Shown here: in pieces, positions 1-64,000 of the stretch | Position numbering within the stretch: the first letter of the stretch is position 1 | Layout: each line of letters begins with the position of its first letter | From: Streptomyces sp. BR123 | Lineage (GTDB): Bacteria; Actinomycetota; Actinomycetes; Streptomycetales; Streptomycetaceae | NCBI RefSeq assembly: GCF_013401435.1 | Contig: NZ_JACBGN010000004.1 | Location: forward strand, 1-64,000 | Direction: 5' to 3' | DNA: 64,000 nt | Position numbers and translations under genes: made by a program | Notes under the pieces: model-generated | The model's input: the letters and a program-made list of their open reading frames with translations, nothing else | The model's database searches: none | What the model was told of the DNA's origin: nothing

Positions 1-326
1 GCCTGGGGGAGGGTGGCGTCGGGGCGGATGGTGATCGCAGGGGTGGTCATGAGGTCCTCGGCGCGGGTGGAGCCGGCCTTGGCGGTGGCGCCGAGGCGGC
101 GCATCTGCTCGATCATTCCGGGGCGGTGCTCGTGGAACTCCTCTTTGGGCAGGAGGTCCGCTTCGGACACCACGCCGACGACGCGGCCTTCGCCTTCGAT
201 GACGGGGAGGGCGGTCACCTTCCACCGCTCGATCGCGGCGGCGATGTCCTTGAAGCCGGTCGACGGGGTGACGGCGATGACCCTGGTGGTCATGACGTCG
301 GCGACGGTGTACGGGGTGGAGATCAT
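1..326 (-). CDS. CBS-domain protein, 3' part missing (window edge)
   Basis: Reading leftward from ATG at 326 the frame gives [19 protein letters not shown] and stays open to base 1, so only about 108 residues are visible. The first CBS motif is clear (residues about 8-60, with [13 protein letters not shown]), and a second begins at [18 protein letters not shown]. Tandem CBS domains bind adenosyl ligands. The family resembles the CBS-BON proteins at 6064-7285 and 20408-21034 and the hypoxia-induced CBS protein Hrp1 of mycobacteria. The start has a GAGG element about 8 bases upstream. Whether a BON domain follows cannot be seen. Certain as a CBS protein, partial. Confidence 0.85.
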
Positions 327-334
327 GGCGGTCC

Positions 335-737
335 TCAGCGTGCGTGGGCGAGTGGTGATCCGCTGCCGTGGGGTGCGAACAGGTCGAGGAGCCGGGCGCG
401 GGCGGAGGAGACGATGACCGCCGGTCCGCTGCTCGGGCCGTAGCTCGGGGGAGCGGGCCCGTACGGCGTGGCGGTAGACGCCGAGGGCGGCCAGGGCCAC
501 GGGGCTGTCGATGTGGACGGGTACGTGGTGCGGACGGGTGCTGTCGCTGCGGAGGGCGGCGACGACGGCGTGGATGTCGGCGGCGTCGCAGGGCCGCTCG
601 GCCCGGTTGCGGCGGCGCGGGTCCGCGACACCCTGGAAGAGCCCGCAGTCGACGAGCATCCGGGTGTGGTCCCTCTCGACGAGGAACGTGCTGCCGGTGA
701 CCGTCCGCACACCGCCGAGGAGGGCAGCAGGGCCGGA
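335..737 (-). pseudogene. Composite relic: beta-CASP metallo-beta-lactamase nuclease joined to a Crp-type tail
   Basis: Around 731-580 one frame reads [14 protein letters not shown], then [10 protein letters not shown] and AADIHAVV, the N-terminal signature of MBL/beta-CASP RNA-processing hydrolases. The expected HxHxDH metal site should follow ADIHAVV but is absent. The frame jumps to [18 protein letters not shown], which belongs to the beta-CASP domain well over 150 residues further on. Another frame then gives GPAVIVSS (beta-CASP again), fused directly to [16 protein letters not shown]. That tail matches the end of the intact cNMP-domain protein at 15346-15810 (RIRLLDLYAPYGSGS). The relic therefore has a large internal deletion, a frame change and a fusion to a second gene. 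The 156-codon open frame at 335-805 mixes these pieces and is not an intact protein. No catalytic function is expected. Confidence 0.75.
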
Positions 738-829
738 CGGGCGGAACCACGGGACGGCGGCATGGCAGCAGCCCTTCTTCCGGAACGGATGCCGATCTCA
801 ACCATCGCATCCGACTCCGCCCGGCGGAG

Positions 830-864
830 GGCCCGACCGGTCCCTCGTCGGGCCCGACCGGCCC
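830..864. promoter_or_regulatory. Paired GGNCC-N4-GGNCC boxes
   Basis: Two 14-bp elements, GGCCCGACCGGTCC (830-843) and GGCCCGACCGGCCC (851-864), have start points exactly 21 bp apart, two helical turns. The same arrangement recurs before other stress genes in this window. They lie upstream of the beta-CASP relic on the minus strand and of the small ORF at 934 on the plus strand. Assigning them to the DevS/OsdK-type regulon is inference. Confidence 0.55.
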
Positions 865-933
865 AAGCGCGGCAGAGAGAAGGAGGGACAGCCTGGCGTT
901 GACACTTCCGTAGAGCAGAGAGGAGGCCGGGCT

Positions 934-1095
934 GTGAAGGGACCGGTCCCCGACGGGCCGGAACGGACCGGCCGGCGGCACGTGCCGGACCACTTGGTCA
1001 AAGGCGACGTGCCCGACGTGACCCCCGGCCGGAACCCGGGCAACGAGGCGGCCCTGTTCGCGGGCATCCTCCCGATCCCGACCTCGACCTCGTAG
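934..1095 (+). CDS. Small ORF, 53 aa, unknown
   Basis: GTG at 934 is preceded by a perfect AGGAGG at 921-926 with 7-base spacing, the strongest reason to believe it is translated. The peptide is rich in Pro, Gly and Asp, contains PDHLVKGDVPDV and GNEAALFAGI, and ends ILPIPTSTS. No Cys, no membrane segment and no recognised family. It follows a pair of GGNCC boxes (830-864) and a TTGACA hexamer at 899-904, and precedes the XRE-PPOX gene, so it may belong to the stress regulon. It could also be a leader peptide or a RiPP-like precursor, but no modification gene is nearby. Real translation is moderately likely; function unknown. Confidence 0.4.
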   Translation: MKGPVPDGPERTGRRHVPDHLVKGDVPDVTPGRNPGNEAALFAGILPIPTSTS

Positions 1096-1169
1096 GAGGT
1101 AGGCGTCCTCGACGGCACATACACCCCGGCGAGACGGTTCGCCGTGCCACCTCAGGAGCAGTGATCGCC

Positions 1170-1853
1170 ATGACGAGCAGCCCGCGAACCCCACATCGGC
1201 CGTCCGGCGGTACGGGCGGACGCACCGACCTCGGCCGCCGCCTGGCGGCCCGCCGCGAGTCCCTCGGCCTGAGCCGTGAGGAGCTGGGCCGTCAGTGCGG
1301 AGCGGACGCGAACTACATCGCCTACCTGGAGGAGCACGCGGCCTCGCCGTCCATCGGCACCCTCGTCCGCGTCGCCGACGCCCTCGGCGTCACGGTCGAC
1401 GACCTGACCGGCGCGAGCGCCGACCGGGTCCCCGGCCGGTCCACCGGCCGGCGCGACACCTCGCTCGCAGCGCTGGAGGAGGCCGAGTGCCGGCGGCTGC
1501 TGGGCACGCACGGCGTGGGCCGCATCGCCGTCTTCACCCCCGACGGCCCGGCCGTCCTGCCCGTCAACTACCTGGTCACGGGGACCGGCATCGCCTTCCG
1601 TACGCATGCGCACGCCGTTGCCGCCAGAGCGGCGGGAACCGAGACCGCCTTCGAGATCGACCGCATCGACGACGTGACCTCCGAAGGCTGGAGCGTCCTC
1701 GCCGTCGGCGAACTCGCGGCCGTCACCGACGCCGGCGAACTGCGGCACCTGAACGCCGAAGGCCGGTCCCACCCGTGGGCCGGCGGCGAGCGCACCCACT
1801 GGATGAAGCTCACCCCCGTCCGGCTCACCGGCCGCCGCGTGGTGCACGGCTGA
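1170..1853 (+). CDS. XRE-type HTH + pyridoxamine 5'-phosphate oxidase (PPOX)-like protein
   Basis: 227 residues from ATG 1170. AGGAG at 1154-1158 gives an 11-base spacing to this ATG and only 2 bases to the in-frame GTG at 1161, so 1170 is preferred. Residues about 20-75 form an XRE/Cro helix-turn-helix (LGRRLAARRESLGLSREELG, then IGTLVRVADALGV). Residues about 100-225 form a split-barrel PPOX-like flavin domain (GRIAVFTPDGPAVLPVNYLV, ending THWMKLTPVRLTGRRV). The fusion suggests a flavin- or redox-responsive DNA-binding protein, which is inference. A close paralogue lies at 17007-17705. The stop overlaps the start of a HAD relic by one base. Confidence 0.85.
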   Translation: MTSSPRTPHRPSGGTGGRTDLGRRLAARRESLGLSREELGRQCGADANYIAYLEEHAASPSIGTLVRVADALGVTVDDLTGASADRVPGRSTGRRDTSLAALEEAECRRLLGTHGVGRIAVFTPDGPAVLPVNYLVTGTGIAFRTHAHAVAARAAGTETAFEIDRIDDVTSEGWSVLAVGELAAVTDAGELRHLNAEGRSHPWAGGERTHWMKLTPVRLTGRRVVHG

Positions 1854-1948
1854 TGGGCGCCGTCCGCGCGGTCGTCTTCGACACGGACGGGGTGCTCCTG
1901 GCCACGGCGGCCCGCCACGCTGCCGCCTGGAAGAAGCCGGCGGCGTGA
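1853..1948 (+). pseudogene. HAD-family phosphatase, N-terminal stub
   Basis: A 31-codon frame starts inside the previous stop codon (TGATG) and reads RAVVFDTDGVLLATAARHAA before ending in KKPAA and TGA. FDTDGVLL is the first catalytic motif (DxDG) of HAD hydrolases of the beta-phosphoglucomutase type, and xxAxxHAAAWK is their usual next helix. The remaining 180 or more residues are missing. The coupling to the upstream gene suggests the intact ancestor was co-translated with the XRE-PPOX gene. Not expected to be active. Confidence 0.65.
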
Positions 1949-2000
1949 TCCCGGAACCCGGACGCCATACCGGCGTCGCTTCCCCAAGAAGGTGGCCACG

Positions 2001-2096
2001 ATGCGGCGCACAAGGATCCAGTCCCGGCCGAAGCAGCCCCGCAGACCCGCACCGCTGGACCTGCGCACGCCGTCCGGCCGCACCCTGCCGTACTGA
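2001..2096 (+). CDS. Small basic ORF, 31 aa, unknown
   Basis: ATG 2001 is preceded by AAGAAGGTGG, a plausible ribosome site. The peptide begins MRRTRIQSRPKQPRRP and ends RTPSGRTLPY, so it is strongly basic and Pro-rich. It fills the gap between the HAD stub and ppsA. It may be a genuine small protein or the tail of another decayed gene; no family is recognised. Confidence 0.25.
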   Translation: MRRTRIQSRPKQPRRPAPLDLRTPSGRTLPY

Positions 2097-2129
2097 GCCC
2101 CCGCCGCGACGCAGGCACCGGAGGAAGCC

Positions 2130-4505
2130 ATGGAAGACACGCGACGCGTCATACCGTTCACCCGGCTCGGCCTCGGCGACGTCGGCCGCGTCGGCGGGAA
2201 GAACGCCTCACTGGGCGAGCTGACCGGCCGGCTCGCCTCGGCCGGCGTGACCGTGCCGCCCGGCTTCGCCACGACCGCAGAGGCCTACGGCGAACTGCTC
2301 GACGGACACGAGCTGCGCACCCGCATCCAGCAGCAGCTCGACCGGTTCCACGACGGCGTGGCGCTCGAGGACGTGGGAGCGGGAATCCGCTCGCTGATCA
2401 TGGCCGAGCCGCTGCCCGAGGCGCTGCGGGACGCGATCGCCGCCGCGTACGAGGACCTCGGGCGCGCACTGGAAAGGCCTGATCCGGAGGTGGCCGTACG
2501 CAGTAGCGCCACCGCAGAGGACCTCCCGGAGGCCAGCTTCGCCGGCCAGCAGGAGACGTACCTGAACGTGCGCGGCACCGAGGCTCTTCTTGAGGCCGTG
2601 CACCGGTGCTACGCCTCCCTCTACACCGACCGGGCCATCGACTACCGCGAGCGGATGGGCTTCGACCATCTGCGGGTCGCGCTGTCCGTCGGTGTCCAGG
2701 TGATGGTCCGCTCGGACCTCGCCGGCGCCGGGGTGATCTTCACCCTCGACCCGGAGACCGGATTCCCGGAGGTCGTGGTGGTCAGCGCGGCCTGGGGGCT
2801 CGGCGAGACCGTCGTCAGCGGTCAGACCGACCCCGACGAGTACACCGTCTTCAAGCCCGGTCTCAAGGACCCTGCCCTGAACCCCGTCATCGACGTGCGC
2901 ATCGGGGCCAAGCGCTGCAAGGCCGTCTACGCTGCACGCGGACTGACCGATACCGTCGACACCACCGCCGAGGAGCAGGGCCGACGAGTCCTGACCGACG
3001 CCGAGGTGTGCCGGCTCGCCCGGTGGGCCGTCGCCGTCGAGGAGCATTACGGCTGCCCGATGGACCTTGAGTGGGCCAAGGACGGGATCACCGGCGACCT
3101 GGCGGTCGTCCAGGCCCGCCCGGAGACCGTACAGTCCCGCCGACGTGCGACCACTCTGCGCCGCTGCCGCCTCACCGGCACGCCCGGCGACGCCCTCACG
3201 GAAGGCATCGCAGTCGGCGAGGCCATCGGTGCCGGCCCCGTGTGCAGCCTTGAGACCCCCGTGGACCTGGACCGCTTCCCCGAGGGCGCCGTGCTCGTCA
3301 CCCCGGTCACCGACCCCGACTGGGAACCGATCATGAAGCGGGCCGCAGCCATCGTCACGGACCACGGGGGCCGCACCTCGCACGCCGCGATCGTCAGCCG
3401 GGAACTCGGCGTTCCTGCCGTCGTCGGTACCGGGAACGCCACCGACGTCCTGGGCGAGGGCGCCCCCGTGACCGTCTCGTGCACGGAAGGCAGCCGCGGC
3501 AAGGTGTACGCGGGCCTGGTGCCGTACGAGGAGACCGAAACGGACCTCGCCGCGCTGCCCGCCACGCGGACCCGGGTCATGCTCAACCTCGCCGACCCGT
3601 CAGCGGCCTTCCGCTGGTGGCGGCTGCCTGCCGACGGGGTGGGCCTGGCCCGACTGGAGTTCATCGTCGCCCACCAGGTCAAGGTCCACCCCATGGCCCT
3701 GCTGCACCCAGAGCGCTTGGACTCCGCCGAGCGCTGCGCCGTCGATCAGCTCACCGAGGGACACCTCGACCGCACCCGCTGTTTCACCGACCGCCTGGCG
3801 TACGGCATCGCCCGGATCGCCGCCTCCCGGTGGCCCGCCCCGGTCATCGTCCGCACCAGCGACTTCAAGACCAACGAGTACGCCAAGCTGCTCGGCGGCC
3901 GGCCCTTCGAGCCGGTGGAGCCGAACCCGATGATCGGGTGGCGGGGCGCCAGCCGCTACTACAGCGACGGCTACCGCGAGGGCTTCTCCCTCGAATGCCG
4001 GGCCCTGCGCCGCGTCCGCGACGGGATGGGCCTGACCAACGTCATCGTCATGATCCCCTTCTGCCGCACCCTCGAAGAGGCCGACAAGGTCCTCGCCGTC
4101 ATGGCCGAGGAGGGACTGCGCCGCGGCGAGAACGGGCTCAAGGTCTACGTGATGGCCGAGATCCCCGCCAATATCGTTCTCGCGGAGGACTTCGCCGAGC
4201 GATTCGACGGATTCTCCATCGGCAGTAACGACCTCACCCAGCTCACTCTCGGTGTCGACCGCGACTCCGAAGCCCTCGCCCACGTCTTCGACGAGAACGA
4301 CCCGGCAGTCACCCGCCTCATCGGCACCCTCGTCCCGCGGGCCCAGGCCGCGGGGCGACCCGTGGGCCTGTGCGGTCAGCGTCCCAGCGACGATCCTGCC
4401 TTCGCAGCATTCCTCGTCCACGTCGGGATCGACTCCATATCCGTGGCCCCGGACAGCTTCGCCGCCGTCAAGCAGCACGTGGCGGCGGCCGAGGAGCGCA
4501 GGTAG
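2130..4505 (+). CDS. ppsA: Phosphoenolpyruvate synthase / PEP-utilising dikinase
   Basis: 791 residues, the normal length for pyruvate, water dikinase, which makes PEP from pyruvate and ATP, giving AMP and phosphate. Domains in order: N-terminal ATP-grasp domain (about 15-340; VGGKNASLGEL near the start, VRSSATAEDLPEASFAGQQE), the mobile phosphohistidine domain (about 375-470; GGRTSHAAIVSRELGVPAVV with the catalytic His), and the C-terminal PEP/pyruvate TIM barrel (about 490-785; FSIGSNDLTQLTLGVDRD, GLCGQRPSDDP). GGAGGA sits 5 bases before the ATG. A dikinase of this family belongs to the OsdR regulon of S. coelicolor (from memory), which fits the surrounding genes. It probably allows PEP formation when respiration is restricted. 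Confidence 0.93.
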   Translation: MEDTRRVIPFTRLGLGDVGRVGGKNASLGELTGRLASAGVTVPPGFATTAEAYGELLDGHELRTRIQQQLDRFHDGVALEDVGAGIRSLIMAEPLPEALRDAIAAAYEDLGRALERPDPEVAVRSSATAEDLPEASFAGQQETYLNVRGTEALLEAVHRCYASLYTDRAIDYRERMGFDHLRVALSVGVQVMVRSDLAGAGVIFTLDPETGFPEVVVVSAAWGLGETVVSGQTDPDEYTVFKPGLKDPALNPVIDVRIGAKRCKAVYAARGLTDTVDTTAEEQGRRVLTDAEVCRLARWAVAVEEHYGCPMDLEWAKDGITGDLAVVQARPETVQSRRRATTLRRCRLTGTPGDALTEGIAVGEAIGAGPVCSLETPVDLDRFPEGAVLVTPVTDPDWEPIMKRAAAIVTDHGGRTSHAAIVSRELGVPAVVGTGNATDVLGEGAPVTVSCTEGSRGKVYAGLVPYEETETDLAALPATRTRVMLNLADPSAAFRWWRLPADGVGLARLEFIVAHQVKVHPMALLHPERLDSAERCAVDQLTEGHLDRTRCFTDRLAYGIARIAASRWPAPVIVRTSDFKTNEYAKLLGGRPFEPVEPNPMIGWRGASRYYSDGYREGFSLECRALRRVRDGMGLTNVIVMIPFCRTLEEADKVLAVMAEEGLRRGENGLKVYVMAEIPANIVLAEDFAERFDGFSIGSNDLTQLTLGVDRDSEALAHVFDENDPAVTRLIGTLVPRAQAAGRPVGLCGQRPSDDPAFAAFLVHVGIDSISVAPDSFAAVKQHVAAAEERR

Positions 4506-4515
4506 GGGGCCCGAC

Positions 4516-4710
4516 ATGACCACCAAGGGAGCCCTGGTCGCGTACGGGACCAAGGACGGCGCCACGGCCGGCATCGCCGAGCAGATCGGCCGGACCCTGC
4601 GCGAGGACGGGCTGGAGGCCGTCGTACTGCCCGCAGACGGCCACCGTGGCGCTCGTCTACGCGCCCCCGCTCCGGCACCGCGGCCCCTGAACCCACAACG
4701 GAGGAACGCC
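4516..4710 (+). pseudogene. Flavodoxin-like protein, N-terminal stub reading in frame into the next gene
   Basis: ATG 4516 begins MTTKGALVAYGTKDGATAG and IGRTLREDGLEAVVLPAD, nearly identical to the start of the intact flavodoxin at 19834-20337. After about 42 residues the homology stops. A non-homologous Pro/Arg-rich stretch follows with no stop codon until the end of the DUF1876 gene, so an in-frame fusion of 148 residues is formally possible. The FMN-binding loop remains, but the rest of the flavodoxin fold is lost. The DUF1876 gene has its own strong ribosome site, so I treat this as a truncated paralogue. Confidence 0.7.
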
Positions 4711-4962
4711 ATGTCACACACCGGCGAGTGGAAGACCCGCGTCTACCTGTTCGAGGAAGACCGCACGACCAAGGTCCGCGTCGAGCTGGACACCGGCACC
4801 ACGAAGCTCACCGGCCACGGCACCGCGCACTGCAACCCCGCGGACGCGGACGTACCGGAGATCGGTGACGAGCTCGCCGCAGCACGAGCCATGGAAGACC
4901 TCAGTGCGCAGCTGAAGCGTCTCGCCCAGGGCGACATGGAGGCCGCCGAAACCCGTCCGTGA
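4711..4962 (+). CDS. DUF1876 (dsRBD-like) small protein
   Basis: 83 residues. GGAGGA at 4700-4705 gives a good spacing to ATG 4711. The sequence shows the DUF1876 pattern: EWKTRVYLFEEDRTTKVRVE, then TGHGTAHCNPADADVPEIGD and a C-terminal helix with LAAARAMEDLSAQL. The family is predicted to adopt a double-stranded-RNA-binding-domain-like fold and is common in actinomycete stress islands; no reaction is known. It follows ppsA on the same strand and ends just before a strong hairpin. Confidence 0.8.
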   Translation: MSHTGEWKTRVYLFEEDRTTKVRVELDTGTTKLTGHGTAHCNPADADVPEIGDELAAARAMEDLSAQLKRLAQGDMEAAETRP

Positions 4963-5009
4963 GCGGGCAGGCCCTCGGCCACCGGGGCAGACCGGAAGCG
5001 TGGGCCGCG

Positions 5010-5048
5010 GTGACCGTCGTCGCCGGCGAGCCGGGCGACGACGGTCAC
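5010..5048. terminator. Bidirectional hairpin between convergent genes
   Basis: Perfect 15-bp arms, GTGACCGTCGTCGCC (5010-5024) and GGCGACGACGGTCAC (5034-5048), with a 9-base loop. It lies between the DUF1876 gene (+) and the universal stress gene (-). There is no clear U-tract, as is common in Streptomyces. Confidence 0.8.
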
Positions 5049-5072
5049 GGGACGGCTCCTGTCCGTGCGTCC

Positions 5073-5954
5073 TCAGTCGTGCGCCACGACGGCTACCGGG
5101 GAGGTGGCGTGGTGCATCACCGCGTGGGTGAGGGGGCCGATGTGGGTGCCGAGGGCCGAGCGGCGGATGCGCCGACCGACGACGACGAGCGCGGCGCCGG
5201 ATGCCGCTTCGAGGATCTGTACGGCGGGCTGTCCGATGACGGCGCGTGAGTCGATCACGAGCCGGGGGTACTTCCGTGCCCAAGGGCTCAGCAGTTCCCG
5301 GAGCCTGGCTTCCAGCCTGTCGGCGATCTCCTCCTCGACGCCGGGATCGAGGGTGGGAACGTAGGCGAGCATGGGCGGTGGGGACCAGCCGTGGATGACG
5401 ACGAGGGGGCAGGAGCGCAGGTGGGCTTCCTCGCAGGCGAAGGCGAACAGCCGGTCGCAATTGCTCCGGAGGTCCACTCCGACCACCACCGGCCCGTCGC
5501 CGCCCGCCGGCTCTGCCGGGCCGTCCGGGCTCTCGGCTGCCGCGCGTACGAGGACGACGGGCGTCTCGGTCCTGGGGATGGTGTCCGAACCGGTGGATCC
5601 GATGAAGAACCCGGCGACCGCGCCGAGCCGGCGTGAGCCGAGGACCAGGAGGTCCGCGTCCGCGGCGGCGGACGCGAGGGCGTCGGCCGTCGCGAGGCCG
5701 TCGATCCGGCGGGTGCTGATGGCCAGCGCGGGGTGCTCGCGCGCCAGTCGCTGCCGGGCGCGGGCCAGGAGGCCCTCGGTCCAACTTCGGCGGGATTCGG
5801 GCAGGGGTACGGCGAAGGGCGCGGAGAGCGGCCAGTCCTCGACGTGGACGAGGTCCACGTCGGCGCCGCGCAGTTCGGCTTCCTCGGCCGCCCAGTCGGC
5901 ACAGGCGCGGTCCGCGTCCGATCCGTCCAGGCCTGCCGTGATCCGGTGCGACAT
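5073..5954 (-). CDS. Universal stress protein, tandem UspA domains
   Basis: 293 residues. ATG at 5954 is chosen over an upstream frame extension because AGGAGG lies directly before it. Two UspA domains: about 1-145 (MSHRITAGLDGSDADRACAD ... LLVLGSRRLGAVAGFFIGST) and about 155-293 (VVVGVDLRSNCDRL ... LVVVGRRIRRSALGTHIGP). The G-2x-G-9x-G-S/T ATP-binding pattern is recognisable in both halves. Tandem proteins of this kind are DosR/OsdR targets. One GGNCC box lies 65-78 bases upstream (6019-6032). Confidence 0.9.
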   Translation of the reverse strand: MSHRITAGLDGSDADRACADWAAEEAELRGADVDLVHVEDWPLSAPFAVPLPESRRSWTEGLLARARQRLAREHPALAISTRRIDGLATADALASAAADADLLVLGSRRLGAVAGFFIGSTGSDTIPRTETPVVLVRAAAESPDGPAEPAGGDGPVVVGVDLRSNCDRLFAFACEEAHLRSCPLVVIHGWSPPPMLAYVPTLDPGVEEEIADRLEARLRELLSPWARKYPRLVIDSRAVIGQPAVQILEAASGAALVVVGRRIRRSALGTHIGPLTHAVMHHATSPVAVVAHD

Positions 5955-6018
5955 GATGGTCCTCCTCGGGTCGGATACACGGCTGCTCTCAGGCTCTGCC
6001 GTGTGCGAATGCCGGGTG

Positions 6019-6032
6019 GGCCCGGTCGGCCC
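6019..6032. promoter_or_regulatory. GGNCC-N4-GGNCC box
   Basis: GGCCCGGTCGGCCC is a 14-bp near-palindrome between the CBS-BON gene at 6064-6669 and the universal stress gene starting at 5954, 65 bases before the latter. A related GGGGACTGTCC follows at 6037-6047. It matches the paired elements elsewhere but has no second copy at +21. Confidence 0.5.
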
Positions 6033-6063
6033 GACCGGGGACTGTCCGCTCCTTCGCTCCTCC

Positions 6064-6669
6064 TCAGACACGGTCGGCGTCGGCGGCCGGGACACAGGTC
6101 AGCCGGTTGTCGACGTCCACGACTCCGTCGACGCTCTGGCAGAGCCGGACGACCACGGGCAGCACTTCGGGCCGGGGCACCGTGCCGCTGAGCGTCACCT
6201 GCCCGTCGTCCACGTCGACGGTGATCGAAGAAGGAGCAATGCGCAGGGTACGGGCCAGGACGTCCTCCACGATCTCCTCCTGGATGGCGCGGTCGCGTCG
6301 GAGGAACAGCCGGATCAGGTCGCTGCGGCTGAGCACCCCGATCACTCGACCGTCCGTGTCGACGACCGGCAGGCGTTTGACCCCGTGCCGCTGCATCACC
6401 CGGGCCGCGCGAACCACACTCCACTCGGGGCGGCCGGTGACGGCCGGGCTCGTCATGAGGTCCTCGGCTGTCGGGGCACTGCCGACAGTGCGCCGACAGA
6501 GCAGGTCGGCTTCCGACACGACGCCCACCGGGCGCCCGGTCTCGTCCACGACGGGCATGGCGGTGATGTCGAACTCCTGCAGGAGCCGGGCGATCTCCTT
6601 GAACGCCGTGGCGGGGCGGACCGTGACGGCAGTGGGCGTCATCAGGTCTGCGACGCTGCGGTGCCTCAT
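6064..6669 (-). CDS. CBS-CBS-BON protein
   Basis: 201 residues with GGGGGAG before ATG 6669. Two CBS motifs (about 1-60, MRHRSVADLMTPTAVTVRPA with [13 protein letters not shown]; about 68-125, AEDLMTSPAVTGRPEWSVV with GRVIGVLSRSDLI) are followed by a BON domain (about 130-195, EIVEDVLARTLRI ... VDDGQVTLSGTVPRPEV). CBS pairs sense adenine nucleotides and BON domains often bind lipid or another partner. The gene is 13 bases behind its paralogue at 6683-7285, probably in one transcript. Confidence 0.9.
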   Translation of the reverse strand: MRHRSVADLMTPTAVTVRPATAFKEIARLLQEFDITAMPVVDETGRPVGVVSEADLLCRRTVGSAPTAEDLMTSPAVTGRPEWSVVRAARVMQRHGVKRLPVVDTDGRVIGVLSRSDLIRLFLRRDRAIQEEIVEDVLARTLRIAPSSITVDVDDGQVTLSGTVPRPEVLPVVVRLCQSVDGVVDVDNRLTCVPAADADRV

Positions 6670-6682
6670 GGCGGTCTCCCCC

Positions 6683-7285
6683 TCAGGCTGCTGCCGGGAC
6701 CGTGAAGTCGGCCTTGACGTCCACGACGCCCGGCACGGTGCCGGCGGCGCGGACCACGACGTCTTCCAGCGTGGGATCCGGCAGGGATCCGTACAGGTAG
6801 GCGATGCCGCTGGAGACGTGCACGTGGACTTCGGCGGAGCCGTGCGGGATCAGCTGGTACGTGATCAACTCACGGATTTCGGTGCCGATGTCCGCGTCCG
6901 GACGCAGGTACACCTTCAGCAGGTCGCCGCGGCTGACGACACCGACCAAGCGGCCGTCGCCGTCGACCACGGGCAGGCGCTTGAGATGGCGCCGCGCCAT
7001 CAGGCGTGCCGCGGCACGGAGGGTGGCCTCCTTCCTCACCGTCGCGGCCGGGCGGGTCATCAGCTGCCCCGCGGTGGTCGCGCGGTCCGGGTCGGTGTCC
7101 TGTTCCCCGAGCAGCAGGTCGGCTTCGGAGACGACACCGGCCACCCGTCCGTCCTCGGACAGAACGGGGAGGGCGCTGACGTTCCACATCCGCATCGTCT
7201 CCACGATGTCCTTGAACGCGGTGCTGCGGTCCACGGACATCGCGGCGTGTGTCATGACGTCATCGACCGTGCGCAGGTGTTTCAT
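6683..7285 (-). CDS. CBS-CBS-BON protein
   Basis: 200 residues starting MKHLRTVDDVMTHAAMSVDR. CBS repeats occupy about 5-60 and 70-128 (TAGQLMTRPAATV, GRLVGVVSRGDLLKVYLRPD) and a BON domain about 130-198 (HVHVSSGIAYLYGSLPDPTL). It is closer to the copy at 20408-21034, which shares the MKHLRTV start and the GDLLK.YLRPD linker, than to its direct neighbour. An imperfect GGNCC box lies 36-49 bases upstream (7321-7334). Confidence 0.9.
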   Translation of the reverse strand: MKHLRTVDDVMTHAAMSVDRSTAFKDIVETMRMWNVSALPVLSEDGRVAGVVSEADLLLGEQDTDPDRATTAGQLMTRPAATVRKEATLRAAARLMARRHLKRLPVVDGDGRLVGVVSRGDLLKVYLRPDADIGTEIRELITYQLIPHGSAEVHVHVSSGIAYLYGSLPDPTLEDVVVRAAGTVPGVVDVKADFTVPAAA

Positions 7286-7320
7286 GGCCTTGCCTCCGTG
7301 AAGGAACTCCTGGTGTCCGG

Positions 7321-7334
7321 GGACTGTCGGGCCC
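7321..7334. promoter_or_regulatory. Imperfect GGNCC-N4-GGNCC box
   Basis: GGACTGTCGGGCCC differs from the consensus only in the fifth base (T for C). It stands between the universal stress gene ending at 7375 and the CBS-BON gene starting at 7285, so it most likely serves the latter. No second box at 21 bp. Confidence 0.35.
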
Positions 7335-7374
7335 GTCGGGTTCGGACTCCTCGGAACCGGACCTGCGGACCGGT

Positions 7375-8232
7375 TCAGTCATGGGCGATGACGGCGACGG
7401 GTGCCGACGCGTGGTGAAGCACCGCGTGGGCCACCGGGCCCACGTGGGCGCCGAGGGGTGAGCGCCGCAGGCGGCGCCCCACCACGACCAGCCCAGCACC
7501 CCGGGAAGCAGCGACGAGGTGCTCCCCTGCGGTTCCCCTGAAAACGCTGTGGGTGACGTCCACGCCCGGAAACTTGTGCCGCCAGGGCAGCAGCATGTCG
7601 TCGACCATGTGCGTGACGCTCTGACCGATCTCCCGTTCGTTGTCCGGGTCGAAGAGGGGGACGTAGGAGTAGGCGGGAGGCATCTTCCAGCCGTGTACTG
7701 CCCGTAGCGGACAGCCGCGCCGGGCCGCCTCCTCGAAGGCGAAGGCGAGTACCCGGTCACAGGCCTCGTGGATGTCGACACCGACGACGATGCCGGTGCC
7801 GGGCCCGTCCGGGTCGTCGGCCATGCGGACGAGGACGACCGGGGTGTCGGTGGCGACCACGGTGGACAGCGCCACCGAGCCGATGAGGAAACCGACCAGA
7901 CCGCCCAGGCCGCGTGAGCCCAGGACCAGCAGCGCGGCGTCTGCGGCCTCGGCGGCGAGGGCAGCCGCCGGCCGTGCCGTCGGGCAGCGGGTCGTGATCT
8001 CCAGGTGCGGATGGCGCCGGTGCAGTTCCTGCGCCGTCTCGGTCAGGGCCTGGTCCGCCCACCGGTCCGCACCCTGTTTGCCCAGGCCGGGAAGTACCGG
8101 GTCCAGGGGCCAGTCGACGGCGTGGACGACCCGCAGCGGCACCTGCCGCAAGACGGCTTCCCGCGCGGCCCAGCGCGCCGCCGCCCGGCTCTCCGCGGAG
8201 CCGTCGACCCCGACTGTCACGTGGTTCTTCAT
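7375..8232 (-). CDS. Universal stress protein, tandem UspA domains
   Basis: 285 residues. ATG 8232 has GGAGGAG upstream; a longer frame to 8304 lacks a site. Domain 1 (about 1-140) starts MKNHVTVGVDGSAESRAA and contains LLVLGSRGLGGLVGFLIGS. Domain 2 (about 148-285) starts GIVVGVDIHEACDRVL and contains VVVGRRLRRSPLGAHVGPV. It heads a run of minus-strand genes (USP, CBS-BON, CBS-BON, USP). ATP-binding stress proteins of this type restrain growth in hypoxic mycobacteria; the role here is inferred from homology. Confidence 0.9.
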   Translation of the reverse strand: MKNHVTVGVDGSAESRAAARWAAREAVLRQVPLRVVHAVDWPLDPVLPGLGKQGADRWADQALTETAQELHRRHPHLEITTRCPTARPAAALAAEAADAALLVLGSRGLGGLVGFLIGSVALSTVVATDTPVVLVRMADDPDGPGTGIVVGVDIHEACDRVLAFAFEEAARRGCPLRAVHGWKMPPAYSYVPLFDPDNEREIGQSVTHMVDDMLLPWRHKFPGVDVTHSVFRGTAGEHLVAASRGAGLVVVGRRLRRSPLGAHVGPVAHAVLHHASAPVAVIAHD

Positions 8233-8269
8233 ACTGACGGGCTCCTCCAGACGGGCGGTGGACCGGGCG

Positions 8270-8569
8270 TCACCACGGCATCGCGTGGCGGCTGTGCCCG
8301 GCATGGGTGCTCACCGTGTCGTCGGAGCGGGCCGTGACACGCGAGGCGACGGCCACGACTCCGTCGAGCCGTTCGACGAGGCCGAGCAGTACGGGCAGCT
8401 GACTCTGGTGTCGCATCCTGCCGTCCAGGGTGACGATGCCGTCCACGACGTGCACCTCGACCTCGTCGGCCGATACACCCGCGACGTCTCCGAGGACCGC
8501 GTCGACGCGTCGGCGCATCTCGGCGTCCGGGCGCAGCAACGCACGCACGCCGGCCGCCGGAAGCCTCAC
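8270..8569 (-). CDS. Orphan BON-domain protein, apparent CBS-deleted remnant
   Basis: 99 residues from GTG 8569. The start, GVRALLRPDAEMRRRVDAVL, aligns with the linker after the second CBS domain in the full CBS-BON proteins (LLKVYLRPDADIGTEIREL). A BON domain follows (EVHVVDGIVTLDGRMRHQSQ). Just upstream, a well-placed AGGAGGG precedes ATG 8607, which opens MKHVPIRWAAVLR and a stop (8607-8566). This echoes the MKHLRTV start of the paralogues, so both CBS domains seem to have been deleted, leaving start and tail in different frames. The tail could still be made from GTG 8569 by coupled translation through the overlapping stop. Confidence 0.6.
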   Translation of the reverse strand: MRLPAAGVRALLRPDAEMRRRVDAVLGDVAGVSADEVEVHVVDGIVTLDGRMRHQSQLPVLLGLVERLDGVVAVASRVTARSDDTVSTHAGHSRHAMPW

Positions 8570-8607
8570 CGGAGCACCGCCGCCCAGCGGATCGGGACGT
8601 GCTTCAT
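8566..8607 (-). pseudogene. Leader fragment of the deleted CBS-BON gene
   Basis: Thirteen codons with a strong ribosome site, sharing only the MKH start with the CBS-BON paralogues. The stop TGA overlaps the GTG of the BON frame, so ribosomes could reinitiate there. Confidence 0.45.
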
Positions 8608-8695
8608 GGGGCCCTCCTGCTGTGCCGGGTCACGCGAGGCCGATGCCCCGTGTGGCTGTGCCACTCACCCTCCGCCGGAGCGGAGGGGGAATCGA

Positions 8696-8804
8696 GGGCC
8701 GAACGGTCCCGTCCCGGGCCCGGAAGGACCCCGGACCAGGGCGGTACGGGGCCCGCGCCGGACCGATGGGGACCTTTGGGCCCGGCTGCGGTCCCGTGCG
8801 GCCC
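8696..8804. promoter_or_regulatory. Cluster of GGNCC-N4-GGNCC boxes upstream of the usp-ctpF-osdK-like run
   Basis: Four elements: GGGCCGAACGGTCC (8696-8709), GGCCCGGAAGGACC (8717-8730), GGACCTTTGGGCCC (8770-8783) and the weaker GTCCCGTGCGGCCC (8791-8804). Members of each pair start exactly 21 bp apart. They precede the universal stress gene at 8872 and, through it, a same-strand run that ends with the sensor kinase. A feedback loop on the kinase would follow, which is inference. Confidence 0.6.
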
Positions 8805-8871
8805 TCTTCCCAAGACACCGCGGATGTCAGCGTGGGTGGTGTCCCCGTCGGTTTCTGGGTTGGGAGTAACA

Positions 8872-9771
8872 GTGGAAAGCACCATCCGTACCCCGGACAC
8901 CAGCTCGGTCACCGTCGGTGTGGACGGCTCGGAGCCCGCTCGGCGCGCTGCCCTGTGGGCCGCCGGGGAGGCCGTACGCCGCAGCTGCCCCCTGCACATC
9001 GTCTACGGTGCCGACACCGACGGCAGGGCCCTGTACGTGTCGGCGGAGACCATCGAGAAGGTCCGTGCCGCGGGCCGGGAGATCCTGGACGACACGGCGA
9101 AGGCCGTGGCTGCCGAGTACCCCGGTCTGCTCGTGACCGCCGAGTTCAGCCGCTCGGATGCCGTCACCACCCTGCACCGGGCCGGCGGCCTGCACGGCAC
9201 GATCGTCGTGGGCAGCCGCGGCCTGGGCGGCTTCAACTCGCTCATGCTCGGTTCCGTCGGCCTCAAAGCGGCCGCCGGTGCCAGGACCCCGGTCATCGTG
9301 GTCCGCGGCATCGACGGGACCGAGGAGCGGGGAACCGTCCTCGCCGCCGTCCGTGACGCGGACGACCTCGTGTGCGCCCGGTACGCCGCTCAGGAGGCCG
9401 AGCTGCGCAAGGCGTCCCTGCGACTGCTGCACGTGTGGCCCGTCTTCCAGTCCCCCGGTAATGCGGTGACCTTGCTCGACGAGACCGCCGGGGAACGCGC
9501 CGCAGCCCTGGAGGCCGTCACGGACGCGATCCGCGACGAGTTCCCCGACCTGACCGTCGAAAGCGACGCGCAGAAGAGCACATCCGTGGCCGGAGTGCTC
9601 GTCGAGGCGTCCCGCCGTGCCGACCTGCTCGTCATGGGCGGCCGCAGGGCCCCCTCCCTGCTCGGACTCGGCCGCAACCTGGGCAGGGCCACGCACAGCG
9701 TGCTCCACCACGCAGACTGCCCCGTGCTCCTCATCCCCCGCGAGGGCACCGACTCCGGGAGCCCGTCATGA
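8872..9771 (+). CDS. Universal stress protein, tandem UspA domains
   Basis: 299 residues from GTG 8872 (MESTIRTPDTSSVTVGVDGS), with GGGAG at 8862-8866. Domain 1 (about 12-145) contains TIVVGSRGLGGFNSLMLGSV and domain 2 (about 155-297) contains LLVMGGRRAPSLLGLGRNLG, so nucleotide-binding loops are present in both. First gene of a plus-strand run with USP2, a P-type ATPase, DUF1918 and a DevS-like kinase. The next gene starts within its stop (ATGA, 9768-9771). Confidence 0.9.
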   Translation: MESTIRTPDTSSVTVGVDGSEPARRAALWAAGEAVRRSCPLHIVYGADTDGRALYVSAETIEKVRAAGREILDDTAKAVAAEYPGLLVTAEFSRSDAVTTLHRAGGLHGTIVVGSRGLGGFNSLMLGSVGLKAAAGARTPVIVVRGIDGTEERGTVLAAVRDADDLVCARYAAQEAELRKASLRLLHVWPVFQSPGNAVTLLDETAGERAAALEAVTDAIRDEFPDLTVESDAQKSTSVAGVLVEASRRADLLVMGGRRAPSLLGLGRNLGRATHSVLHHADCPVLLIPREGTDSGSPS

Positions 9772-10631
9772 CCGGCCGCCGGGCAGATGCGCGTGACGTC
9801 CTCGTGGGCATCGACCCGGTCCGGGAGTGGCACCTTCCCCTGGCCTGGGCCGCCGACGAGGCGTACCGGCGCCGCCTCCCGATGCGCCTGGTGCTCGCCG
9901 TGCCACCCCCGCACGACACCCACCACGGCGACGACACCCCGGGGCAGGTCGCCCTGCGGCGAACCGGGGCCGAGAGACTTCAGCAGGCACGTGACTGGGT
10001 CCACGCACGCCATCCCGAGCTGGCCGTGGCCGGCGACCTGCGCGGTGGCTTCCCCGCCCCCGTCATCGCCGAGGCGGCCCGGCAGGCCCGCATGGTCGTG
10101 CTCGGTTCCCGGCACCTCGGCCGGGTCGCGGAGGTGGTCGGCGCCGGATCGCTCGTGGTCCCGGTGACCGCACAGGCCCCCTGCCCGGTCGTCGTCGTGG
10201 GCGACGCCGAGCACACCACCCAGCAGCCGCCGTACATCGTCGCCGGAATCGACGGCAGCGCCGCCTCGGCCACCGTGCTCGGGTTCGCCCTCGACGAGGC
10301 CGATCTGCGCGGCGCGGCCGTGCGGGCCGTCTCGGTGTGGCAGCCGCCGGTGTTCCTGCTGCACGACGAGGAAGTCGCCCTGCGGGCTCAGCGAGCCCTG
10401 CTGGCCGAGACCACCGCGGGGCTCTCGGAGAAGTATCCCGACGTGCGCCTCACCCACGAGGTACTCGTGGGCCATCCGGTGGAGGAGCTGGCCCGGGCGG
10501 CCGAGCACGCTCTGGCCGTCGTCGTGGGCCGTCGCGGCCGAGGCGGCTACACCGGCATGCGCCTCGGATCCGTCGTGCACGGTCTGCTGCACCGTGCGCA
10601 CTGCCCGGTGATCACCATCCCGACCGAATGA
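9768..10631 (+). CDS. Universal stress protein, tandem UspA domains (divergent first domain)
   Basis: 287 residues, coupled to the previous gene by ATGA. The first domain (about 8-147) lacks the usual DGS after the first strand (DVLVGIDPVREWHLPLAWAA). The second domain (about 153-287) is canonical (YIVAGIDGSAASATVLGFAL, VVVGRRGRGGYTGMRLGSVV). The first half may have lost ATP binding. Eight bases separate it from the P-type ATPase gene, so the two are surely co-transcribed. Confidence 0.9.
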   Translation: MTGRRADARDVLVGIDPVREWHLPLAWAADEAYRRRLPMRLVLAVPPPHDTHHGDDTPGQVALRRTGAERLQQARDWVHARHPELAVAGDLRGGFPAPVIAEAARQARMVVLGSRHLGRVAEVVGAGSLVVPVTAQAPCPVVVVGDAEHTTQQPPYIVAGIDGSAASATVLGFALDEADLRGAAVRAVSVWQPPVFLLHDEEVALRAQRALLAETTAGLSEKYPDVRLTHEVLVGHPVEELARAAEHALAVVVGRRGRGGYTGMRLGSVVHGLLHRAHCPVITIPTE

Positions 10632-10638
10632 GACAGAC

Positions 10639-15298
<4,660 letters not shown>

Positions 15299-15345
15299 CC
15301 GACCGGCGCCGCTCCCCGCGAGGCCGGGTACCGGTCACGTGGGCT

Positions 15346-15810
15346 TCACAGGCTGCTGCCGCTGCCGTAGGGGGCGTACAGGTCGAGCAGGCGGATCCGG
15401 GTGGCTTGCAGGCGGTGGGCGAGGACCTGCCCGACCCAGTGGCCGACGGCGGAGCCGAAGACGGGATCGGCATCCATCAGCGTGCGTACACGTGCCGCGT
15501 CGAATTCGTAGGCGCGCACGGGGGTCATCGCCTCGGCACCCAGACGCCAGGCATGCGGCTTGAACAGCCACGAACACCCGACCAGCTCGCCGGCGCCGAG
15601 GCTCTCGATGACCGCGGCGCGCCGACCGGGCACGTGGACGTCGAGGGTCACGGTGCCGGACCGGACGATCCAGAACCGGTCGGCACGGCCGCCCTCGCGG
15701 AAGAGACGGGTCCCCTCGGCGAAGTTCACCTCCCGGGCCATCTCCATCAAGCGGGTGCGGCAGTCGGCGGGCAGTGCCGTGGCGATTCGGATGGGTGACG
15801 GGGCGCTCAT
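15346..15810 (-). CDS. Cyclic nucleotide-binding (cNMP/Crp-like) single-domain protein
   Basis: 154 residues, AGGAGG before ATG 15810. A cupin-like cNMP-binding domain fills about 15-125 (NFAEGTRLFREGGRADRFWI, SLGAGELVGCSWLF). The protein stops after a helix ending RIRLLDLYAPYGSGSSL, where Crp/Fnr regulators would continue into a winged HTH. It therefore cannot bind DNA by itself and may modulate another protein. A copy of this tail is fused to the beta-CASP relic at 335-417. Paired boxes at 15870-15905 may serve it and the divergent SHOCT gene. Confidence 0.85.
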   Translation of the reverse strand: MSAPSPIRIATALPADCRTRLMEMAREVNFAEGTRLFREGGRADRFWIVRSGTVTLDVHVPGRRAAVIESLGAGELVGCSWLFKPHAWRLGAEAMTPVRAYEFDAARVRTLMDADPVFGSAVGHWVGQVLAHRLQATRIRLLDLYAPYGSGSSL

Positions 15811-15869
15811 GGACGGCCTCCTGAATCGAGTTCGTCTCCAGTCTTCGCGCGCGGGCGCATTTCCGGCTT

Positions 15870-15905
15870 GGGCCCTGTGGCCCCCATCCCGGTCCCGAAC
15901 GGCCT
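15870..15905. promoter_or_regulatory. GGNCC-N4-GGNCC box plus weaker second copy
   Basis: GGGCCCTGTGGCCC at 15870-15883 fits the consensus. GTCCCGAACGGCCT at 15892-15905 is a weaker copy 22 bp on. They lie between the divergent genes at 15810 (-) and 15991 (+). Confidence 0.45.
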
Positions 15906-15990
15906 ATGCCCGGATCCGTGCAGAGCGAGACGCTGGGAGGCAGACGGCTCGTCCACGGCCGCCGGCCCCCTTCGACCCGGCAGGTGCGAG

Positions 15991-16278
15991 ATGTACTGGA
16001 ACGGCCATGGCATGGGCGCCTGGGGATGGTTCGCCATGTCACTCACCGCGCTGATCCTCGGGGCTCTCATCGTCGCGCTGGCAGTGCTTCTGGTCCGCGC
16101 CTTCAAGCGCGAGGGCGCGGACGGACGGGCAGCCGCCCCGGATTCCGGACGCGGCAAGGGGGCCGAGGGCCTGCTTGCCGAGCGGTTCGCCCGGGGCGAG
16201 ATCGACGACGAGGAGTACGAGCGGCGGCTCGCGGTGCTGCGCAGCCATGCCCCCGGCCCCACGTTCCCGCGAGAGTGA
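15991..16278 (+). CDS. Membrane-anchored SHOCT-domain protein
   Basis: 95 residues from ATG 15991 (MYWNGHGMGAWGWFAMS). One transmembrane helix (about 15-37, SLTALILGALIVALAVLLVR), a basic/charged linker, then a C-terminal SHOCT motif (about 65-88, LLAERFARGEIDDEEYERRL). SHOCT domains are short oligomerisation or peptide-binding helices; no enzymatic role. It begins a plus-strand run with the PPOX gene and the XRE-PPOX gene. Confidence 0.8.
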   Translation: MYWNGHGMGAWGWFAMSLTALILGALIVALAVLLVRAFKREGADGRAAAPDSGRGKGAEGLLAERFARGEIDDEEYERRLAVLRSHAPGPTFPRE

Positions 16279-16333
16279 GATGCCCACCGCGGGCCGAGTC
16301 CTGGCGGCTCGCCTGCCGACCGGAGGGGCGCCG

Positions 16334-16801
16334 ATGATGGAGAGCCAACCGCTCGGCACGGCCCACGCCCCGTCCCGGTCCTCGGCCGAAGCGCCGGGGC
16401 GACGGGTGGAAGAGCTGGCCGCCGAGGAAGCGCTGGAGCTGCTCGGCAGCGTAGGGCTGGGGCGCGTCGTCTTCACCCGGCACGCGCTGCCCGCCGTACG
16501 CCCGGTCAATCACGTTCTCGACGCCGGAGACATCATCATCCGCCCCCACGACGGATCGACGCTCGCAGCCCTGATGGAGGCGCAGGAAGGGACGGGCGTG
16601 GTCGTCGCGTACGAGGCCGACACCATCGATCCCGAAGCCCGTGTCGGCTGGGGCGTGGTGGCCACCGGCTACGCCACCGCCGTCACCGACCCGATCGAGC
16701 TGGAGCGCTACGCGCACCTCCTCCTGCCCTGGGTCGAGGGCGCGTTCTCCGGTCCCATCCGGATCACGCCCGGCCTGGTCACCGGCTTCCGACTGCATTG
16801 A
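16334..16801 (+). CDS. PPOX-like flavin protein (no HTH)
   Basis: 155 residues. The start is set at ATG 16334 (MMESQPLG) because GGAGG at 16322-16326 has 7-base spacing; an in-frame ATG at 16280 lacks a site. The split-barrel PPOX-like domain covers about 25-150: LGSVGLGRVVFTRHALPAVR, VNHVLDAGDIIIRPHDGSTL, GWGVVATGYATAVTDP. Such proteins bind F420, FMN or heme. A PPOX-like protein (Rv0080) is in the mycobacterial DosR regulon by recollection. Confidence 0.85.
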   Translation: MMESQPLGTAHAPSRSSAEAPGRRVEELAAEEALELLGSVGLGRVVFTRHALPAVRPVNHVLDAGDIIIRPHDGSTLAALMEAQEGTGVVVAYEADTIDPEARVGWGVVATGYATAVTDPIELERYAHLLLPWVEGAFSGPIRITPGLVTGFRLH

Positions 16802-16843
16802 GGGGGCCCGTGGCAACCGGGCTGCGCGGGCAGAGGCTCGGGG

Positions 16844-16884
16844 ACCGACCGACCGGCACGCACTGGGGACCGACCGACCGACCG
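16844..16884. repeat. ACCG tetranucleotide runs
   Basis: (ACCG)x3 at 16844-16855 and (ACCG)x4 at 16869-16884, each preceded by GGGG. They lie in the 205-base gap between the PPOX gene and the XRE-PPOX gene and contain several GGACC half-sites. Slippage between runs of this type could vary promoter spacing; whether they act as operator half-sites is unknown. Confidence 0.5.
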
Positions 16885-17006
16885 GCCGATGCGGGGCGGC
16901 CCGGCCGGGGGTCGGCCCGGCGGTACCGGAGGAAGGAAACGAAGAGCGCCCCCGTACGGAGCGCAGCACGACGCGGCGGCCGAGCAGCCGAAGGAGCGAT
17001 GACGTC

Positions 17007-17705
17007 ATGACCACCATCAGTGGACCGGGAGACCCTCCACCCCGCGAGCCCGAGGGCCGGACGACGGGAGGCCGGACCGACCTGGGGCGCCGGCTTGCCG
17101 CCCGTCGAACCGCGGCCGGCATGAGCCGCGAGGAGCTGGGAGAGCGCTGCGGCGCCGACGCGCACTACGTCGCCTGCCTGGAGGAGCACGTCGCCCTCCC
17201 GGCGATCGGGACGCTCGCTCGTCTCGCCGATGCGCTCGGCACCACCGTCGACGCCCTGGCCGGCACGGGCTCCGAGCGCGATCCGGGGCCGCCCGCCATG
17301 GCCCCCGACGTTCGGCCGGTCACTCTGGACGAGGAGGAGTGCCGACGGCTGCTCGGAGTCCGGGGCATCGGCCGGGTGGCCGTCTTCACCCCCGAGGGTC
17401 CCGCCGTCCACCCCGTGAACTACCTGATCGCCGCCGGGGACGTCACCTTCCGTACTGCGGCCGACACGGTGCTGGCACGGGCCGCGGGCAGCGAGGCCGC
17501 CTTCGAGGTGGAGCGGATCGACGAGGTGGCGGCCAGGGCGTGGAGCGTGCTTGCCGTGGGGGTGCTCCAGGAAGCGACCGACCCGGCCCAGCTCGAGCGC
17601 CTGGCCGACGCGGTCCACTCCACACCCTGGGCGGGCGGTACCCGTAGCCACTGGATGAAGCTGACCCCGGTCCGGCTCACGGGCCGACGGGTGGCGTGCC
17701 GCTGA
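17007..17705 (+). CDS. XRE-type HTH + PPOX-like protein (paralogue of 1170-1853)
   Basis: 232 residues from ATG 17007, with AAGGAG at 16991-16996 (10-base spacing). HTH at about 25-80 (LGRRLAARRTAAGMSREELG, then IGTLARLADALGT) and PPOX domain at about 105-230 (GRVAVFTPEGPAVHPVNYLI, HWMKLTPVRLTGRRV). Very similar to the copy at 1170-1853 over the whole length, so this is a within-island duplication. The 3' end overlaps the convergent pncB gene by 29 bases. Confidence 0.85.
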   Translation: MTTISGPGDPPPREPEGRTTGGRTDLGRRLAARRTAAGMSREELGERCGADAHYVACLEEHVALPAIGTLARLADALGTTVDALAGTGSERDPGPPAMAPDVRPVTLDEEECRRLLGVRGIGRVAVFTPEGPAVHPVNYLIAAGDVTFRTAADTVLARAAGSEAAFEVERIDEVAARAWSVLAVGVLQEATDPAQLERLADAVHSTPWAGGTRSHWMKLTPVRLTGRRVACR

Positions 17706-19098
17706 CCTTCCGGGACGGCACGTGCCGGCCTCGATCGGTGATGCCGCCGGCACGGTGCCCCCGTAATCCGCCGCCCCCGTATTCCGAGAGCAGCTGTCTG
17801 CGCACCTTCTCCGTGAGCAGGGACAGCTGCTTCGAGGTCGTCGGAGCCGGGGGCCGGGGGTCTTGGATGTGCCTGGCCTCCTGCGGAAGGGCGTCGAGGT
17901 CGGCCTCGAAGCGGGAGCGCGCGGCGGTGAGGGAGTCGCTCGGGCCGGTCCGGCGGCCGTTCCGCATCACCGTACCGAGCAGCGGGTCCGCGCCCGGCGG
18001 ACGCGCCTCGTCCCGGAGGGCGATCACGTCTGCCCGCCCGGGCCACCGGTACACCTGCTTGGGCGCCGGAGCGGTGGCCTTCGCCGAGGACAGCTTCATC
18101 ACCGGCCGCCCGCCGTAGGCCACCAGCTTGTACGCGGCGTCCAGATACGGTGCGTCCGCGGCGACACCCACGCGGGTGCCCACCGCGAAGACATCGACGG
18201 GAGCCCCGGAGCGGATCAGGTCGTCGATCGCGTACTCGTCCAGACCGCCGCTGGCGATGATCTTCACGTCAGGCAGGCCTGCGGCGTCCAGCCGGGCGCG
18301 GGAGCGGTGCGCCAGCTCTCCGAGGTCACCGCTGTCGAGGCGGATCGCGCAGCCCGGACCGCGCCGTAGCCCGGCCAGGACTCGGGCGGCGGTCGTCACG
18401 CCCCGGTCGGTGTCGTAGGTGTCGACGAGCAGGGTGATGGGACCGGGATGGGCGCGCGCGAAGGCCCGGAACGCCTGCTCCTCGGAGGGGAAGGATTCGA
18501 TGTACGAGTGCGCCATGGTGCCGGAGGCGGGCAGGCCCAGTCTGACTGCGGCGTCGACGTTGCTGGTCGCGGCGAACCCGACGAGCCCACCGAGCCGGGC
18601 CGCCTGAAAACCGGCCTGCGGTCCGTGGTTGCGGCGCAACGAGAAGTCGACCACCGGCCGCCCCCGGGCGGCCAGGACACAGCGTGCCGCCTTGGAGGCG
18701 ACGGCCGTCTGGTGGCAGAGCTGGCTGAGCAGGTACGTCTCGACGAGCTGGGCCTGGGGGAGGGGCGCCGTCACCTCCATCAGCGGCTCACCGGCGAAGA
18801 CCAGCCGCCCCTCGGCGACCGCGCGCACCTCGCCCTCGAACCGCAGGCCCACCAGCGGAGCCAGATCCGCCGGTGGCCGGTGCAGTGCCTCGGCGAACAC
18901 GCGGGCGTCGTCCGCCGTCACCTCGAACCGGGCCAGGTAGTCGAGGGCGGGCTCCAGCCCGGCGGCGACGAGGAAGCCCCGTCCCGGGGGCAGGTCCCGC
19001 ACGAAGAGACTGAAGGTCGCCTCGGCGTCCATGCCCTCGCCCAGGTACGACATCGCCATCGTGACCTCGTACAGGTCTGTTGTGGTCACATCCGACAT
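17677..19098 (-). CDS. pncB: Nicotinate phosphoribosyltransferase
   Basis: 473 residues, GGAGG before ATG 19098. Joins nicotinate and PRPP to give nicotinate mononucleotide in the Preiss-Handler NAD pathway. Visible family motifs: TTDLYEVTMAMSYL at the N-terminus, SLRRNHGPQAGFQAARL, GTMAHSYIESFPSEE, CAIRLDSGDLGELA, KIIASGGLDEYAID and VMKLSSAKAT. The C-terminal tail after about 440 (GGGGLRGHRAGGIT) looks unrelated to the fold and overlaps the convergent gene. A second, DosR-controlled pncB2 exists in M. tuberculosis; this gene's position suggests the same NAD-salvage role during dormancy. Confidence 0.92.
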   Translation of the reverse strand: MSDVTTTDLYEVTMAMSYLGEGMDAEATFSLFVRDLPPGRGFLVAAGLEPALDYLARFEVTADDARVFAEALHRPPADLAPLVGLRFEGEVRAVAEGRLVFAGEPLMEVTAPLPQAQLVETYLLSQLCHQTAVASKAARCVLAARGRPVVDFSLRRNHGPQAGFQAARLGGLVGFAATSNVDAAVRLGLPASGTMAHSYIESFPSEEQAFRAFARAHPGPITLLVDTYDTDRGVTTAARVLAGLRRGPGCAIRLDSGDLGELAHRSRARLDAAGLPDVKIIASGGLDEYAIDDLIRSGAPVDVFAVGTRVGVAADAPYLDAAYKLVAYGGRPVMKLSSAKATAPAPKQVYRWPGRADVIALRDEARPPGADPLLGTVMRNGRRTGPSDSLTAARSRFEADLDALPQEARHIQDPRPPAPTTSKQLSLLTEKVRRQLLSEYGGGGLRGHRAGGITDRGRHVPSRKVSGTPPVGP

Positions 19099-19220
19099 GC
19101 CTCCAGCGTGCCGCGCAGGCGGAGAATGCGCTGGACAACCCGGGACCGCGCCGGGGCCGGACGAACCCCTGCCCCCATCGGCGTGTCACACCCCGGCCGG
19201 TCTTCCCACACCCTGAGCCG

Positions 19221-19255
19221 GGGCCGAACGGCCCCGTCGCTGCCCCGACAGGCCC
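19221..19255. promoter_or_regulatory. Paired GGNCC boxes upstream of hsp20
   Basis: GGGCCGAACGGCCC (19221-19234) is a nearly perfect palindrome. GCCCCGACAGGCCC (19242-19255) starts exactly 21 bp later. They stand 91-125 bases before the Hsp20 start. Confidence 0.6.
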
Positions 19256-19345
19256 AAGCGGACCGGGTGGCGGCGGAACGAGAGTGGATACGGAAGCCCG
19301 CACGAAGGCGCCGGTCACACGGCGCCGGAAATCCAGGAGCACCCC

Positions 19346-19837
19346 ATGTCAGGCACGCATATGGAGCGGAGGCGCAGCCTCTTCCCCGACCTCACGGACT
19401 GGTTCGGAGCCGACTTCCCGCGCTTCCCGATGTGGCGGCCGGCCCTCAACGCCCACCCGATCCCCATCGAGGTGACCAGCGACGAAGGCACGTACACGCT
19501 CCGCGCCGAACTGCCGGGGATGGACCCCGAGAAGGACATCGAGATCACGGTCGACGGCGACACCCTCACCGTGAGCGCCGAGCACACCGAGAGCACAAAG
19601 GAGAAGGACCACTCCGAGTTCCGCTACGGATTCTTCCGCCGCAGCGTCCGCCTGCCCCGGATCCCCACCGAGGGAGTCGAAGCAGCGTACGAGGACGGCA
19701 TCCTCACGGTCCGCGTACCGATGGAGCCCGAACCCCCCGCCGGCCGCCGCAGCATCCCCGTCAAGCGCCCCCAGGGCACGGAGACGGAGGAGGCGGGTGA
19801 GACGGGGAAGTCGGGGGAGACGGGGGAGACGTCATGA
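19346..19837 (+). CDS. Hsp20/alpha-crystallin small heat-shock protein
   Basis: 163 residues with AGGAG before ATG 19346. The alpha-crystallin domain covers about 38-135: IPIEVTSDEGTYTLRAELPG, DGDTLTVSAEHTES, FRRSVRLPRIPTEGVEAAY, DGILTVRVPM. The N-terminal arm is aromatic (SLFPDLTDWFGADFPRF) and the tail is a low-complexity Glu/Gly/Thr stretch (GETGKSGETGETS). ATP-independent holdase chaperone, the counterpart of mycobacterial Acr/HspX. Coupled by ATGA to the flavodoxin gene. Confidence 0.92.
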   Translation: MSGTHMERRRSLFPDLTDWFGADFPRFPMWRPALNAHPIPIEVTSDEGTYTLRAELPGMDPEKDIEITVDGDTLTVSAEHTESTKEKDHSEFRYGFFRRSVRLPRIPTEGVEAAYEDGILTVRVPMEPEPPAGRRSIPVKRPQGTETEEAGETGKSGETGETS

Positions 19838-20337
19838 CGGCCAAGAGGGTCCTGGTCGCCTACGGGAGCAAGCACGGCGCGACCGCCGGGATCGCGGCGG
19901 AAATCGGCAGGACCCTCCGCGAGGACGGCCTGGATGCCGTGGTGCTCCCCGCGGACGACGTGGACGACGTCCGCGGCTTCGACGCCGTCGTCCTCGGCGG
20001 GTCCCTGTACGCCGGCCGCTGGAGCGGCAAGGCACGGCACTGTGCGGAACGCAACGAGCACTACCTCAAGCACCGCCCGGTCTGGCTGTTCAGCAGCGGC
20101 CCGATCGACAGCTCCGCGGAGCAGCACGAGATCCCGCCGGTGCCGGCCGTGGCCCGGCAGATGGAACGGCTCGGAGCCCGCGAACACGTCACCTTCGGAG
20201 GCAGCATCACCGCGAGCACACCGGGTCTCATCGCGAAGGCGGTGATCCGGCACGGCAGGGGCGGCGACTTCCGCAACCCGGAGCGGATCCAGACCTGGGC
20301 CCACCACATCAGCAGCGAACTCGCCGCGGCCGCCTGA
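19834..20337 (+). CDS. Flavodoxin-domain protein
   Basis: 167 residues, overlapping hsp20 by 4 bases. The FMN phosphate loop is near the start (VLVAYGSKHGATAGIAAEIG), with flavodoxin core strands FDAVVLGGSLYAGRWSG and HRPVWLFSSGPI. It belongs to the flavodoxin_5/HemG-like group, which carries out electron transfer or protoporphyrinogen oxidation; the partner is unknown. The truncated copy at 4516-4650 is clearly derived from this gene or a sister. Confidence 0.85.
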   Translation: MTAKRVLVAYGSKHGATAGIAAEIGRTLREDGLDAVVLPADDVDDVRGFDAVVLGGSLYAGRWSGKARHCAERNEHYLKHRPVWLFSSGPIDSSAEQHEIPPVPAVARQMERLGAREHVTFGGSITASTPGLIAKAVIRHGRGGDFRNPERIQTWAHHISSELAAAA

Positions 20338-20354
20338 ACGGCCGACCCGGTGAG

Positions 20355-20378
20355 CCGAGCCGCCGGAAGGCGGCTCGG
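20355..20378. terminator. Bidirectional hairpin with GGAA loop
   Basis: Perfect 10-bp arms, CCGAGCCGCC (20355-20364) and GGCGGCTCGG (20369-20378), around GGAA. It lies between the flavodoxin gene (+) and the CBS-BON gene (-). Confidence 0.8.
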
Positions 20379-20407
20379 TCGCACGGCGACCTGTGCCTCT
20401 CCAGCGG

Positions 20408-21034
20408 TCAGGCCGGCAGCCGTGGGCGGAGGCGGGACGTGACGTCCACGACTCCGGGCACGGCGCGCGCGATGTGCACGAGCACGTCCGCCAGCGTCGG
20501 ATCGGGCACCTCGCCCTCCAGCCGTACGACGCCGTGGTCGACGTGGACGTGCACGACCGCCGATCCGGCGGGGATCAGCTGCGCCATGAGCAGCTCCCGC
20601 AGTTCCTCGGCGATGTCCCCGTCGGGGCGGAGGTAGATCTTCAGAAGGTCGCCGCGACTGACGACGCCCACGAGCCGGCCGTCGTCATCCACCACCGGCA
20701 GCCGCTTGAAGGGCCCTCTCGCCATCAGACGGGCGGCGCCGGCGATCGTGGCGTCCCCGGGCACGGTCACCGGCGGAACGGTCATCAGCTGCCCGGCGGT
20801 CACGGTGTGCGACTCGTCTGCGCCCTCCGCCTTCGACAGGAGGTCGGTCGCGGCCTTGGCCAGGAGGTCGGCCTCGGAAACGACGCCGACGACCCGGCCC
20901 TCGGCCGACAGCACGGGCAGTGCGCTGAAACCCCACCGCCGCATGGTTCCGACGATGTCGTGGACGGTGGCTTCGCGGTCGACCGATACCACGGCGTGCG
21001 TCATGACGTCGTTCACGGTGCGCAGGTGTTTCAT
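20408..21034 (-). CDS. CBS-CBS-BON protein
   Basis: 208 residues. ATG 21034 has GGAGGA upstream; the longer frame to 21208 begins with an unrelated Arg-rich stretch. CBS 1 at about 5-60 ([37 protein letters not shown]), CBS 2 at about 78-135 (TAGQLMTVPPVTVPGDATI, RLVGVVSRGDLLKIYLRPD), BON at about 138-205 (HVHVDHGVVRLEGEVPDPTL). Paralogue of 6683-7285. A half-conserved GGNCC element lies at 21097-21110. Confidence 0.9.
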   Translation of the reverse strand: MKHLRTVNDVMTHAVVSVDREATVHDIVGTMRRWGFSALPVLSAEGRVVGVVSEADLLAKAATDLLSKAEGADESHTVTAGQLMTVPPVTVPGDATIAGAARLMARGPFKRLPVVDDDGRLVGVVSRGDLLKIYLRPDGDIAEELRELLMAQLIPAGSAVVHVHVDHGVVRLEGEVPDPTLADVLVHIARAVPGVVDVTSRLRPRLPA

Positions 21035-21096
21035 GATTCCTCCAGCCGCTGGATACCGTGCTCTCCCAGCCTGGCTGCACACGTCCACGGGGAGTA

Positions 21097-21110
21097 GGGC
21101 CGACCGGGAT
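21097..21110. promoter_or_regulatory. Degenerate GGNCC-type box
   Basis: GGGCCGACCGGGAT keeps the left half and spacer of the consensus, but the right half is GGGAT. It lies 63 bases upstream of the CBS-BON start at 21034. Weak; listed because of its position. Confidence 0.25.
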
Positions 21111-21146
21111 CCGAACGGGCGCCGACGGGGCCGGAGCCTGCGCCGT

Positions 21147-21413
21147 CTACGACGGGTCTCCTCGTGTCCCCCCGGTGCGTGCGGCGACGTAGTCCGCGCA
21201 TCCGTCAAGGGTGGTGAGCGAGGGGTAGTCCTGTTCCGGCAGGGCGAGCCCCGTCCGTCCGCTGAGCACCTCGACGAAGGTGAGGAAGTCCAGGGAGTCC
21301 ATCTCCAGGCGCTCCCGGAACTTCTCGTCGGGTGACACCGCGGAGAGGTCGGCGCCGGGGACGACCTCCTCGATCACGGCTTTGATCGTTTCGAGGGCTT
21401 CGTCGCGGGTCAC
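21147..21413 (-). CDS. Free acyl carrier protein
   Basis: 88 residues of a PP-binding fold. The 4'-phosphopantetheine Ser is in RLEMDSLDFLTFVEVL (DSL motif). Helix 1 is EALETIKAVIEEVVPGADLS. Start overlaps the end of the E2 gene by 4 bases (ATGA), so it is translated with the dehydrogenase complex. That is unusual: pyruvate dehydrogenase operons normally have E3, not an ACP. No ketosynthase or PPTase is adjacent. It may carry an acyl group made by the complex or by the AMP-ligase at the operon head; this is inference. Confidence 0.87.
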   Translation of the reverse strand: MTRDEALETIKAVIEEVVPGADLSAVSPDEKFRERLEMDSLDFLTFVEVLSGRTGLALPEQDYPSLTTLDGCADYVAARTGGTRGDPS

Positions 21414-22708
21414 AGGTCCTCCGGATGCTGGAGCAGGCGGTCGAGCGCGGTGAGGAAGCGGGCGCCGGTGGCTCCGTCGCTGGCCCGGTGGTCGGCGGAC
21501 AGTGTCGCGGTGACGGTCGGGTGGACGGTGAGCATGCCGTCGACCGCGACGGGTCGGTCGGTGATCCGGCCGAGGCCCACCATCGCCACCTGGGGCGGAT
21601 AGATCACGCCGAAGACCGACTCGACCCCCTGGTCGCCGAGATTGGTCACGGTGAGCGTCGGGTCCGCCGTCTCCGAGGCACGCAGCCTGCCGTGCCTGGC
21701 CCGGGAAACGAGGTCCTTCAAGCTGGCCATCAACTCCGGCAGGGGCATGCGGTCGGCATCGGCCAGGGCCGGGGCCACCAGTCCGCCTCCGCGCAGCGAT
21801 ACGGCCGTACCGAGGCGGACACCGGTCGCGGGCACGAAGCGGCCGTCCGCCCAGTGACCGTTCAGTTCGGGTACCTCACGCGCGGCCAGTGCCACTGCCT
21901 TCAGCATCAGCGCGACCGGGACGAAACGTGCCGGGACCGGTCGAGTGCTGTTCTGCTGCCGCATCCAGCCGAGGGCCTCGGTGAGGTCGATGGTCGTGGA
22001 CAGGTAGTAGTGCGGGATCTCCCGCTTGGCCCGGGACATCAGCCGGGCGATGGCCAGGCGATCGCCGGGAGACGGCGTCGCGCGGGTGGCGCGCGCGGCG
22101 GCCGGTGCGGGCGGCGGCCCGGTTGCGGCAGCCTGTTCGGTGAAGACGGTGGAACCGGGTGTGCTGCTGCCGGTTCCGGACGCGGCACGGACGTCGTCGG
22201 CCTTGATCGCGCCCCGGCTGCCGGTGCCCTTCACGGTCGTGAGGTCGACGCCCAGTGACTCGGCGAGGCGTCGCGCGAGCGGCGACGCCGCGATCCGTCC
22301 CGTCGCCGGACGTGCTGCCTGGGACACGTCCGCCCGGGTGATCCGGCCGCCCCTGCCGGTGCCGTGCACGGCCTGGAGGTCCACTCCTTCGTCGGCCGCC
22401 TGGTGCCGGACGAGGGGGGTGGCCGGTGGGGCCTCGGCGGCAGGTCCGGGCGTGACGGGAGGCGGTCCCGGCGCGGTGGGGGTGATGACGGCCAGGGGCG
22501 TTCCGACGGGGACCGTCGTGCCCGGCTCGACCAGCAGCTCGGTGACCGTTCCCGAAGCGAAGCACTCCACCTCGATCGTCGACTTGGCCGTCTCCACGAC
22601 GGCGACGACGTCGCCCCGTGCGACCTCGGCTCCCTCCGCGACCAGCCACTCGACGAGGGTGCCCTCGTCCATGTCGGCCCCGAGGGACGGCATGGTGAAC
22701 TCGCCCAC
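21410..22708 (-). CDS. Dihydrolipoamide acyltransferase (E2) of a 2-oxo acid dehydrogenase complex
   Basis: 432 residues. Lipoyl domain at about 1-75 with the lipoyl-Lys in VVETAKSTIEVECF. Two peripheral-subunit-binding motifs follow (about 105-140, HQAADEGVDLQAVHGTGRGG; and about 142-180, ARRLAESLGVDLTTVKGTGS). The catalytic domain is at about 215-430, with the acyltransferase motif as SADHRASDGATGARF (family: HxxxDG). It transfers the acyl group from lipoate to CoA. It lies 1 base behind E1beta and overlaps the ACP gene. No E3 gene is in the window, so a shared E3 is presumed. Confidence 0.9.
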   Translation of the reverse strand: MGEFTMPSLGADMDEGTLVEWLVAEGAEVARGDVVAVVETAKSTIEVECFASGTVTELLVEPGTTVPVGTPLAVITPTAPGPPPVTPGPAAEAPPATPLVRHQAADEGVDLQAVHGTGRGGRITRADVSQAARPATGRIAASPLARRLAESLGVDLTTVKGTGSRGAIKADDVRAASGTGSSTPGSTVFTEQAAATGPPPAPAAARATRATPSPGDRLAIARLMSRAKREIPHYYLSTTIDLTEALGWMRQQNSTRPVPARFVPVALMLKAVALAAREVPELNGHWADGRFVPATGVRLGTAVSLRGGGLVAPALADADRMPLPELMASLKDLVSRARHGRLRASETADPTLTVTNLGDQGVESVFGVIYPPQVAMVGLGRITDRPVAVDGMLTVHPTVTATLSADHRASDGATGARFLTALDRLLQHPEDL

Positions 22709-22709
22709 G

Positions 22710-23735
22710 TCAGGCCACCGCCTGCCGGACCGCTGCCACGATGGAAGCGGGCTGGGGCAGAGCGGCCTCCTCCAGCTGCCGTGCGTAGGGGATCGGTACC
22801 TCCTGGCTGCACAGGCGCTGGACCGGGGCGTCGAGCTCGTAGAAGGACCGCTCCATGATGCGGGCGGCGATCTCCGCGGAGAGACTGCCGCTGCGCCACC
22901 CTTCGTCCACGATCACGGCCCGGTGGGTGCGGGCGACGGACTCCAGCACCGTCGCGTCGTCCAGGGGCCGCAGGGACCGCAGGTCCACCACCTCCGCGCT
23001 GATGCCGTCCTCCGCCAGGGCTTCGGCGGCTGCCATGGCCTTGGGCAGTGACCCGCCGTACGTGACCACGGAGACATCCGTGCCCGGACGGCGTACCGCC
23101 GCGGAGTCCAGGCCGACGGAATCGATCGTGGCGTCCAGATCCCCCTCCTCGTTGTAGAGGCTCCCGTGCTCGAAGAGCACGACGGGGTCGGGGTCGTCGA
23201 GGGCCGCGGCCAGCATGTGCCGGGCGTCGTCCACGGTCGCGGGGGTGAGCACCCGGATGCCCGGGATGTGGGCGTACCAGCCCTCCAGGCTGTGGGAGTG
23301 CTGGGCGGCGAGCTGGCGCCCCGCCCCGGTGGTCATCCGGATCACGATCGGCACGTTCAGCTGCCCGCCGGACATGTGCAGCAGGGTGGCCGCATTGTTC
23401 ATGATCTGGTCGAGGGCCAGCAGGCTGAAGTTGACGGTCATGATCTCGACGACCGGCCGCAGGCCGCCCAGCGCGGCACCGATGCCCGCCCCGACGAATG
23501 CGGATTCCGACAGGGGGGTGTCGCGGATCCGGTCGGGTCCGAATTCCTCCAGCAGGCCGAGGCTCACCCCGAAGCAGCCGCCGTACCGGCCCACGTCCTC
23601 ACCCATGAGGAAGACCCGGGGATCCCCGCGCAGGGCCTCGCGCAACCCTTCCCGCAGGGCCTCCCGGTACGTCGTACGGGCGGTCGCCGTGCTTCCGGCG
23701 GTCGCCGTGCTCCCGGCGGACTGACGCGCGTTCAT
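22710..23735 (-). CDS. 2-oxo acid (pyruvate/acetoin-type) dehydrogenase E1 beta subunit
   Basis: 341 residues. Thiamine-dependent E1beta features: [67 protein letters not shown] and the C-terminal transketolase domain ([28 protein letters not shown]). The extreme N-terminus has a short duplicated segment ([12 protein letters not shown]), reflecting a tandem DNA repeat at about 23690-23720. It overlaps E1alpha by 4 bases. Substrate (pyruvate, acetoin or branched-chain) cannot be settled by eye; the neighbouring acetyl-CoA synthetase favours pyruvate. Confidence 0.9.
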
Positions 23736-24793
23736 CTCGTGCTCCCGGTCGTGCTCGTCACGAACCGCAACAGGTCCGCGACCGGTTCGTACGGGGCGGC
23801 CTCCGCGGAGCGCACGGACGCGTCGATCTCGGCGGACACGTCCTCCTCCAGCCGCTTGCCCGCCGGGTCGTCCAGGGTTCCCTCGGCACGCATCCGCTCC
23901 TCCAGGCAGGCCAGGGGGTCACGTGCCTTCCACTGCGCTATCTCCTCCTTGCTCCGGTAGCGGTCCGGGTCGTACATCGAGTGAGCCCGGAAGCGGTACG
24001 TCCGCGCTTCGAGGAAGTGCGGGCCGCCGCCCGCCCGGACGGATTCGGCCGCCCGTCGCGCAGCCGCCTCGACGGCCAGTACGTCCATGCCGTCGACCGT
24101 CCAGGCGGGCATACCGTACGACGCGGCGCGCATCGCGAGGTTCGTTTGCGCGTGTTCCCGCGCCAGACTGGTCCCCATGGCGTACAGGTTGTTCTCGCAG
24201 ACCAGCAGCAGGGGCAGCTGCCACAGCGCGGCGAGGTTGGCCGTTTCGTGGAACTCGCCCTCCGCGTAGGCACCGTCGCCGAAGAAACAGCACGTCACCC
24301 GTTCGGCGCCGCGCATCCGGTCGGCGAGTGCCAGGCCGGCGGCCAGTGGCAGTCCGCCGGCCACGATGGCGTTGCCGCCGTAGAACCGCCGTCCCGCGTC
24401 GAACAGGTGCATGGACCCGCCGCGCCCGCGGCTGCACCCGGTGGCCCTGCCGAACATCTCGGCCATCACGGCCTCGGCCGGCACGCCCCGGGCCAGGGCG
24501 TGGCCGTGCTCGCGGTACGTGGAGACCACGGCGTCCTCCTCGCGCAGGGCCTGTCCGACGCCCACGGCGACTGCCTCCTCGCCGATGTACAGGTGGACGA
24601 AGCCGCGGATCTTCGCCGCGCTGTACAGCTCGACGCAGCGTTCCTCGAACCGCCGGATCAGCAGCATCTGCCGCAGAAGCTCCCGCTGGTGGTCACGGCT
24701 GCCGGTACGCGGCTCGCCCGCCTGCGGCTCCGGCGGCCGGCGGCGACCGCCCGCACGCTTCGGGCCGGGGGCTCGCTTGGTGGTCGTGCTCAT
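23732..24793 (-). CDS. 2-oxo acid (pyruvate/acetoin-type) dehydrogenase E1 alpha subunit
   Basis: 353 residues, GAGGAAGG before ATG 24793. TPP-binding motif [19 protein letters not shown] to CENN, substrate-side residues [32 protein letters not shown] and [11 protein letters not shown]. The phosphorylation-loop region is [15 protein letters not shown]. The first 30 residues are a basic Pro/Arg/Gly extension ([18 protein letters not shown]). Together with E1beta it decarboxylates the 2-oxo acid and acylates the E2 lipoate. Confidence 0.9.
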
Positions 24794-24817
24794 GGTCGTG
24801 CCTTCCTCAGAGGCTGC

Positions 24818-26608
24818 TCAGACGGGACCCTCCAGGGTCGACAGGTCGCCTTCGGGCAGTCCGAGTTCCCGGGCCCGCAGCAGGCGGCGCATCACCTTGC
24901 CGCTGCGGGTCCTCGGGAGGTTCTGGTCGAACTCGATCTCCCGCGGGGCCACCGCGGGCCCGAGCCGCTTCCGGGCGAAGGCCAGCAGTGCGCGCTTCAG
25001 CCCGGCTTCCGGTTCGTACCCGGGACGCAGCGAGACGAACGCCTTGACCACGGCTCCCGCGACCGGGTCGGGGCGGCCGATCACGCCCGCCTCCGCCACG
25101 GCCGGATGCTCCATCAGAGCGCTCTCGACCTCGAAGGGCCCGATGAGGTGCCCGGCGGATTTGATCACGTCGTCCGCACGCCCGACGAACCAGAACCATC
25201 CGTCCTCGTCCCGTTTCGCCAGATCGCCGGTGAGGTACCAGCCGTCGGCGAAGCAGGCGTCGTACCGCGCCCGGTCGTTCAGATAGCCGCGGAACATCGA
25301 CGGCCACCCCGGCCGGAGCGCCAGCTCACCCTCCACACCCGGCTGGGTGACCGGTCGTACGTGCCCGTCGGTGACCGCCGCACGTCCGTCGTGACCGCGT
25401 TCGAGGATCGCCGCGTGCACGCCGGGCAGCGGCCGCCCCATGGATCCGGGACGGATGTCGCTGGACGCGTAGTTGGCGATCATGATGGCGCCCGTCTCCG
25501 TCTGCCACCAGTTGTCGTGCACCGGCAGGCCCAGGACCTCCTGCCCCCACACCACGGCCTCCGGGTTGAGCGGCTCGCCGACGCTGGCGACGAAACGGAG
25601 AGCAGACAGGTCGTACGGTCCGGGAAGCCCGCTGCCGCTGCCCCGCGGCGTGGCGCGCATGAGCATGCGGATCGCCGTGGGCGCCGTGTACCAGACCGCG
25701 ACGTGCTGGGCGTCGAGGATCCGGTACCAGCGGTGCACATCGAACTCGCCCTCGTCCACCACCAGCGTGGCCCCGTGGGTGAGAGGGGCGATGATCCCGT
25801 ACGAGGTGCCCGTCACCCAGCCGGGGTCGGCCGTGCACCAGTACACGTCCCGAGGGCCGAGGTCAAGGGCGAAGGCCGCCGTGGCGTGGTGCGCAACGAC
25901 CGCTTCGTGCACGTGCACCGCGCCCTTGGGGGTGCCGGTCGTCCCGCTGGTGAAGTGGAGCAGGGCCATGTCCTGCGGGCCGGTCGGCGGCACCGCGAAC
26001 ACCGGCGGGGCCTGAGCCATGAGGTGGTCGAGTACGAGGGTGCCCGGCGGCAGGTCGGTGACGGGTCCGGCCAGCAGCACATGGGCCAGGCCGGGCAGCA
26101 GGTGCCGGATCTCCTCGACCTTGCGCCGGTACAGGGCCTCGGTGGTGACCAGGACCCGGGCGTCGCCCAGGGCCAGCCGCTGGCGCACCGGCTCCGGGCC
26201 GAACGCCGAGAACAACGGGCACAGCACCCGTCGGGCACGCAGGGTGCCCAGCACCGCGGTGTACAGCTCCCGGCGCCGGCCCAGCAGGGTGAAGACCCGC
26301 TCCTGCGGGCCTGCTCCCAAACCGACGAGGACGTTCGCGAACCGTGAGGCGTCGGCAGCGAGCTCTGCGTAGCTGATGTGGGTCACGGAGTCGTCGGCGG
26401 CCACGCACCGCAGGGCCTCCCAATCGCCGTGACCGGCTTCGATGTGCCGGTCGACGGCTTCGAAGCCGATGTTCATGCCGCCGCCCGGCAGGCCGCTCAG
26501 CCATGACCGGGCCTTGTCCCAGGTGAACGTCGCACGGGTCTGCTCGTAGTCCGGGAGCCGCCATGCGTCATCAGGGTGGCGCTGCTTTGTGATGATCGAG
26601 TAGGTCAT
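24818..26608 (-). CDS. acsA: Acetyl-/acyl-CoA synthetase (AMP-forming)
   Basis: 596 residues from ATG 26608, with GAGGAG upstream. The same frame is open much further upstream but without family similarity. P-loop [21 protein letters not shown]5/A6 region [16 protein letters not shown], hinge [19 protein letters not shown] with [20 protein letters not shown], and the catalytic Lys in [21 protein letters not shown] is typical of short-chain (acetyl/propionyl) enzymes. First gene of an operon with E1alpha, E1beta, E2 and ACP, preceded by a perfect 21-bp-spaced box pair (26688-26722). Confidence 0.9.
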
Positions 26609-26687
26609 GGCGGGCTCCTCGTCCATCACGGGCACATCCGGATGGTGGTCCAGAACCACCATCCGCCGGACCCGGTACGTCGGGGGA

Positions 26688-26722
26688 GGGCCGAACGGTC
26701 CTGGGCGGGGACCGCTCGGTCC
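26688..26722. promoter_or_regulatory. Paired GGNCC boxes upstream of the acs-PDH-ACP operon
   Basis: GGGCCGAACGGTCC (26688-26701) and GGACCGCTCGGTCC (26709-26722), starts 21 bp apart. The second sits in a 16-bp perfect palindrome with a CT centre (26708-26723). They are 80-115 bases upstream of the synthetase start. Best-conserved pair in the window. Confidence 0.65.
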
Positions 26723-26754
26723 CACCGCGTGCCGGCACGGGCCGGGAAGTGCCC

Positions 26755-26990
26755 GGCCGGGCGGCCGACGCCCGCGAGATCCTGGAGCTGGGCGCCGGGC
26801 ACGGGCGTGACGCACTGTACTTCGCCCGCGAGGGGCTTCTCCGTGTCGGCCACCGACTTCAGCCCGATGGGCTGGAGCAGCTGCGCGAAGCGGCGGCCGC
26901 GCAAGGCGTTGCCGACCGGGTCGCTGCTGTGGTCCATGATGTCCGCGAGGCGCTTCCACTCGCGAGCTCCCTGCCGACAGAGCCAGCGGG
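26755..26990 (+). pseudogene. SAM-dependent methyltransferase relic
   Basis: One frame gives [21 protein letters not shown] (class I methyltransferase motif I). A second continues [12 protein letters not shown] (motif II region), and the first frame resumes with [18 protein letters not shown] and [12 protein letters not shown]. So two compensating frameshifts are present. The homology ends at about 26985, where the convergent kinase gene begins; the C-terminal half is gone. The M. tuberculosis DosR regulon has a methyltransferase (Rv2003c) beside the homologue of the next gene, so this may be the residue of the same neighbourhood. Confidence 0.65.
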
Positions 26991-26991
26991 T

Positions 26992-28581
26992 TCAGTCCGG
27001 CTCCATGTAGGGGCGGCGGAAGACCGGAGCCTGGCTGACTCCCCACGGGTGTACGGCTGCCAGTGCCTGGACGACCGCGGATTCGAGGGAACCGCCGGTG
27101 TCGATCGTGACGGCCTCGGCCCACGGGGCTTCTCTGGCGGCGATGGCCCTGGCGATGGCGCGGTCGGCGTCGGACGCGCCCAGGGTGCGGGTGTCGATCC
27201 GGGCCTGCGACACGTTGTCGGGAACCTGGCAGTGGAGTGCCACGAGGTCGGCGTCGGCGCGTTCGGCCATGCGGAGGGCGGCCTCGCGCTGTCCCGCATC
27301 GGACCAGGTGGCGTCCAGCACGACCGATTCGCCGGAGGACAGCAGGGCCGACGCCCGGTCGAGGAGGGCGGCGTACGTGTCGGCCGTCCACTCGGGCGTG
27401 TACAGGCCCTCGCCGTAGCCGGCAGCCGCCGACTGCTCCGCGGGGATGCCCGCCAGTTCCTTGCGGATGCGGTCGCTGCTGAGCAGCGTCACACCGAGGC
27501 GGTCGGCCAGGGCTCCGGAAAGAGTGGACTTCCCGCTGCCCGGGAGCCCGCCGACGAGTGTCAGGCACACCGCGGAGGTACGCAGGTGGCGCAGTGCGAT
27601 CGAGACCAGCCGCCGCGCCGCCGACTCCAGCCCCGGGGCCCCCTGGTGTGCCTGGATCAGGGAGACCTTGGCGCGCACGAACGCGCGGTAGGCGACGTAG
27701 TGGTGCCACAGGGAAGGGGGTGCCGGGTCGCCGGAGTACTCGCCGTACCGGGCGAGGAAGTACGACGCGGCCTCGGGAGCCCCGAGGTGCTCCAGGTCCA
27801 TGGCGAGGAACGCGGCGTCGTCGAGGCCGTCGACGTAGCGGAGGGTGTCGTCGAATTCGAGGCAGTCGAGGATGCGGGGGCCGTCGTCCAGGCAGAAGAT
27901 GTCGTCGCCGAGCAGGTCGCCGTGACCGTCGACGATCCGCCCTTGCTCGATACGGGTGTCGAACAGGTGCTTCCTGCCGGCGAGATAGCGGCGTACCAAT
28001 CGCTCGACCTCCGCCAGCCCGTCGGGCAGGCGCTCGGCGCCGACCAGCTCGCGGACCTGCGCGAAGCTGGCTTCCCAGCGCGCCGACAGCGCGTCCCTCG
28101 TGCCCTGTTCGTCCACTTCCGGGCCGCGGACCGCACCTGCGTGGTGTGCGGCGAGCCGACGGGCGACGTCCTGGAGGAAGCCGTCGACCGCAACGCCCTC
28201 CCGTACCAGTGTCGAGAGGCGGCGGTCCGTCGGCATCCGGCGCATGACCACGAGCGGTTCCGGCACTTCCGCACCGGGGCCGCGGATCTCCCCCACCCCC
28301 AGGTAGACATCCGGCGCGAACTGCCGGTTGAGGGCCACTTCCTGTGCGCAGGCGGTCCGGCGAGCCGCCACGGCCGTGTAGTCCAGGAACTCCAGGTCGA
28401 CCGGCTTCTTGAGCTTGTAGGCGCGGTCGCCGACGAAGAAGACGACCGCGGTGTGGGTCTCGCACACCTCCGCCCGCTGCGGCGGGGCGGCGTGGGGGCC
28501 GGTGCCGTGCCGGAGCGCCGAAGCGCCGGAGTGGTACGCGGGCCCGGGCGGCTCCATGGGGTTGCCGTCCGGCTCAGTCAT
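26992..28581 (-). CDS. Bifunctional aminoglycoside-phosphotransferase-like / AAA_33 P-loop kinase (Rv2004c-like)
   Basis: 529 residues from ATG 28581 (MTEPDGNPM), whose first bases overlap the upstream gene's stop. N-terminal half (about 40-330) is an APH-like kinase: [20 protein letters not shown] (Lys), [16 protein letters not shown] (HGDxxxxN/D catalytic loop), [15 protein letters not shown] (metal site). C-terminal half (about 355-520) is an AAA_33 zeta-toxin/polynucleotide-kinase-like domain with Walker [18 protein letters not shown]. Substrate unknown. Rv2004c of M. tuberculosis has this layout, is DosR-controlled and adjoins a universal stress gene, exactly as here. Confidence 0.88.
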
Positions 28582-29446
28582 GCGGGACGACGGCAACGGG
28601 GCAGCGCGCGTGATGGATGGCGGCCTGGGCGACGGAGCCCAGGCGCGGTGCCAGGGCGGGACGGTGCTTGCGCCGGCCGACGACCAGCAATCCTGCTCCC
28701 TCGGCAGCCCGTGCAAGGGCCCTGGCCGGGCTTTCGAGGGCGATGCTGTCGGCGACGTCGAGATGCGGGAACTTGTCGCGCCACGGGTGCAGGGCGAGGT
28801 CCAGCCGCTTCCGGGCCTCCTGCTTGATCTCTTCGGTGACTTCGTGGTCCACGCCCCACGGTGTGTAGGCGTGTACAGGCAGGCTCTCGCCGTGGACGGC
28901 CCGCAGGGGTACGCCGCGCGCCGCCGCGGTTTCGAAGGCGAACGCGAGCAGGTCATCGCACGGGCCGCGGAGTTTCAACGCCACCACCACGCCGCCCGGC
29001 GGCCTCGGTGTGGGCGGCCCGTCGCTTCGTGCGCCGGCCCGGACCAGAACCACCGGCCGCTCTGCCCGGGCCACGACGGGCGTGCTGATGTCACCCAGGA
29101 AATAGCTCTCCACGAGCTCCAGCCCCCGCGAACCGAGCACCGTCATCTCGGACTCGGATGCTGCGCGCAGGAGAGCTTCCTGGGCGTCGTCGGCAACCAG
29201 CTCGCCGACGATCGGCAGTCCTGGATGAGCGGCCTGGAGCTCTGACCGCGCCTTGTGCACGAGCTTCTTCGCCCAGTAGTTCTGGTCGATCTCCGAGGGA
29301 ATGCGCGTCGGTTCCGGGGCCAGCATGGGCCAGGCGTGGAGCAGACGCAGCGTGAGCCTGCGCCGGTCGGCCTCGTCGGCGGCCCAGCGGGCAGCGGCCA
29401 GGCTCTCCGGTGAGCCGTCGAGGCCCACGGTCACGACCGGGTCCAT
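28574..29446 (-). CDS. Universal stress protein, tandem UspA domains
   Basis: 290 residues. Domain 1 (about 1-140): MDPVVTVGLDGSPESLAAAR, MTVLGSRGLELVESYFLGDI. Domain 2 (about 150-290): GGVVVALKLRGPCDDLLAF (lacking the usual D-G-S/T), LLVVGRRKHRPALAPRLGSV. Overlaps the start of the APH/AAA gene by 8 bases, so both are made from one transcript. No GGNCC box is seen in the 80 bases upstream, unlike the other stress genes. Confidence 0.9.
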   Translation of the reverse strand: MDPVVTVGLDGSPESLAAARWAADEADRRRLTLRLLHAWPMLAPEPTRIPSEIDQNYWAKKLVHKARSELQAAHPGLPIVGELVADDAQEALLRAASESEMTVLGSRGLELVESYFLGDISTPVVARAERPVVLVRAGARSDGPPTPRPPGGVVVALKLRGPCDDLLAFAFETAAARGVPLRAVHGESLPVHAYTPWGVDHEVTEEIKQEARKRLDLALHPWRDKFPHLDVADSIALESPARALARAAEGAGLLVVGRRKHRPALAPRLGSVAQAAIHHARCPVAVVPHD

Positions 29447-29941
29447 GGCCTCAGCCTCCTCTCACGAGAACTTTGGGATCACAGTGCACGAGTCTCCCGG
29501 CCATGCGGAGCAGGCGCACCGAAGCGGCCTTCCGCGGCGGCCGCCGGCCGGGTGAGCGTCACCGCCTGCCGGGCGCGCCCCCGGCAAAGCCCCGTCGGCA
29601 GCCCTCATGACCTCATGCCAGCGCATCCGATGTGCGGCGGCACGTTCTCCGGCACGTCCTTGACGACCTTCTGATGGCGCGAAAGCCGCGCCGGGAGACA
29701 GCAGTTCGGAACACCCGTCAGGAATCCGTCAAGGATGGGTGCCGCCGCGGAAGGAACACGTCAAGACGGTCACCTACCTGCACTGATGGGGGTGAGACTG
29801 CTGTGCCGACGGTGACGGAATGACGTTCCGTGGCGCGTATCCGGCGGCGTGTGACCTGAACACCGCCGACGGCACGCACGATCCGGCCTGGGGGGTCCGG
29901 ATTCGGAGCGAGTAGGCGCCGGATGCCCGTCGCACACCACA
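29447..29941. other. Intergenic stretch, no gene recognised
   Basis: About 500 bases between the stress operon and the kdp operon. It holds only short open frames without ribosome sites or family similarity. GC-rich but with scattered AT-richer segments. It probably contains the promoter of the minus-strand USP/APH operon at its left end; no clear -10/-35 pair was identified. Confidence 0.4.
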
Positions 29942-29987
29942 TGAGCCGTCCGGCGACCGGTGTGGGGATACCGGGCCGGACGGCTCA
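29942..29987 (-). terminator. Strong hairpin after kdpD
   Basis: Perfect 13-bp arms, TGAGCCGTCCGGC (29942-29954) and GCCGGACGGCTCA (29975-29987), with a 20-base loop containing further GC pairing. It lies 34 bases past the kdpD stop, as expected for the end of the kdp transcript. Confidence 0.85.
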
Positions 29988-30020
29988 CGTGCGTTGTCGT
30001 CCGTCCTGTTCGCCGACTCT

Positions 30021-32564
30021 TCAGGTCACCGCTGCGGTCGGGAGCTCCGCCGCCACCGGAGGACCGTCTCCGGCTGTGGGCAGGGTGAGGACCATGGTGA
30101 GGCCGCCGCCGGGGGTGTCCTCGGCGGTGAGGGTGCCGCCGACGGCTTCGGTGAAGCCGCGGGCGACGGCGAGGCCGAGTCCGACGCCGGCGCCGCGCGG
30201 GGCGTCGCCGTGGCGCTGGAAGGGTTCGAAGATCCGCTCCTTGGCCTCGTCCGGGACACCCGGGCCGCCGTCCACCACGCGCAGTTCCACCCGGTTGGCC
30301 AGGGCACTGGCGGAGACGAGGACCGGCCGGCCGGCGGGGCTGTACTTGACGGCGTTCTCGACGATGTTGGCGACGGCGCGTTCGAGCAGGCCCCGGTCGA
30401 CGGCGACCATGGGGAGCGTTTCGGGGATGTCGAGTTCCACGCTGTCCTCGGGTACGCCGCCCAGCGCCATCGGGACCACTTCGTCGAGGTCGGTCTCGCG
30501 GATCAGCGGGACGACCGTGCCGGTGTTGAGCCGGGACATGTCGAGCAGGTTGCCGATGAGGGCGGAGAGGCGGTCCGCACCGTCCTCGATGCCTTCCAGG
30601 AGATCCGCCTTGTCCTCCTCGGACCATTCGACGTCGTCGGAGCGCAGCGAGGTGACGGAGGCCTTGATACCGGCCAGCGGCGTGCGCAGGTCGTGGCTGA
30701 CGGCGGCCAGCAGGGCGGTGCGGATGCGGTTGCCCTCGGCCAGTCGGCGGGCTTCCTCGGCCTCGTCGACCAGTCGCTGCCGGTCCAGTACGACGGCGGC
30801 CTGGGCGGCGAAGGCCCCGAGGACGCGGCGGTCCTCGGCGGGCAGCACCCGGCCGGACAGGGCCAGGGCCATGTTCTCGCCGATCGGCATGTCGACGTCG
30901 GCGGCCTCCGGGCGGCCGACGGGCTGGTGGCCCACAGCGGCCGCGGTGGTCCAGGAGTCGACCTCACTCGCGCGTTCCAGGAGGGCGACGGAGTCCATCG
31001 CGAAGGTCTCGCGGAGCCGTTCCAGCAGAGCCTCCAGGGAGTCTTCGCCCCGCAGCACGCTCCCGGCGAGGACGGAGAGGATCTCGGACTCGGCGCGCAG
31101 CCGTGCGGCCTGGTGGGTGCGGCGGGCGGCCAGGTCCACCACGGAGGCCACCGACACCGCCACCCCGACGAAGATCGAGATGGCGACGATGTTGCGGGGG
31201 TCGGAGATGGACAGCCGGTGGAGGGGCGGGGTGAAGAACCAGTTCAGGACGAGCGAGCCGACGGCCACGGAGGCGAGCGCCGGGAGCAGCCCGCCCAGCA
31301 GCGCGGCCGCCACGGTGAGGGTGAGGAACAGCAGCATGTCGTTGGCGAGCCCGAGATCGGGAACGACCTGGCTGAGCAGCAGGGTGAGCAGGGCCGGGCC
31401 GGCGACGGCCGTCAGCCAGCCCCAGATGATCCGGGAGCGTCCCAGTCGGGCGCCGCGGGGGATGGGCAGGCCGCGGCCCTTGGCGGCCTCGTCGTGGGTG
31501 ACGATGTGCACGTCCAGGTCGGGGCCGGACTCGCGGGCGACGGTGGCGCTCACGCCCGGCCCGAACACGTACTGCCAGGAGCGGCGCCGGCTCACGCCGA
31601 GCACGATCTGCGTGGCGTTGACCCCGCGGGCGAACTCCAGGAGGGAGTCGGAGACCTTGTCCCCGATGACGTGGTGGAAGGTGCCGCCGAGATCCTCGAC
31701 CAGGGTGCGCTGGACGGCCAGCTCCTTGGGCGAGGCCGAGCTGAGGCCGTCACTGGCGGCGATGTAGACGGCCAGGACCTCACCGCCGGCACCCTTCTCG
31801 GCCAGGCGCGCGGCCCTCCGGATGAGCGTACGGCCCTCTGGGCCGCCGGTCAGGCCGACGACGATGCGTTCGCGGGCCTGCCAGGTGGTGCGGATGTTGT
31901 GCTCGCCGCGGTACTCGCGCAGGTACTCGTCGACCCGGTCGGCGGTCCACAGCAGGGCGAGTTCGCGCAGGGCGGTCAGGTTTCCCGGGCGGAAGTAGTT
32001 GGACAGGGCCGCGTCGACCTTGTCCGGCTTGTAGACGTTTCCGTGGGCCATGCGGCGGCGCAGTGCCTGCGGGGACATGTCGACCAGCTCGATCTGGTCG
32101 GCCCGGCGGACGACCTCGTCCGGGACGGTCTCCCGCTGCCGGACCCCGGTTATCGTCTCCACCACGTCGCCCAGCGACTCCAGGTGCTGGATGTTGACCG
32201 TCGAGACGACGTCGATGCCGGCCTGGAGCAGCTCCTCGACGTCCTGCCACCGCTTGGCGTTGCGCGACCCGGGCACGTTCGTGTGCGCGAGCTCGTCGAC
32301 GAGTGCCACGGCCGGACGCCGCGCGAGGATCGCGTCGACGTCCATCTCGGTGAAGGTGCTGCCCCGGTACTCGATCTCGCGCCGCTCGATCACCTCCAGG
32401 CCGTGCAGCATCACCTCGGTACGCGGCCGGTTGTGGTGCTCGACGAAGCCGACGACGCAGTCGGTGCCCCGCTCGATCCGACGGTGTGCCTCGGAGAGCA
32501 TCGAGTACGTCTTGCCGACGCCCGGTGCCGCGCCGAGGTAAATACGGAGCTTTCCGCGTCCCAT
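30021..32564 (-). CDS. kdpD: KdpD turgor/K+ sensor histidine kinase
   Basis: 847 residues. Domain order: KdpD N-terminal domain with Walker A LGAAPGVGKTYSML (about 1-215), a UspA-like domain (about 225-345, ERIVVGLTGGPEGRTLIRRA), four transmembrane helices of DUF4118 (about 380-480), a GAF-like region (about 500-610), HisKA with LLAAVSHDLRTPLAGIKASV (about 625) and an HATPase (ENAVKYSPAG, VVDGGPGVPDEAKERIFEPF, GVGLGLAV). It phosphorylates KdpE at low K+ or high osmolarity. Located 70 bases behind kdpE. Confidence 0.95.
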   Translation of the reverse strand: MGRGKLRIYLGAAPGVGKTYSMLSEAHRRIERGTDCVVGFVEHHNRPRTEVMLHGLEVIERREIEYRGSTFTEMDVDAILARRPAVALVDELAHTNVPGSRNAKRWQDVEELLQAGIDVVSTVNIQHLESLGDVVETITGVRQRETVPDEVVRRADQIELVDMSPQALRRRMAHGNVYKPDKVDAALSNYFRPGNLTALRELALLWTADRVDEYLREYRGEHNIRTTWQARERIVVGLTGGPEGRTLIRRAARLAEKGAGGEVLAVYIAASDGLSSASPKELAVQRTLVEDLGGTFHHVIGDKVSDSLLEFARGVNATQIVLGVSRRRSWQYVFGPGVSATVARESGPDLDVHIVTHDEAAKGRGLPIPRGARLGRSRIIWGWLTAVAGPALLTLLLSQVVPDLGLANDMLLFLTLTVAAALLGGLLPALASVAVGSLVLNWFFTPPLHRLSISDPRNIVAISIFVGVAVSVASVVDLAARRTHQAARLRAESEILSVLAGSVLRGEDSLEALLERLRETFAMDSVALLERASEVDSWTTAAAVGHQPVGRPEAADVDMPIGENMALALSGRVLPAEDRRVLGAFAAQAAVVLDRQRLVDEAEEARRLAEGNRIRTALLAAVSHDLRTPLAGIKASVTSLRSDDVEWSEEDKADLLEGIEDGADRLSALIGNLLDMSRLNTGTVVPLIRETDLDEVVPMALGGVPEDSVELDIPETLPMVAVDRGLLERAVANIVENAVKYSPAGRPVLVSASALANRVELRVVDGGPGVPDEAKERIFEPFQRHGDAPRGAGVGLGLAVARGFTEAVGGTLTAEDTPGGGLTMVLTLPTAGDGPPVAAELPTAAVT

Positions 32565-32634
32565 GGTGCCGGCTTCTCGTGTGTGCTGACAGGTCTGTGC
32601 GCGTGGTCCCGGAACCGTTCCGGCCGGGGGCCGG

Positions 32635-33321
32635 TCACGGTTCGAAGCGGTAGCCCATCCCCGGTTCCGTGATCAGGTACCGGGGGTGGGACGGGTCCGC
32701 TTCCAGTTTGCGTCGGAGCTGGGCCATGTAGACGCGCAGGTAGTTGGTGTTCTCGCTGTAGGTGGGCCCCCAGACCTCCAGCAGCAGCTGCTGCTGGGAG
32801 ACCAGGTGCCCGGGGTGGGTGACGAGGATCTCCAAGAGGTGCCATTCGGTCGGGGTCAGCCGTACGGTGCGGTCGCCGCGCCGCACCTTCTTCGCCGGCA
32901 GGTCGATGCTGAACCCGTCGGTCGTGATCACGGTGACGTCGTCGGCCCGCCCGTCCGGCTCCGCCTGTCGGCGGGTGGCCGCCCGCAGCCGGGCCAGGAG
33001 CTCGTCCATGCTGAAGGGCTTGGTGACGTAGTCGTCCGCGCCCGCGTCCAGCGCCCTGATCTTGTCCTCCGACGTGTGGCGGGCGGACAGGACCAGGATC
33101 GGGACCTTGCTGGAGCTGCGCACTCCCTTGATGACCTCGATGCCGTCCATGTCGGGCAGCCCGAGGTCGAGGACGATGACATCGGGTTTGCGGGCGGCGG
33201 CGAGCCGCAGGGCCGAGCCGCCGTCGGGCGCCGCCTCGACGTCGAACTTCCGCGCCTGAAGATTGATCTTGAGTGCGCGGACGAGCTGGGGATCGTCCTC
33301 CACCACGAGCACCCGGGTCAT
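32635..33321 (-). CDS. kdpE: KdpE OmpR-family response regulator
   Basis: 228 residues from ATG 33321 (MTRVLVVEDDPQLVRALKIN); an upstream frame extension to 33441 has no site. Receiver at about 1-120 with Asp51-52 region VIVLDLGLPDMDG and VTKPF switch Lys. Winged-helix DNA-binding domain at about 130-228 (VRLTPTEWHLLEILVTHPG, NTNYLRVYMAQLRRKLE). Activates kdpFABC. The 119-base gap to kdpC may hold an internal promoter. The 32-bp-spaced direct repeats at 38192-38233 are candidate binding sites. Confidence 0.94.
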   Translation of the reverse strand: MTRVLVVEDDPQLVRALKINLQARKFDVEAAPDGGSALRLAAARKPDVIVLDLGLPDMDGIEVIKGVRSSSKVPILVLSARHTSEDKIRALDAGADDYVTKPFSMDELLARLRAATRRQAEPDGRADDVTVITTDGFSIDLPAKKVRRGDRTVRLTPTEWHLLEILVTHPGHLVSQQQLLLEVWGPTYSENTNYLRVYMAQLRRKLEADPSHPRYLITEPGMGYRFEP

Positions 33322-33440
33322 CGGTGTGCAGCCTTCCTTCGATACGAGCACGGGAGAGACCGGCGGGGCGCTCGGGCCCCCCAGCGGCGGCTGGGGGAAA
33401 CCGGCGCCCTGCCGGCTCTCGGTCCGTGCGAGGTGAACCA

Positions 33441-34127
33441 TCAGTTCTCGGACAGTGCCTTGAGGGCGGTGTTGAGTTCCAGCACGTTGACGCGGGGCTC
33501 GCCCATGAAGCCGAGGGTGCGGCCCTCGGTGTTGTCCTTGACGAGCTTCTCCACCTGGGCGACGGTCAGGCCGTTCCTCTCCGCGACCCGGTGGATCTGG
33601 AGTTCGGCGTACTCAGGAGAGATGTGCGGGTCCAGGCCGGAGCCGGAGGAGGTGACCGCGTCGGCCGGTACGTCCTGCGGCTTGACCTCGTAGGCGGCGG
33701 TGGAGTTGTCGGCGACCACGGCGGCCTTGGCGTCGGTGACCCACTTGATCAGGTCCTGGTTGTCGCCGGCCCGGTTGGTGGCGCCGGAGAGGATGAGGGA
33801 GTACCGGGTGTTCACGCTGTTGGAGCCCAGTCCGTTGGAGGGGCGGGGCTGAAACCACTTCAGGTCCGGCCTGGCCGCCTCCTCCGCGTCGTTGGGGTCC
33901 TGCTTGGGCAGGTTGTAGGTCTGCCCGATGAGGGAGGAGCCGACGACCCGCCCGCTCTTGTCCTTGATCTCGGAGCCGTTGGCCTTGTCGTTGAACAGGG
34001 CCTGGGCGATCCCGGTGACGGCGAGCGGGTAGAGCACGCCGCAGAGCACGGTCAGGACCAGCAGGGCGCGCAGGCCGGCGCCGATCAGGCGTGCGGTGTT
34101 GCCTACGGAAGTGTTCATGGCGGTCAC
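33441..34127 (-). CDS. kdpC: K+-transporting ATPase subunit KdpC
   Basis: 228 residues. One N-terminal transmembrane helix (about 14-40, [20 protein letters not shown]), then an extracytoplasmic KdpC domain with [21 protein letters not shown] and the conserved [17 protein letters not shown]. It stabilises the KdpAB assembly. ATGA overlap with kdpB; ATG 34118 is an alternative start. Confidence 0.94.
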
Positions 34128-36256
34128 GCGATCCCGGGGATGAGGGAGATGAGCAGGTCGATGAGCTTGATGCCGATGAACGGGGCGATCAGGCCGCCGA
34201 GCCCGTAGAGGCCGAGGTTGCGGCGGAGCATCTTGTCGGCGCTGGTCGGCCTGTACTGCACGCCCTTGAGGGCGAGCGGGACGAGCGCGATGATGATCAG
34301 CGCGTTGAAGACGACGGCGGACAGGATCGCGGACTCCGGCGAGGCCAGGCCCATGATGTTGAGCTTGTCCAGACCGGGGTAGACCACGGCGAACATCGCG
34401 GGGATGATCGCGAAGTACTTCGCGACGTCGTTGGCGATGGAGAAGGTGGTCAGCGCGCCGCGGGTGATGAGGAGCTGCTTGCCGATCTCGACGATCTCGA
34501 TCAGCTTGGTCGGGTTGGAGTCGAGGTCGACCATGTTGCCGGCCTCCTTGGCGGCCGACGTACCGGTGTTCATCGCCACGCCGACGTCGGCCTGGGCGAG
34601 CGCGGGCGCGTCGTTGGTGCCGTCGCCGGTCATCGCGACCAGCTTGCCGCCGGCCTGCTCGCGCTTGATGAGGGCCATCTTGTCCTCGGGGGTGGCCTCG
34701 GCGAGGAAGTCGTCGACGCCTGCCTCCTCCGCGATGGCCTTGGCGGTCAGCGGGTTGTCACCCGTGATCATGACCGTCTTGATGCCCATGCGGCGCAGCT
34801 CGTCGAACCGCTCCCGCATGCCGTCCTTGACGACGTCCTTGAGGTGGATGACGCCCAGGACCCGGGCGCCCTTGTCGTCCTCGACGGCCACGAGCAGCGG
34901 GGTGCCGCCGGCCTGCGAGATCGTGTCGGTGAGTGTCTGGGCGTCGTCCGCGACCTCGCCGCCGCGCTCGTTCACCCAGGCCACGACGGACCCGGTCGCA
35001 CCCTTGCGGACCTTGCGGCCGTCCACGTCCACACCCGACATGCGGGTCTGGGCGGTGAAGGCGACCCATTCCGCCTGGGCGAGCTCGCCCTGGTGGCGCT
35101 CGCGCAGCCCGTACTTCTCCTTGGCCAGGACCACGATGGACCGGCCCTCGGGGGTCTCGTCCGCGAGGGAGGAGAGCTGGGCGGCGTCCGCGAGCTCGGC
35201 CGCCGTGGTGCCCTTGACGGGCACGAACTCGGCGGCCTGCCGGTTGCCGAGGGTGATGGTGCCGGTCTTGTCCAGCAGCAGCGTCGAGACGTCGCCGGCG
35301 GCCTCGACCGCCCGGCCCGACATCGCCAGGACGTTGCGCTGGACCAGGCGGTCCATGCCGGCGATGCCGATCGCGGAGAGCAGGGCGCCGATGGTGGTGG
35401 GGATCAGGCAGACCAGCAGGGCGGTCAGCACGATCATCGACTGCTCGGCCCCGGCGTGGATCGCGAAGGGCTGGAGGGTGACGACGGCCAGCAGGAAGAC
35501 GATCGTCAGGGACGCCAGCAGGATGTTCAGCGCGATCTCGTTCGGCGTCTTCTGCCGGGCGGCCCCCTCGACCAGGTTGATCATCCGGTCGATGAAGGTC
35601 TCACCGGGCTTCGTCGTGATCTTGATGACGATGCGGTCGGAGAGGACCTTCGTACCGCCGGTGACCGCGCTGCGGTCACCTCCGGACTCCCTGATGACCG
35701 GGGCCGACTCGCCGGTGATGGCGGACTCGTCCACGGACGCGACGCCCTCGACGACGTCGCCGTCGCCGGGGATGACGTCACCGGCCTCGCAGACCACCAG
35801 GTCGCCGATCTTCAGGTCGGTACCGGGTACGGACTCCTCCCGGCCGTCCTTGGCCAGCCGGCGGGCGACGGTGTCGGTCTTGGCCTTGCGCAGGGTGTCG
35901 GCCTGTGCCTTGCCGCGGCCCTCGGCCACGGCCTCCGCCAGGTTGGCGAAGATCGTCGTCAGCCAGAGCCAGGCGGTGATGGCCCAGCCGAACCAGTCCG
36001 TCGGGTCCTTCAGCGCCAGGACGGTGGTGACCACCGAGCCGATCAGCACCACGAACATGACCGGCGACTTGACCATGACGCGGGGGTCGAGCTTGCGGAC
36101 CGCGTCCGGGAAGGACTTGAGCAGCTGCTTGGGGTCGAACAGGCCGCCGCCGACACGGCCGCCGTCCGGCTTGTGGCCGGTGGGCACGTCCTGGTGCGGA
36201 GCGCGGGTGGGAGTGGAGGTGGACATGGCGTCCTGCTTCTTTACGTCCGTGGTCAT
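34124..36256 (-). CDS. kdpB: K+-transporting ATPase subunit KdpB
   Basis: 710 residues, the P-type ATPase subunit. ATPase motifs: actuator [15 protein letters not shown], phosphorylation [13 protein letters not shown], hinge [20 protein letters not shown]. The N-terminal 45 residues are a Pro/Lys-rich cytoplasmic extension, so ATG 36226 (MSTSTPTR) is an alternative start. The C-terminal helix region [20 protein letters not shown] reappears in a stray fragment at 40481-40657. ATGA overlap with kdpA upstream and kdpC downstream. Confidence 0.95.
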
Positions 36257-37917
36257 GACGCCAGCCCTTCGGCGAGCGGACCCAGCGCGAGCGCGGGGAA
36301 GTAGGTCAGACCCGTGATGATCATGATCGTGCCGACGAGGAGGCCGGCGTAGAGCGGCTTGTCGGTGCGCAGGGTGCCCGCCGTCTCGGGTACGGGCTTC
36401 TGCTCGGCGAGCGAGCCGGCCAGGGCCAGGACGAACACCATGGGCAGGAAGCGGCCCAGCAGCATCGCGATGCCGATGGTCGAGTTGAACCACTGCGTGT
36501 CGGCGTTCAGGCCCGCGAAGGCGGAGCCGTTGTTGTTGGCGCCGGAGGTGTAGGCGTAGAGGATCTCGGAGAAGCCGTGCGCGCCGGAGTTCGTCATCGA
36601 GTCGGCAGGGGTGGGCAGCGCCATCGCGGCGGCGGTGAAGCACAGCACGAGGGCCGGGGTGATGAGGATGTAGCAGGCGGCGAGCTTGATCTCGCGGGTG
36701 CCGATCTTCTTGCCCAGGTACTCGGGGGTGCGGCCGACCATCAGGCCGGCGATGAACACCGCGATGATCGCCATGATCAGCATGCCGTAGAGGCCCGAGC
36801 CGACACCACCGGGGGCGATCTCGCCGAGCTGCATGCCCAGCAGCTGGATGCCGCCACCGAAGCCGGTGAAGGAGGAGTGGAAGGAGTTGACCGCGCCGGT
36901 CGAGGTCAGGGTGGTGGACACGGAGAAGATGGCCGAGGCGCCGATGCCGAACCGGGTCTCCTTGCCCTCCATCGCGCCGCCCGCGGTCTCGAAGGCGGGG
37001 CCGTTGCCGGCGAACTCGGTCCACATCATCAGGGCGACGAAGCCGACCCAGATGACCGCCATCGTCGCGAGGATCGCGTAGCCCTGGCGCAGGCTTCCGA
37101 CCATGCGGCCGAAGGTGCGGGTCAGCGCGAACGGGATGACGAGGATGAGGAAGATCTCGAAGAGGTTGGAGAACGGGTTGGGGTTCTCGAAGGGGTGGGC
37201 GGAGTTGGCGTTGAAGTAGCCGCCGCCGTTCGTTCCGAGTTCCTTGATGACTTCCTGGGAGGCGACGGCGCCGCCGTTCCACTGCTGGGTGCCACCCGTG
37301 AACTGACCGACCTCGTGGATGCCGGCGAAGTTCTGGATCGCGCCGCAGGCCACGAGGATGATCGCGCCGATCAGGGAGACGGGCAGCAGGATGCGGAAGA
37401 CACCCCGCACCAGATCGGCCCAGAAGTTGCCGAGCTCGCCGGTCCGCGAGCGGGCGAAGCCCCGTACGAGGGCGACGGCGACGGCCATGCCGACGGCGGC
37501 GGAGACGAAGTTCTGCACCGCCAGGCCGCCGGTCTGCACGACGTGGCCCATGGCCTGCTCGCCGGAGTACGACTGCCAGTTCGTGTTCGCCACGAAGGAC
37601 GCGGCGGTGTTGAAGGCCTGGTCCGGGTCGATCGAGGCGAAGCCGAGCGAGCCGGGCAGGCTGCCCTGCAGGCGCTGCAGGGCGTAGAGGAACAGGACGC
37701 TCACGGCCGAGAAGGCCAGGACGCCGCGCAGGTAGGCGGGCCAGCGCATCCCGGCGGACGGGTTGGCGCCGATGGCCTTGTAGATCCACTTCTCCGGTGC
37801 GTAGTGCTTCTCGGAGGAGTAGACCCGGGCCATGTGGTCGCCGAGCGGACGGTAGGCCAGCGCGAGCGCGGCGATCAGCGCGAGCAGCTGGAGCACACCA
37901 GCGGTCTGGGGACTCAT
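36253..37917 (-). CDS. kdpA: K+-transporting ATPase subunit KdpA
   Basis: 554 residues, ten predicted transmembrane segments, homologous to the Trk/Ktr K+ channel superfamily. Filter-region motifs include [49 protein letters not shown] and [13 protein letters not shown]. It binds and conducts K+ through the selectivity filter before handing it to KdpB. Eight bases after kdpF. Confidence 0.95.
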
Positions 37918-37925
37918 ATCCGAAC

Positions 37926-38015
37926 TCAGAACCTCTCCGGCTTGACGAGGGCGAGGACGAGGTAACCGAGCAGGGCGACGGCCACGACGAGGCCGACAAC
38001 GTTTTCGACGGTCAC
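37926..38015 (-). CDS. kdpF: KdpF small membrane subunit
   Basis: 29 residues from GTG 38015: one transmembrane helix ([20 protein letters not shown]) ending KPERF, the standard KdpF form. It stabilises the KdpABC complex. GTGA overlap with the 27-residue ORF before it. Confidence 0.85.
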
Positions 38016-38095
38016 AGCTTGGTCACCCCCTTGGCGATGAGACCCACCAGCGCGAAGATCGCGACCGTGGTGAGGACGAAGGCCAGATCGGCCAT
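38012..38095 (-). CDS. 27-residue membrane peptide preceding kdpF
   Basis: ATG 38095 has AGGAG (CAGGAGCTCACG) upstream. The peptide is a single hydrophobic helix ([20 protein letters not shown]) with a short basic end, KGVTKL. Its stop overlaps the GTG of kdpF, so the two are coupled. It resembles KdpF in size and topology but not in sequence. It may be a second small subunit or a leader peptide. I recall similar short frames before kdpF in other streptomycetes but cannot verify this. Confidence 0.6.
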
Positions 38096-38191
38096 CGTGA
38101 GCTCCTGATGAAGTGATGAGATGGAATCGGCCGGAGTGGCCGGTACAGAGCAAACCCCGAGTCGCCCTCCGCGTTAAGAGACCTTGATGAG

Positions 38192-38233
38192 CTCCATACG
38201 GGGGCACGGGAACCTTTAACGCACTCCATACGG
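38192..38233 (-). promoter_or_regulatory. Direct repeats in the kdp promoter, candidate KdpE sites
   Basis: CTCCATACGG occurs at 38192-38201 and again at 38224-38233, 32 bases apart (three helical turns). Each is flanked by similar AT-richer bases, including GCGTTAA at 38171-38177 and TTAACGC at 38217-38223 as an inverted pair. The repeats lie 97-138 bases upstream of the first kdp start. Binding by KdpE is inferred from position only. Confidence 0.45.
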
Positions 38234-38290
38234 CGATCGCTGTGACCAGCGGCGAAGCGCGGCTTTCATCCCTTCCGGGCCAGTCCCGCA

Positions 38291-38752
38291 GCCCTGGCGA
38301 TCGCCGCGCTGCCGGCCGTCCTGGTGGCCCCGTACCGGCAGGTGATCGCTGCGTTCCCGGACAGCGGCGGCTCCTAGGCCCTCGCCAAGCGCCATCTCGG
38401 CCGCCGCACCAGCCTGGTCGCCGCCGCGTCGTTGATCCTGGACTACGTACTGAACGTCGCGGTGTCCGTCACCGCCGGCGTCGCGGCCCTGACGTACGCG
38501 TTCCCTGAGCTGTACGCGGAGCGGGTGTGGATCTGTCTCGGGGTGCTCGTCGTGGTCACCGCCGTGAACCTGCGGGGGTGGTCGACTCGGCCAGGGCGTT
38601 CCTCCTGCCCACCGCCGTGTTCGTCGGCTCGATCCTGGCGATGATCACCGTCGGCCTGTTCCGGGACGGACCGGTGAGCACCGAGTCCGCCGCCGGACAC
38701 GCCTCCGCCCCCGGCGAGGGCGCCACAGTCACCGCCCCGCTGCTTCAGCGCC
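38291..38752 (+). pseudogene. APC-superfamily permease relic, KimA-like
   Basis: The frame reads AIAALPAVLVAPYRQVIAAF and PDSGGS, then hits TAG at 38375-38377 where the family has Tyr. It continues LAKRHLGRRTSLVAAASLIL, DYVLNVAVSVTAGVAALTYA and VVVTAVNLRG. A one-base loss in the G-run at 38573-38578 shifts it to VVDSARAFLLPTAVFVGSIL. The YRQVI...P.GGGSY, DYVLNVAVSV and NLRGV pattern is that of KimA-type K+ importers and related APC permeases. Both the start and the C-terminal half are missing. Sitting next to kdp and a K+ efflux pair, it was probably a low-level K+ uptake system. Confidence 0.75.
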
Positions 38753-39925
38753 GGTGCGCACCTGCACGCCTGTCCTCCCTCTGGGCGCCGGGCGAGTTCC
38801 GGCGATACGGGTGAGGACCGGACCGGTCACGGCGAGCAGCAGGACGTAGGCGGCCACCAGGGCGCCGAGCCGGTCCTGCCGGACGCCGGCGAGTCCGATC
38901 ATGACGAGGGAGAACTCGCCACGGGCGATGAGCGCGGTGCCGGCCCGCAGGCGCCCCCGGGACCCCGCGCCCTCCCGTCGCGCGGCGTACCAGCCGGCCG
39001 CCATTTTCGTCAGCGCCGTGACCACCCCCAGCAGCAGTGCGGCGGGAAACACCGGCAGCAGCGTCTCCGGCCTGACCGACAGACCGATGGAGAGGAAGAA
39101 GACCGCGGCGAACAGGTCCCGCAGCGGGCTCAGCACCTTCCGTGCCCGGTCGGCCACCTCGCCGGTGAGTGACAGCCCCACGATGAAGGCGCCGACCGCG
39201 GCGGAGATGTGAACCGCCTCTGCGAGCGCCGCGACGCTCAGCGTCACGCCGAGAACCCGCAGCAGCAGTTGCTCGTCGTCCGGACGCAGGTGTAGCAACA
39301 GTCGCCCGAGATGGTGTCCCCACCAGTACGAAACGGCTAGCGCGGCCAGGACCGCACCGAGGGCCAGCAGGATGCCCAGGAGCGCCTGCCGCCAGGTGCC
39401 GCCAGCGGCGACGACCGCGAGCAGCGGCAGGAACGCGGCCATCGCGAAGTCCTCCAGTACCAACACGGACAGCACGGCCGGGGTCTCCCGGTTGCCCAGG
39501 CGTCCCAGGTCACTCAGAAGCCGGGCGATGATGCCCGAGGAGGAGATGTAGGTCACGCCCGCCAAGGTCAGGATCCCGGTGGCGTTCAAGCCCAGCAGCC
39601 ATCCCGCCACGGCTCCGGGTGTCGCGTTCAGCACGAGATCGACTGCCCCGGACGGCAGATGGCGGCGGAGGCTGGCGGTGAACTCCGGCACGGTGAACTC
39701 CAGGCCGAGCACCAGGAGCAGGAGGACCACCCCGATGCCCGCTCCGGTCTCCACGAACGGGCCGGCGGCCGGAACCGGGGCGATGCCCCCCTCGCCCAGA
39801 GCCAGACCCGCCAGGAGATAGAGCGGGATGGGCGAGAGTGCGAAGCGCCGGGCCAGCGTCCCGAGCAGACTCAGCGCTGCCAGGATGATCCCCAACTCCA
39901 GCAGCAGGGCGACCGATACGTTCAC
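38729..39925 (-). CDS. CPA2-family cation:proton antiporter (KhtU-like)
   Basis: 398 residues with about 12 transmembrane helices. Kef/KhtU features: LYLLAGLALGEGGIAPVP, LLLLVLGLEFTVPEFTASL, SSSGIIARLLSDLGRL, SAAVGAFIVGLSLTGEVADR, FFLSIGLSVRP, ALIARGEFSLVMIGLAG. It lacks the C-terminal RCK/TrkA domain of Kef; that role falls to the coupled neighbour. Exports K+ in exchange for H+. ATGA overlap with the upstream RCK gene; its 3' end meets the KimA-like relic. Confidence 0.88.
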   Translation of the reverse strand: MNVSVALLLELGIILAALSLLGTLARRFALSPIPLYLLAGLALGEGGIAPVPAAGPFVETGAGIGVVLLLLVLGLEFTVPEFTASLRRHLPSGAVDLVLNATPGAVAGWLLGLNATGILTLAGVTYISSSGIIARLLSDLGRLGNRETPAVLSVLVLEDFAMAAFLPLLAVVAAGGTWRQALLGILLALGAVLAALAVSYWWGHHLGRLLLHLRPDDEQLLLRVLGVTLSVAALAEAVHISAAVGAFIVGLSLTGEVADRARKVLSPLRDLFAAVFFLSIGLSVRPETLLPVFPAALLLGVVTALTKMAAGWYAARREGAGSRGRLRAGTALIARGEFSLVMIGLAGVRQDRLGALVAAYVLLLAVTGPVLTRIAGTRPAPRGRTGVQVRTGAEAAGR

Positions 39926-40407
39926 CGGTCAGCCTGGATGATCTGTTCCACCCGGGCGATCCCGTCATGGGTTCCGATCACCACCAGCACATCCCCCGCG
40001 CGCAGCACCTGCTCCGGCCCCGGGGAGGGGAGCACCTCTTCGCCGCGCACGATCGCCACGATCGACGCACCGGTCCGCGTCCGGGCTCTGGTCTCCCCCA
40101 GCGGATGGTCCACGAAAGGCCCGCCCGCACGTACCTCGACCTGCCCGGCACTCAGCCCCGGCACCTCCCTGGTCAGGTCCGCGAACCGCTCTGCGATGCG
40201 CGGGGCTCCAAGAATCTCGGCGAGAGTGTCGGCCTCCTCGCGGGTCAGCCGGAATGCGACCCGCGCCTCGTCCGGATCCGTGCCCTCATACGTCATCAGC
40301 TCGAAATCGCCGGACCGGAGCGCGATGACGCACATCTGATCCCCCTCGTGGGTGGCGAACTCATAGCGCATCCCCACCCCGGGCAGCAGCACTTCGTTGA
40401 CGTCCAT
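39922..40407 (-). CDS. RCK_C (TrkA-C) regulatory subunit, KhtT-like
   Basis: 161 residues from ATG 40407 ([17 protein letters not shown]). The N-terminal half matches the KhtT-type domain and the C-terminal half the TrkA-C fold (about 85-158, [51 protein letters not shown]). KhtT-type subunits gate the antiporter in response to nucleotides such as c-di-AMP. The ribosome site is weak; ATG 40419 (MIGG) is an alternative. Confidence 0.85.
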
Positions 40408-40480
40408 GCCGCCAATCATCACGTCGCACGCAAAGGGCACAGCTATACACGAAGAGGGCATATGGGCGTTTCAGCGCCAG

Positions 40481-40657
40481 CTCATCATCATCGCGCTGAT
40501 CCCGCTCGCCCTGCGCGGCGTCCGCTACGAGCCCGCCTCCGCCCACGACCTGCTGCGCCGCAACCTCGCCGTCTACGGCCTCGGCGGGCTGGTCCTCCCC
40601 TTCGTCGGGATCAAGCTCATCGACCTCGTCGTCTCCGCCCTTCCCGGACTCGGTTGA
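40481..40657 (+). pseudogene. kdpB: C-terminal fragment of a second kdpB
   Basis: 58 codons, [20 protein letters not shown] then [35 protein letters not shown] and stop. It parallels the last 58 residues of the intact kdpB (34124-36256), differing in about a third of positions, so it is not a recent duplicate. It is on the opposite strand, 4.2 kb from the end of kdpB. It marks the former presence of another kdp operon here. Confidence 0.8.
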
Positions 40658-40738
40658 ATCCCGTCGGCGGTCCGTCATGCACCGTACGCGTCCTCGGGAT
40701 TGCCCACCGGGACACCTCGGCAGCCGGGCTGAAACCCG

Positions 40739-41461
40739 TCACGTCAGGAAGGGGCGCCAGCGGTCGGCCGACTCCTGAAGGTCCAGGACGACCCGCTCCA
40801 GGAACGTACCCGCCTTGGCCAGTCGCTGTCCCACGGGTCTGTCGAGCCCGAGCGTCTCGGCCGCCGCCATGGCGGCCTGAGCCGACTCCAGCGTCTGCCG
40901 CGCGCTGATCACGATCGACTGGTACCAGGCTTCGTCGTCGACCACGTAGACGTCGCGGCGCCGCTGCGGATCGCGCTCGCGTCTGACGTAGCCGTGCTGG
41001 ACGAGGGAGTTCACGGCCACGGAGACGGAGGCCGGGCTGACCTTCAGCCGGCGGGTCAACTCAGCCGCGGTGCGCCTGCCGTCCTCGGACAGCAACAGGT
41101 CGACGTGTACGCGCGCTGTCATTCTTGCCATCCCCGACCGGACTGCCAGCTCGATGATCTCCTTTTCCACCGCGCCGCCCGGGGCTCCGGCAGCGCGCGA
41201 GGGCGTCGGTGTGTCACGCCGCGCCCGCTGGATCGTCGCCTGGTGCGCCTGCTGCGGCCGGTAGCCGCTGGGGCCGCCGTTGCGTGCGACCTCTCGGCTG
41301 ATCGTCGAGGTCGGCCGGTCGAGCCGCCTGGCGATCTCGGCGTACGAGAGCCCGCCGGCCAGTCCGGCCGCGATGCGCTGGCGCTCCTGCTGGGTCAACC
41401 GTCCTCCTGGCATGCCGCCAGTATTGCCTTCGCCCCCATCCATTGCAACGCTGAATTGCAT
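40739..41461 (-). CDS. Regulator: IS30-type HTH fused to a MarR/GbsR-like winged helix
   Basis: 240 residues. N-terminal HTH_38, as found in IS30 transposases (about 18-75): RLTQQERQRIAAGLAGGLSY, AEIARRLDRPTSTISREVAR. C-terminal region (about 95-235) carries a winged helix, ARVHVDLLLSEDGRRTAAEL then RLKVSPASVSVAVNSLVQHG, followed by a helical dimer segment. There is no DDE catalytic core, so this is a domesticated DNA-binding domain. In-frame starts at 41443 and 41413 are possible; none has a good ribosome site. Divergent from the P450 gene and separated by ATTGCA repeats, so probably its regulator and its own. Confidence 0.82.
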   Translation of the reverse strand: MQFSVAMDGGEGNTGGMPGGRLTQQERQRIAAGLAGGLSYAEIARRLDRPTSTISREVARNGGPSGYRPQQAHQATIQRARRDTPTPSRAAGAPGGAVEKEIIELAVRSGMARMTARVHVDLLLSEDGRRTAAELTRRLKVSPASVSVAVNSLVQHGYVRRERDPQRRRDVYVVDDEAWYQSIVISARQTLESAQAAMAAAETLGLDRPVGQRLAKAGTFLERVVLDLQESADRWRPFLT

Positions 41462-41524
41462 TCACCCTCAGCGTCATTGCATCAATTTGCCGCCATCTAC
41501 CTGGGGATACGCCCTGTGTGCAAT
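41442..41524. promoter_or_regulatory. ATTGCA repeats in the divergent regulator/P450 promoter
   Basis: ATTGCA at 41442-41447, 41455-41460 and 41476-41481, and its complement TGCAAT at 41519-41524. A 7-bp inverted repeat, ACGCTGA (41448-41454) and TCAGCGT (41468-41474), surrounds the second copy. AT-rich compared with both flanks. Likely operators of the fused regulator, by position. Confidence 0.55.
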
Positions 41525-41596
41525 TGACGGAGTTCTGAACGCAACGTAGCTTTCGGCATGTGTCAAACACGTAATGTCGCGAGATGAGGAACGGTC

Positions 41597-42787
41597 ATGA
41601 GCGAGCCCCTCCACACCGTCACGACGCTGCCGACGGAGCGTCAGACCGGCTGTCCCTTCGACCCGCCGGCCGAGCTGATCGACGCCCGCGGGCACGGCCC
41701 CATCAGTCGCCACACCCACCTCGGAGGGAAACCCGGCTGGCTGATCACCGGATACGACCTGGTCAGGTCGGTGCTGGCCGACTCGCGGTTCAGCTCGCGC
41801 AAGGAGCTCATGAACGTGGTCGACTTCGAGCTCCCCCCGGCACCGCCCGGTGAGTTCCTCCTCATGGACGAACCCCAGCACAGCCGCTACCGCAAGCCGC
41901 TGGTGGGCAAGTTCACCGCGCGGCGGATGCGCCTGCTCACCGATCGCATCGAGCAGATCACCACCGCATGCCTGGACGCCATGGAAGGGGCCGGGCCGTC
42001 GGCAGACCTGGTGACGGCGTTCGCCAAGCCCATCCCCACCATCATCATCTGTGAGCTGCTGGGGGTGCCGTACGAGGACCGCGACTCCTTCCAGGAGCAG
42101 ATCGACACGTTCATGAGCGGAGGGACGAGCGACGAGGAGCTGATAGCGGCCTACACCGCGACTCAGGAGTACCTTGCGCAGCTGGTGGCCGCCAAGCGCG
42201 CGAACCCCACTGACGACGTGCTCAGCGAACTCGCCGACAGCGACCTGACCGATGAGGAGCTGAAGGGGATCAGCCTGATCCTGCTGGCGGCCGGATTCGA
42301 CACCACCGCGAACATGCTGTCCCTCGGCACCTTCGCGCTGCTGCGGAACCCGGCACAGATGGCAGCCCTGCGCGCCGATCCCGCGCTCATCGACCAGGCC
42401 GTGGAGGAACTGCTGCGGTATCTGAGCGTCGCCAAGACGTTCCACCGGACGGCGCTGGAGGACGTCGAGGTGGGCGGCCGGACCATCACGGCCGGCACGA
42501 CGGTCGTCCTGTCGTACAACACCGCCAACCGAGACCCCGAGCGCTTCCCCGATCCCCACCGGCTCGACGTCCACCGGCAGGACGGCGGGCACCTGGCCTT
42601 CGGGCACGGCATCCACCTGTGCCTGGGTGCGCAGCTGGCCCGCATCGAGATGCGGGTCGCGTTCTCCGCGCTGCTGGCGCGCTTCCCCACGCTGCGCCTG
42701 GCCGTCCCGGCAGAAGACGTCGCCCTGCGCCCGGAGACCGCGGACATCTACGGCGTGAAGAGCCTCCCGGTCACCTGGGACGTCTGA
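41597..42787 (+). CDS. Cytochrome P450
   Basis: 396 residues, a soluble bacterial class I P450. I-helix oxygen motif LAAGFDTTANML, ExxR in AVEELLRYLSV, heme-binding loop FGHGIHLCLGAQLARIE with the Cys ligand. GAGG precedes ATG 41597. No ferredoxin gene is adjacent. The substrate is unknown; the private divergent regulator suggests inducible oxidation of a xenobiotic or metabolite. Not near enough to the PKS (8.4 kb) to be assigned to it. Confidence 0.93.
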   Translation: MSEPLHTVTTLPTERQTGCPFDPPAELIDARGHGPISRHTHLGGKPGWLITGYDLVRSVLADSRFSSRKELMNVVDFELPPAPPGEFLLMDEPQHSRYRKPLVGKFTARRMRLLTDRIEQITTACLDAMEGAGPSADLVTAFAKPIPTIIICELLGVPYEDRDSFQEQIDTFMSGGTSDEELIAAYTATQEYLAQLVAAKRANPTDDVLSELADSDLTDEELKGISLILLAAGFDTTANMLSLGTFALLRNPAQMAALRADPALIDQAVEELLRYLSVAKTFHRTALEDVEVGGRTITAGTTVVLSYNTANRDPERFPDPHRLDVHRQDGGHLAFGHGIHLCLGAQLARIEMRVAFSALLARFPTLRLAVPAEDVALRPETADIYGVKSLPVTWDV

Positions 42788-42909
42788 CCGACGGGGACCG
42801 CTGTGGACGCCGAACGCCGCCTCGGCGGCGCAGCCTTCCCTTCACACCGCCGGAAGGGGCGTCGAGAGCGCGTCCGGACGGATGATGCGGGTCTCGGCTG
42901 AGACGGCTT

Positions 42910-42960
42910 GGCGGTGGTGTATCCGGCGGGGCCGGAGCCTATGACGATGGCGTCGCGGAT
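42910..42960 (-). pseudogene. Thioredoxin reductase (arsT/trxB) fragment
   Basis: In the gap after arsC, one frame reads RDAIVIGSGPAGYTTA, the FAD-binding GxGxxG start of thioredoxin reductases, with nothing recognisable after it. Streptomyces ars operons often contain a thioredoxin reductase after arsC. The fragment is short (about 17 residues), so the call rests on this motif and its place. Confidence 0.5.
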
Positions 42961-42996
42961 TCGTCGGTCGGGGGCGTCTCGGTCACGTCAGGTGCC

Positions 42997-43416
42997 TCAG
43001 GCCTTCGACTTGGCGTCGATCTCGGCGATCAGGCCCTCGATGAGGCCCTTGATCTCGTCGCGGATGGGGCGGACGGCCTCGACGCCCTGACCGGCCGGGT
43101 CCTCCAGCTGCCAGTCCAGGTACGTCTTGCCGGGGAAGTACGGGCAGGCGTCTCCGCAGCCCATGGTGATGATGTAGTCCGACGCCTGGGCGGCCTCGGG
43201 GGTGAGGACCTTGGGCTTCTGGTCGGAGATGTCGATGCCCAGCTCGGCCATGGCTGCGACGGCGGAGGGGTTGATCTGCTCGCCGGGCATGGAGCCGGCG
43301 GAGCGGACCTCGACGCGGTCGCCGGCGAGGTGGCGCAGGAACCCGGCCGCCATCTGGGAGCGGCCCGCGTTGTGGATGCAGACGAACAGGACGGAGGCGG
43401 CAGGAGCGGAGGACAT
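42997..43416 (-). CDS. arsC: Thioredoxin-type arsenate reductase (LMW-PTP fold)
   Basis: 139 residues, AAGGAAG before ATG 43416. P-loop CIHNAGRSQMAAGFL with nucleophilic Cys13, then the redox Cys pair region around YIITMGCGDACPYFPGKTYL. Reduces arsenate to arsenite using thioredoxin. It is the only intact arsenate reductase in the island. Minus strand, divergent from the arsR1-aqp-arsO run. Confidence 0.92.
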   Translation of the reverse strand: MSSAPAASVLFVCIHNAGRSQMAAGFLRHLAGDRVEVRSAGSMPGEQINPSAVAAMAELGIDISDQKPKVLTPEAAQASDYIITMGCGDACPYFPGKTYLDWQLEDPAGQGVEAVRPIRDEIKGLIEGLIAEIDAKSKA

Positions 43417-43473
43417 CTGTTCTTCCTTGGGGTGAGGCGACTGCGGTGGGGGACCGTGGGGCTGCTGTGGGTT

Positions 43474-43854
43474 TCAGGGGGCGAGCTGGGTGAGCAGCTC
43501 GGTGATGTGGGGGTCGATGGCGTCGCGGATGTCGCGGACGACGGCGATCGGCGCTCCGTCGGGATCGGGCGCGGGCCGGTCGAGGTAGCGGCGGCCCGGC
43601 ACCACGGGGCACGCGTCACCGCAGCCCCTCGTGATCACGATGTCGGCGGCGTCGAGGCGTTCGGCGGTCGGCCTCTCCGCCGACACGGCCGGGTGCGTAC
43701 GGATCCGTGCCTGCTCGGCGAGACGCGTGTGCGGGTCGGTGAGCAGGCCCGGCACGGTTTCCGGCGCGAAGTGGCCGGCGTACCGGGTGGGCAGGCGGGC
43801 GGCCCCGGCGGCCGGGCGTTCGTCCGGCAGGAGGGGCGAGGGAGGCGGGGGCAT
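43474..43854 (-). pseudogene. ArsC-like protein lacking the catalytic P-loop
   Basis: 126 codons from ATG 43854. The first half, LPTRYAGHFAPETVPGLL then AEQARIRTHPAV, matches the helical N-terminal domain of the long Streptomyces ArsC/PTP proteins. The second half, DAADIVITRGCGDACPVVPG and VVRDIRDAIDPHITELL, matches the C-terminal part of the reductase. The segment with CxxNxxRS is missing between them, at AVSAERPTAERL, so the protein cannot reduce arsenate. An in-frame internal deletion of roughly 50-60 residues is the simplest explanation. Possibly still translated as a structural or regulatory protein. Confidence 0.6.
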
Positions 43855-43894
43855 GGCGATCCCGTTCAAAGGAGCCAATAAGGTCAGCCCGGAC

Positions 43895-43927
43895 TGGTGT
43901 CAGCCCCAGCTGATGTGACAGTATCAG
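43895..43927. promoter_or_regulatory. Candidate ArsR operator overlapping the arsR1 start
   Basis: CTGAT (43910-43914) and ATCAG (43923-43927) form an inverted repeat around GTGACAGT, and GTCAG-type half-sites occur upstream. No ribosome site precedes the arsR1 ATG at 43931, so the mRNA may be leaderless with the operator covering the transcription start. Confidence 0.4.
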
Positions 43928-43930
43928 TCC

Positions 43931-44245
43931 ATGATGACGTCAGTCGACACTGATCTGATCCGGGTTCTGGCCGACCCGCTCAGGCTCAAGATCGTGACCC
44001 TCCTCGCCGGGGAGACGCTGTGCACCACCCACCTCGTGGAGGAGACGGGTGCCAAGCAGACGAACCTCTCCAACCACATGAAGGTGCTGCGCGAGGCAGG
44101 GATCGTGGAGACGGAGCCCTGCGGGAGGTTCATCTACTACCGCCTGCGCCCGGAGGTCATCGAAGCCCTCGCCGGTCAGTTCGCCGACCTCGCCCGGACC
44201 GCGCGGGCCACCGCAGAAGCGAACCTCAAGCGGTCCTGCCCATAG
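43931..44245 (+). CDS. arsR: ArsR-family metalloregulator (first copy)
   Basis: 104 residues, a winged-helix repressor (VLADPLRLKIVTLLAGETLC, KQTNLSNHMKVLREAGIVET, RFIYYRLRPEVIEAL). Instead of the classic CVCDL it has a single Cys in ETLCTTHLVEE, plus Cys near both the middle (TEPCGRF) and the C-terminus (KRSCP). As(III) would have to be bound by these. Begins a run with the MIP channel and a flavoprotein. Confidence 0.88.
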   Translation: MMTSVDTDLIRVLADPLRLKIVTLLAGETLCTTHLVEETGAKQTNLSNHMKVLREAGIVETEPCGRFIYYRLRPEVIEALAGQFADLARTARATAEANLKRSCP

Positions 44246-44295
44246 GCCCTCGCGGCCTCGTCCGCCCTGCCTCACCTGCCCGAGGAGAACCCGCC

Positions 44296-45078
44296 TTGAC
44301 CGCCACCGAGCCCGCCGCGAGCGACGCCATGGCCGCCGACACGGCGCCGCAGCCCGCGCCCGGCGCGACCCCGCCCCGTACCCCGCTGATCGCCCGCGCG
44401 GCCGCCGAGCTGGTCGGCACCGCAGCCCTGGTCGCGATCGTGGTCGGCTCCGGCATCCAGGCCACCGAGCTCACCGACGACGTCGCGCTGCAGCTGCTGG
44501 CCAACTCCACCGCCACCGTCTTCGGCCTCGGCGTCCTGATCGCCCTCCTCGGCCCGGTCTCCGGCGCCCACTTCAACCCGGCCGTCACGCTGGCCGAGTG
44601 GTGGACCGCCCGTCGCGGTGGGGCGGGTGTGAACGCCCGCGAGCTCGCCGTCTACGTGCCCTCGCAGATCACCGGTGCGATCGCGGGCGCGATCCTCGCC
44701 GACGCGATGTTCGGCGAGCCGCTGGTGAAGTGGTCGCAGCACGACCGCTCCGCCGGCAACCTCCTCCTCGGCGAGGTCGTCGCCACCGCGGGCCTGATCC
44801 TGCTGATCTTCGGCCTCGCACGTACGGACCGACTCCGCTTCGCCCCCGTCGCGGTCGCCTCGTACATCGGCGCCGCCTACTGGTTCACCTCCTCCACCTC
44901 CTTCGCCAACCCGGCCGTCACGATCGGCCGCGCCTTCACCGACACCTTCGCGGGCATCGCCCCGGCCTCGGTGCCCGGCTTCGTCGCCGTGCAGCTGCTC
45001 GGTGCCGCGGTCGGCCTGGCGTTGGTCGCGGTCGTCTTCATGCGGGGCGAGACCGGCTCCGGGACGCCCGCAGCGTGA
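44296..45078 (+). CDS. MIP/aquaporin-family channel (AqpS-like)
   Basis: 260 residues from TTG 44296 with GAGGAG at 44282-44287. Six transmembrane helices and two half-helices with the NPA boxes HFNPAVTLAE and FANPAVTIGR. The N-terminal 35 residues are Ala/Pro-rich and cytoplasmic. MIP channels of the AqpS type let arsenite leave down its gradient after arsenate reduction, in place of an ArsB/Acr3 pump. No pump gene is in this island, which supports that role. Its stop overlaps the next GTG. Confidence 0.88.
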   Translation: MTATEPAASDAMAADTAPQPAPGATPPRTPLIARAAAELVGTAALVAIVVGSGIQATELTDDVALQLLANSTATVFGLGVLIALLGPVSGAHFNPAVTLAEWWTARRGGAGVNARELAVYVPSQITGAIAGAILADAMFGEPLVKWSQHDRSAGNLLLGEVVATAGLILLIFGLARTDRLRFAPVAVASYIGAAYWFTSSTSFANPAVTIGRAFTDTFAGIAPASVPGFVAVQLLGAAVGLALVAVVFMRGETGSGTPAA

Positions 45079-46136
45079 CGCGGCGCACCGACGTGGTGGT
45101 GATCGGCGGCGGCCAGTCCGGGCTCGCCGCCGGCTACCACCTGCGCCGCCTGGGCGTCGAGCACGTCATCCTCGACGCCCGGACGGCGCCCGGCGGAGCC
45201 TGGCAGCACACATGGGACTCCCTGCGGCTGTTCTCCCCGGCGGAGTACTCGTCCCTTCCAGGCCGGCTCATGCCGGTCCAGCCGGGCCGGACCTACCCCG
45301 ACGCGCAGCATGTCGTCGACTACCTCGCCGACTACGAGAAGAGGTACGACCTGCCCGTGCAGCGCGGGGTGCCGGTGGAAGCGGTCCACCGCGACGGCGC
45401 GTGCCTGCGCGTCGTGACGGACGGCGGCGACTGGCAGGCCCGCGCGGTCGTCAGCGCCACCGGCACCTGGACCCGCCCCTTCCTCCCGGCGGTTCCCGGC
45501 CGCCGCGAGTACACCGGCCGCCAGCTCCACACCGTCCAGTACCGGAGCCCCGCCGAGTTCGCCGGACAGCGGGTGGTCGTGGTGGGAGGCGGCAACTCCG
45601 GCGCCCAGATCGCCGCCGACCTCGCCCACGCCGGAATCGACCCGACCTGGGTGACCCGGCGCCCGCCCCGCTACCTCGCCGACGACATCGACGGCCGAGC
45701 CCTCTTCGACCACGCCACCGCCCGCCGCCGCGCCCTCGACGCAGGCCGCACCGACACCGGAGGCGTCGCCTCCCTCGGCGACATCGTCGCCGTCCCGCCC
45801 GTCCGCGCCGCTCGGGATGCCGGAATCCTGACCGCGAAGCCGATGTTCAGCCGTCTCACCGTCTCCGGCGTGGAGTGGACCGATGGCACTGCCGCGGCAG
45901 TCGACACGATCATCTGGTGCACCGGCTTCCGCCCCGCCCTCGCCCCCTTCGCGGCCCTGCGCCTGCGCGGCACCCGCGGGCACATCGCCACCACCGGCAC
46001 CCGGGCCGTGGACGAACCGCGCCTGCACTTCCTCGGCTACGGCGACTGGACCGGCCCCGCCTCCGCCACCCTCATCGGCGTCGGCCGCCCCGCCCGCGAC
46101 GCAGCCCGCGAGATCGCCGAACTGCTCCGGCCCTGA
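45075..46136 (+). CDS. Flavin-dependent monooxygenase/oxidoreductase (ArsO-like)
   Basis: 353 residues from GTG 45075. FAD site VVIGGGQSGLAAGYHLRRLG, NADPH site VVVVGGGNSGAQIAADLAHA, and the C-terminal ATG-like motif IIWCTGFRPALAPF. Fits the YUCCA/BVMO-like group found in ars operons as ArsO. The biochemical role of ArsO is not settled from sequence. Coupled to the channel gene by GTGA. Confidence 0.82.
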   Translation: MTRRTDVVVIGGGQSGLAAGYHLRRLGVEHVILDARTAPGGAWQHTWDSLRLFSPAEYSSLPGRLMPVQPGRTYPDAQHVVDYLADYEKRYDLPVQRGVPVEAVHRDGACLRVVTDGGDWQARAVVSATGTWTRPFLPAVPGRREYTGRQLHTVQYRSPAEFAGQRVVVVGGGNSGAQIAADLAHAGIDPTWVTRRPPRYLADDIDGRALFDHATARRRALDAGRTDTGGVASLGDIVAVPPVRAARDAGILTAKPMFSRLTVSGVEWTDGTAAAVDTIIWCTGFRPALAPFAALRLRGTRGHIATTGTRAVDEPRLHFLGYGDWTGPASATLIGVGRPARDAAREIAELLRP

Positions 46137-46182
46137 GCCGGCTCGCGCCGGGTCGGAAGCCGAACCGGCGGGCTGAAGGCGC

Positions 46183-46680
46183 TCAGCTGATCCGCGGGCT
46201 GCGACGCTCGAGCAGAACCACATCGCGCCACACCCCGTGGTGGCGACCGATGCGCTCGCGGGTGCCGATCACCCGGAAGCCGGCCCGCGCGTGGACGGCG
46301 AGGCTCGCGGCGTTCTCGGGGAAGACCCCGGACTGGATCGTCCAGATCCCCGCGGCCTCGGTCGACGCGACCAAGGCCGCCAGGAGCCGGCCCGCGACGC
46401 CGCGGCCGCGGGCGTCGGGGTGGACGTACACGGAGTGCTCGACCACACCTGCGTACGCGCACCGGTCCGAGACCGCGCTCGCGGCGACCCAGCCCAGCAC
46501 CCGGCCGTCGTCGTCGAGGGCGACGAAGCGGTGGCCGGGCAGCTTCGCCCTGTCGAAGGCGGCCCAGTCGGGGGCCCGGGTCTCGAAGGTCGCGTTGCCC
46601 TCGTCGATCCCCGCCTGATAGATGCCCAGCACCTGCTCGACATGCCCGGGCAGCAGCGCCTCGATGCGCACCCCGCTCAC
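46183..46680 (-). CDS. arsN: GNAT N-acetyltransferase, ArsN / phosphinothricin-acetyltransferase type
   Basis: 165 residues from GTG 46680. GNAT fold: QVLGIYQAGIDEGNATFETR, VLGWVAASAVSDRCAYAGVV with EHSVYVHPDARGRGVAGRLL (acetyl-CoA loop), IQSGVFPENAASLAVHARAG. ArsN1 members acetylate arsinothricin, an arsenical glutamine-synthetase inhibitor, and related members act on phosphinothricin. Coupled to arsR2 by GTGA, implying arsenic-dependent expression. Confidence 0.85.
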   Translation of the reverse strand: MSGVRIEALLPGHVEQVLGIYQAGIDEGNATFETRAPDWAAFDRAKLPGHRFVALDDDGRVLGWVAASAVSDRCAYAGVVEHSVYVHPDARGRGVAGRLLAALVASTEAAGIWTIQSGVFPENAASLAVHARAGFRVIGTRERIGRHHGVWRDVVLLERRSPRIS

Positions 46681-47045
46681 GCCGCCTTCGAGGCGCCGGC
46701 CAGCAGCGCGCCCATGGCGGCCAGTACGGACGGCTCGACCCGGTAGTACACCCAGGTCCCGCGCCGCTCGGAGGACAGCAGCCCGGCTTCCTTGAGCTTC
46801 TTGAGGTGGTGGGAGACGGTGGGCTGGGAGACGCCGACGTCGGAGATGTCGCACACGCACGCCTCGCCGCCCTCGTGGGAGGCGACGGCGGAGAACAGGC
46901 GCAGGCGCACGGGGTCGCCCAAGGCCTTGAACATCCTCGCCGCGACCTCGGCCTCGTCCGCGGACATGGGGCGCTCGGTCAGCGGGGGGCAGCAGGGCGC
47001 GACGGCCTCGGGCTCCACGAGCGGCAGTGCCTTCGCATTCGACAT
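46677..47045 (-). CDS. arsR: ArsR-family metalloregulator (second copy)
   Basis: 122 residues. Carries CVCDISDVGVSQPTVSHHLK, the canonical As(III) site in the recognition-helix region, and an extra N-terminal PCCPP. Winged helix continues LKEAGLLSSERRGTWVYYRV. Transcribed divergently from the Cys-rich peptide gene, with identical operator-like elements at both promoters (47049-47068, 47176-47195). No ribosome site precedes ATG 47045. Confidence 0.92.
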   Translation of the reverse strand: MSNAKALPLVEPEAVAPCCPPLTERPMSADEAEVAARMFKALGDPVRLRLFSAVASHEGGEACVCDISDVGVSQPTVSHHLKKLKEAGLLSSERRGTWVYYRVEPSVLAAMGALLAGASKAA

Positions 47046-47048
47046 GCG

Positions 47049-47068
47049 TCTATGTTGACACACGTCGA
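47049..47068. promoter_or_regulatory. ArsR operator copy 1
   Basis: TCTATGTTGACACACGTCGA ends four bases from the arsR2 start codon. It shares 17 of 20 positions with the copy at 47176-47195, while the sequence between them is unrelated. Confidence 0.6.
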
Positions 47069-47175
47069 ACCAGAGTGGGGTCCGCGCGCCTGCGCGGGGG
47101 ACCGGTCCCGATTGCCCGCCTCCGATGGGGACGGCTTTCACCTGCTCCAGGCAACTCCCGTGAATTAGATAAATG

Positions 47176-47195
47176 TCTATGTTGACGTCTGTCGA
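47176..47195. promoter_or_regulatory. ArsR operator copy 2
   Basis: TCTATGTTGACGTCTGTCGA, 127 bases from copy 1 in the same orientation, 60 bases before the Cys-rich peptide gene. Placement suggests arsR2 represses itself with arsN and the divergent operon. Confidence 0.6.
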
Positions 47196-47255
47196 TACAG
47201 CTGCCAAGCTGATCGGGCAAGCCATAGACGAACTTCGAAATACCAGGGAGTCCTC

Positions 47256-47462
47256 ATGAACGAGTCGGTCACCCCCAGCCCGAACCGCGCCGAGGCGGCG
47301 GCTTCCTGTTGCGGCCCCGCCCCGGCCGTGGCCCCCGCGGAGGTGGCTCCCGCCGAGTCCTCGCCGTGCTGTGGCACCGGCGAGGGCGCGGAAGCCGCCG
47401 GAGCCTGCTGCGAGCCGCAGGCCAAGCGCGAGGCCGTCGCCCGCGGCGCCGGCTGCTGCTGA
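47256..47462 (+). CDS. Cys-pair peptide, 68 aa
   Basis: AGGGAGT precedes ATG 47256. Eight Cys, all as vicinal CC pairs: ASCCGPAP, SSPCCGTG, AGACCEPQ and the C-terminal GAGCC. The rest is Ala/Pro/Glu-rich and low in hydrophobic residues, so probably unstructured. Vicinal thiols bind As(III) tightly; an arsenite-binding or arsenic-chaperone role is inferred from composition and from its place after the ArsR2 operator. No family is recognised. Confidence 0.75.
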   Translation: MNESVTPSPNRAEAAASCCGPAPAVAPAEVAPAESSPCCGTGEGAEAAGACCEPQAKREAVARGAGCC

Positions 47463-47514
47463 CCACACGATCCCCGCCCTGTCCGCCTGCCGTACGAAGA
47501 CCCGGAGAACCGTC

Positions 47515-48879
47515 ATGAGCGAGACCACCACAGAGCTGCCCGTCGTCGTCATCGGGGCCGGCCCCGCCGGACTCGCGGCCGCCGCCCACCTCGTCGACCG
47601 CGGCCTGGAACCCCTCGTCCTGGAAGCCGGGAACACAGCCGGATCCGCCGTCCGCGCATGGGCCCACGTGCGACTGTTCTCCCGGTGGGGCGAGGTCGTC
47701 GACCCGGCCGCCGAGAAGCTCCTCGCCCCGACCGGATGGGTCAAGCCCGCCGAGGACACCTACCCCTCCGGCGGGGACTGGGCCGAGCAGTACCTCCAGC
47801 CGCTGGCCGACGTGCTCGGCGAGAAGGTCCGCTACGACGTCCGCGTCACCGGCGTCTCCCGCACCGGCCGCGACCGCATCGTCGACGCCGACCGCGAGGC
47901 CCAGCCCTTCGTCGTCCACTACGAGAGCGCCGACGGCCGCGAGCAGCGGGTGCGGGCGCGCGCGGTCATCGACGCCTCCGGCACCTGGTCCACGCCCAGC
48001 CCGGCGGGCGGCAGCGGACTGGCCGCGCTCGGCGAGGGGGCCGCCACCGACCGCATCTCCTACCGGGTTCCGGACCTGAAGGACCCTGCAGTCCGGGCCC
48101 GCCATGCGGGCAAGCGCACCGCGGTCATCGGCTCCGGCGCCTCCGCCTTCACCGCCCTCGCCTACCTCGCCGATCTCGCCGAGTCCGAGGACGGCAAGGG
48201 TACGCACGCGGTGTGGATCCTGCGCCGCGGGATCTCCGGCTCCACCTTCGGCGGCGGCGAGGCCGACCAGCTCCCCGCCCGAGGCGCCCTCGGCCTCGCC
48301 GCCAAGGCCGCCGTCGACGGCGGATACGCCGATGCGGTCACCGGCTTCCGCACCGCCGCCTTCGAGCGCGACGGGGACGGCCGCCTGGTCCTCCTCGCCG
48401 AGGACGGCCGCCGCCTCGACCCGGTCGACGAGGTCATCGTCCTCACCGGCTTCCGCCCCGACCTCGGCTTCCTGGACGAGCTCCGCCTCGGCCTGGACGA
48501 GCGCCTCCAGGCGCCGGTCGAGCTGGCGCCGCTGATCGACCCGAACCGGCACTCCTGCGGCACCGTCTACCCGCACGGCGTGAACGAGCTCTCCCACCCG
48601 GAGAAGGACGTCTACCTCGTCGGCATGAAGTCCTACGGCCGTGCCCCCACCTTCCTCGCCATGACCGGCTACGAGCAGGTCCGCTCCATCGCCGCCCACC
48701 TCGCCGGCGACCACGAGGCCGCCGAGCGCGTCGAACTCACCCTCCCCGAGACCGGCGTGTGCGGCGGCGCGGGCCTCTTCGACGAGCCCGCAGCCGCGGA
48801 GGAGGCCGGTGGCGGCTGCTGCGCTGCCCCGGCCACCCTCACCGTCGGCGCCGCTCCCGCGTCCTCCGGCGGCTGCTGA
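47515..48879 (+). CDS. FAD/NAD(P)-binding oxidoreductase with Cys-rich tail (ArsO-like)
   Basis: 454 residues. FAD site VVVIGAGPAGLAAAAHLVDR, NAD(P) site RTAVIGSGASAFTALAYLAD, and EVIVLTGFRPDLGFLDELRL. The C-terminal 40 residues are unusual: GVCGGAGLF, then GGGCCAAP and a final GGC, echoing the CC pairs of the preceding peptide. It probably receives or oxidises arsenicals, in analogy to ArsO-type proteins (inference). Follows the peptide gene by 52 bases. Confidence 0.82.
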   Translation: MSETTTELPVVVIGAGPAGLAAAAHLVDRGLEPLVLEAGNTAGSAVRAWAHVRLFSRWGEVVDPAAEKLLAPTGWVKPAEDTYPSGGDWAEQYLQPLADVLGEKVRYDVRVTGVSRTGRDRIVDADREAQPFVVHYESADGREQRVRARAVIDASGTWSTPSPAGGSGLAALGEGAATDRISYRVPDLKDPAVRARHAGKRTAVIGSGASAFTALAYLADLAESEDGKGTHAVWILRRGISGSTFGGGEADQLPARGALGLAAKAAVDGGYADAVTGFRTAAFERDGDGRLVLLAEDGRRLDPVDEVIVLTGFRPDLGFLDELRLGLDERLQAPVELAPLIDPNRHSCGTVYPHGVNELSHPEKDVYLVGMKSYGRAPTFLAMTGYEQVRSIAAHLAGDHEAAERVELTLPETGVCGGAGLFDEPAAAEEAGGGCCAAPATLTVGAAPASSGGC

Positions 48880-49133
48880 CGTGAGCGACCTTCGCAGCGG
48901 CGTGGCCGCGACCGGGACTTCCTGCTCGGTGGCTCGTCGGTGTGCTACGGGTATCGGGGTGGAGCAACGGGCCGTGTCGGCAAGCAGCTGATCGGCGCCT
49001 GTGCGGGATCGCGACTTCCCCCGTCGTCGCGGACTCCCCTCCGCGAGGGGCGACCCAGCTGCAACGACCCCTGGAATCCGCCCTGTTCCGGTGGGGCTTG
49101 TGCACTGTGATCGTGTGTCCGACGGATCCTTGC
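48880..49133. other. Intergenic stretch, no gene recognised
   Basis: About 250 bases between the ars island and the MFS gene. Short frames on both strands show no family similarity. It ends at a clear hairpin. Confidence 0.4.
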
Positions 49134-49159
49134 GCCCGCCGGGTACTGATCCGGCGGGC
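49134..49159. terminator. Hairpin before the MFS stop
   Basis: Perfect 9-bp arms, GCCCGCCGG (49134-49142) and CCGGCGGGC (49151-49159), with an 8-base loop. Its right arm is 7 bases past the minus-strand MFS stop, so it probably ends that transcript. Confidence 0.7.
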
Positions 49160-49166
49160 CTGACCG

Positions 49167-50708
49167 TCATGGTCCTGGCTTCGAGGTGAACGCGGACGCT
49201 CCCCTGCCGCCTTCCGGTGTACTTCTGCGGTGTCGCAGCGCCCACAACGCGACGGGAACTCCCGCCCCGACCAGCGCTGACGCCAAACACAGACCGGCCT
49301 GGTAGCCGGAGAGAAAGGCATCCGAGTCCTCGGCCCCGGCTGCGGCTGCGGCATGTTTCACGAACGACATGACGGCGCCCACCAGACCGATCCCGACGAC
49401 TCCGGACGCCTCGCGGACGGCGCTGAACAGTCCGGCCGCGATTCCGGAAAGGTGATCGGGCGAGGACTCCAGAGCACGGGTGGTCAGCGGAACGGCCAGC
49501 GCAGAGCCGAAGCCGATGGCCGAAAGGCCGGGCAGAATATGGGCGAGACTGCCTCCGGAGCTGCCCAGTGCGACCATGAGCAACCCCAGGCCGACCAGGA
49601 GCAGACCCGCAGCGGAGATCCGGCCGTCTCCCCAGCGGCGCGCCATGCGCGCGATGAAGGGGGTGGTGATGATCAGGAAAAAGGCCACGGGAATGAATGC
49701 CAGCCCGGCTGGGGTCGGGGCGAGGCCCAGGCCGTTCTGCAGAAACTGGGACGTCAAGAAGAAGACTCCGCTCACGCTCAGGCCCCACAGCAGTTGAATG
49801 ATGATTCCGCCGGTGAAAGGGCGTTGACGGAAGAGGGGCCGCAGCACGGTGTTCCGGCGCGATGTCAGTTCGTAGGAAAGGCCGACGGCCGATGCGGCGA
49901 TGATGCCCGCTGACGTGGCGAGGGGGATGCCGCCGAAACCCTTTTCAGGCCCTTCGATCAGGCAGTAGGCGAGGGCCGCCAGCAAGCAGCAGGCCAATGC
50001 CACGACGCGGAGCGACAGCGTGGCCGAGGTCGAGGCCGAGGGCGTGGACGCGGCGCGGGAGGAGGGCCCGGGCCGGGGGACGAGGAAGCCGACGAGGATA
50101 CTCGTGCAGCCGAGTGGAGTGTTCATGGCGAACACGGACTGCCAGCCCAGGTGCTGTGTCATGACACCGGACACCACGGGGCCGCAGGCCAGCGCGGAGG
50201 CCAACACGGCGGTGATGGCGTTGAATCCCGCATTGCGCGCACGAGGCGGCAGGTCGTGGGAAAGGACCGCCAGTGAGGCCGGCAGGATCAGCGCCGCGCC
50301 CGCTCCCTGCAGCCCCCGGCAGGCGATCAGCGCCGTCCCCGAGGGTGCCGCACTGCACCCGACCGATGCGACGGTGAAGAGGGCGACGCCGAGCCACAGC
50401 GTCGCACGCCGCCCGACGGTGTCGGCCAGATGCCCGCCCAGCAGCAGAAGACTGGCGAGGGCGAGGGGATAAATGGCCGCAACCCATTTGAGGTCTGCCT
50501 CGCGCAATGCGAGTTGGGCCTGGATCTGAGGCAGGGCCACATTGACGACGGTGTTGTCCAGGGCCGTCATGAAGGACGGCAGCAGTACGGCCACGAGGAT
50601 TGCGAGGACACGCAGTCGGCTCACGATACCTGCCTTGAGCGGCGTGGGCGGTGGTAAGGCGCCGCCACGTTCTGCGCGCCCTTTCTGCGTACTCTGCCCC
50701 GCGGGCAT
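49167..50708 (-). CDS. MFS exporter, DHA2-like (14 TM)
   Basis: 513 residues from ATG 50708 (GGGAG upstream); GTG 50624, right before the first helix, is an alternative giving 485 residues. Motif C-type and DHA2 features: LPSFMTALDNTVVNVALPQI, LLLLGGHLADTVGRRATLWL, GLQGAGAALILPASLAVLSH. Fourteen hydrophobic segments are recognisable. Divergent from the FAAL-PKS operon and separated only by an IS relic, so export of the PKS product is the most attractive role; general drug efflux is equally compatible with the sequence. Confidence 0.85.
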   Translation of the reverse strand: MPAGQSTQKGRAERGGALPPPTPLKAGIVSRLRVLAILVAVLLPSFMTALDNTVVNVALPQIQAQLALREADLKWVAAIYPLALASLLLLGGHLADTVGRRATLWLGVALFTVASVGCSAAPSGTALIACRGLQGAGAALILPASLAVLSHDLPPRARNAGFNAITAVLASALACGPVVSGVMTQHLGWQSVFAMNTPLGCTSILVGFLVPRPGPSSRAASTPSASTSATLSLRVVALACCLLAALAYCLIEGPEKGFGGIPLATSAGIIAASAVGLSYELTSRRNTVLRPLFRQRPFTGGIIIQLLWGLSVSGVFFLTSQFLQNGLGLAPTPAGLAFIPVAFFLIITTPFIARMARRWGDGRISAAGLLLVGLGLLMVALGSSGGSLAHILPGLSAIGFGSALAVPLTTRALESSPDHLSGIAAGLFSAVREASGVVGIGLVGAVMSFVKHAAAAAGAEDSDAFLSGYQAGLCLASALVGAGVPVALWALRHRRSTPEGGRGASAFTSKPGP

Positions 50709-50774
50709 GCAGGCGCGACTCCCGTTTTGAGGTTCCCCCGCCGGGGGAGATGCCGAATGGCTGGTCGGGTGGGT

Positions 50775-51010
50775 CGGCGTGATGTCAGGTTCGCCTGTTC
50801 GGTGGCTGCCTGGTTGGCGTATTGCTTCTGCTCGAACCCGATCGGGCCGGGGGAGGGGGCCGCTTTCTGGATACGGCGTGGGTCGTGGAAGCCGTCGGCG
50901 TACTCGAAGAGCGCCGGAACGGGCTCTCCGCCAGGGCATTGTCATACGAGTCTACGACCGGGCCCGTGGATGCCTGGGCTCCGGCTCTGACCAGGCGTGT
51001 TGTGATCCGG
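50775..51010 (-). pseudogene. IS3-family transposase (OrfB) relic
   Basis: One frame gives LVRAGAQASTGPVVDSYDNA with LAE, the typical IS3 DDE region. A second continues VPALFEYADGFHDPRRIQKA and GFEQKQYANQAATEQANL, matching the C-terminal end of IS3 transposases with internal losses. Frames change at about 50925. No terminal inverted repeats were identified. The element lies between the MFS promoter and the FAAL start. Confidence 0.7.
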
Positions 51011-51224
51011 CGGGGAAAACGCCGCTCGCGTTCCGTACGCCGACCGGGCGGGGCTCTCGGCGTGGCGCTGCCTCTCGGTACGCCGCCGTGTTTGGCTGAT
51101 CGCTCACCACTGCAACTATCCGTTGGGAAGCGGTGATGGGCAGCGACGGCTGCCATCGATTCGCCTGACAGGCTGATGGCCGAGGCGTCCCGTTGCCTGT
51201 CGAGAACGAAGGTTCGGTGAGTTA

Positions 51225-53006
51225 GTGCTGAAAGCCATGAAAGACACGATCAGTCATCATCTCGCCCGGGCCGCGGCGCAAAACCCCGATGAAAAAGCGT
51301 TTACTCTGGTGGACTTCAGCACCGATCGTGACGGAGCCTACAGCTGTCTGACGTGGCGCCAGCTGGAGCAGCGGGTACGTACCCTCGCGGCGGTCCTGCG
51401 TCACGGCGGCGCGGCCGGCGAGCGGGTGGCGGTCATGGGTCCGCAGAACCTCGACTACGTCGTCGGCTTCCTCGCGGCCACGTGCGCCGGTGCGATCGCC
51501 GTTCCCCTTTTCCCCCCGGCCCTGCCGGGCCATGCGGAGAAACTGGCCGCCGCGCTCGCCGACGCCGACCCGGTGCTCGCCCTCACCAGCCCCGACTCGC
51601 TGCAGACCGCGGAGAAGTTCTGCGCCAACCAGGACGGCCTCCGCGTGCGTGTCGCCACCGAGGAGGACCTGCTTTCGGGTTGGGCGGCACAGGCCGAGCC
51701 GACGGACGGTGAGCCCTCTCATCCGCGCCCCGAGGACTGCGCCTACCTGCAGTACACCTCGGGTTCCACCCGCATGCCGTCCGGCGTGGAGATCTCCCAC
51801 GCCAACGTCTGCGCCAACGCACGCCAGGCGCTGAAGGCTTACGACATCCGAGCCGGGCGCAACTGCACCGTCGGCTGGCTTCCGCTGTACCACGACATGG
51901 GACTCGTGCTGGCGATCGTGCTTCCTGTCGTCGGCCGCGTCCACTCCGTGCTCATGGATCCGCTGTCCTTCGTACAACAGCCCGTCCGGTGGCTGCGGCT
52001 GCTCAGCGAATACCCGGGTGCGCTCACCGCCGCCCCCAACTTCGCGTACGACTACTGTGCGCGCCGCGTCACCGACGAGGAGCGCGCGACGCTGTCGCTG
52101 GGATCGGTCGCCGCCATGGTCAACGGCAGTGAACCCATCGCCGAGAAGACGCTCCAGCGGTTCCAGCAGGCCTTCGCCCCGGTCGGCGCGCTCCCCACGG
52201 CGATGCGCCCGTCCTACGGGCTGGCCGAGGCGACGGTGTTCGTCTCCGCCTCACCTGCCGGTGTGGAACCGACCGTCACCTCCTTCGACCGTGACGCGCT
52301 GGCGGCCGGCACCGCCCGGCCCGCCGAGGGCACCGACGGACGGGCCGTGACCCGCCTGGTCGGCTGCGGGCGGCCCACCGACCAGGAGGCCGCCATCGTC
52401 GACCCGGTCGGCCTCGTCCGGCTGGAGGACGGGAGCGTGGGCGAGATCTGGCTGCGCGGCCCCAACGTCGGACGCGGCTACTGGGGACGCCCGGAACAGA
52501 GCGAGGCCACCTTCCGCGCCACCCTCCGCGGCGACAACCCGGACGAGGGGACGCATCACTGGTTGCGCACGGGAGACCTCGGCCTGTGGCACGACGAACA
52601 CCTCTACATCACCGGTCGCATGAAGGACCTCGTGATCATCGACGGGACCAACCACTATCCGCAGGACATCGAGCACACCGTCGAGAACGCCCACCCGGCG
52701 ATCCGCCGCCATCACACCGCGGCGTTCTCCGTCCCCGGTGATGACGGAGAACGCCTGGTCGTCGTCGCCGAGCACGCCCGTGACCTCGCGGAGCCCCACA
52801 GGGTCCAGGACGAGGCGACACGCGCCGTACGCGTGGCGGTGTCCGCCGGTCACGCCATCGCGATGCACGACTTCGTCCTCGCCCAGCCCGGCACCGTACC
52901 CCACACCACCAGCGGGAAGGTCGCCCGCAGCGCCTGCCGCGAGCACTACCTCAGGGGTGCGTGGACCTCCGACCCCCACGTACAGAGGGAGACCGACGAC
53001 GTATGA
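51225..53006 (+). CDS. Fatty-acyl-AMP ligase (FAAL)
   Basis: 593 residues from GTG 51225; ATG 51237 (MKDTISHHL) is an alternative and neither has a strong ribosome site. Adenylate-forming fold: P-loop YTSGSTRMPSGVEISH with the FAAL-style TR in place of TGxPK, then GWLPLYHDMGLVLAIVLPVV, ALTAAPNFAYDYCARRV, MRPSYGLAEATVFVS, WLRTGDLGLWHDEHLYITGR and KDLVIIDGTNHYPQDIEHTV. FAALs activate fatty acids as acyl-AMP and hand them to a carrier protein, not to CoA. ATGA overlap with the PKS, whose first domain is a carrier. Confidence 0.93.
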   Translation: MLKAMKDTISHHLARAAAQNPDEKAFTLVDFSTDRDGAYSCLTWRQLEQRVRTLAAVLRHGGAAGERVAVMGPQNLDYVVGFLAATCAGAIAVPLFPPALPGHAEKLAAALADADPVLALTSPDSLQTAEKFCANQDGLRVRVATEEDLLSGWAAQAEPTDGEPSHPRPEDCAYLQYTSGSTRMPSGVEISHANVCANARQALKAYDIRAGRNCTVGWLPLYHDMGLVLAIVLPVVGRVHSVLMDPLSFVQQPVRWLRLLSEYPGALTAAPNFAYDYCARRVTDEERATLSLGSVAAMVNGSEPIAEKTLQRFQQAFAPVGALPTAMRPSYGLAEATVFVSASPAGVEPTVTSFDRDALAAGTARPAEGTDGRAVTRLVGCGRPTDQEAAIVDPVGLVRLEDGSVGEIWLRGPNVGRGYWGRPEQSEATFRATLRGDNPDEGTHHWLRTGDLGLWHDEHLYITGRMKDLVIIDGTNHYPQDIEHTVENAHPAIRRHHTAAFSVPGDDGERLVVVAEHARDLAEPHRVQDEATRAVRVAVSAGHAIAMHDFVLAQPGTVPHTTSGKVARSACREHYLRGAWTSDPHVQRETDDV

Positions 53007-56000
53007 ACCAGCCAGGCGGACACCAGGAGTCGGTCGAGGACAACGCCCAGGCCACCACCTCCACCACGGATGGCCGCTCCGGATCGGGCGTTGCAGAACT
53101 GCGAAACGTACTGGTGCAGTTGGTCTCGGACATCAGCGGTATCGCGCCGGAACAACTCGACCACGGCCGGCCTCTGGCGGAGTACGGCCTCACCTCCCGA
53201 GACGCCGTCGGACTGACCGGCGAACTGGAGAAGCTGCTCGACCGATCACTGTCCGCCACGCTGCTGTGGGAGCACCCCACCATCGAACAACTCGTCGCCA
53301 CCCTGACGGAGGCCGACCGGGCCGCTGCCGCGCAGCCGGACCGGCAGCCCCGTGCCACCGACGAGGCAGCCTCCACCGCCAGCGCCGACGACGGTGCGAT
53401 CGCCATCGTCGGCATCGGCTGCCGTCTGCCCGGCAACGTACACGGGCCGGACGCGTTCTGGCAGCAGCTCACGACGGGAACGGACGCGGTCGGCCAGGTG
53501 CCCGAAGGCCGCTGGCCGAACTTCGCCGGCACAGCGCCCGACGTCACGGCCCTGATGGAAGCCACCACCCGGTGGGGCGCCTTTCTCGACGACATCGAGG
53601 GATTCGACGCCAAGTTCTTCGGCATCACACCCCACGAGGCCGAAGTCATGGATCCCCAGCAACGGCTGGTGCTCGAAGTCATCTGCGAGGCCCTGGACGA
53701 CGCGGGGGTACCCGCCCACGCCCTGCAGGCCACCCCCACCGGCGTCTTCGTCGGCCTGAGCGCCCTCGAGTACGGGCATCTGACCACCTCGGACCCCGCG
53801 CGACTGACCCCGTGGACCAGCACCGGATCCGCCGGCAGCATCGTCGCCAACCGCGTGTCCTACCTGCTCGACCTCCGCGGCCCCAGCATCACCACCGACA
53901 CGGCCTGTTCGTCGTCGCTCGTGGCCGTGCACCTGGCCTGCCGCAGCCTGCGCAGCCGGGAGTGCGACACGGCACTGGCCGCAGGAGTCAACCTGCTCCT
54001 GTCCCCAGCGGTCACGGCCTCGCTCGAACAGGCCGGCCTGCTGGCCGCGGACGGCAGGTGCAAACCCTTCGACGCCGCGGCGGACGGAATCACCCGCGGT
54101 GAGGGATGCGGCGTCGTCGTGCTCAAGCGGCTCGCCGACGCCCGGCGCGACGGCGACCGGGTCCTCGCCGTCATCAGGGGCACCGCCGTGAACCAGGACG
54201 GCCGGTCGGCGGGCCTCATGGCACCCAACCCGGCAGCGCAGGAAGCGCTGCTGCGCGACGCCCTGCGCGACGCACGCATCGACGCGGCCGACGTCGACTA
54301 CGTCGAGGCGCACGGCACGGGCACCCTGCTGGGGGACCCCATCGAGGCGACCGCCCTCGGAGCGGTCGTCGGACATGGCAGGCATCCCGACCGGCCCCTG
54401 CTGATCGGATCCGTCAAGAGCAATATGGGCCACCTCGAAGGCGCGGCCGGCATCATCGGCCTGATCAAGACCGTGCTGGCCCTGCACCACGGCCATATCC
54501 CGGTCAGCCTGCACTTCCACAGCCCCAACCCCCACATCGACTTCGCCGAGCTGGGCCTGCGCGTGGTCACCGAACCGACAGCATGGCCCACGCCGGGGGA
54601 CCGCCCGGGGCGCGCCGGTGTGTCCGCCTTCGGCTTCGGCGGCACGAACGCCCACGCCGTACTCGAGCAGGCGCCGCCGACCGCTGCGCATCCCGCGCAG
54701 ACTGCGCGGGCCGACGACGAAGAGGCCGACCACCCGCACATCCTGGTGGTGTCGGCGCGTTCCTCGGACAGGCTCGCCGACGTGGCCGCGAGCCTGTCGC
54801 GATGGGTGGCCTCCGCCGACGCACCCGCCCTCACCGACATCGCCCACACGCTCGCCTCGCACCGCCGTGGCCCGTCCTGCGCCGCCGTCATCGCGCGGAC
54901 CCGCTCCGAGATGGCTGCCGGGCTGGCCGCGCTGGCCCGGGGCGAGACGGTTCCGGGCGTGGTCGCCGCGTGCACCGACGCGCGGGGGGCGCAGTCGTTC
55001 ACAGCGCGCCGACCGGTCTTCGTCTTCTCCGGTTACGGCTCACAGTGGGAGGGCATGGGGCGGCGCCTGCTGGCCGACGACGCTCTCTTCGCCGCCCAGG
55101 TGTCCGCGCTCGACACGAACTTCCTCGCGGAGACCGGCTCCTCACTGACCGACATGCTCATGTCCGATGCCGCCCGGACCGTGGACCGGATCCAGCCGCT
55201 GATCTTCGGACTCCAGCTGGCCCTGGCACGTACCATGCAGGGCTACGGCGTGGAACCCGCCGCCGTCATCGGCCACTCGATGGGCGAGGTCACAGCCGCC
55301 GTGGTCGCCGGCGCTCTCGACGAACGCGACGGACTGCGCGTCATCGCCCGCCGATCGGCCTACCTCGCCGTCCTCGAAGCCGAGAACGCCGGCGCGATGG
55401 CCGCGGTGGAGCTTCCGGTGCAGTCCCGTACGGCCATCCTCGGCCGCTTTCCCGGTGTCGAGGTCGCCGTCCACTCCTCGCCCCAACGCTGCACGGTGAC
55501 CGGCCCGGCCCAAGCGGTGCGCGACCTGGTGGACCAGCTGACCGAGCAGGGTTGGCTCGCCCGACTGCTCGAGACCGGCGCTGCCGCACACTCGGTCCTG
55601 GTCGACCCCGTCCTGACGCCCCTGCGCGAAGACCTCGTCGACGTGCACCCGCACACGCCCACCACACCCTGGTACAGCACGGTCCTCGATGATCCCCGCG
55701 CAGGCACGGCAGCCGATACGGGCTACTGGTGCGCCAACGTCCGCCGCCCGGTGCGCCTGCAGCAGGCGGTGACGGCGGCAGCGGAGGACGGCCACACCCT
55801 GTTCCTGGAGATCTCGCCCCACCCCATCGTCCTCGTCCCGCTCGCGGAGAGCCTCGACGCCACCCCGGCGGGGGACCAGGCGCTGGTCGTCCCGACCCTG
55901 CACAAGAACACCGACGACACCGTTCAGCTACGGGCCGCACTGGCCAGACTGCACTTCGCCGGCGTCACGCTGGACCCCGGGCTGTGGCCCGCCGGTGCGC

Positions 56001-59000
56001 GCACCGCACTGCCCACACCCCCGTGGCGGCACGAACGTTTCTGGTTCCCCTGCCCCGCCCGATCGACCGAGGCCGGCGCCCATCCTCTGCTGGGGGGCCG
56101 CACCGACGACCCGAGGACCGGCGCCGTGCTGTGGCGGGGAGACGTCGGCACGCGCCGGCACGGCACCCGCAGCACGGTCCACGGCAGAGCGGTGCTGACC
56201 CTCGTCGAGGCGGCGGAGCTGATGATCGAAGCCGCCCTGGACCTGTGGGCCCGGGAGGGCGTCACCCACCTCGGCATCGAGGACCTGCAGATCCATGAGT
56301 GGCTCGCCATCTCCGGCAGCACCCCCCTGACCGCGGTGTGGGAACCGGCCTCCGGCACCCACGGAACCATCACCCTCCACGCCCGCGGCCCCGGCGCCAC
56401 GTGGCGCTGCTACGCCTCGGCCCGCGTCACCCGCGACCCGGAACCCCAGGGCGGGCACGACCTCGAGTCGGAACCGGCGTCGGCCCTCGTCCGGCACTTC
56501 GTCCCCGAGGCCCCCCGGCCCCCCCACCGGTCGTCCTACGCACACGTTCTGACCGCCGTGCTGTGCCCGCAGAGCGCTGCGGACACACCACCGGGCAGCG
56601 ACCGCGCCGTCGAGGCCGCCGCACACACCGTCCCGGTCGGCGTACGGTCCCTGCACATCAGGGGGCAGGGCGTCCTCGACCCCGGCTATGACATCCGCTG
56701 CACGCCCGTCGACGGCGCCGGCCCGGCGGAGGCAGGCATCGACCAGTGGCACGTCTCCGCCCGGGGCGCCACGAGCGAGATCGTCGCCCGGTTCGTCCAG
56801 ATGCGGCCCGTCGAGCGGTGCGAAGTCCCCCGGTCCCTGGAGACGTTCACCTACGACATCCAGTGGGAGAAGTCCACCGTTCCCCTGCCGGCGCGGCATC
56901 TGCGACGTGCCCTGCTCGTCAGCGACGAACCGGACGCCGCGGGCGGTGCCACGGCCTCGCTCGTGGCGGCCCTGGAAGCCGAGGGCGTCGACGTCACGCC
57001 GACCGACGCCCGGGGCGAGACCTGCGACGCCGTACTCGACGCGTGGCTGGAGGCTCCGCAGGACGGCCCGAGCGCCGTAGTCCTGTTGTTCCAGCATCAC
57101 GAACGCGACGACGACATGCGGCCACTGCACAGGGCGGCCCGGTTGGCGCGCCGCCTGGCCGGCACCCCGCGCCGGGAACCCCCGCGTCTGTGGATGGCCA
57201 CCGTGCTGGCGCAGGCGACGGGGGCCGGGGAACCCGGGACGCCGTATCTCGCCTGCCTGCGTGGACTCGTCCGGGTCCTGGCGCTCGAACACCCTCATCT
57301 GCGGGCCTCGCTGGTGGACATCGACAAACAGCCCGGCGCGCTCGACGACCTCGCCCGCGAACTCCTCGCGGGCGGCGACGCGGACGAGATCGCCTGGAGG
57401 GCCGGCACACGCCTCACCGCCCATCTCGCCCGGGCCGACCTCAGCGCACAGCGCAACGACAAGGCGGCCTTCACCCGTCCCGACGGCGCGTACATCATCA
57501 CCGGGGGCCTGACCGGACTGGGCCTGGCGACAGCGGGCCGGCTCGCCGAGCAGGGGGCCGGACGCGTCGTCCTCAACGGACGCCGTGCCCCGGGACCCGA
57601 GGCCCGGGCCGCCCTGGCCGAGCTGCAGGACCGGGGAACCTCCGTCGTCCTGGTCCAGGGGGACATCGCGGACCCGGAGGTGGCCGCGAACCTGGTGCGT
57701 GCCGCCCTCGCCGAGGGGCACACCCTGCGCGGCGTCGCGCACTGCGCCGGCGTCCTGCACGACCGTGTGATCACCGACCTCGAACCGGCGGACATCGACA
57801 CGGTGCTGCGGCCGAAGGCCGTCGGAGCCCGCAACCTCGAGGCGGTCATCGCCGACCACGATCTGGACTGGTGGGTGATCTACAGCTCCGCCGCGGCACT
57901 TCTCGGCTCACCCGGACAGTCCGCCTACGCAGCCGCCAACGCCTGGCTCGACGCCGTGGCCCTCCGCCGCAGAGCGAGCGGCCTGCCCGCGATCTCCATC
58001 GCCTGGGGCCCGTGGGCGAACGTCGGCATGGTGGCCGGGAACCCGGTGTCGGCCCTGGAGCCCATCCAGACGAGCGAGGGACTGGACGTCCTTCAGGCAC
58101 TCGCCACACTCAATCGCGCGCACGTGGGCGTCGTCCACCTCGACACGGAACGCGTGCTGGAGGCGTACCCCGGCCTGTCCGCCATCCCCTTCTTCTCCGA
58201 CGTCCTCGGGGAAGGCCCACCCGGTGCCGACGACTGGGTGGGCCCCCACGGCATCGCGGATCTCGGCAGCTCCGCCGCGGACACGGTGTACGCACGCCTG
58301 GTCAGAAGAACGGCGGCCATCATGGGGTTCTCGGCCGCCGAACTGAGCGAGACGATCCCGCTGACCGAGCTGGGCCTGGACTCCCTGGTGGCGGTGCGCA
58401 TCCGCAACGCGTTCCGCCAGGACTTCGGCATCGACCTGCCGGCTCCCCGGCTGCTGCGTGGTGCCAGCCTGCGTGAACTCGGCCGCGCGGTGCTCGAACA
58501 ACTCGGTCTGGAGGCGACGGAGCCGACGGCCTCGAAGGCGCCCTACGACACACGGCAGGCCGATCCCTCCACACCCCCGCTGCCGAGCTTCCTCGGCCCC
58601 AGGGACGCCGCGGAGCGGCTGGTTGCGAGCGCCTGGGCCGAAGTCCTGCAACAAGCGCCCAAGGACATCCGGGAGGACTTCACCACCGCCGGCGGGGACC
58701 AGGCCGCCGCCGCGGCCGTGGCGGACGCCATTCGCCGGCGCCTCGGCGGCGACACCGAGTTGAGCCTGACGGCCGACGCCGTTCTCGCCCAGCGCACCGT
58801 CGCCGCCGTCGCCGAACTGATCCGTCCGGTCGTCAACCGAACCGGCCGGTCGGCAATCACCACCCTGCGCCCCCCGCTCGCCGGGTCGGAACGGCCCCCG
58901 CTGTTCACCTTCCATCCCGCCGGCGGCCCGACCTCGGTCTACCTGCCCCTGATCGGGCTGTTGCCGGCCGAACAGCCTGTGTACGGCCTGGAACGCGTCG

Positions 59001-59671
59001 ACGAGTTGAGCACCATGGAGGACAAGGCGGCCCACTACCGCACACTCATCCGTGACCTCCAGCCGGAGGGGCCCTACCACCTGCTCGGCTGGTCCTTCGG
59101 AGGGTGTCTCGCCTACGAAGTGGCTCGTCAACTGAGGCAAGAAGGACAGGGCGTCGGGTTCCTCGGACTGATCGACACCATCCTGCCCCCCGCCTTGCCG
59201 CAATCGGAATCACCGGAGTTCCTGCTCGAGCGTTTCGGCCGTTTCGCCGAATACATCGAGAAGACGTACGGGCACCGCCTCGACCTGCCCTACGAAGAGC
59301 TGGCGGCCACCCCCGACGACCAGCAGATCGACGTGGTCATGCGTCTGGTCGCCGACGCGGGCCTCGACATGAGCCCAGGGATCATGGAGCACCAAAGGAC
59401 CTCGTACGTCGATGCCCGCGTCGGCGAACGGTATGTCCCCCGTCCCCAGGAGGGCCACGTGGTCCTCTACCGGGCCAGGCAACCGCAGCAGCTCACCGCC
59501 GCTCTGGACCCGCGCTACCTCCGGCAGGACGCCGACCTCGGGTGGGCGCCCCTGTGCCAGACCCTGGAGATCGTCCCCGTCGAGGGCGACCACCTTTCCG
59601 TCATCGATCCTCCCCACGTGCAGACCATTGCGCAGCACGTCGCCCGCGCCATGGGGTGGCCGGCCCGATGA
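53003..59671 (+). CDS. Type I polyketide synthase, ACP-KS-AT-DH*-KR-ACP-carrier*-TE
   Basis: 2222 residues, coupled to the FAAL. Domains: loading ACP (about 30-110, Ser65 in [11 protein letters not shown]); KS (about 132-556; Cys302 in TDTACSSSL, His437 in EAHGTGT, His477 in SNMGHLEG); AT (about 670-960; Ser759 in GHSMGE, AAAH at 860-863); DH-like (from His1027), whose HxxxGxxxxP motif is SxxxGxxxxT at 1057-1066, so inactive; KR (about 1495-1675; TGGLTGLG, Ser1629, Tyr1642), apparently active; ACP2 (Ser1794 in LGLDSLVAV); a second carrier-like domain with GGDQ, Gln1900 in place of Ser; TE (about 1966-2222; Ser2031 in GWSFGG, Asp2058, His2197). One extension of a FAAL-loaded fatty acid, ketoreduction and release as a 3-hydroxy acid or ester is predicted. 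The layout recalls mycobacterial FadD32-Pks13 with an added KR. Confidence 0.93.
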
Positions 59672-59681
59672 TCGGTGCACC

Positions 59682-59718
59682 GCGCCTGTTCCGTGGGGCC
59701 CACCTGCGGAACAGGCGC
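59682..59718 (+). terminator. Hairpin after the PKS
   Basis: Perfect 12-bp arms, GCGCCTGTTCCG (59682-59693) and CGGAACAGGCGC (59707-59718), 11 bases past the PKS stop. Confidence 0.85.
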
Positions 59719-60661
59719 AACCGCTCCTCACCCGTCCGACACCGGGCCTGCGAGTCGGTGACGCCGAGCCCGGTACGGGCCGCAGCGCACGCATCGTCAT
59801 CACAGTGAGTGACGGGCGTTTGCGGGGAAAGGCCGATCCGCAGGCCTCGCGCTTTCGTGGAGCGGCCCGTCGAACAGGTGGTCAGCAAAGCAGGAAATAC
59901 CTCTGGCCAGCGAGAATGAAGGCCGAGATCCCGTTCCCGCTCCCGTCGGAGGCACTTTTGCTGCTCCGATCGAGTGACACGGCGACCTGAAGCTTGTGGC
60001 ATATGCCGGTCCTTGCGTTACTGGACGTATTCCAACCACTGGGCAGCCCGTACCGCTCGGGAAACGTGGTACCGGGGTTGACTGTCCCCTCCACACGTGG
60101 GGAGGGTCGCAGGTTCGCCGGGATCACGATGGGCATCCCGAGGGGGGTTGGATCGCCAGTCGGTGCCGCTTGCGCGGTGCCGACTGGCCTGTTTTCTGCC
60201 GACCTGGCAGAGCGAACAGTTCCGGGTTCGGTGGAGAATCAAACGCGTGCAAGGGTTCGCGTCACCGCATGACCTTCCTCCTGCTCGCTTGAGCTCCCTC
60301 GACGTGCCGTGCGCCGAACCCGGTGCGTTTCGGAGATCGATGGCGTACGCCGGTGGCATTCAAGCGCCCGCTGTGGCGCGCTCAGCCAACCAAGTGCCTT
60401 CATTGACGCCTTGTCGGCGATATGGCCCTGTGGGTTACTTGAATCAGCGAACCGGTGGGCCGCCCATCCCATGGCCGGGGATCACGATAGAGGGCGGTGT
60501 CTGCCGGTTCTTCCTTTGTGCTCCTACGAGGGAACTCCGTTGACCCGGCGGCACGGTTCAGCCGTCCGTCCTCCCGTGAGGGCCTTCCGCGAAGGTCGGC
60601 CCGGCGGCCCCCCGGTTCCGCTGTGTCCTCTGGCCCCGTCATGTCAGCGAGGAGTCTCTCC
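59719..60661. other. Unassigned stretch, lower GC, no convincing gene
   Basis: About 940 bases. Several frames of 75-150 codons are open on both strands, but none has a family motif, a good start site or the third-base GC bias of the neighbours. Two hairpins are visible: CCCTCC/GGAGGG near 60086-60110 and the terminator-like one at 60155-60195. It may be decayed sequence or encode an RNA. Confidence 0.4.
60155..60195 (+). terminator. Hairpin with T-tract, no upstream gene
   Basis: Arms GCCAGTCGG (60155-60163) and CCGACTGGC (60180-60188) enclose a further CCGC/GCGG stem and are followed by CTGTTTT. A T-run after a stem is rare in this genome type. There is no confident gene upstream on the plus strand, so a small RNA ending here is conceivable. 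Confidence 0.45.
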
Positions 60662-61408
60662 ATGCCCATCTCTCCGAACCAGGGATCCACCGGCGGCGGC
60701 ACACTGGTGACCATCACCGGTGCGAACCTGTCCGGCACCACCGACGTCACCTTCGGCACCAAGCCCGCCACCAACGTCACCAACGTCTCGCCGACGCAGG
60801 TCACGGCCGTGTCGCCCTCGGGCACCGGCAGCGTCGGGGTGACCGTGACCACCGCGGGTGGCACGAGCAACCCGATCCCGTTCTTCTACGTCGGAGCCCC
60901 GTTCAAGTCCACGCTCCAGCCGACCTCCGGCGCCCTCGCGGGCGGCAACACGGTCACGCTCAACGGTGTCGGGCTGGCGACCGCCACCGGTGTGGCCTTC
61001 GGCGCCAACACCGCCACGCCGACGGTCCTCTCCGACACCCAGCTGACCGTCACCGTGCCGGCGGGCGCAGCGGCGGGCCCCGTCGGAGTGACCGTGACCA
61101 CCGCGGGCGGGACGCACAACGGTCTGTCCTACACCTACGTGGACGTCCCCACGGTGACCGCTGTCACGCCGACCTCCGGACCGACGTCCGGCGGTACCGG
61201 TGTGACCATCACCGGCACCAACCTCGGCACCACCGAGTCGGTCACCTTCGACGGCAACCCGGCACCGTTCTCCGTGGTGAACTCCACCACGGTCTCGGCG
61301 GTGACCCCGCCCGGGGCCGCCGGCGCAGTCGACGTGGTGGTGACCAACCCGGCGGGCTCCGTCACGGCCACCGACGCGTTCACCTACGTCGCGGCTCCCG
61401 GCATCTGA
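60662..61408 (+). CDS. IPT/TIG repeat protein, three repeats
   Basis: 248 residues from ATG 60662 (MPISPNQGSTGGG), with GAGGAG at 60649-60654 and 7-base spacing; upstream in-frame starts lack this. Three IPT/TIG immunoglobulin-like repeats of about 82 residues, each starting SPNQGSTGGGTLVTITG, QPTSGALAGGNTVTLNG or TPTSGPTSGGTGVTITG. The composition is Thr/Gly/Ala/Val-rich with no Cys. There is no signal peptide or membrane helix, unlike most extracellular TIG proteins. Function unknown; adhesion or structural binding is the family's usual role. Confidence 0.85.
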   Translation: MPISPNQGSTGGGTLVTITGANLSGTTDVTFGTKPATNVTNVSPTQVTAVSPSGTGSVGVTVTTAGGTSNPIPFFYVGAPFKSTLQPTSGALAGGNTVTLNGVGLATATGVAFGANTATPTVLSDTQLTVTVPAGAAAGPVGVTVTTAGGTHNGLSYTYVDVPTVTAVTPTSGPTSGGTGVTITGTNLGTTESVTFDGNPAPFSVVNSTTVSAVTPPGAAGAVDVVVTNPAGSVTATDAFTYVAAPGI

Positions 61409-61419
61409 CCCTCGACCAT

Positions 61420-61449
61420 GCTGCCGCCCGGTCTTCACCGGGCGGCAGC
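61420..61449 (+). terminator. Hairpin between the two IPT/TIG genes
   Basis: Perfect 12-bp arms, GCTGCCGCCCGG (61420-61431) and CCGGGCGGCAGC (61438-61449), with a 6-base loop, 12 bases past the first stop. The two genes are thus probably separate units. Confidence 0.85.
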
Positions 61450-61609
61450 CCGAGCGGTACTTCCCGCGCCTGTCCGCCCTCCGGCCACATGATCCCCGGT
61501 GGGCGGACACCCTCCATCCGCCGAAGTCCCAGATGCGGCGGTTCCCCCGGGGCCGGACCGGCATCCGCGTCAACCCGGGGTTCGTCCAGGCTGCCGTAGG
61601 AGCATCCTC

Positions 61610-62623
61610 ATGCCGCCCACGATCAACACCATCAATCCCTCGCAAGGTCCCACCACCGGTGGTACCACCGTCACCCTCGCCGGCACCGGAATGACGGGGT
61701 CCACCGCCGTACGGTTCGGCAGCACCAACGCCACCTCCTTCACCGTCAACTCGGCCACCCAGATCACGGCGGTGAGCCCGCCCCACGCCGCGGGTACGGT
61801 GGCGGTGACCGTCGTCCATCCGACCGGCACCAGCAACTCGGTGACGTTCGTGTATGCAGCGGCGCAGGTGCCGGTGGTCACGGACATCGCGCCCAACAAC
61901 GGTCCGACGTCGGGCGGCACCAGTGTCACCCTCACGGGGACGGGGTTCACCGGGGCCACGGCGGTGAGGTTCGCCGGGGTCCCGGCGACGTCGTTCACGG
62001 TGAACTCGGCGACCCAGATCACCGCCGTGACACCTGCCGGAAGTGCCGGAGCCGCCGCCGTGACCGTCACGACACCGAATGGCACCAGCGCCCCGGGCGC
62101 CTTCTTCTACGTAGCGCCTCCCGTCCTGAACAGTGCCGGCCCCGCCCAGGGCCCGACGGCCGGAGGCGCGGTGGTCACACTGACCGGGAGCAACCTGCTC
62201 AATGCCACTACCGTACGGTTCGGCAGCACCGACGCCGCCTCTTTCACCGTGGTGTCGGCGACGCAGATCACGGCCACCGCTCCGCCGGGGACGGGCAGTT
62301 CACCGATCACGGTGATCACCTCGGGCGGCACGAGCAACCCCGTCGCCTTCACCTATGTCGCCGCACCCGCCCTGACAGCACTGGTGCCCGCTGCCGGTCC
62401 GACGTCCGCGGGCACCGTGGTGACCCTCACCGGCACGAACCTGGCCACCGCCAAGGCCGTCACCTTCGGGGGTACGGCCGTCTCGTTCACCGTCGTGTCG
62501 GACACACAGATCACGGGGGTCGCACCCGCGGGACCTGCAGGTCCGGTCACTGTGACCGTCACCACAGCGGGTGGCACCAGCCCCGGGCTGACCTACACCC
62601 GGAAGGCCCCGCCCGGCATCTGA
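61610..62623 (+). CDS. IPT/TIG repeat protein, four repeats
   Basis: 337 residues, AGGAG at 61598-61602 before ATG 61610. Four repeats of about 82 residues starting NPSQGPTTGGTTVTLAG, APNNGPTSGGTSVTLTG, PAQGPTAGGAVVTLTG and PAAGPTSAGTVVTLTG. Repeats 1 and 2 share the block TSFTVNSATQITAV at both protein and DNA level (about 61737-61772 and 61989-62024), so a duplication made them. Like its neighbour it has no signal peptide. Both end in the same APPGI/PPGI residues, which may be a functional C-terminus. Confidence 0.85.
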   Translation: MPPTINTINPSQGPTTGGTTVTLAGTGMTGSTAVRFGSTNATSFTVNSATQITAVSPPHAAGTVAVTVVHPTGTSNSVTFVYAAAQVPVVTDIAPNNGPTSGGTSVTLTGTGFTGATAVRFAGVPATSFTVNSATQITAVTPAGSAGAAAVTVTTPNGTSAPGAFFYVAPPVLNSAGPAQGPTAGGAVVTLTGSNLLNATTVRFGSTDAASFTVVSATQITATAPPGTGSSPITVITSGGTSNPVAFTYVAAPALTALVPAAGPTSAGTVVTLTGTNLATAKAVTFGGTAVSFTVVSDTQITGVAPAGPAGPVTVTVTTAGGTSPGLTYTRKAPPGI

Positions 62624-62834
62624 CACCCGGACAGCGGGAAAAGAGGCGCCCCACACACCTCGTACAGCCCCTCGTACCGCGCCCGCACTCGTCTGCCCGA
62701 CGACCGGTTCGGGCGGTGATCCAACCAGGCTACTTGTGCGCGCCGCCTTCCCGGAAGGCAAAGAGGTCGCCATAACGTGAAGCTCCACGGCGCCGGCAAC
62801 CCGCCGGCCCGCGACAGAACGAGGAGTTGAACCG

Positions 62835-63341
62835 GTGAGGATCACACGAGGAAGAACGAGACTGGTCGTCGTCACAGCCCTGGCTGCCGTGCTGGGCCTG
62901 GGCTCGCCCGCCTGGGCCGTACCGTCGAGCACCACGGTGACGGCCACTCCGCAGTCCGCCGCGGTGGGCGCTCCGGTGCACCTGGTGGCCACGGTCGACT
63001 GCCCTTCCGACCCCGCCGGCGGGCTCGGCGTGACGTTCTTCGACGGCAGCGACCTGCTCGGCACCGTGCCCGTGCAGGCCAACGGCCAGGCCGGCTACAT
63101 CGCCACGTTCGCCACCACCGGCTCGCACAGCATCACCGCCGCCTACAACGGCAACGCGGATTGCGACGCCTCCCACAGCACCACGGTCGTCCAGGTCACG
63201 TCCGCCCCGACGCTGCCCACCCCCGGATTCTGTTTCCTCGTCTGCAGCGGGCCGATCAACTTCTCCGTCGGCGACATCAACAACACCGTCACCATCTCCG
63301 GGCGCAAGTACGGGGCCCAGGTGCAGCGACACCTCCGCTAG
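62835..63341 (+). CDS. Secreted Ig-like (Big_3/Ig-like repeat) protein, possibly truncated
   Basis: 168 residues from GTG 62835 with GAGGAG at 62821-62826. A Sec signal peptide is clear (basic RITRGRTRL, hydrophobic VVVTALAAVLGLG, AWA cleavage). One Ig-like domain follows (about 30-125): STTVTATPQSAAVGAPVHLV, VTFFDGSDLLGTV, ITAAYNGNADCDASHSTTVV. The tail contains CFLVCSGP and ends GAQVQRHLR. The stop falls in CTAGTGTCCTGCGCC, which looks like an element end, so the native C-terminus may have been replaced. Confidence 0.75.
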   Translation: MRITRGRTRLVVVTALAAVLGLGSPAWAVPSSTTVTATPQSAAVGAPVHLVATVDCPSDPAGGLGVTFFDGSDLLGTVPVQANGQAGYIATFATTGSHSITAAYNGNADCDASHSTTVVQVTSAPTLPTPGFCFLVCSGPINFSVGDINNTVTISGRKYGAQVQRHLR

Positions 63342-64000
63342 TGTCCTGCGCCGGGAATCCGTTGGACCAGTAGGCTGCCGCCATGGTCGGGGACTGCACG
63401 TCGTTCGGCTCTGACAAGACTTTCGCAGCCGTTGATCGTCTTCTCGGTTCCGGCCCTGGTGGGTGGCCCGTCGGGGCAGGCCGGTGGAGCACGCGCCGAG
63501 TTGACGGCGCTGTTTCCCCTGGTCTCCGTGCTGGCCGAGGCGCCGGAGACAGGCAGTACTACGAGAAACGGACTGCTCCCGGACCACGTTCGCCGCGCAG
63601 CCCCGGGCTGACGGTGCTACAGCGGCGTACGTGCCCGGTGCCGCAGAAGGTGATCGCGGCGGTCGCGTCGGCTCCGGCCGGGAGAGCCGGGGCCCGGCTG
63701 CTCCTCCCCTGCACCAGCCCTGTCGTGGGCGAGCGTGCCGACCCGCTTGCCACGCATCCCGAGCGCCCTGACGGCCCGGCAGCGTCCCCGTCCCGGTGCC
63801 GAGGCGGTCCGCGGGACGGCGCGCCCGGCTGCGCGCATCCGGTGGTTGACGTGCATCACGCGCGTGAATCAGACACGGCTGTCCGGCGTTGCCGCCGGCT
63901 ACGGGCCGGAGCCGTCCATTTGACAGCCCCGCAGCCCTGCCGGCGCTGTGCGGCTGTACGGGCTACCGGCCTCCGTTGAACGGAGTGTCTGATGGTGACG
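63342..64000. other. Unassigned right end
   Basis: About 660 bases without a supported gene. Open frames on the plus strand (63383-63979) lack family similarity. The beginning, GTGTCCTGCGCCGGGAATCC, is reminiscent of insertion-sequence termini in Streptomyces, but no transposase motif follows. An ATG at the extreme end (63994) may start a gene outside the window. Confidence 0.3.

Follow-up and report, generated by a model that had tools for sequence, protein, structure and literature searches.

A candidate cluster for an exported glucolipid that resembles the mycolic acid condensation system

Introduction

In the mycolic acid condensation system, which comprises Pks13, FadD32, AccD4, and the Ag85/PS1 transferases, the gene of the fatty acyl-AMP ligase (FAAL) lies beside that of the PKS, and a PF00756 transferase is encoded in the neighborhood. 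MAS, another PKS with bearing on this study, is iterative and fully reducing and has no thioesterase (TE). The domain order of Pks13 is ACP1–KS–AT–ACP2–ACP3–TE. The third ACP is described as lacking the serine and as having an unknown function, and the TE as attaching the Pks13 product to trehalose (PMC9900942). Among known products, glucolipsin is described as having two glucose units and iso-branched chains with 2-methyl and 3-hydroxy groups, joined C6′-to-C1, and Nocardia is mentioned as a further producer genus (PMC4365757). S. purpurogeniscleroticus and Nocardia vaccinii are reported to produce glucolipsin.

Here, we describe a FAAL–PKS–exporter locus in a 64,000-nucleotide stretch of DNA (the window), which is positions 1–64,000 of contig C444 in an assembly of 8.16 Mb; among the relatives found, the nearest named ones are Streptomyces. 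The locus shares with the mycolic acid condensation loci the FAAL gene beside the PKS gene and a PF00756 gene nearby, and its PKS has the Pks13 domain order, including the Ser-less third carrier and a homologous TE. Unlike Pks13, the PKS carries a ketoreductase (KR) and a dead DH between AT and ACP2. Unlike the Pks13 loci, the window locus includes glucosyltransferase (GT) and MFS genes and gave no AccD4 match; crotonyl-CoA carboxylase/reductase (CCR) is present in relatives and lost in the window. The MFS, FAAL, and PKS genes are probably the central part of a cluster of five genes that follows the logic of mycolic acid condensation and whose product would be an exported glucolipid.

Gene organization

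The MFS, FAAL, and PKS frames are all open, without internal stops, where the original prediction had placed them. The FAAL gene (51225–53006, plus strand) is directly upstream of the PKS gene (53003–59671, plus strand). The predicted ATGA overlap between the FAAL stop and the PKS start was seen in the sequence, with the PKS beginning at the ATG at 53003 and not at the GTG at 52961. The best match of the FAAL among solved structures was 5d6j (454 bits), whose entry name is just "Acyl-CoA synthase" and which we take to be a FadD32. The FadD32 entries scored 435 and 431 bits, followed by FadD23 (384 bits) and FadD28 (330 bits). Entries named CoA ligase scored 93 bits at most, and the protein is thus nearer to FAALs than to CoA ligases.

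The exporter gene (49167–50945, minus strand) encodes an MFS protein (PF07690, 148 bits). Its true start is probably downstream of 50945, because the similarity to relatives begins at residues 67–114 in 10 of 11 cases (at residue 4 in L021). A divergent DHA2 exporter had been predicted; the MFS assignment and the orientation opposite to the FAAL gene hold, but the score with the DHA2/EmrB model (186 bits) is below the cut-off of 230. Codon 97 of the open frame 49167–50945 is TTA and is possibly upstream of the true start. Upstream of 49 kb lie ArsR-like, FAD-monooxygenase-like, and other genes; they had no conserved match in the loci of relatives, with the exception of one P450 match of 36% in L018, and were not taken as part of the locus.

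A 500-amino acid PKS query was run against 150 genomes of the genus, and 26 matched. These were the window genome itself, four genomes with full-length matches, one in which the match is cut by a contig end (G008), and 20 with partial matches (E = 1e-10 to 1e-19), which were taken as other PKSs. A second collection gave eight loci, in Streptomyces and Streptacidiphilus. The 14 loci found through the PKS, the window included, are termed the window family. FAAL is encoded directly 5′ of the PKS in all 14, and an MFS gene is near the PKS in 12 and divergent to FAAL in 11. Within the stretches fetched, no MFS gene was found in two of these 14 loci or in two of the five found through the esterase (see below).

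Domain composition of the PKS

Domain models and motifs describe a single-module PKS of 2222 amino acids with the order ACP1–KS–AT–DH(dead)–ψKR–KR–ACP2–ACPx–TE, all encoded on the plus strand. The N-terminal ACP (53090–53317) is of the GLTSRD type, as had been predicted, and is expected to be the carrier loaded by the FAAL. The KS (53390–54682) has its catalytic Cys, His, and His. The AT (55010–55972) has the motif GHSMGE, and its closest solved structure is the AT of MAS, with a printed motif of VASH (241 bits, compared with 163 bits for the Pks13 AT). The DH (56060–56407) is an N-terminal remnant in which the His of HxxxG is replaced, and its score of 24.3 bits is under the Pfam threshold of 27. 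The structural half of the ketoreductase, ψKR (56870–57442), comes next, and the region of DH and ψKR shows weak homology to MAS (65 bits). The KR (57470–58027; 194.6 bits) retains the catalytic Ser and Tyr, with LHD at the position of the LDD motif. ACP2 (58265–58507; GLDSL) is followed by the carrier-like ACPx (58586–58837) and the TE (58865–59662), in which Ser, Asp, and His are kept. Among the catalytic motifs examined, only the DH His and the serine of the third carrier are missing, in agreement with the complete KR and dead DH of the original prediction. A single round of extension is expected of this module, unlike the iterative MAS. In a structure prediction, the Ser-less carrier and the DH/linker region had mean pLDDT values of 52 and 45, respectively, too poor for use.

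Comparison with Pks13

Pfam found three carrier stretches in the PKS, and the third, ACPx, has GGDQ in place of the serine. By alignment, it is the counterpart of Pks13 ACP3, and the serine is absent in nine of nine aligned sequences. Carrier and TE, aligned together, scored 244 bits with Pks13, compared with 112 bits for the best NRPS chain; the Pks13-like TE is thereby confirmed, and an NRPS-type TE was rejected. Because trehalose is the acceptor for the Pks13 TE, release as a sugar ester is to be expected here. The score with the NCBIfam Pks13 model NF040607 is 1340 bits, below the equivalog cut-off of 2100, and the KS and TE of mycolata Pks13 each form their own branch (support 100).

Esterase and glucosyltransferase

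Immediately beyond the window end, the contig carries two further genes in the orientation of the PKS. A search with the esterase of a relative located a PF00756 esterase gene at contig positions 64017–65024; nothing else in the 8.2 Mb genome matched at E = 0.001. Its best solved matches were PS1 of C. glutamicum (140 bits), Cmt1 (93 bits), and Ag85A (81 bits), with a ferulic acid esterase next (78 bits); PS1 and Cmt1 are corynebacterial mycoloyltransferases. As judged by eye, the start of the protein is signal peptide-like, and this mycoloyltransferase-like enzyme may be secreted. The GT gene follows at 65032–66279, and its product is closest to sterol 3-β-glucosyltransferase (196 bits; next GtfB, 103 bits). 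In the window locus, PKS and esterase are separated by ~4.2 kb with TIG-repeat genes, a split that counts against the proposed cluster. Two TIG/IPT-repeat proteins are encoded at window positions 60497–62623, between the CCR remnant described below and the esterase; genes like them occur close to loci L019 and L013. The two ORFs of the insert that were scanned with Pfam encode TIG-repeat proteins, which gives no support to a transposon. In L022 (16139–18010), a gene with a methyltransferase domain, possibly for sugar modification, lies between esterase and GT; it has homologues at this position in L012 and L023, and all three loci contain CCR.

The esterase is nearby in 12 and the GT in 11 of the 14 loci of the window family. 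Neither was seen in L016, which ends at a contig edge, or in L024, and no GT was seen in L015, where the PKS is split over two frames. In genome G110, both genes are ~7 kb past the locus as first fetched. When the esterase was used as the only query against 392 genomes of the genus, 15 matched at E = 1e-70. They comprise five known genomes, two duplicates (L120 and L121, taken as the same assemblies as L022 and L023 and not counted as new), five new genomes (esterases of 62–81%), and three with distant esterases (44–46%). In all five new genomes, FAAL, PKS, and GT genes accompany the esterase, and the PKS has the full domain order including ACPx. In the three genomes with distant esterases, FAAL, PKS, or GT matches above 100 bits were found in none within 19.5 kb. 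The most likely acceptor is glucose, given the linkage of the cluster to a lipid glucosyltransferase and a putatively secreted mycoloyltransferase-like enzyme.

The predicted FadD32–Pks13-like logic with a ketoreductase is well supported by the homology of carrier and TE, the Ser-less carrier, the adjacency of FAAL, and the mycoloyltransferase-like neighbor. The same likeness raises an alternative, in which a longer alkylmalonyl unit is used and the putatively secreted mycoloyltransferase-like enzyme puts the acyl group on trehalose, another envelope sugar, or a protein, giving a mycolate-like envelope lipid. The function set is the same as in FadD32–Pks13–AccD4–mycoloyltransferase loci, where all nine fetched control loci of family f4, with Pks13 architecture, had FAAL, AccD, and esterase matches; the residue in the AT motif is small, and AccD4-like carboxylases accompany the PKS in other related loci. 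In the window locus, however, there is no AccD4 match (AccD-like matches above 80 bits were found in neither the window nor L086), CCR is just a remnant, and the linked GT, together with an MFS protein in place of MmpL3-type export, points to a secreted glucolipid. We regard an envelope lipid as rather unlikely.

AT specificity and loss of CCR

HAFH is described as the mark of malonyl-specific and YASH of methylmalonyl-specific ATs (PMC6164871). The window AT has AAAH, without Phe at the HAFH position, and its extender is probably not malonyl. With such an AT, a 2-methyl (or 2-alkyl) 3-hydroxy acid is to be expected. A single extension ending in a 3-hydroxy product, as originally predicted, agrees with the dead DH and complete KR, but a plain 3-hydroxy fatty acid is unlikely when the extender is probably not malonyl. 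FAAL, single module, active KR, and inactive DH would all accommodate malonyl extension to a plain 3-hydroxy acid or ester exported by the MFS protein; esterase and GT would then be chance neighbors or have other roles. Against this stand the AT without HAFH, with MAS as its nearest solved relative, the tight linkage of esterase and GT, and the intact CCR genes near the PKS in seven of the 14 window-family loci, which imply branched extenders there. This explanation seems to us quite unlikely.

The window retains the 3′-terminal 29 codons of a CCR gene (59703–59789, minus strand), 31 bp past the PKS stop on the opposite strand, with 79% identity to the intact gene of L019 (E = 7e-10 in a small search). 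The L019 protein scored 551 bits with TIGR01751 (cut-off 379). Traces also occur in L017, as broken pieces with the middle missing, and in L021 (~70 bp), and next to nothing is left in L018 and L020. A second, full-length CCR gene (55%) is found on contig C128 of the window genome, away from the locus; it could supply ethylmalonyl-CoA, which runs counter to the methylmalonyl reading.

In the first set of loci, from which L016 was left out, an intact CCR nearby is accompanied by an xAGH motif in 14 of 14 (L011, L013, L014, L015, L019, L022, L023, and L063–L069). The loci without intact CCR have AAAH (window), GAVH (L017 and L018), GAAH (L020), and GATH (L021); L024 is an exception, with GAGH and no intact CCR in the stretch examined. 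The association of CCR presence with the AT motif in this set (Fisher p = 0.0004) is not an independent test, because the five CCR-less loci with non-G motifs are one clade. Among the loci found through the esterase, L123 and L124 have CCR and GAGH, L119 has GAAH and no CCR match, L122 has AAAH and no CCR, and L125, a second exception, has AAGH and no CCR within the stretch examined. A tree built from joined KS, KR, and TE sequences places the window, L017, L018, L020, L021, and L119 in one clade (support 100/99), where A, V, or T precedes the motif His, compared with G in the 14 CCR-bearing loci of the first set. L122 falls within a clade with L014, L123, and L124 (support 100/100), all three with CCR and G, and its AT change is therefore separate from that of the main CCR-less clade. 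From these two separate changes, and with the two exceptions, we infer that CCR loss went with a narrowed AT pocket and a switch to methylmalonyl.

Decay of CCR in the window and L017, and the TIG-repeat genes between PKS and esterase, could also be read as signs of a decaying, non-functional locus. This is very improbable, as the five remaining genes are open, the dN/dS values against L017 are 0.19–0.37 for the four genes tested (PKS, FAAL, esterase, and GT), and the CCR-less clade persists across six genomes in the tree.

Proposed pathway

We propose, with moderate confidence, that a FAAL-loaded fatty acid undergoes one α-branched extension, reduction, glucosylation, and sugar ester formation to give an exported glucolipid. 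The enzymes for a 2-methyl-3-hydroxy acyl group, its glucosylation, and a sugar ester are present as judged by homology, and the choice of methylmalonyl is deduced from the AT. For the substrates, the order of glycosylation and esterification, the dimerization, and the export, we infer the following course. The FAAL would adenylate a fatty acid and load it onto ACP1, and the AT would place one α-branched malonyl unit, most likely methylmalonyl in the window strain, on ACP2. After a single condensation by the KS, reduction by the KR would yield a 2-methyl-3-hydroxyacyl-ACP2, in which the alcohol should remain because the DH is dead. The glucosyltransferase may then add glucose to the 3-hydroxy group, and the Pks13-like TE, the putatively secreted mycoloyltransferase-like enzyme, or both may form an ester between the acyl group and a hydroxyl of a sugar. 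Two units joined head to tail at C6 of glucose would form a glucolipsin-type macrodiolide, and the MFS pump would export this product or the monomer.

The predicted chemistry (iso-branched acyl chain, 2-methyl and 3-hydroxy groups, glucose, C6 ester, and dimer) is that described for glucolipsins A and B (PMC4365757), which are grouped with the macrodiolides cycloviracin and fattiviracin. By calculation, a C16 acid extended with methylmalonyl and reduced by the KR is C19H38O3, and its glucoside, dimerized through two ester bonds, is C50H92O14 ([M+H]+ 917.656, [M+Na]+ 939.638); with ethylmalonyl or malonyl in place of methylmalonyl, the calculated values are 945.687 and 889.625. A dereplication table lists glucolipsin A as C50H92O14 with a mass of 917.6546 (PMC7918646). 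The match is consistent but not diagnostic, because C15 with ethylmalonyl and C17 with malonyl share this formula by calculation. Searches of open-access literature brought up neither a gene cluster for glucolipsin nor a description of the window cluster, and the link between the two is thus a prediction.

A narrower form of the same proposal has no macrodiolide as its product, but a 3-O-glucosyl 2-methyl-3-hydroxy acid, or its ester, in linear or monomeric form. All of the tailoring genes fit it, and the sequence gives no proof of dimerization; on the other hand, TE and esterase are both candidates for ester formation, and there would be just one bond for them to form. Within the glucolipid proposal, we hold this form possible, with the lesser share of the probability. 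As to the dimeric glucolipid, one genus of mycolata, which may be Nocardia, had a PKS match in one of 148 genomes, outside the window family; the match is to a module within a multi-module PKS, where ACP1, ACPx, and TE gave no match. The best GT matches in this presumed Nocardia-like genus were 37–43%, in 12 of 150 genomes. The lack of a window-family PKS there may count against a pathway shared with the Nocardia producer.

Related loci across the class

A class-wide search of 345 genomes with the carrier and TE as the query found matches in 120. All 19 listed places with at least 173 bits outside family f4 and the window's own family were fetched (L055–L069 and L071–L074); L070, L084, and L085, with TE matches of 118–136 bits and a different domain order, were dropped from the counts. 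All 15 loci L055–L069 have a KR and the same domain order as the window PKS, apart from single domains below the model threshold (ACP1 in L059, DH in L055 and L067, and ACPx in seven). The PKS of L071–L074 is ACP–KS–AT–ACP–TE. Across the 19 loci, the esterase was found in 17, FAAL in 13, CCR in seven, and an AccD-like carboxylase in eight. Six loci of family f17 (L064–L069) combine a KR-type PKS and CCR, with no FAAL match above 80 bits in 19 kb. A conserved protein of 447–475 amino acids is encoded near the PKS in L066–L068, the L066 copy being without a Pfam match.

In a wider sense, mycolic-type condensation, with FAAL, a Pks13-like PKS, a carboxylated extender, and a secreted mycoloyltransferase, could be a more general actinobacterial module that was given a KR and a GT for exported glucolipid macrodiolides, with an AT pocket that co-evolves with the gain and loss of CCR, and the window strain would have switched from a longer alkyl to a methyl branch. 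We put this forward tentatively, as somewhat less than an even prospect. If the glucolipid proposal is right, a gene cluster and testable masses would be at hand for the glucolipsin-type glucolipids, which were reported in 1999 and whose genes were not found described; the logic of mycolic acid would extend outside the mycolata; and the intact, half-decayed, remnant, and absent CCR genes would constitute a natural series for an extender change in an AT.

L071–L074, which come from genomes of the same genus, look like a mycolic acid condensation set in non-mycolata. The genes there occur in the order AccD-like carboxylase, FAAL, short PKS, and PF00756-like esterase. L072 also has a gene of the cutinase family, with homologues in L073 and L074 by clustering.
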